Assembly: GCA_025361665.1 (NCBI GenBank)
Contig: JANYKF010000522.1
Location: 1 to 10,203, forward strand
Reading direction: 5' to 3'
Length of the DNA stretch: 10,203 nt
DNA from: Clostridiaceae bacterium
GTDB lineage: Bacteria; Bacillota; Clostridia; DSM-8532
Made by a program: the position numbers and the translations under genes. Shown piece after piece: positions 1 through 10,203 of the stretch. Within the stretch, counting starts at the first letter, position 1; each line of letters begins with the position of its first letter. The notes below the pieces were generated by a model. That model did no database searches and was not told the DNA's origin. It saw nothing but the letters and a program-made list of their open reading frames with translations.

Positions 1-70
1 CCTTGAAATCGGGATTCTGGACGGCATGGCTGAAATCAATGAATTTGAACTCCGGGTGCAAAAGCTGTAA
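1..70 (+). CDS. C-terminal end of an unidentified protein (partial)
   Basis: An open frame enters from the left edge. Its first complete codon is at position 2, and it ends with TAA at 68-70, giving 22 residues that finish in ELRVQKL. The fragment is too short to assign to a family. It is treated as coding because the frame is open to the edge and because its 3' end behaves like four other gene 3' ends in this window: the last nine codons, the stop and the downstream bases are repeated immediately afterwards. The fragment could also be a chance open frame. Confidence 0.5.
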   Translation, partial: LEIGILDGMAEINEFELRVQKL

Positions 71-154
71 TTCAATACGCATCGCGGCCGATGTTATGAT
101 TTGAACTCCGGGTGCAAAAGCTGTAATTCAATACGCGTCACGGCCGATGTTATT
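43..154. repeat. 56-bp tandem duplication spanning a stop codon
   Basis: Two adjacent copies, 43-98 and 99-154, match at 53 of 56 positions by eye. Each copy contains the last nine codons of the upstream frame, its TAA stop (68-70 and again 124-126) and about 28 bp of trailing sequence. The differences are two transitions around 82-85 versus 138-141 and the final base. Each copy contains a GC-rich CGGCCG core. In the first copy CATCG (80-84) and CGATG (89-93) can pair as a short stem, and this is broken in the second. The length is not a multiple of three, so the second copy does not continue the reading frame. Confidence 0.95.
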
Positions 155-229
155 CGCAGGTTGGCGGTGGTAGAAATAGGGCGGCAAGTTAGAAAACGTT
201 GATCATGCACATCGGAAAAGAGGATTTTT

Positions 230-1114
230 ATGCAAAAAATCATCCCCCATTTGTGGTACGACAAGGAAGCAAAAGAAGCGGCTTTATTTTATGTCAGTTT
301 ATTTGAAAGATCGAAACTGCTTGGCTCGGATGTCATCGAAGACACACCTTCCGGAGATGCGGAAATCGTCCACTTCGAATTGGCCGGGCAGCCTTTCGAA
401 GCCATTAGCGCCGGCCCTTACTTCAAATTCAACCCCTCGATCTCCTTGTTGGTTTCATTATCCTCGGTTGAGGAAGTGAATGCCATAGGGAATGCTTTGC
501 TCGATGGGGGGAGCGCGCTCATGCTGCTTGGCGAATATCCCTTCAGCAAATGGTATGGCTGGGTCCAGGACAGGTATGGCTTGTCCTGGCAGCTCATGCT
601 GTCCGACAATGGACCGCATGCCCAAAAAATCACGCCGAACCTGCTATTCTCAGATAAATCCTGCGGTAAAGCCGAAGAAGCGATCCGATACTATACCGAT
701 ATATTCGAAGATTCGAAAATCGGCATCATCAGCAGATATGGCGAGGGCGAAGCCTCTTCGCCGAAGGCTAAGGTCAATTATGTCGCATTCAAGCTGCGAG
801 GTGTTGATTTTTCGGCGATGGATAATGGATTTGACGTGGATTTCAACTTCAATGAGGCATTTTCACTGATCGTAAGCTGCAGGGATCAGAAGGAAATTGA
901 TTATTTCTGGGAAAGGCTTTCTGCCGTGCCGGAGGCGGAACAGTGCGGATGGGTCAAGGACAGATTCGGCGTTTCATGGCAGATTGTCCCGGAAAACATG
1001 GATGAGATTTTTGCCAATGGGTCGACGGAGGAAATCCGAAGGGTAACGGAGGCCTTCCTGAAAATGAAGAAATTCGATCTGGCCGCTTTGGAAAAGGCGA
1101 GGCTGGGGATCTGA
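230..1114 (+). CDS. Tandem-domain VOC family protein (PhnB-like, glyoxalase fold)
   Basis: This 294-residue protein is made of two homologous PhnB-like (3-demethylubiquinone methyltransferase-like) VOC domains, about residues 1-127 and 131-256. The internal duplication is visible: each half opens with a hydrophobic strand (KIIPHLWY, KITPNLLF), has a helix with an aromatic pair (ALFYVSLFE, AIRYYTDIFE) and closes with a W-V-x-D-R-[YF]-G-x-S-W-Q motif at 111-121 and 241-251. About 38 charged, helical residues follow. No signal peptide or membrane segment is seen, so it should be cytosolic. VOC proteins can be lyases, dioxygenases, antibiotic-binding proteins or non-enzymatic, and the substrate cannot be read from sequence. 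The start ATG follows an AGAGGA site about 5 nt upstream. The gene stands alone, ends at a strong terminator and faces a convergent gene, so it is probably unrelated to the sugar genes. Confidence 0.9.
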   Translation: MQKIIPHLWYDKEAKEAALFYVSLFERSKLLGSDVIEDTPSGDAEIVHFELAGQPFEAISAGPYFKFNPSISLLVSLSSVEEVNAIGNALLDGGSALMLLGEYPFSKWYGWVQDRYGLSWQLMLSDNGPHAQKITPNLLFSDKSCGKAEEAIRYYTDIFEDSKIGIISRYGEGEASSPKAKVNYVAFKLRGVDFSAMDNGFDVDFNFNEAFSLIVSCRDQKEIDYFWERLSAVPEAEQCGWVKDRFGVSWQIVPENMDEIFANGSTEEIRRVTEAFLKMKKFDLAALEKARLGI

Positions 1115-1136
1115 GCCGGCATCACGGATGAACCTG

Positions 1137-1183
1137 AACTGCAAGAAAAGCCTTGCCGAGATGGCAAGGCTTTTCTTGCAGTT
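1137..1183. terminator. Bidirectional Rho-independent terminator
   Basis: A perfect 21-bp inverted repeat (1137-1157 and 1163-1183) is separated by the 5-nt loop GAGAT. The GC-rich upper stem (GCCTTGCC / GGCAAGGC) is flanked by AAAA on the left and TTTT on the right, so transcripts from either strand end in a U-run inside the outer stem. It sits 22 bp after the VOC stop and 37 bp beyond the stop of the minus-strand URO-D-like gene, as expected for a shared terminator between convergent genes. Confidence 0.93.
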
Positions 1184-1220
1184 GCATGTGCAGTTGCGGA
1201 CGGATACGGCCGCCATTGTG

Positions 1221-2228
1221 TCAGGCACGGCATCGCCAACCCACTTCCAGCATCTTGAGATAATTCCGCAACGGCACATAGTCGGGTATGCTGTTCCCTG
1301 ATCCGAGGGCATACCCGCCTTTGCTGCCTGTTTGATTCAACAAGTCGGCGATATACGCTTCAAGCTCCTCTGCTGTGCTCCTGCACAGCCGGTCCAGGTC
1401 TATCCCGCCCAGGATGGCTATCCTGCCTCCATAAAGATCCATCGCCTCATTCACAGGCAGAATCGAATCCTCGTAGGAGTGTTTTGCATCGATTCGAACA
1501 TCCTCAATCAAATCCTCCATGATGGATGAAAGCTGGCCGCAGGAATGCAGGATGCAGGGTTTCCCGGCATCATGGATGATTCGGGACAGCGCCTTATGGC
1601 CGGGCAGCACATGCTTCCTGAGGCTTTCAACGCGAATCAGCGTTTGCGTCTTGTATCCCATATCATCGCTGATGACTACGGCGCCCACCTGCCCAATCGC
1701 AGACATTCCCTTGTACATCGCCTCGTACAGCACCTGGACACGTTCAAAAATCGCTTCGACAAGTCCGGGATCATCATGCAGCATGTAGCAGAGACCGGCA
1801 TATCCCGTCAGCATCTGGACTGTTTCGAAAATCCCCCAAACCTGTCCAATGATTTTCATGCCGTGAGGGAGAATGGAAGCAACGGCATCAAAGTCCCCAT
1901 AACCGATGGAAGAAGGTTCAATCCACGGATACTCCCCGAAAGACGCCCAATCCCGTATCGGATACGGGCTTGATGTATCCACCAGGCTTCCAAGCTTGAG
2001 TTCGAATGTCGGCCAAACGGGTATGTAGTCATATCCTGCCCTATAATAGAATTCCACTGTGGATGCCGTATCATTTATCTTTTTCCCAAGCAGCCCCCCC
2101 ATGACTCCACGGCTGACGAAAAGCTCATAAAAAGGGATGCAGCCAGGCTTGCCGTTTCTTGCAAGGACATTTGCCAAACGATTGAAATCCGGGTCCGGCT
2201 TCTTTATGATCTCATCCAGCTTCTTCAT
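1221..2228 (-). CDS. Uroporphyrinogen decarboxylase (URO-D) family protein, MtaA/CmuA-like
   Basis: This 335-residue protein belongs to the URO-D superfamily of TIM-barrel proteins, which covers heme-pathway decarboxylases and corrinoid-dependent methyltransferases. Visible family features are ISDDMGYKTQTLI near 186-198, the CILHSCG strand at 225-231, GRIAILGGID at 268-277 and a C-terminal GYALGSGNSIPDYVPLRNYLKMLE at 305-329. HSC (H228, C230) matches the His-x-Cys part of the MtaA zinc site. The distal region where the third cysteine usually falls reads GSGNSIP, so that ligand appears absent. The arginine-rich N-terminal motif of true HemE is not seen, which argues against heme biosynthesis. 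The start is ATG at 2228 with GGGGAGG about 7 nt upstream. It is last in a minus-strand run with the BtpA gene and a broken paralogue 30 bp upstream, and ends near the 1137-1183 terminator. Proteins of this subgroup are often found in sugar-utilisation loci, and their reaction there is not established to my knowledge. Confidence 0.88.
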   Translation of the reverse strand: MKKLDEIIKKPDPDFNRLANVLARNGKPGCIPFYELFVSRGVMGGLLGKKINDTASTVEFYYRAGYDYIPVWPTFELKLGSLVDTSSPYPIRDWASFGEYPWIEPSSIGYGDFDAVASILPHGMKIIGQVWGIFETVQMLTGYAGLCYMLHDDPGLVEAIFERVQVLYEAMYKGMSAIGQVGAVVISDDMGYKTQTLIRVESLRKHVLPGHKALSRIIHDAGKPCILHSCGQLSSIMEDLIEDVRIDAKHSYEDSILPVNEAMDLYGGRIAILGGIDLDRLCRSTAEELEAYIADLLNQTGSKGGYALGSGNSIPDYVPLRNYLKMLEVGWRCRA

Positions 2229-2258
2229 GCCCGCATCCTCCCCGTGATTCCAAATCAG

Positions 2259-2471
2259 TCATTTCACATGTATCCTGTGCAAATCATGGGAAGACAGGAA
2301 TATTCCCTGCAGGCACCGACCATAGCCATGTAATTGCCTATGGGCATATTTTTTGAAATTGTGTCCAGGCAGCGTGCTTGCTGCAGGATTCAGCAGCAAA
2401 TACTCAATATGGCGCATCCTGTCAGGTTCCCGATGATTCAGGGCGGCGGTGATTCTTTCCCGTGACGTCAT
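2259..2471 (-). pseudogene. 5' remnant of a second URO-D-like gene
   Basis: The frame begins MTSRERITAALNHREPDR, which is the characteristic N-terminal segment of many URO-D-like proteins. The start is ATG at 2471 with an AAGGG site about 8 nt upstream. After about 18 residues the similarity stops. The remaining 52 residues, rich in His, Leu and Arg, match nothing I recognise, and the frame ends at TGA, giving 70 residues against the usual 330-370. The most economical reading is a gene that kept its start and lost its body by deletion, leaving noncoding or shifted sequence behind. A functional 70-residue peptide is possible but less likely. It lies between the BtpA gene and the intact URO-D-like gene, whose own N-terminus lacks this motif, so the two are not the same copy. 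Confidence 0.7.
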
Positions 2472-2505
2472 GGGGTTGCCCTTCTGCGGCATTTCTCGCG
2501 ATCTA

Positions 2506-2586
2506 CCCTTGTTCCCGGAATCTCATGCCCTTATTCCCGGAATCTCATGCCCTTGTTCCCGGAATCTCATGCCCTTATTCCCGGAA
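2506..2586. repeat. 22-bp tandem repeat (about 3.7 units) at the 3' end of the BtpA-like gene
   Basis: Units lie at 2506-2527, 2528-2549, 2550-2571 and a partial one at 2572-2586, with unit CCCTT[G/A]TTCCCGGAATCTCATG. Units 1 and 3 carry G and units 2 and 4 carry A at position 6, which suggests that a 44-bp dimer was duplicated. On the minus strand the partial unit is the end of the BtpA-like gene (SFRE plus TAA), and in alternate copies that stop triplet reads CAA. Each unit holds the odd palindrome TTCC-C-GGAA. Everything except the first partial unit is downstream of the stop, in the spacer before the URO-D remnant. Confidence 0.96.
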
Positions 2587-3381
2587 GCTTTTCACCTTGT
2601 CCATGAATGCCTTGACACGGCCCTGGTCAACAGCGTTTTCAAATTTCCCGCCGAATTTGAAAGTGGTTCCGACAACCGCGCCATCGGCAATCTTGAGCTG
2701 TGCCTGTATGTTGCCTTCATTGCAGCCCGTGTTTGTGAAAACAACGGTATCGGGGACTGCCCTCCTGACGCTGGCCAATACCTGCGAATCGGTTTCTGCC
2801 CCGGCGATTAATCCGGACACGCACAAGGCATCCGGCTTGTTGTTGAACACGGTTGACCTGGCAATATCCGCAATGCCTCGTTCCGCAAGGTATTTTGCCG
2901 CTTCAGGAACGATGTTGAACAGCATTTTCAAATCTGCCAACCCAAGGTGCACCTTGTGCCTGACAATTTCACCGACGTTCGTGTTCCATAGCCCGAAATC
3001 GCCGGCATATACCCCGCTCATGATTTCACGGATGAATTTCGCGCCTGTCGCAGCGGCCAGGTCAATCGACGCGATAGGATCCCAGAGTACGTTGACGCCA
3101 AATGGCACGCCGATTTCCCCCATCAGTTCTCCGATGACCCGGGCCATGGCGACGGGCGTCTCAGGATTGACTTTCGTCAGATAGGGCATGCTGAATTCAT
3201 TCGAGAACATCACGGCATCCACGCCGCCTTCCTGCAGGGCATGCAGATCCCTTTTCGCCTGTTCTACGACTTTTGTCATCCCGCCTGCGGCATCATAGTA
3301 CGGATCACCCGGCATTGCCTGCAAATGACACATCGCAATGATGGGCTTGCCAGTTCCGAACACTCCGTTCAACCAGTTCAT
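2575..3381 (-). CDS. BtpA/SgcQ family protein
   Basis: This 268-residue protein is of the BtpA/SgcQ family, predicted TIM-barrel enzymes named for a photosystem I biogenesis protein and for SgcQ of an enterobacterial sugar cluster. The visible conserved blocks are the opening KPIIAMCHLQAMPGDPYYD (12-30), a GGVDAVMFSNEFSMPY segment (52-67), GVPFGVNVLWDP (91-102), GAKFIREIMSGVYAGDFG (113-130), and the C-terminal phosphate-site-like GCNEGN and DGAVVGTTFKFGG (219-245). The catalytic reaction is not established. In sugar loci a phosphosugar-processing role is inferred. The start is taken at 3381, preceded by AAGGGGGG about 8 nt upstream. The frame stays open to 3450, but those extra residues are basic, unlike the family, and lack a good site. 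It is the first gene of the minus-strand arm and diverges from the DeoR gene. Its stop lies inside a tandem repeat. Confidence 0.9.
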   Translation of the reverse strand: MNWLNGVFGTGKPIIAMCHLQAMPGDPYYDAAGGMTKVVEQAKRDLHALQEGGVDAVMFSNEFSMPYLTKVNPETPVAMARVIGELMGEIGVPFGVNVLWDPIASIDLAAATGAKFIREIMSGVYAGDFGLWNTNVGEIVRHKVHLGLADLKMLFNIVPEAAKYLAERGIADIARSTVFNNKPDALCVSGLIAGAETDSQVLASVRRAVPDTVVFTNTGCNEGNIQAQLKIADGAVVGTTFKFGGKFENAVDQGRVKAFMDKVKSFRE

Positions 3382-3500
3382 GTCAGTCCCCCCTTGATGA
3401 TCATTTCTTGATCCTCTTTTTGTCTTTTCATGCGTTTTCGCGATTACCATTGCATGTTCCCTGTTTCATGCACATCATATCCTGATGACAATTCTTCCAT

Positions 3501-3529
3501 ATCGTATCATCTTGTGTCATATTTTTCAA
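3501..3529 (-). promoter_or_regulatory. Candidate sigma-70 promoter for the BtpA/URO-D arm
   Basis: On the minus strand a -35 box TTGAAA (3524-3529) is followed by a 17-bp spacer and a -10 box TACGAT (3501-3506). Five of six and four of six bases match consensus. Transcription would start near 3494, leaving a leader of about 110 nt before the BtpA start. The surrounding DNA is AT-rich compared with the genes. Confidence 0.6.
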
Positions 3530-3542
3530 TTATTAATCCATG

Positions 3543-3557
3543 TTATATTTAATATAA
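3543..3557. promoter_or_regulatory. AT-rich palindrome, candidate operator
   Basis: TTATATT-T-AATATAA is a perfect 7-bp inverted repeat around one central base. It sits between the two divergent promoters, 13 bp beyond the minus-strand -35 box and 22 bp upstream of the plus-strand one, which suits a site for the adjacent DeoR-family repressor acting on both arms. AT-rich DNA gives such palindromes by chance fairly often, so the assignment rests on position. Confidence 0.4.
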
Positions 3558-3579
3558 ATCATAATAAATCATACGAGAA

Positions 3580-3608
3580 TTGACAATGACAGAAATCAGA
3601 GATAGGAT
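3580..3608 (+). promoter_or_regulatory. Candidate sigma-70 promoter for the DeoR-M42-kinase-fucosidase arm
   Basis: A perfect -35 box TTGACA (3580-3585) is followed by a 17-bp spacer and a -10 box TAGGAT (3603-3608, four of six to consensus). Transcription would start near 3615, about 50 nt before the DeoR start codon. No other convincing promoter is seen before the next three genes, which are closely spaced, so this one probably serves the whole plus-strand run. Confidence 0.65.
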
Positions 3609-3663
3609 ATGATTACGCCTATAACGGATTCGTTTTCATGGCAGCGGTTCCGGGGGAGTTTGC

Positions 3664-4428
3664 ATGATACAGGAAGAAAGGCTTCAGAAGATTGAAGCTT
3701 ATGTCAAGCAAAAGAAAATATGCTATTTTCAAGAGTTGTGCGATATGTTCCAGGTTTCGAAGGCAACCATCCGGCGCGACCTGCAGGCGCTTGTGCTGAG
3801 AAACAAGTTGAACCTGGTGCGCGGCGGCGCTTCCGACCTCTCGGTCGGCACTTCGGTGGAGCCACCCTACACGGTCAAGAAAAACCTCAATCATGATGAA
3901 AAAGTCCGAATCGCACAAAAGGCCTGCAGCCTGATCCGCGGCGGGGAGACCGTGATCCTGGACTCCGGTTCCACCATCCTCGAAATTGCCATCCAGATCG
4001 AGTCCCTGGCAGGTATCAGCGTGGCGACCAATGACCTCCTGGTGGCAGGCCGGCTGGCGAATGCCAGGGACATCAGCCTGACGGTCATCGGGGGTGGTGT
4101 CCGCAAGGGATACTTCACAACCCTGGGCTACTTCGCCCAGTTTACCCTCGAGCATATCAACGCGGACAAGGCATTCATCGGCGTCGATGCCATCAGCGTC
4201 GCAAAAGGCTGCATGATTACCAATACGGAAGAAGTGACGGTCAAAAAAGGGATCATGAAGGCGGCAAGGGAGAAAATCGTGGTGTGCGACCACTCGAAGT
4301 TCGAGAACATCGCCTTCATCAACCTCTGCGCCGTCGGCGATGTGGACATGATCATTACCGGCCGTGAGGTTCGCCCCGATTTGTTCGCATCGTTCAAGGA
4401 TGCCGGAATCAACATCATCCTGGCATGA
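3664..4428 (+). CDS. DeoR family transcriptional regulator
   Basis: This 254-residue protein has the standard DeoR layout and full length. An N-terminal winged helix-turn-helix (about 3-60) includes RLQKIEAYVKQKKICYFQEL and the recognition segment VSKATIRRDL. It is joined to a DeoRC sugar-phosphate-sensing domain (about 75-235) with VILDSGSTILEIA, an NDLLVAGRL strand, LTVIGGGVRKGYFTTLG, ADKAFIGVDAIS, the EEVTVKKGIMKAA helix and VVCDHSKF. DeoR proteins usually repress a neighbouring sugar operon and release DNA when a phosphorylated sugar binds, and that role is inferred here for both divergent arms. The start ATG has GGGGGAG about 5 nt upstream. The TGA stop overlaps an ATG (ATGA at 4425-4428) that opens an in-frame leader for the next gene, inside a tandem repeat. 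Confidence 0.95.
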   Translation: MIQEERLQKIEAYVKQKKICYFQELCDMFQVSKATIRRDLQALVLRNKLNLVRGGASDLSVGTSVEPPYTVKKNLNHDEKVRIAQKACSLIRGGETVILDSGSTILEIAIQIESLAGISVATNDLLVAGRLANARDISLTVIGGGVRKGYFTTLGYFAQFTLEHINADKAFIGVDAISVAKGCMITNTEEVTVKKGIMKAAREKIVVCDHSKFENIAFINLCAVGDVDMIITGREVRPDLFASFKDAGINIILA

Positions 4429-4487
4429 ACGCCGTCTCGACATCATCCGGCATGAAGGCCGTCTCGACATCTTCTGGCATGAACGCC
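4413..4487. repeat. 27-28-bp tandem repeat (about 2.7 units) at the 3' end of deoR
   Basis: Units lie at 4413-4440 (28 bp), 4441-4467 (27 bp) and a partial one at 4468-4487. The shared core is CATC[AT]TC(C)(T/G)GGCATGAA(C/G)GCC followed by GTCTCGA. The first unit holds the last DeoR codons and the TGA stop, and the later units repeat the GGCATGA stop context. Each unit also offers an ATG (4425, 4452, 4479) in frame with the M42 gene, so read that way the repeat encodes the nonapeptide-like series MNAVSTSSG, MKAVSTSSG, MNA. Confidence 0.93.
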
Positions 4488-4505
4488 AGAAACGGAGGAT
4501 CCGCC

Positions 4506-5594
4506 ATGGACATACTGAGTCTTCTGGAAAGCCTGATGCTGCTTCCCGCCCCATCGGGATACGAAAAGGAAATGGCCTATTTCCTGAAGGATACCCTGTC
4601 ACAATATGCCGATGAAGTGCAGATAGACCGGATAGGCAATGTAATTGCCAGGATCGGCGGAACGGATAAGACCTCTCCTTCCGTCATGGTCTTTGCCCAT
4701 ATGGACCAGCTTGGCTTCATCACACGCAAAATCGAAGCGGACGGATACCTGCAGGTCGACCGCCTTGGCGGCATACCCGAGAAGGTGCTGCCGGGATTGA
4801 AGCTTGTCGTCCGTTCCGGAGACGGGCATTTCCATCCCGCCGTCATCGGGATCAAATCCCACCATGCCACACAGCCTGAAGAAAAATACAAGGTGGATCC
4901 TGTCACTTCTCTGTTCATCGATCTGGGTGCAAAATCTGACAGGCAGGTGTGGGAAATGGGCATCGACATTGGTTGTCCCGCCATCTACCGGCCCTCGTTT
5001 GAAAAGCTGCAGGGCTCCAGAATCTGCGGTACAGCGGTGGACAACCGGGGTGGATGCGCCAGCCTGGTCAGGACAGCCTCCCTGCTGCATCGGAACCGGC
5101 CGAAATCGGATGTCTATTTCGTCGGCACGGTCTGGGAAGAATTCAATCTGCGGGGAGCCGCCGTTGCCGCCAGGGCAATCAGGCCGGACATCGCCCTATG
5201 CCTTGATGTCGTTCTGTCAGGAGACACGCCGGACTTGCGAAACCGATTTGAAGCCGGGCTTGGAGAAGGCCCGGCCATCAACCTTTATACCTTCCATGGC
5301 AGGGGGACGCTCAATGGAACGCTGCCGCATGAAGGCCTGGTCAAGCTCGCCTTGAAATCCGCAGAGGATGCGGGGCTGCCCATCCAGCGGAGCGCAACGC
5401 TGGGAGTCATCACGGACTCGGCTTACGTGCAGCTTGAGGGAGCCGGCGTTGCCGTTTTGGATCTCGGCTTTCCCGCCAGGTACACGCATTCCCCTGTGGA
5501 AGTCTGCGATGTGCTGGATCTAGAGAATCTCAGCCAGATTGTCAGCACCATGGTTCAGCAGCTTGACAGCAGGTTCAGTCTGAACCGGTATTGA
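4506..5594 (+). CDS. M42 family metallopeptidase (glutamyl aminopeptidase / FrvX-like)
   Basis: This 362-residue cytosolic protein is of the M42 family of dinuclear-metal aminopeptidases. The metal and catalytic residues are all visible: H65 and D67 in FAHMDQLGF, bridging D179 in GTAVDNRGG, the E211-E212 pair in TVWEEFNLRGA, D234 in ALCLDVVLSGD and H328 in RYTHSPVE. The N-terminal LLPAPSGYEKEM is also typical. The start is taken at ATG 4506, which has GGAGG about 7 nt upstream. An in-frame extension back to 4425 would add 27 residues made almost entirely of the tandem repeat, and the family does not have it. M42 proteins occur in many sugar operons (FrvX is the namesake) without a proven sugar-related substrate. 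It follows deoR by 77 bp and precedes the kinase by 85 bp. Its own stop lies in a degenerate duplication. Confidence 0.92.
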   Translation: MDILSLLESLMLLPAPSGYEKEMAYFLKDTLSQYADEVQIDRIGNVIARIGGTDKTSPSVMVFAHMDQLGFITRKIEADGYLQVDRLGGIPEKVLPGLKLVVRSGDGHFHPAVIGIKSHHATQPEEKYKVDPVTSLFIDLGAKSDRQVWEMGIDIGCPAIYRPSFEKLQGSRICGTAVDNRGGCASLVRTASLLHRNRPKSDVYFVGTVWEEFNLRGAAVAARAIRPDIALCLDVVLSGDTPDLRNRFEAGLGEGPAINLYTFHGRGTLNGTLPHEGLVKLALKSAEDAGLPIQRSATLGVITDSAYVQLEGAGVAVLDLGFPARYTHSPVEVCDVLDLENLSQIVSTMVQQLDSRFSLNRY

Positions 5595-5631
5595 ATGAAC
5601 GCCATTCCGGTTCTGAACCGGGATTGATTGA
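5579..5631. repeat. Degenerate 33-bp spaced duplication of the M42 gene 3' end
   Basis: TCTGAACCGGTATTGAATGA (5579-5598) recurs at 5612-5631 as TCTGAACCGGGATTGATTGA, with 18 of 20 bases identical and a period of 33 bp. The first copy contains the last codons (LNRY) and TGA stop of the M42 gene, and the second repeats them as LNRD plus TGA in the same frame, downstream of the stop. The 13 bp between the copies has no clear second unit, so this is either an older tandem duplication or a partial one. Confidence 0.8.
5607..5621. other. 15-bp GC-rich palindrome in the M42-kinase spacer
   Basis: CCGGTTC-T-GAACCGG is a perfect 7-bp inverted repeat around one base. Its right arm is the second copy of the duplicated M42 3' end. 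The same left arm can also pair with the first copy (5582-5588), giving a hairpin with an 18-nt loop around the stop codon. No U-run follows, so it is not a standard terminator. It may dampen read-through, protect mRNA ends, or bind a regulator. Confidence 0.45.
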
Positions 5632-5679
5632 AATTGACCCGCTATCGGACACCCATGTTTCCCGGGGAGGTTGAAGGCG

Positions 5680-7197
5680 TTGAGCAGTCCATATTTCATG
5701 GGCATTGACATCGGCACCTATGAAAGCAAAGGGGTCATCACGGATGCAGGAGGCCAGGTTATCGCCAGCCAATGCTGTCCGCATGATATGGAATCCCCCA
5801 GGCCGGGGCACGCGGAACACGACGCTGAAAAGACCTGGTGGGGGGATTTTTGCGAACTGTCAAATGGTCTGATTGCGAAAAGCGGGGCCAATCCTTCGGA
5901 TATCATGGCTGTCGGGTGCAGCACCATCGCACCCTGCTGCCTGCCGGTTGATGAAGACTGCAGGCCGCTGCGGAAAGCAATCCTTTACGGCATCGATGTC
6001 CGGGCCGGCAAGGAGATCATTTTCCTCGAGGAGCTTTTCGGCAGGGAGCATGTTCTTGCGGAATATGGCATGCCCATCACCTCGCAGTCGGCAGCCGCCA
6101 AGATCCTATGGATCAAGAACAACGAACCGGACATTTATGAGGCCACAGCCAGATTCATCACCGGTACAACCTACCTGGTGGCGAAACTGACCGGCGAATA
6201 TGTCATCGACCAATATACCGCGGCATCCTGGGTTCCAATGTATGATCGCCACGCCCATGATTGGGCATACAATAATCTGGAAGTTATCTGCAGGCCCGGT
6301 CATTTGCCCCAATGCCGCTGGACAGGTGAAATTGCTGGAAATGTCACAAGGCTGGCAGCCAGTGAAACCGGGCTCGCAGCAGGAACACCCGTTACCGTCG
6401 GCACTGCCGATGCCGCTGCCGAGGCCATCAGCGCAGGCGTATCGGAACCGGGTGACATGCTTTTGATGTATGGCTCCTCGGTTTTCATCATTCATGTCAC
6501 GGATACGTTCATGGCGGATCCACGTCTTTGGACAGGCCCATACCTTTTCCCCGATACTTTTGCCGTCACCGCCGGCATGTCGACGGCCGGCACATTGACC
6601 CGCTGGTTCAGGGACAACCTTGCCAAGGACCTGCTGGAGATCCAGGAAAAAACCGGCAGGAACGCCTACGACTTGCTGACTGAAGAAGCTGGCTGCATTG
6701 CCCCGGGATCGGATGGCCTGATCGTCCTTCCCTATTTCAGCGGCGAGAGGACACCCATCAACGACCCGGGCGCCAAAGGGGTCATCTTTGGGCTGACGCT
6801 CAGGCATACCCGTGCGCACCTGTACAATGCCTGCCTGGAAGGGATAGGCTATGGCATTGCGCAGCATTTCGACATCTTCGACGGGATGCGGCTGGACACG
6901 AAGAAAATCATGGCCGTGGGCGGCGGTGTGAAAAACGAAAAATGGCTGCAGATCGTGTCGAATATCAGCGGAAGAACCCAGAACTCGGTTGAGGAGGGAA
7001 TCGGCGCCGCCTATGGGGATTCCCTTCTTGCAGCATTGAGCGTCGGCGTTTACAAGGATGCCAAAGAGATTGGCAGGATGATCCGCAATAAGAAATCCAT
7101 TGTGCCTGAGATGGAAGAGCAAGCAAAATATGTCTCCCGCAAACGCATATACGAGGAACTGTATTCGCTGACGAAAAAAGCAATGCACGAACTATAG
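5680..7197 (+). CDS. FGGY family carbohydrate kinase
   Basis: This protein of about 505 residues is of the FGGY sugar-kinase family, which phosphorylates a ketose, aldose or polyol with ATP. Visible features are the phosphate-1 loop FMGIDIGTYESKGVI near the start, DAEKTWW (about 50-56), the mid-protein AAAEAISAGV and LLMYGSSVFIIH, the FGGY signature region around residue 355 (YFSGERTPINDPGAKGVIFGL), and the adenosine-site VGGGVKNEKWLQIVSNISG around 412. The substrate cannot be set from sequence; xylulose-, fuculose- or ribulose-type sugars are all possible. No ATG fits. GGGGAGG ends at 5670, so TTG at 5680 with a 9-nt gap is the best start. TTG at 5671 abuts the site with no gap, and ATG at 5698 would cut into the ATP-binding domain entry. 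It lies 29 bp before the fucosidase in the same run, so the released sugar or its ketose isomer is the natural candidate substrate. Confidence 0.92.
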   Translation: MSSPYFMGIDIGTYESKGVITDAGGQVIASQCCPHDMESPRPGHAEHDAEKTWWGDFCELSNGLIAKSGANPSDIMAVGCSTIAPCCLPVDEDCRPLRKAILYGIDVRAGKEIIFLEELFGREHVLAEYGMPITSQSAAAKILWIKNNEPDIYEATARFITGTTYLVAKLTGEYVIDQYTAASWVPMYDRHAHDWAYNNLEVICRPGHLPQCRWTGEIAGNVTRLAASETGLAAGTPVTVGTADAAAEAISAGVSEPGDMLLMYGSSVFIIHVTDTFMADPRLWTGPYLFPDTFAVTAGMSTAGTLTRWFRDNLAKDLLEIQEKTGRNAYDLLTEEAGCIAPGSDGLIVLPYFSGERTPINDPGAKGVIFGLTLRHTRAHLYNACLEGIGYGIAQHFDIFDGMRLDTKKIMAVGGGVKNEKWLQIVSNISGRTQNSVEEGIGAAYGDSLLAALSVGVYKDAKEIGRMIRNKKSIVPEMEEQAKYVSRKRIYEELYSLTKKAMHEL

Positions 7198-7226
7198 TCT
7201 CCATCCTATTCCTTTCGGAGGTCAGC

Positions 7227-8777
7227 ATGCATTACAAGGCTACTCTTCAGTCCGTCGCGCAGCACAAAGTCCCGGCCTGGTATCACGATGCGAAATTCGG
7301 TATCTTCATTCACTGGGGACTTTACAGCATCCCCGCGTATGCACCCCTCGGACATGGCGACATCAACAAGATCATGAAAGAAGAAGGCTATGCCTCGTTC
7401 TTTCGCAACATTCCCTACAGCGAATGGTACGTCAACTCGATCCGCATCAAGGGAAGCCCGGCTCAGAAGCACCATGAAGAAGCATATGGGAAAGGAGCTT
7501 CCTATTTCGATTTCGCGTCCCAGTTCAAGAAAGAAAGTGCGGCCTGGCAGCCTGAAAAATGGGCGGACCTGTTCCGTGATGCAGGGGCAAAATATGTTGT
7601 TCTCGTGGCGAAGCACATGGACGGTTTCCTCATGTGGCCCAGCAGGACACCCAATTACGCCATCCCCGGATACAGCATGGACAGGGATGTCGTCGGTGAG
7701 CTGAGCCAGGCGGTCAAAGATCGATCCATGCGCATGGGGCTGTATTATTCGAGTGCGCTTGACCAGTCCTACACCAGAAAACCGATGGCCGATATCCCCG
7801 GTCTGATCAGTGAAGGCGGCCCGATCGGCCCTCGATATGCGCGTTATCAGTTCGCCCATTGGCATGAGCTGATTGATCGGTACGATCCCTCCATCCTCTG
7901 GGGCGATATCGCATACCCGCCAGGCACGAACCCCTTTGAACTGTTCGCGTATTTTTACAACAAGAACCCGGAGGGGGTCGTCAATGACCGTTGGGGTCAG
8001 ATGCCCCGATGGATGCATGCCCTCATCCGGACAAAACCGGTCAGGGCGCTTCTCAACGCCCGTTCGATGAAAATGCTCCAGCAAGGAAACACCGGCAACA
8101 TCCAACCGCCGCACTTTGATTACCGGACGCCGGAGTTTGCCGTCATGCAGGATATCATTCCCGGCAAATGGGAAACCTGTCGTGGAATGGGGCTTGGATT
8201 CGGCTACAACCGGGAGGAAAAGGGAGATGCCTACATCAAGTTTCCTGAGTTGATCCGCATGCTGGTGGATATCGTAAGTAAAAATGGCAACCTGCTTCTG
8301 AACATCGGTCCGATGCCGGACGGAACGATTCCCGTCGAACAGGAGATCCTTTTGCGTAATCTTGGAGCCTGGCTTGCGACCTATGGTTCAGCCATATACG
8401 GCACACGTCCCTGGGAGCGCGCGGAAGGAATCACGACATCAGGGGTTCCCATGCGCTTTACCTGCAAGACTTCCGACACGGGTGACATCTTGTTTGCTTT
8501 CTTCATGGACAATATCCAAGGACGGGAGGTGACAATCAAGGATCTCAGCGCCGGTGATGGGAAGACAGTCCGGGATCTTGCCACGGGACTCGTGGTTGAA
8601 CACAAGCAGATCGGGCCCGATCTGTCCTTGACATTTGACGAAGAACCTTCCGATACCCCGGTTCATGCTGTTTCCATCTCGCAGGATCGTTCCCGCTGTC
8701 AGAACTGCATTTGGAACATTTCCATTGTCAGAACTGCAGGTGTTTCATCTCCATCGTCAGAACTGCATGCCGTATAA
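7227..8777 (+). CDS. GH29 alpha-L-fucosidase, cytoplasmic, with an altered C-terminus
   Basis: This 516-residue glycoside hydrolase of family GH29 removes alpha-linked L-fucose from glycans. The barrel shows PAWYHDAKFGIFIHWGLYS (16-34) with the HW pair at 29-30, YVVLVAKHMDGFLMWPS (123-139) with H130, MRMGLYYS (168-175), the nucleophile segment ILWGDIAYP with D227, and WETCRGMGLGFGYN (315-328). NGNLLLNIGPMPDG (353-366) leads into a C-terminal beta domain. There is no signal peptide, so the substrate must enter the cell as an oligosaccharide or glycoside. The start ATG has GGAGG about 6 nt upstream. Homology-like sequence ends near AVSISQ (481-486). Residues 491-516 are encoded by a 29-bp tandem repeat derived from the convergent ABC gene, with the same 12-mer read in three frames. 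The stop lies inside the ABC gene, giving a 21-bp tail-to-tail overlap. A related GH29 specificity cannot be excluded. Confidence 0.92.
   Translation: MHYKATLQSVAQHKVPAWYHDAKFGIFIHWGLYSIPAYAPLGHGDINKIMKEEGYASFFRNIPYSEWYVNSIRIKGSPAQKHHEEAYGKGASYFDFASQFKKESAAWQPEKWADLFRDAGAKYVVLVAKHMDGFLMWPSRTPNYAIPGYSMDRDVVGELSQAVKDRSMRMGLYYSSALDQSYTRKPMADIPGLISEGGPIGPRYARYQFAHWHELIDRYDPSILWGDIAYPPGTNPFELFAYFYNKNPEGVVNDRWGQMPRWMHALIRTKPVRALLNARSMKMLQQGNTGNIQPPHFDYRTPEFAVMQDIIPGKWETCRGMGLGFGYNREEKGDAYIKFPELIRMLVDIVSKNGNLLLNIGPMPDGTIPVEQEILLRNLGAWLATYGSAIYGTRPWERAEGITTSGVPMRFTCKTSDTGDILFAFFMDNIQGREVTIKDLSAGDGKTVRDLATGLVVEHKQIGPDLSLTFDEEPSDTPVHAVSISQDRSRCQNCIWNISIVRTAGVSSPSSELHAV
8698..8767. repeat. 29-bp tandem repeat (about 2.4 units) at the 3' end of the ABC exporter gene
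   Basis: The 12-mer GTCAGAACTGCA occurs at 8698, 8727 and 8756 with an exact 29-bp period. The first two full units match at about 22 of 29 bases. The third copy is the genuine 3' end of the minus-strand ABC gene (its MQF codons plus TGA), so the other two are copies of that end placed downstream of its stop. They lie inside the convergent fucosidase frame, where the 12-mer is read successively as CQNC, VRTA and SELHA because 29 is not a multiple of three. Confidence 0.92.
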
Positions 8778-10203
8778 GCGCGCGTAGGCACCCTCCATGG
8801 CCATCAGGCTGTCGTGGGTGCCTTCTTCCTCGATGCCGCGCTCCGTCAGAACAATGATCCTTTTCGCATTTCGGATGGTCGACAGCCGATGGGCGATGAC
8901 AAATGTAGTCCGGTTCAGCGCCAGGGTTTCCATGGACGCCTGCACCATTTTTTCACTTTCATTGTCCAGTGCACTCGTCGCCTCGTCGAATATCAGCACA
9001 CGCGGATTCTTCAGGAAGACCCTGGCGATGCTCAGCCTTTGCTTCTGACCGCCGGAAAGCTTCACTCCCCGCTGACCGATGTCCGTGTCATACCCATCCG
9101 GCAGTTCCATGATGAACCCATGAGCGTATGCGTTTTTGGCCGCTTCCACCATTTCCTCCTCATTCGCGTCGGGCCTGCCGTAAAGGATGTTTTCCCGGAC
9201 AGTCCCGCTGAACAGATAAACGTCCTGTTGAACCACGCCCACGTTCTTTCTCAATGTGTGCAAGGTGACATCCTTCACGTTGATGCCGTCAATCAGCAGT
9301 TCCCCTTCCATCACATCATAAAAACGTGGAATCAGGGAGCACAGGGTTGTCTTCCCGACTCCGGAAGTGCCAACCAGTGCAATGCGTTCACCTGACTTCA
9401 CGGACAAGTTGATATTCTTCAGCACATAGTCATGTTCTTCATTGTACTTGAACCCTACATTCCGCAAGTCCACATTTCCCTTGACATTCAGCAAGGAAAT
9501 CGCATTGGGCGCATCCTTGATGGCAGGATCGATTTCCATGATTTCCATGAACCTGTCGTATCCTGTGATGCCTTCCTGATATTGTTTCGTGATGTTCATC
9601 AGCCTTTGCACGGGATCGATGAGGTTGCCAAGATACAACAGGAAGGTGAGAAGATCCGGCAGATCCATCGAGGCCTTCATGACGGCGGCGCTGCCCAGAA
9701 CGACAGCCGCGACGGTGACCAGCTGCGTGATCGCCAGAAGCCCCTCAAAGAAGCTGATTTCGATTTGATAAAAGCTCCTTTTGCTTTCCAGGAAGCGATT
9801 ATTTTCATGGGTGAACTTCGCCATTTCGGTTTCCTCATTGGCGAAGGACTTCACCACCCGTATCCCTGAAAGGCTGTCTTCGATTTGCGCGTTGATGTCC
9901 CCGATCCTGTCCCTGCTTTTCCTCGTCGTCAGATTCAACTTCTTGTTGAAATGAAGTCCAAACCAGGTCATGACAGGCAGGAAGGCGAACAGGACCAGCG
10001 TCAGTTTCACATCGATGCCAAGCAGGATGACGAACGCGCCTGCCACTTTGATGATCGCGATCAAGGCGTCTTCCGGCCCATGATGAAACAGTTCCGACAA
10101 CGAAAAAAGATCATTGGTCATACGCGTCATCAGTTGGCCGGTTTTTTGCTTATCATAGAATTGAAATGTAAGTTTCTGGCAATGCGCGAACAGTTCGCTG
10201 CGC
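8757..10203 (-). CDS. ABC exporter, fused membrane and ATPase domains (MsbA/LmrA type), 5' end missing
   Basis: The last 481 codons of a half-transporter are visible. The frame runs open to the right edge, past the internal ATG at 10130, and the residues before it (FYDKQKTGQLMTRMTNDL) are the usual intracellular coupling segment of this family, so the gene is cut by the window and not started there. Hydrophobic spans near visible residues 46-64, 66-83, 153-175 and 180-195 belong to the transmembrane domain. The ATPase domain has Walker A GTSGVGKTT (about 278-286), a Q-loop in VVQQDVYLF, signature LSGGQ (382-386), Walker B VLIFDEA (402-408) and H-loop AHRLST. The family exports lipids, drugs or peptides as homo- or heterodimers; the substrate is unknown. 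A degenerate partner gene could lie beyond the edge. The 3' end is tandemly duplicated into the convergent fucosidase. Confidence 0.95.
   Translation of the reverse strand, partial: RSELFAHCQKLTFQFYDKQKTGQLMTRMTNDLFSLSELFHHGPEDALIAIIKVAGAFVILLGIDVKLTLVLFAFLPVMTWFGLHFNKKLNLTTRKSRDRIGDINAQIEDSLSGIRVVKSFANEETEMAKFTHENNRFLESKRSFYQIEISFFEGLLAITQLVTVAAVVLGSAAVMKASMDLPDLLTFLLYLGNLIDPVQRLMNITKQYQEGITGYDRFMEIMEIDPAIKDAPNAISLLNVKGNVDLRNVGFKYNEEHDYVLKNINLSVKSGERIALVGTSGVGKTTLCSLIPRFYDVMEGELLIDGINVKDVTLHTLRKNVGVVQQDVYLFSGTVRENILYGRPDANEEEMVEAAKNAYAHGFIMELPDGYDTDIGQRGVKLSGGQKQRLSIARVFLKNPRVLIFDEATSALDNESEKMVQASMETLALNRTTFVIAHRLSTIRNAKRIIVLTERGIEEEGTHDSLMAMEGAYARLYGMQF

Follow-up and report, generated by a model that had tools for sequence, protein, structure and literature searches.

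Proliferation of short tandem arrays in one Clostridia genus: a likely case of genome-wide duplication with survivorship at stop codons

The window, which is the whole stretch of 10,203 nucleotides analysed here, is a contig of a Clostridiaceae bacterium MAG in which tandem repeats lie over the ends of five reading frames. An array of period 56 with 2 copies is found at 43..154 (TRF 2.0, 43-153, score 208), and its copy 1 was seen by eye to hold the last codons and the TAA (68-70) of a + strand frame that the contig edge truncates. The array at 2506..2600 has a period of 22 (3.7 copies; also 44) and was reported by TRF as 2506-2586 (score 148) and 2507-2600 (score 153); its gene-proximal copy is the 3' end of a BtpA-family gene (2575..3315, - strand, stop 2575; called start, with an open frame to 3450; Pfam BtpA and ORFs). 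From the end of a DeoR-family regulator gene (3664..4428, + strand, stop 4428; Pfam, ORFs, and gene calls), an array of period 27 and 2.8 copies (4412..4487, TRF score 122) runs into the gap ahead of the called start of an M42 aminopeptidase gene (4506..5594, + strand, open frame from 4425; Pfam and ORFs). The stop of the latter gene (5592-5594) is spanned by a degenerate repeat of ~1.6 copies at 5579..5631, in which 19/21 bases match at offset 33 and which is absent from the TRF output for the window at score 30. An array of period 29 and 2.4 copies (8697..8767, TRF score 93) has as its gene-proximal copy the 3' end of an ABC transporter gene with membrane and ATPase domains (8757..10202, - strand, stop 8757-8759, 5' end beyond the contig; ORFs and Pfam). 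The same array lies in the + strand frame of an alpha-L-fucosidase-family gene (7227..8777; ORFs and Pfam), where it encodes most of the last ~26 codons, i.e., a C-terminal tail. A weaker array of period 21 and 2.1 copies (2194..2238, TRF score 55) crosses the 5' end of a URO-D-family gene (1221-2228, - strand). The sequence-only reading had described the five stop-region repeats, and these do exist: TRF reports four, the fifth follows from the 19/21 match, and all five stops given above were confirmed. It had also placed the repeats of the window at stops only, to which the array at the URO-D-family gene start is a counter-example.

The four TRF-reported arrays at gene ends score 93-208, and they are not chance products, because 100 first-order Markov versions of the window contained 28 arrays with a score of at least 30, 4 with at least 50, and none with at least 80. 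Arrays with a TRF score of at least 80 are called strong here. The MAG containing the window (G000; 525 contigs, 83% complete) was sampled through its 54 readable contigs (340,695 bases), which hold 65 strong arrays (191/Mb), 4 of them from the window; at a score of at least 40 the density is 279 arrays/Mb. No strong array occurred in a Markov version of this sample. The one same-genus genome found (G001, 75% complete) has 26 strong arrays in the 216,348 bases counted (120/Mb), and both genomes of the genus thus carry one strong array every 5-8 kb. Only 1 was found in the 400,000 bases sampled from G009, whose complete genome belongs to a sister genus, and none in ~271 kb of readable stretches from 12 further same-family genomes. 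Matches as good as that of the degenerate repeat (19/21, offsets 20-49) number 66 in the 341 kb of G000 and 0 in the 400 kb of G009. Among the relatives sampled, the array excess is confined to one Clostridia genus. The MutS2 of G000 is nearest to those of MAGs labelled Clostridiaceae (60-61%).

The strong arrays consist of head-to-tail copies by TRF, as do minisatellites and VNTRs with their units of ~10-100 bp, and their periods range over 13-78 bp without one dominant size; the median copy number is 2.7 and 3.6 in the two genomes of the genus. The units are unique, since no similar sequence was found elsewhere in the sample for 63/65 arrays of G000 and 26/26 of G001. Only 2/65 recur in the G000 sample, whereas in a dispersed element (REP, MITE) the same sequence stands at many sites, and the view of the sequence-only reading that a recurrent process rather than one dispersed element is at work is borne out. 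Copies have mostly diverged, with TRF matches below 100% in 59/65 G000 arrays and at 100% in 6/65. In the 18 two-copy arrays of G000, the length minus two periods is -9 to +6 (median near 0), and this little junction homology is a less than clear sign of slippage between short repeats that were already there.

The positions of the arrays differ from what the window suggests. In G000, 16 strong arrays lie inside genes, 32 have no called gene boundary inside them, and 17 overlap a stop; the corresponding numbers in G001 are 8, 10, and 6, with 2 more over a start. The statement that no comparable repeat occurs inside a coding body therefore fails genome-wide, with 16/65 strong arrays inside called genes. 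Periods are divisible by three in 22/24 arrays inside genes, 5/23 over stop codons, and 19/42 without a called boundary; judging from the last fraction, some of the boundary-less regions probably code for protein without having been called as genes, which makes the gene classes imperfect. Equal abundance inside genes had been named as grounds for giving up the targeting of stops; in-gene arrays are indeed common, but nearly all of them are in frame. Such a reading-frame filter points to duplication as a general process whose products selection filters. It also bears on whether the arrays are assembly artefacts of a fragmented MAG, which we regard as extremely improbable: an artefact would hardly keep the frame in 22/24 in-gene arrays, copies differ in 59/65, and the second genome of the genus is in the same density class. 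The 525 contigs, and the 5 arrays at the very contig end among 108 ends with 4 more within 100 bp, fit an artefact, but real repeats would themselves cause contig breaks at arrays.

We consider it likely that short tandem arrays have proliferated across the genome in one Clostridia genus, that the repeats of the window reflect this, and that the stop pattern is mainly survivorship. Local tandem duplications, by slipped or re-started synthesis and with later change in copy number, would arise throughout the genome at a raised rate, and selection would purge those that break something, leaving in-gene survivors in frame. A duplication spanning a stop would survive because the first copy keeps the 3' end of the gene and only the downstream stretch lengthens, while those over starts or in divergent, promoter-bearing gaps would be purged more often. 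We infer from these data both the raised duplication rate and the polymorphism of the arrays. It had been claimed that one copy is always the real 3' end of the gene; this holds for 23/23 stop-overlapping arrays, whose coding part measures 0.26-1.08 units, but it is automatic whenever the unit contains the stop.

Stop and start overlaps were compared with a geometric null in the gaps between called genes, using a looser (unit-length) and a stricter (footprint) version, with the window in or out. Without the window, stops were overlapped by 13/30 arrays in gaps of at most 300 bp (expected 7.9, p 0.039, unit-length; 9.8, p 0.24, footprint) and by 16/42 in the n=42 set (7.7, p 0.0024; 9.9, p 0.043). 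This weak excess is 1.6-2.1-fold by the looser null and drops to 1.3-1.6-fold by the stricter; with the window included, the unit-length null gave 15/32 vs 8.4 expected and 18/44 vs 8.1. Starts were overlapped 4 times vs 7.4-9.9 expected without the window, i.e., at or below expectation (p 0.20 and 0.16, unit-length; 0.046 and 0.029, footprint), and because this is about half of the expectation, differential survival can explain the asymmetry between stops and starts. Window-free gaps of at most 300 bp contained 5 arrays in 3,150 bp when convergent, 23 in 17,875 bp when tandem, and 2 in 4,019 bp when divergent. That three of the four null and gap choices leave a stop excess counts against survivorship.

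The sequence-only reading had instead proposed a mechanism directed at translation stops or the ends of transcripts, which would duplicate preferentially there and might involve terminating complexes, the repair of R-loops, or an element that makes copies of its target. The n=42 excess and the 16 stops overlapped against 4 starts speak for such targeting; nevertheless we judge it unlikely, because 68/91 strong arrays of the two genomes do not lie over a stop, the excess in gaps of at most 300 bp reaches only 13/30 under the footprint null, in-frame arrays occur inside genes, and the arrays have no common unit sequence. Its claim of targeting is therefore unsupported. Set against the geometric null, an excess at stops remains, but a weak one, with most strong arrays elsewhere; as a whole, its interpretation is partly supported. 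A compromise, in which a heritable short-tandem-duplication mutator with a modest real 3'-end preference acts in both species of the genus and is nearly silent in the stretches from six sister genera, is conceivable, though we would not favour it.

The same genes were compared between G000 and G001 through 27 reciprocal-best pairs with a median protein identity of 70%. Arrays with a score of at least 60 lying at most 150 bp away were found at 8 pairs in G000, 6 in G001, and 1 in both, two arrays each being counted for two neighbouring gene pairs. A comparison of gene ends with close relatives had been suggested to reveal single-copy and multi-copy states: at the gap L058, G000 has an array that G001 lacks; the downstream alignments have diverged too far to reveal ancestors with a single copy. 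At 19 loci in relatives that match the ABC transporter, a scripted search for the end of the gene gave ~7 ends that were recognisable by eye and probably took the wrong frame at the others; no array with a score of at least 40 lay near any of them. The 27 pairs also concern the idea that gene-end arrays might be retained for a function, e.g., in 3' UTRs or as small RNAs. By analogy only, it could draw on the RNA roles that have been suggested for such repeats in Bacillus (PMC8161180) and Borgs (PMC9879509) in the available parts of those papers. We hold it to be highly improbable here, given that 63/65 units are unique in the sample, that the same gene is arrayed in both species in 1/27 pairs, and that periods and copy numbers are widely spread.

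What might lie beneath survivorship after genome-wide duplication, as its cause and not as an alternative to it, is a loss of NHEJ (Ku and the ATP-dependent ligase) in the genus, after which breaks would be repaired by a route that duplicates short stretches. Ku was found in 10/11 other same-family genomes searched vs 0/2 of the genus, and the ATP-dependent ligase domain in 16/18 other genomes vs 0/2. However, G008, which is 99% complete, has neither a Ku nor a ligase match and yet has 0 arrays in 22.6 kb, G013 also lacks a ligase match, Ku was not found in most same-class genomes searched outside the family, and completeness is 83% and 75% in the two genomes of the genus. Absence alone is not sufficient, and we think this cause very unlikely. 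As for other repair genes, MutS1 (over the cut-off) and the PolA 5'-3' exonuclease domain are present in G001 and gave no match in G000, which is 83% complete; XseA and RecJ are present in both; G001 has a whole RecA, of which G000 shows a fragment of 60 positions at the end of a contig; and SbcD scores above the cut-off in G001 but below in G000 and likewise in 8/13 other genomes searched. A shared loss of MutS1, the PolA exonuclease domain, XseA, RecJ, RecA, or SbcD was rejected, as none is common to both genomes.

Bacterial VNTRs and minisatellites resemble these arrays in unit length, copy number, and in-frame in-gene position, but arrays are far denser here than in the same-family stretches sampled. 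The nearest cases described so far are the tandem repeats of Borgs and Bacillus. According to the available text of Schoelmerich et al. (2023, PMC9879509), tandem repeats of Borgs are likewise pervasive, with nearly all units unique; about half lie in ORFs, all of those being divisible by three (intergenic, 14-38%), and they are rare in host genomes. The divisibility of in-gene units, and of a minority elsewhere, is shared by our arrays. Borg copies, in contrast, are perfect and A-enriched, whereas here only 6/65 match at 100% and in-gene arrays are not A-rich on the coding strand (0.231 vs 0.228 in genes in G000; 0.182 vs 0.231 in G001). Perfect arrays (at least 3 units and 50 nt) number 4 in 341 kb of G000 and 4 in 216 kb of G001, whereas Borgs average 46 per 0.83 Mb by a similar criterion (PMC9879509, in the same text). 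In addition, a Borg is a linear extrachromosomal element of Methanoperedens, and this is a Clostridia genome. The constant-size tandem repeats of Bacillus also have multiple-of-three units in genes, but most of the Bacillus units are 52 or 20-21 nt, unlike the unique units of 13-78 bp seen here; tandem repeats are stated to be very few in most bacterial species (Subirana and Messeguer, 2021, PMC8161180, available part). The TAACTGA direct repeats of Beggiatoaceae are similarly many and mostly intergenic, some over stop codons, and insertions at protein ends were thought likelier to become fixed, but they share one heptamer, while no unit is shared here (PMC4679880, available part). Arrays at gene ends are mentioned in the accessible portions of PMC9879509 and PMC4679880; none of the literature matches listed was a paper about gene ends that differ from one another and are duplicated in tandem as a phenomenon of its own.

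An array-rich genus in a family with almost no arrays in the stretches from six other genera is a natural experiment on the control of short tandem duplication. Arrays can supply new protein tails, as in the fucosidase frame. Survivorship, which largely accounts for the stop-codon reading, shows why repeats gather at gene ends.

Clostridiaceae MAG GCA_025361665.1 (G000; 2.59 Mb in 525 contigs, listed as 83% complete) falls within the Clostridia on the basis of its MutS2, whose best matches (60-61%) are to MAGs labelled Clostridiaceae. Short tandem arrays were called by TRF (periods 12-120, overlapping rows merged) in a sample of 81 contigs, the window included, of which 27 read as N, leaving 54 contigs and 340,695 bases. 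This sample holds 95 arrays at a score of 40 or more and 65 at 80 or more (strong arrays), the latter amounting to 191/Mb and 1.9% of bases; the window contributes four of these 65. In G001, the sole genome of this genus in the list of relatives obtained, 26 strong arrays were found in 216,348 bases (120/Mb). The complete genome of a sister genus (G009) has one array in 400,000 bases (twenty stretches), stretches of 12 more genomes, drawn from six other genera of the family, have none in about 271 kb (a 13th, G006, read as N and is outside the count), and a genome of the same order (G032) has one in 32.8 kb. Nineteen short loci of relatives (one from G001) yielded one array in 63 kb, in a same-family genome (G015), and 80 mutS2 neighbourhoods of Clostridia, one neighbourhood kind and a non-random sample, carry 32 in 1.45 Mb (22/Mb). 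Because counts are high in G000 and G001 and low in the relatives sampled, the array excess is, as far as sampled, a property of the genus. Five G000 arrays run right up to a contig end (the sample has 108 ends) and four others lie within 100 bp of one; such arrays may break the assembly.

The window is contig C81 in full. The five repeats that the sequence-only reading had reported in it (43-154, 2506-2586, 4413-4487, 5579-5631, and 8698-8767) are all present, and the genes ending in them are an edge-cut frame, a BtpA-family gene, a DeoR-type regulator, an M42 peptidase, and an ABC transporter. The repeat at 5579-5631 is degenerate (19 of 21 bases match at offset 33) and absent from the TRF output for the window; 100 Markov versions of the window gave no array of score 80 or more. 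Another contig, C347 (L250), has bases 1-47 in common with the first 47 of the window, which places a contig break at the first array; C347 also carries two strong arrays of its own in 4 kb (1193-1343 and 3601-3687). The M42 frame is open through the array (4425-4505), and the start chosen by the gene caller, which favours an upstream GGAGG, is 4506; if translation starts at 4425, the N-terminus would carry a 9-residue repeat. At 8697-8777, most of the C-terminal tail of a fucosidase frame is encoded in the array, whose unit carries the end of the ABC gene in antisense. This frame has 516 aa vs. 484 aa in its best G001 match (44% identical), which has its own array downstream of the gene. Elsewhere in the window, an inverted repeat (1137-1183, 89% match to its own reverse complement) separates two convergent genes, with ends at 1114 and 1221, and has the look of a bidirectional terminator. 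A short minus-strand frame (2259-2492) adjoining a URO-D-family gene had no Pfam match; its first residues are similar to the N-terminus of URO-D/MtaA-type proteins, and it is perhaps the remnant of a second copy.

With gene calls retrained on the readable contigs, 16 of the G000 arrays lie within genes, 15 overlap a stop, two overlap both a stop and a start, and 32 contain no called-gene boundary; the corresponding G001 arrays are eight inside genes, six over a stop, two over a start, and 10 without a called boundary. Periods are divisible by three in 22 of 24 arrays inside genes (G000 15/16, G001 7/8), in 5/23 over stops, and in 19/42 without a called boundary, so that part of this last class is probably uncalled coding DNA. 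The duplication process would be frame-blind, and the frame pattern what remains after selection.

The sequence-only reading had taken one copy of each repeat to be the true 3' end of a gene. This regularity holds in all 23 stop-overlapping arrays (three from the window), whose coding part does not exceed roughly one unit (0.26-1.08), but it is necessary whenever the unit includes the stop. The window was left out of the stop test because it had generated the hypothesis, and under the null a unit was placed at random so as to touch the same gaps between called genes, with extra copies subtracted from gap length. With a unit-length footprint, stops were overlapped by 13/30 arrays in gaps to 300 bp (7.9 expected, p 0.039) and by 16/42 in gaps to 700 bp (7.7 expected, p 0.0024), where longer gaps may conceal uncalled genes and the expectation be wrongly lowered; starts were overlapped by four (7.4 and 7.7 expected, p 0.20 and 0.16). 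With partial copies counted in the footprint, the expectations were 9.8 (p 0.24) and 9.9 (p 0.043) for the same stops and 9.3 (p 0.046) and 9.9 (p 0.029) for the same starts. Including the window gave stops of 15/32 (8.4 expected) and 18/44 (8.1 expected). Arrays are thus in weak excess at stops and in deficit at starts. They are also few in divergent gaps, which have two promoters: without the window, gaps of at most 300 bp held 5 arrays/3,150 bp when convergent, 23/17,875 when tandem, and 2/4,019 when divergent. All three patterns are explained by survivorship, that is, frame-blind duplication genome-wide with selection removing the harmful cases, alongside which a mild real preference for stops may exist. 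The repeats were rightly observed; what was read as a stop-codon pattern is mostly survivorship, and in part tautology.

No similar sequence occurs elsewhere in the same sample for 63/65 G000 and 26/26 G001 arrays, the two exceptions sharing a dispersed sequence. A similar sequence recurs at L075 3575-3656, L101 89-197, L048 390-454, and L021 769-817, twice as a tandem array; partly palindromic by eye, it is perhaps REP-like. TRF matches are below 100% in 59/65 G000 arrays. The two samples gave 27 reciprocal-best gene pairs (median identity 70%); eight of these have an array (score at least 60, no more than 150 bp away) in G000, six in G001, and one in both. At the syntenic gap L058 706-780, a 37-bp array lies directly 3' of a stop in G000, with none in G001.

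Ku and the ATP-dependent ligase domain were not found in G000 or G001, while Ku is in 10/11 other same-family genomes searched and the ligase domain in 16/18 (G013 had no match to the latter). Because both genomes of the genus are incomplete, and because the same-family G008 (99% complete), in which neither was found, has no array in 22.6 kb, lack of Ku/ligase could be no more than a contributing condition. G001 has MutS1, RecA, and the PolA exonuclease domain whole, and RecJ and XseA are present in both genomes. In the 18 two-copy G000 arrays, length minus two periods is -9 to +6, so that long junction homologies are not needed; the measure is blurred by mutation at array ends.

Borg elements are described as having pervasive, unique arrays, in frame in genes and mostly not between them, some starting in gene ends (PMC9879509). 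The present arrays share this whole combination, but Borg arrays, as characterized there, differ in their perfection, A bias, and archaeal extrachromosomal setting (PMC9879509). Bacillus species with many tandem repeats are reported to have mostly 52 or 20-21 nt units (PMC8161180), unlike the unit sizes of 13 to 78 here. The Beggiatoaceae repeat TAACTGA overlaps some stops, as do the present arrays, and in the account of its authors the same survivorship argument is made (PMC4679880). More interesting than the stop pattern is the load of short tandem arrays throughout the genus.
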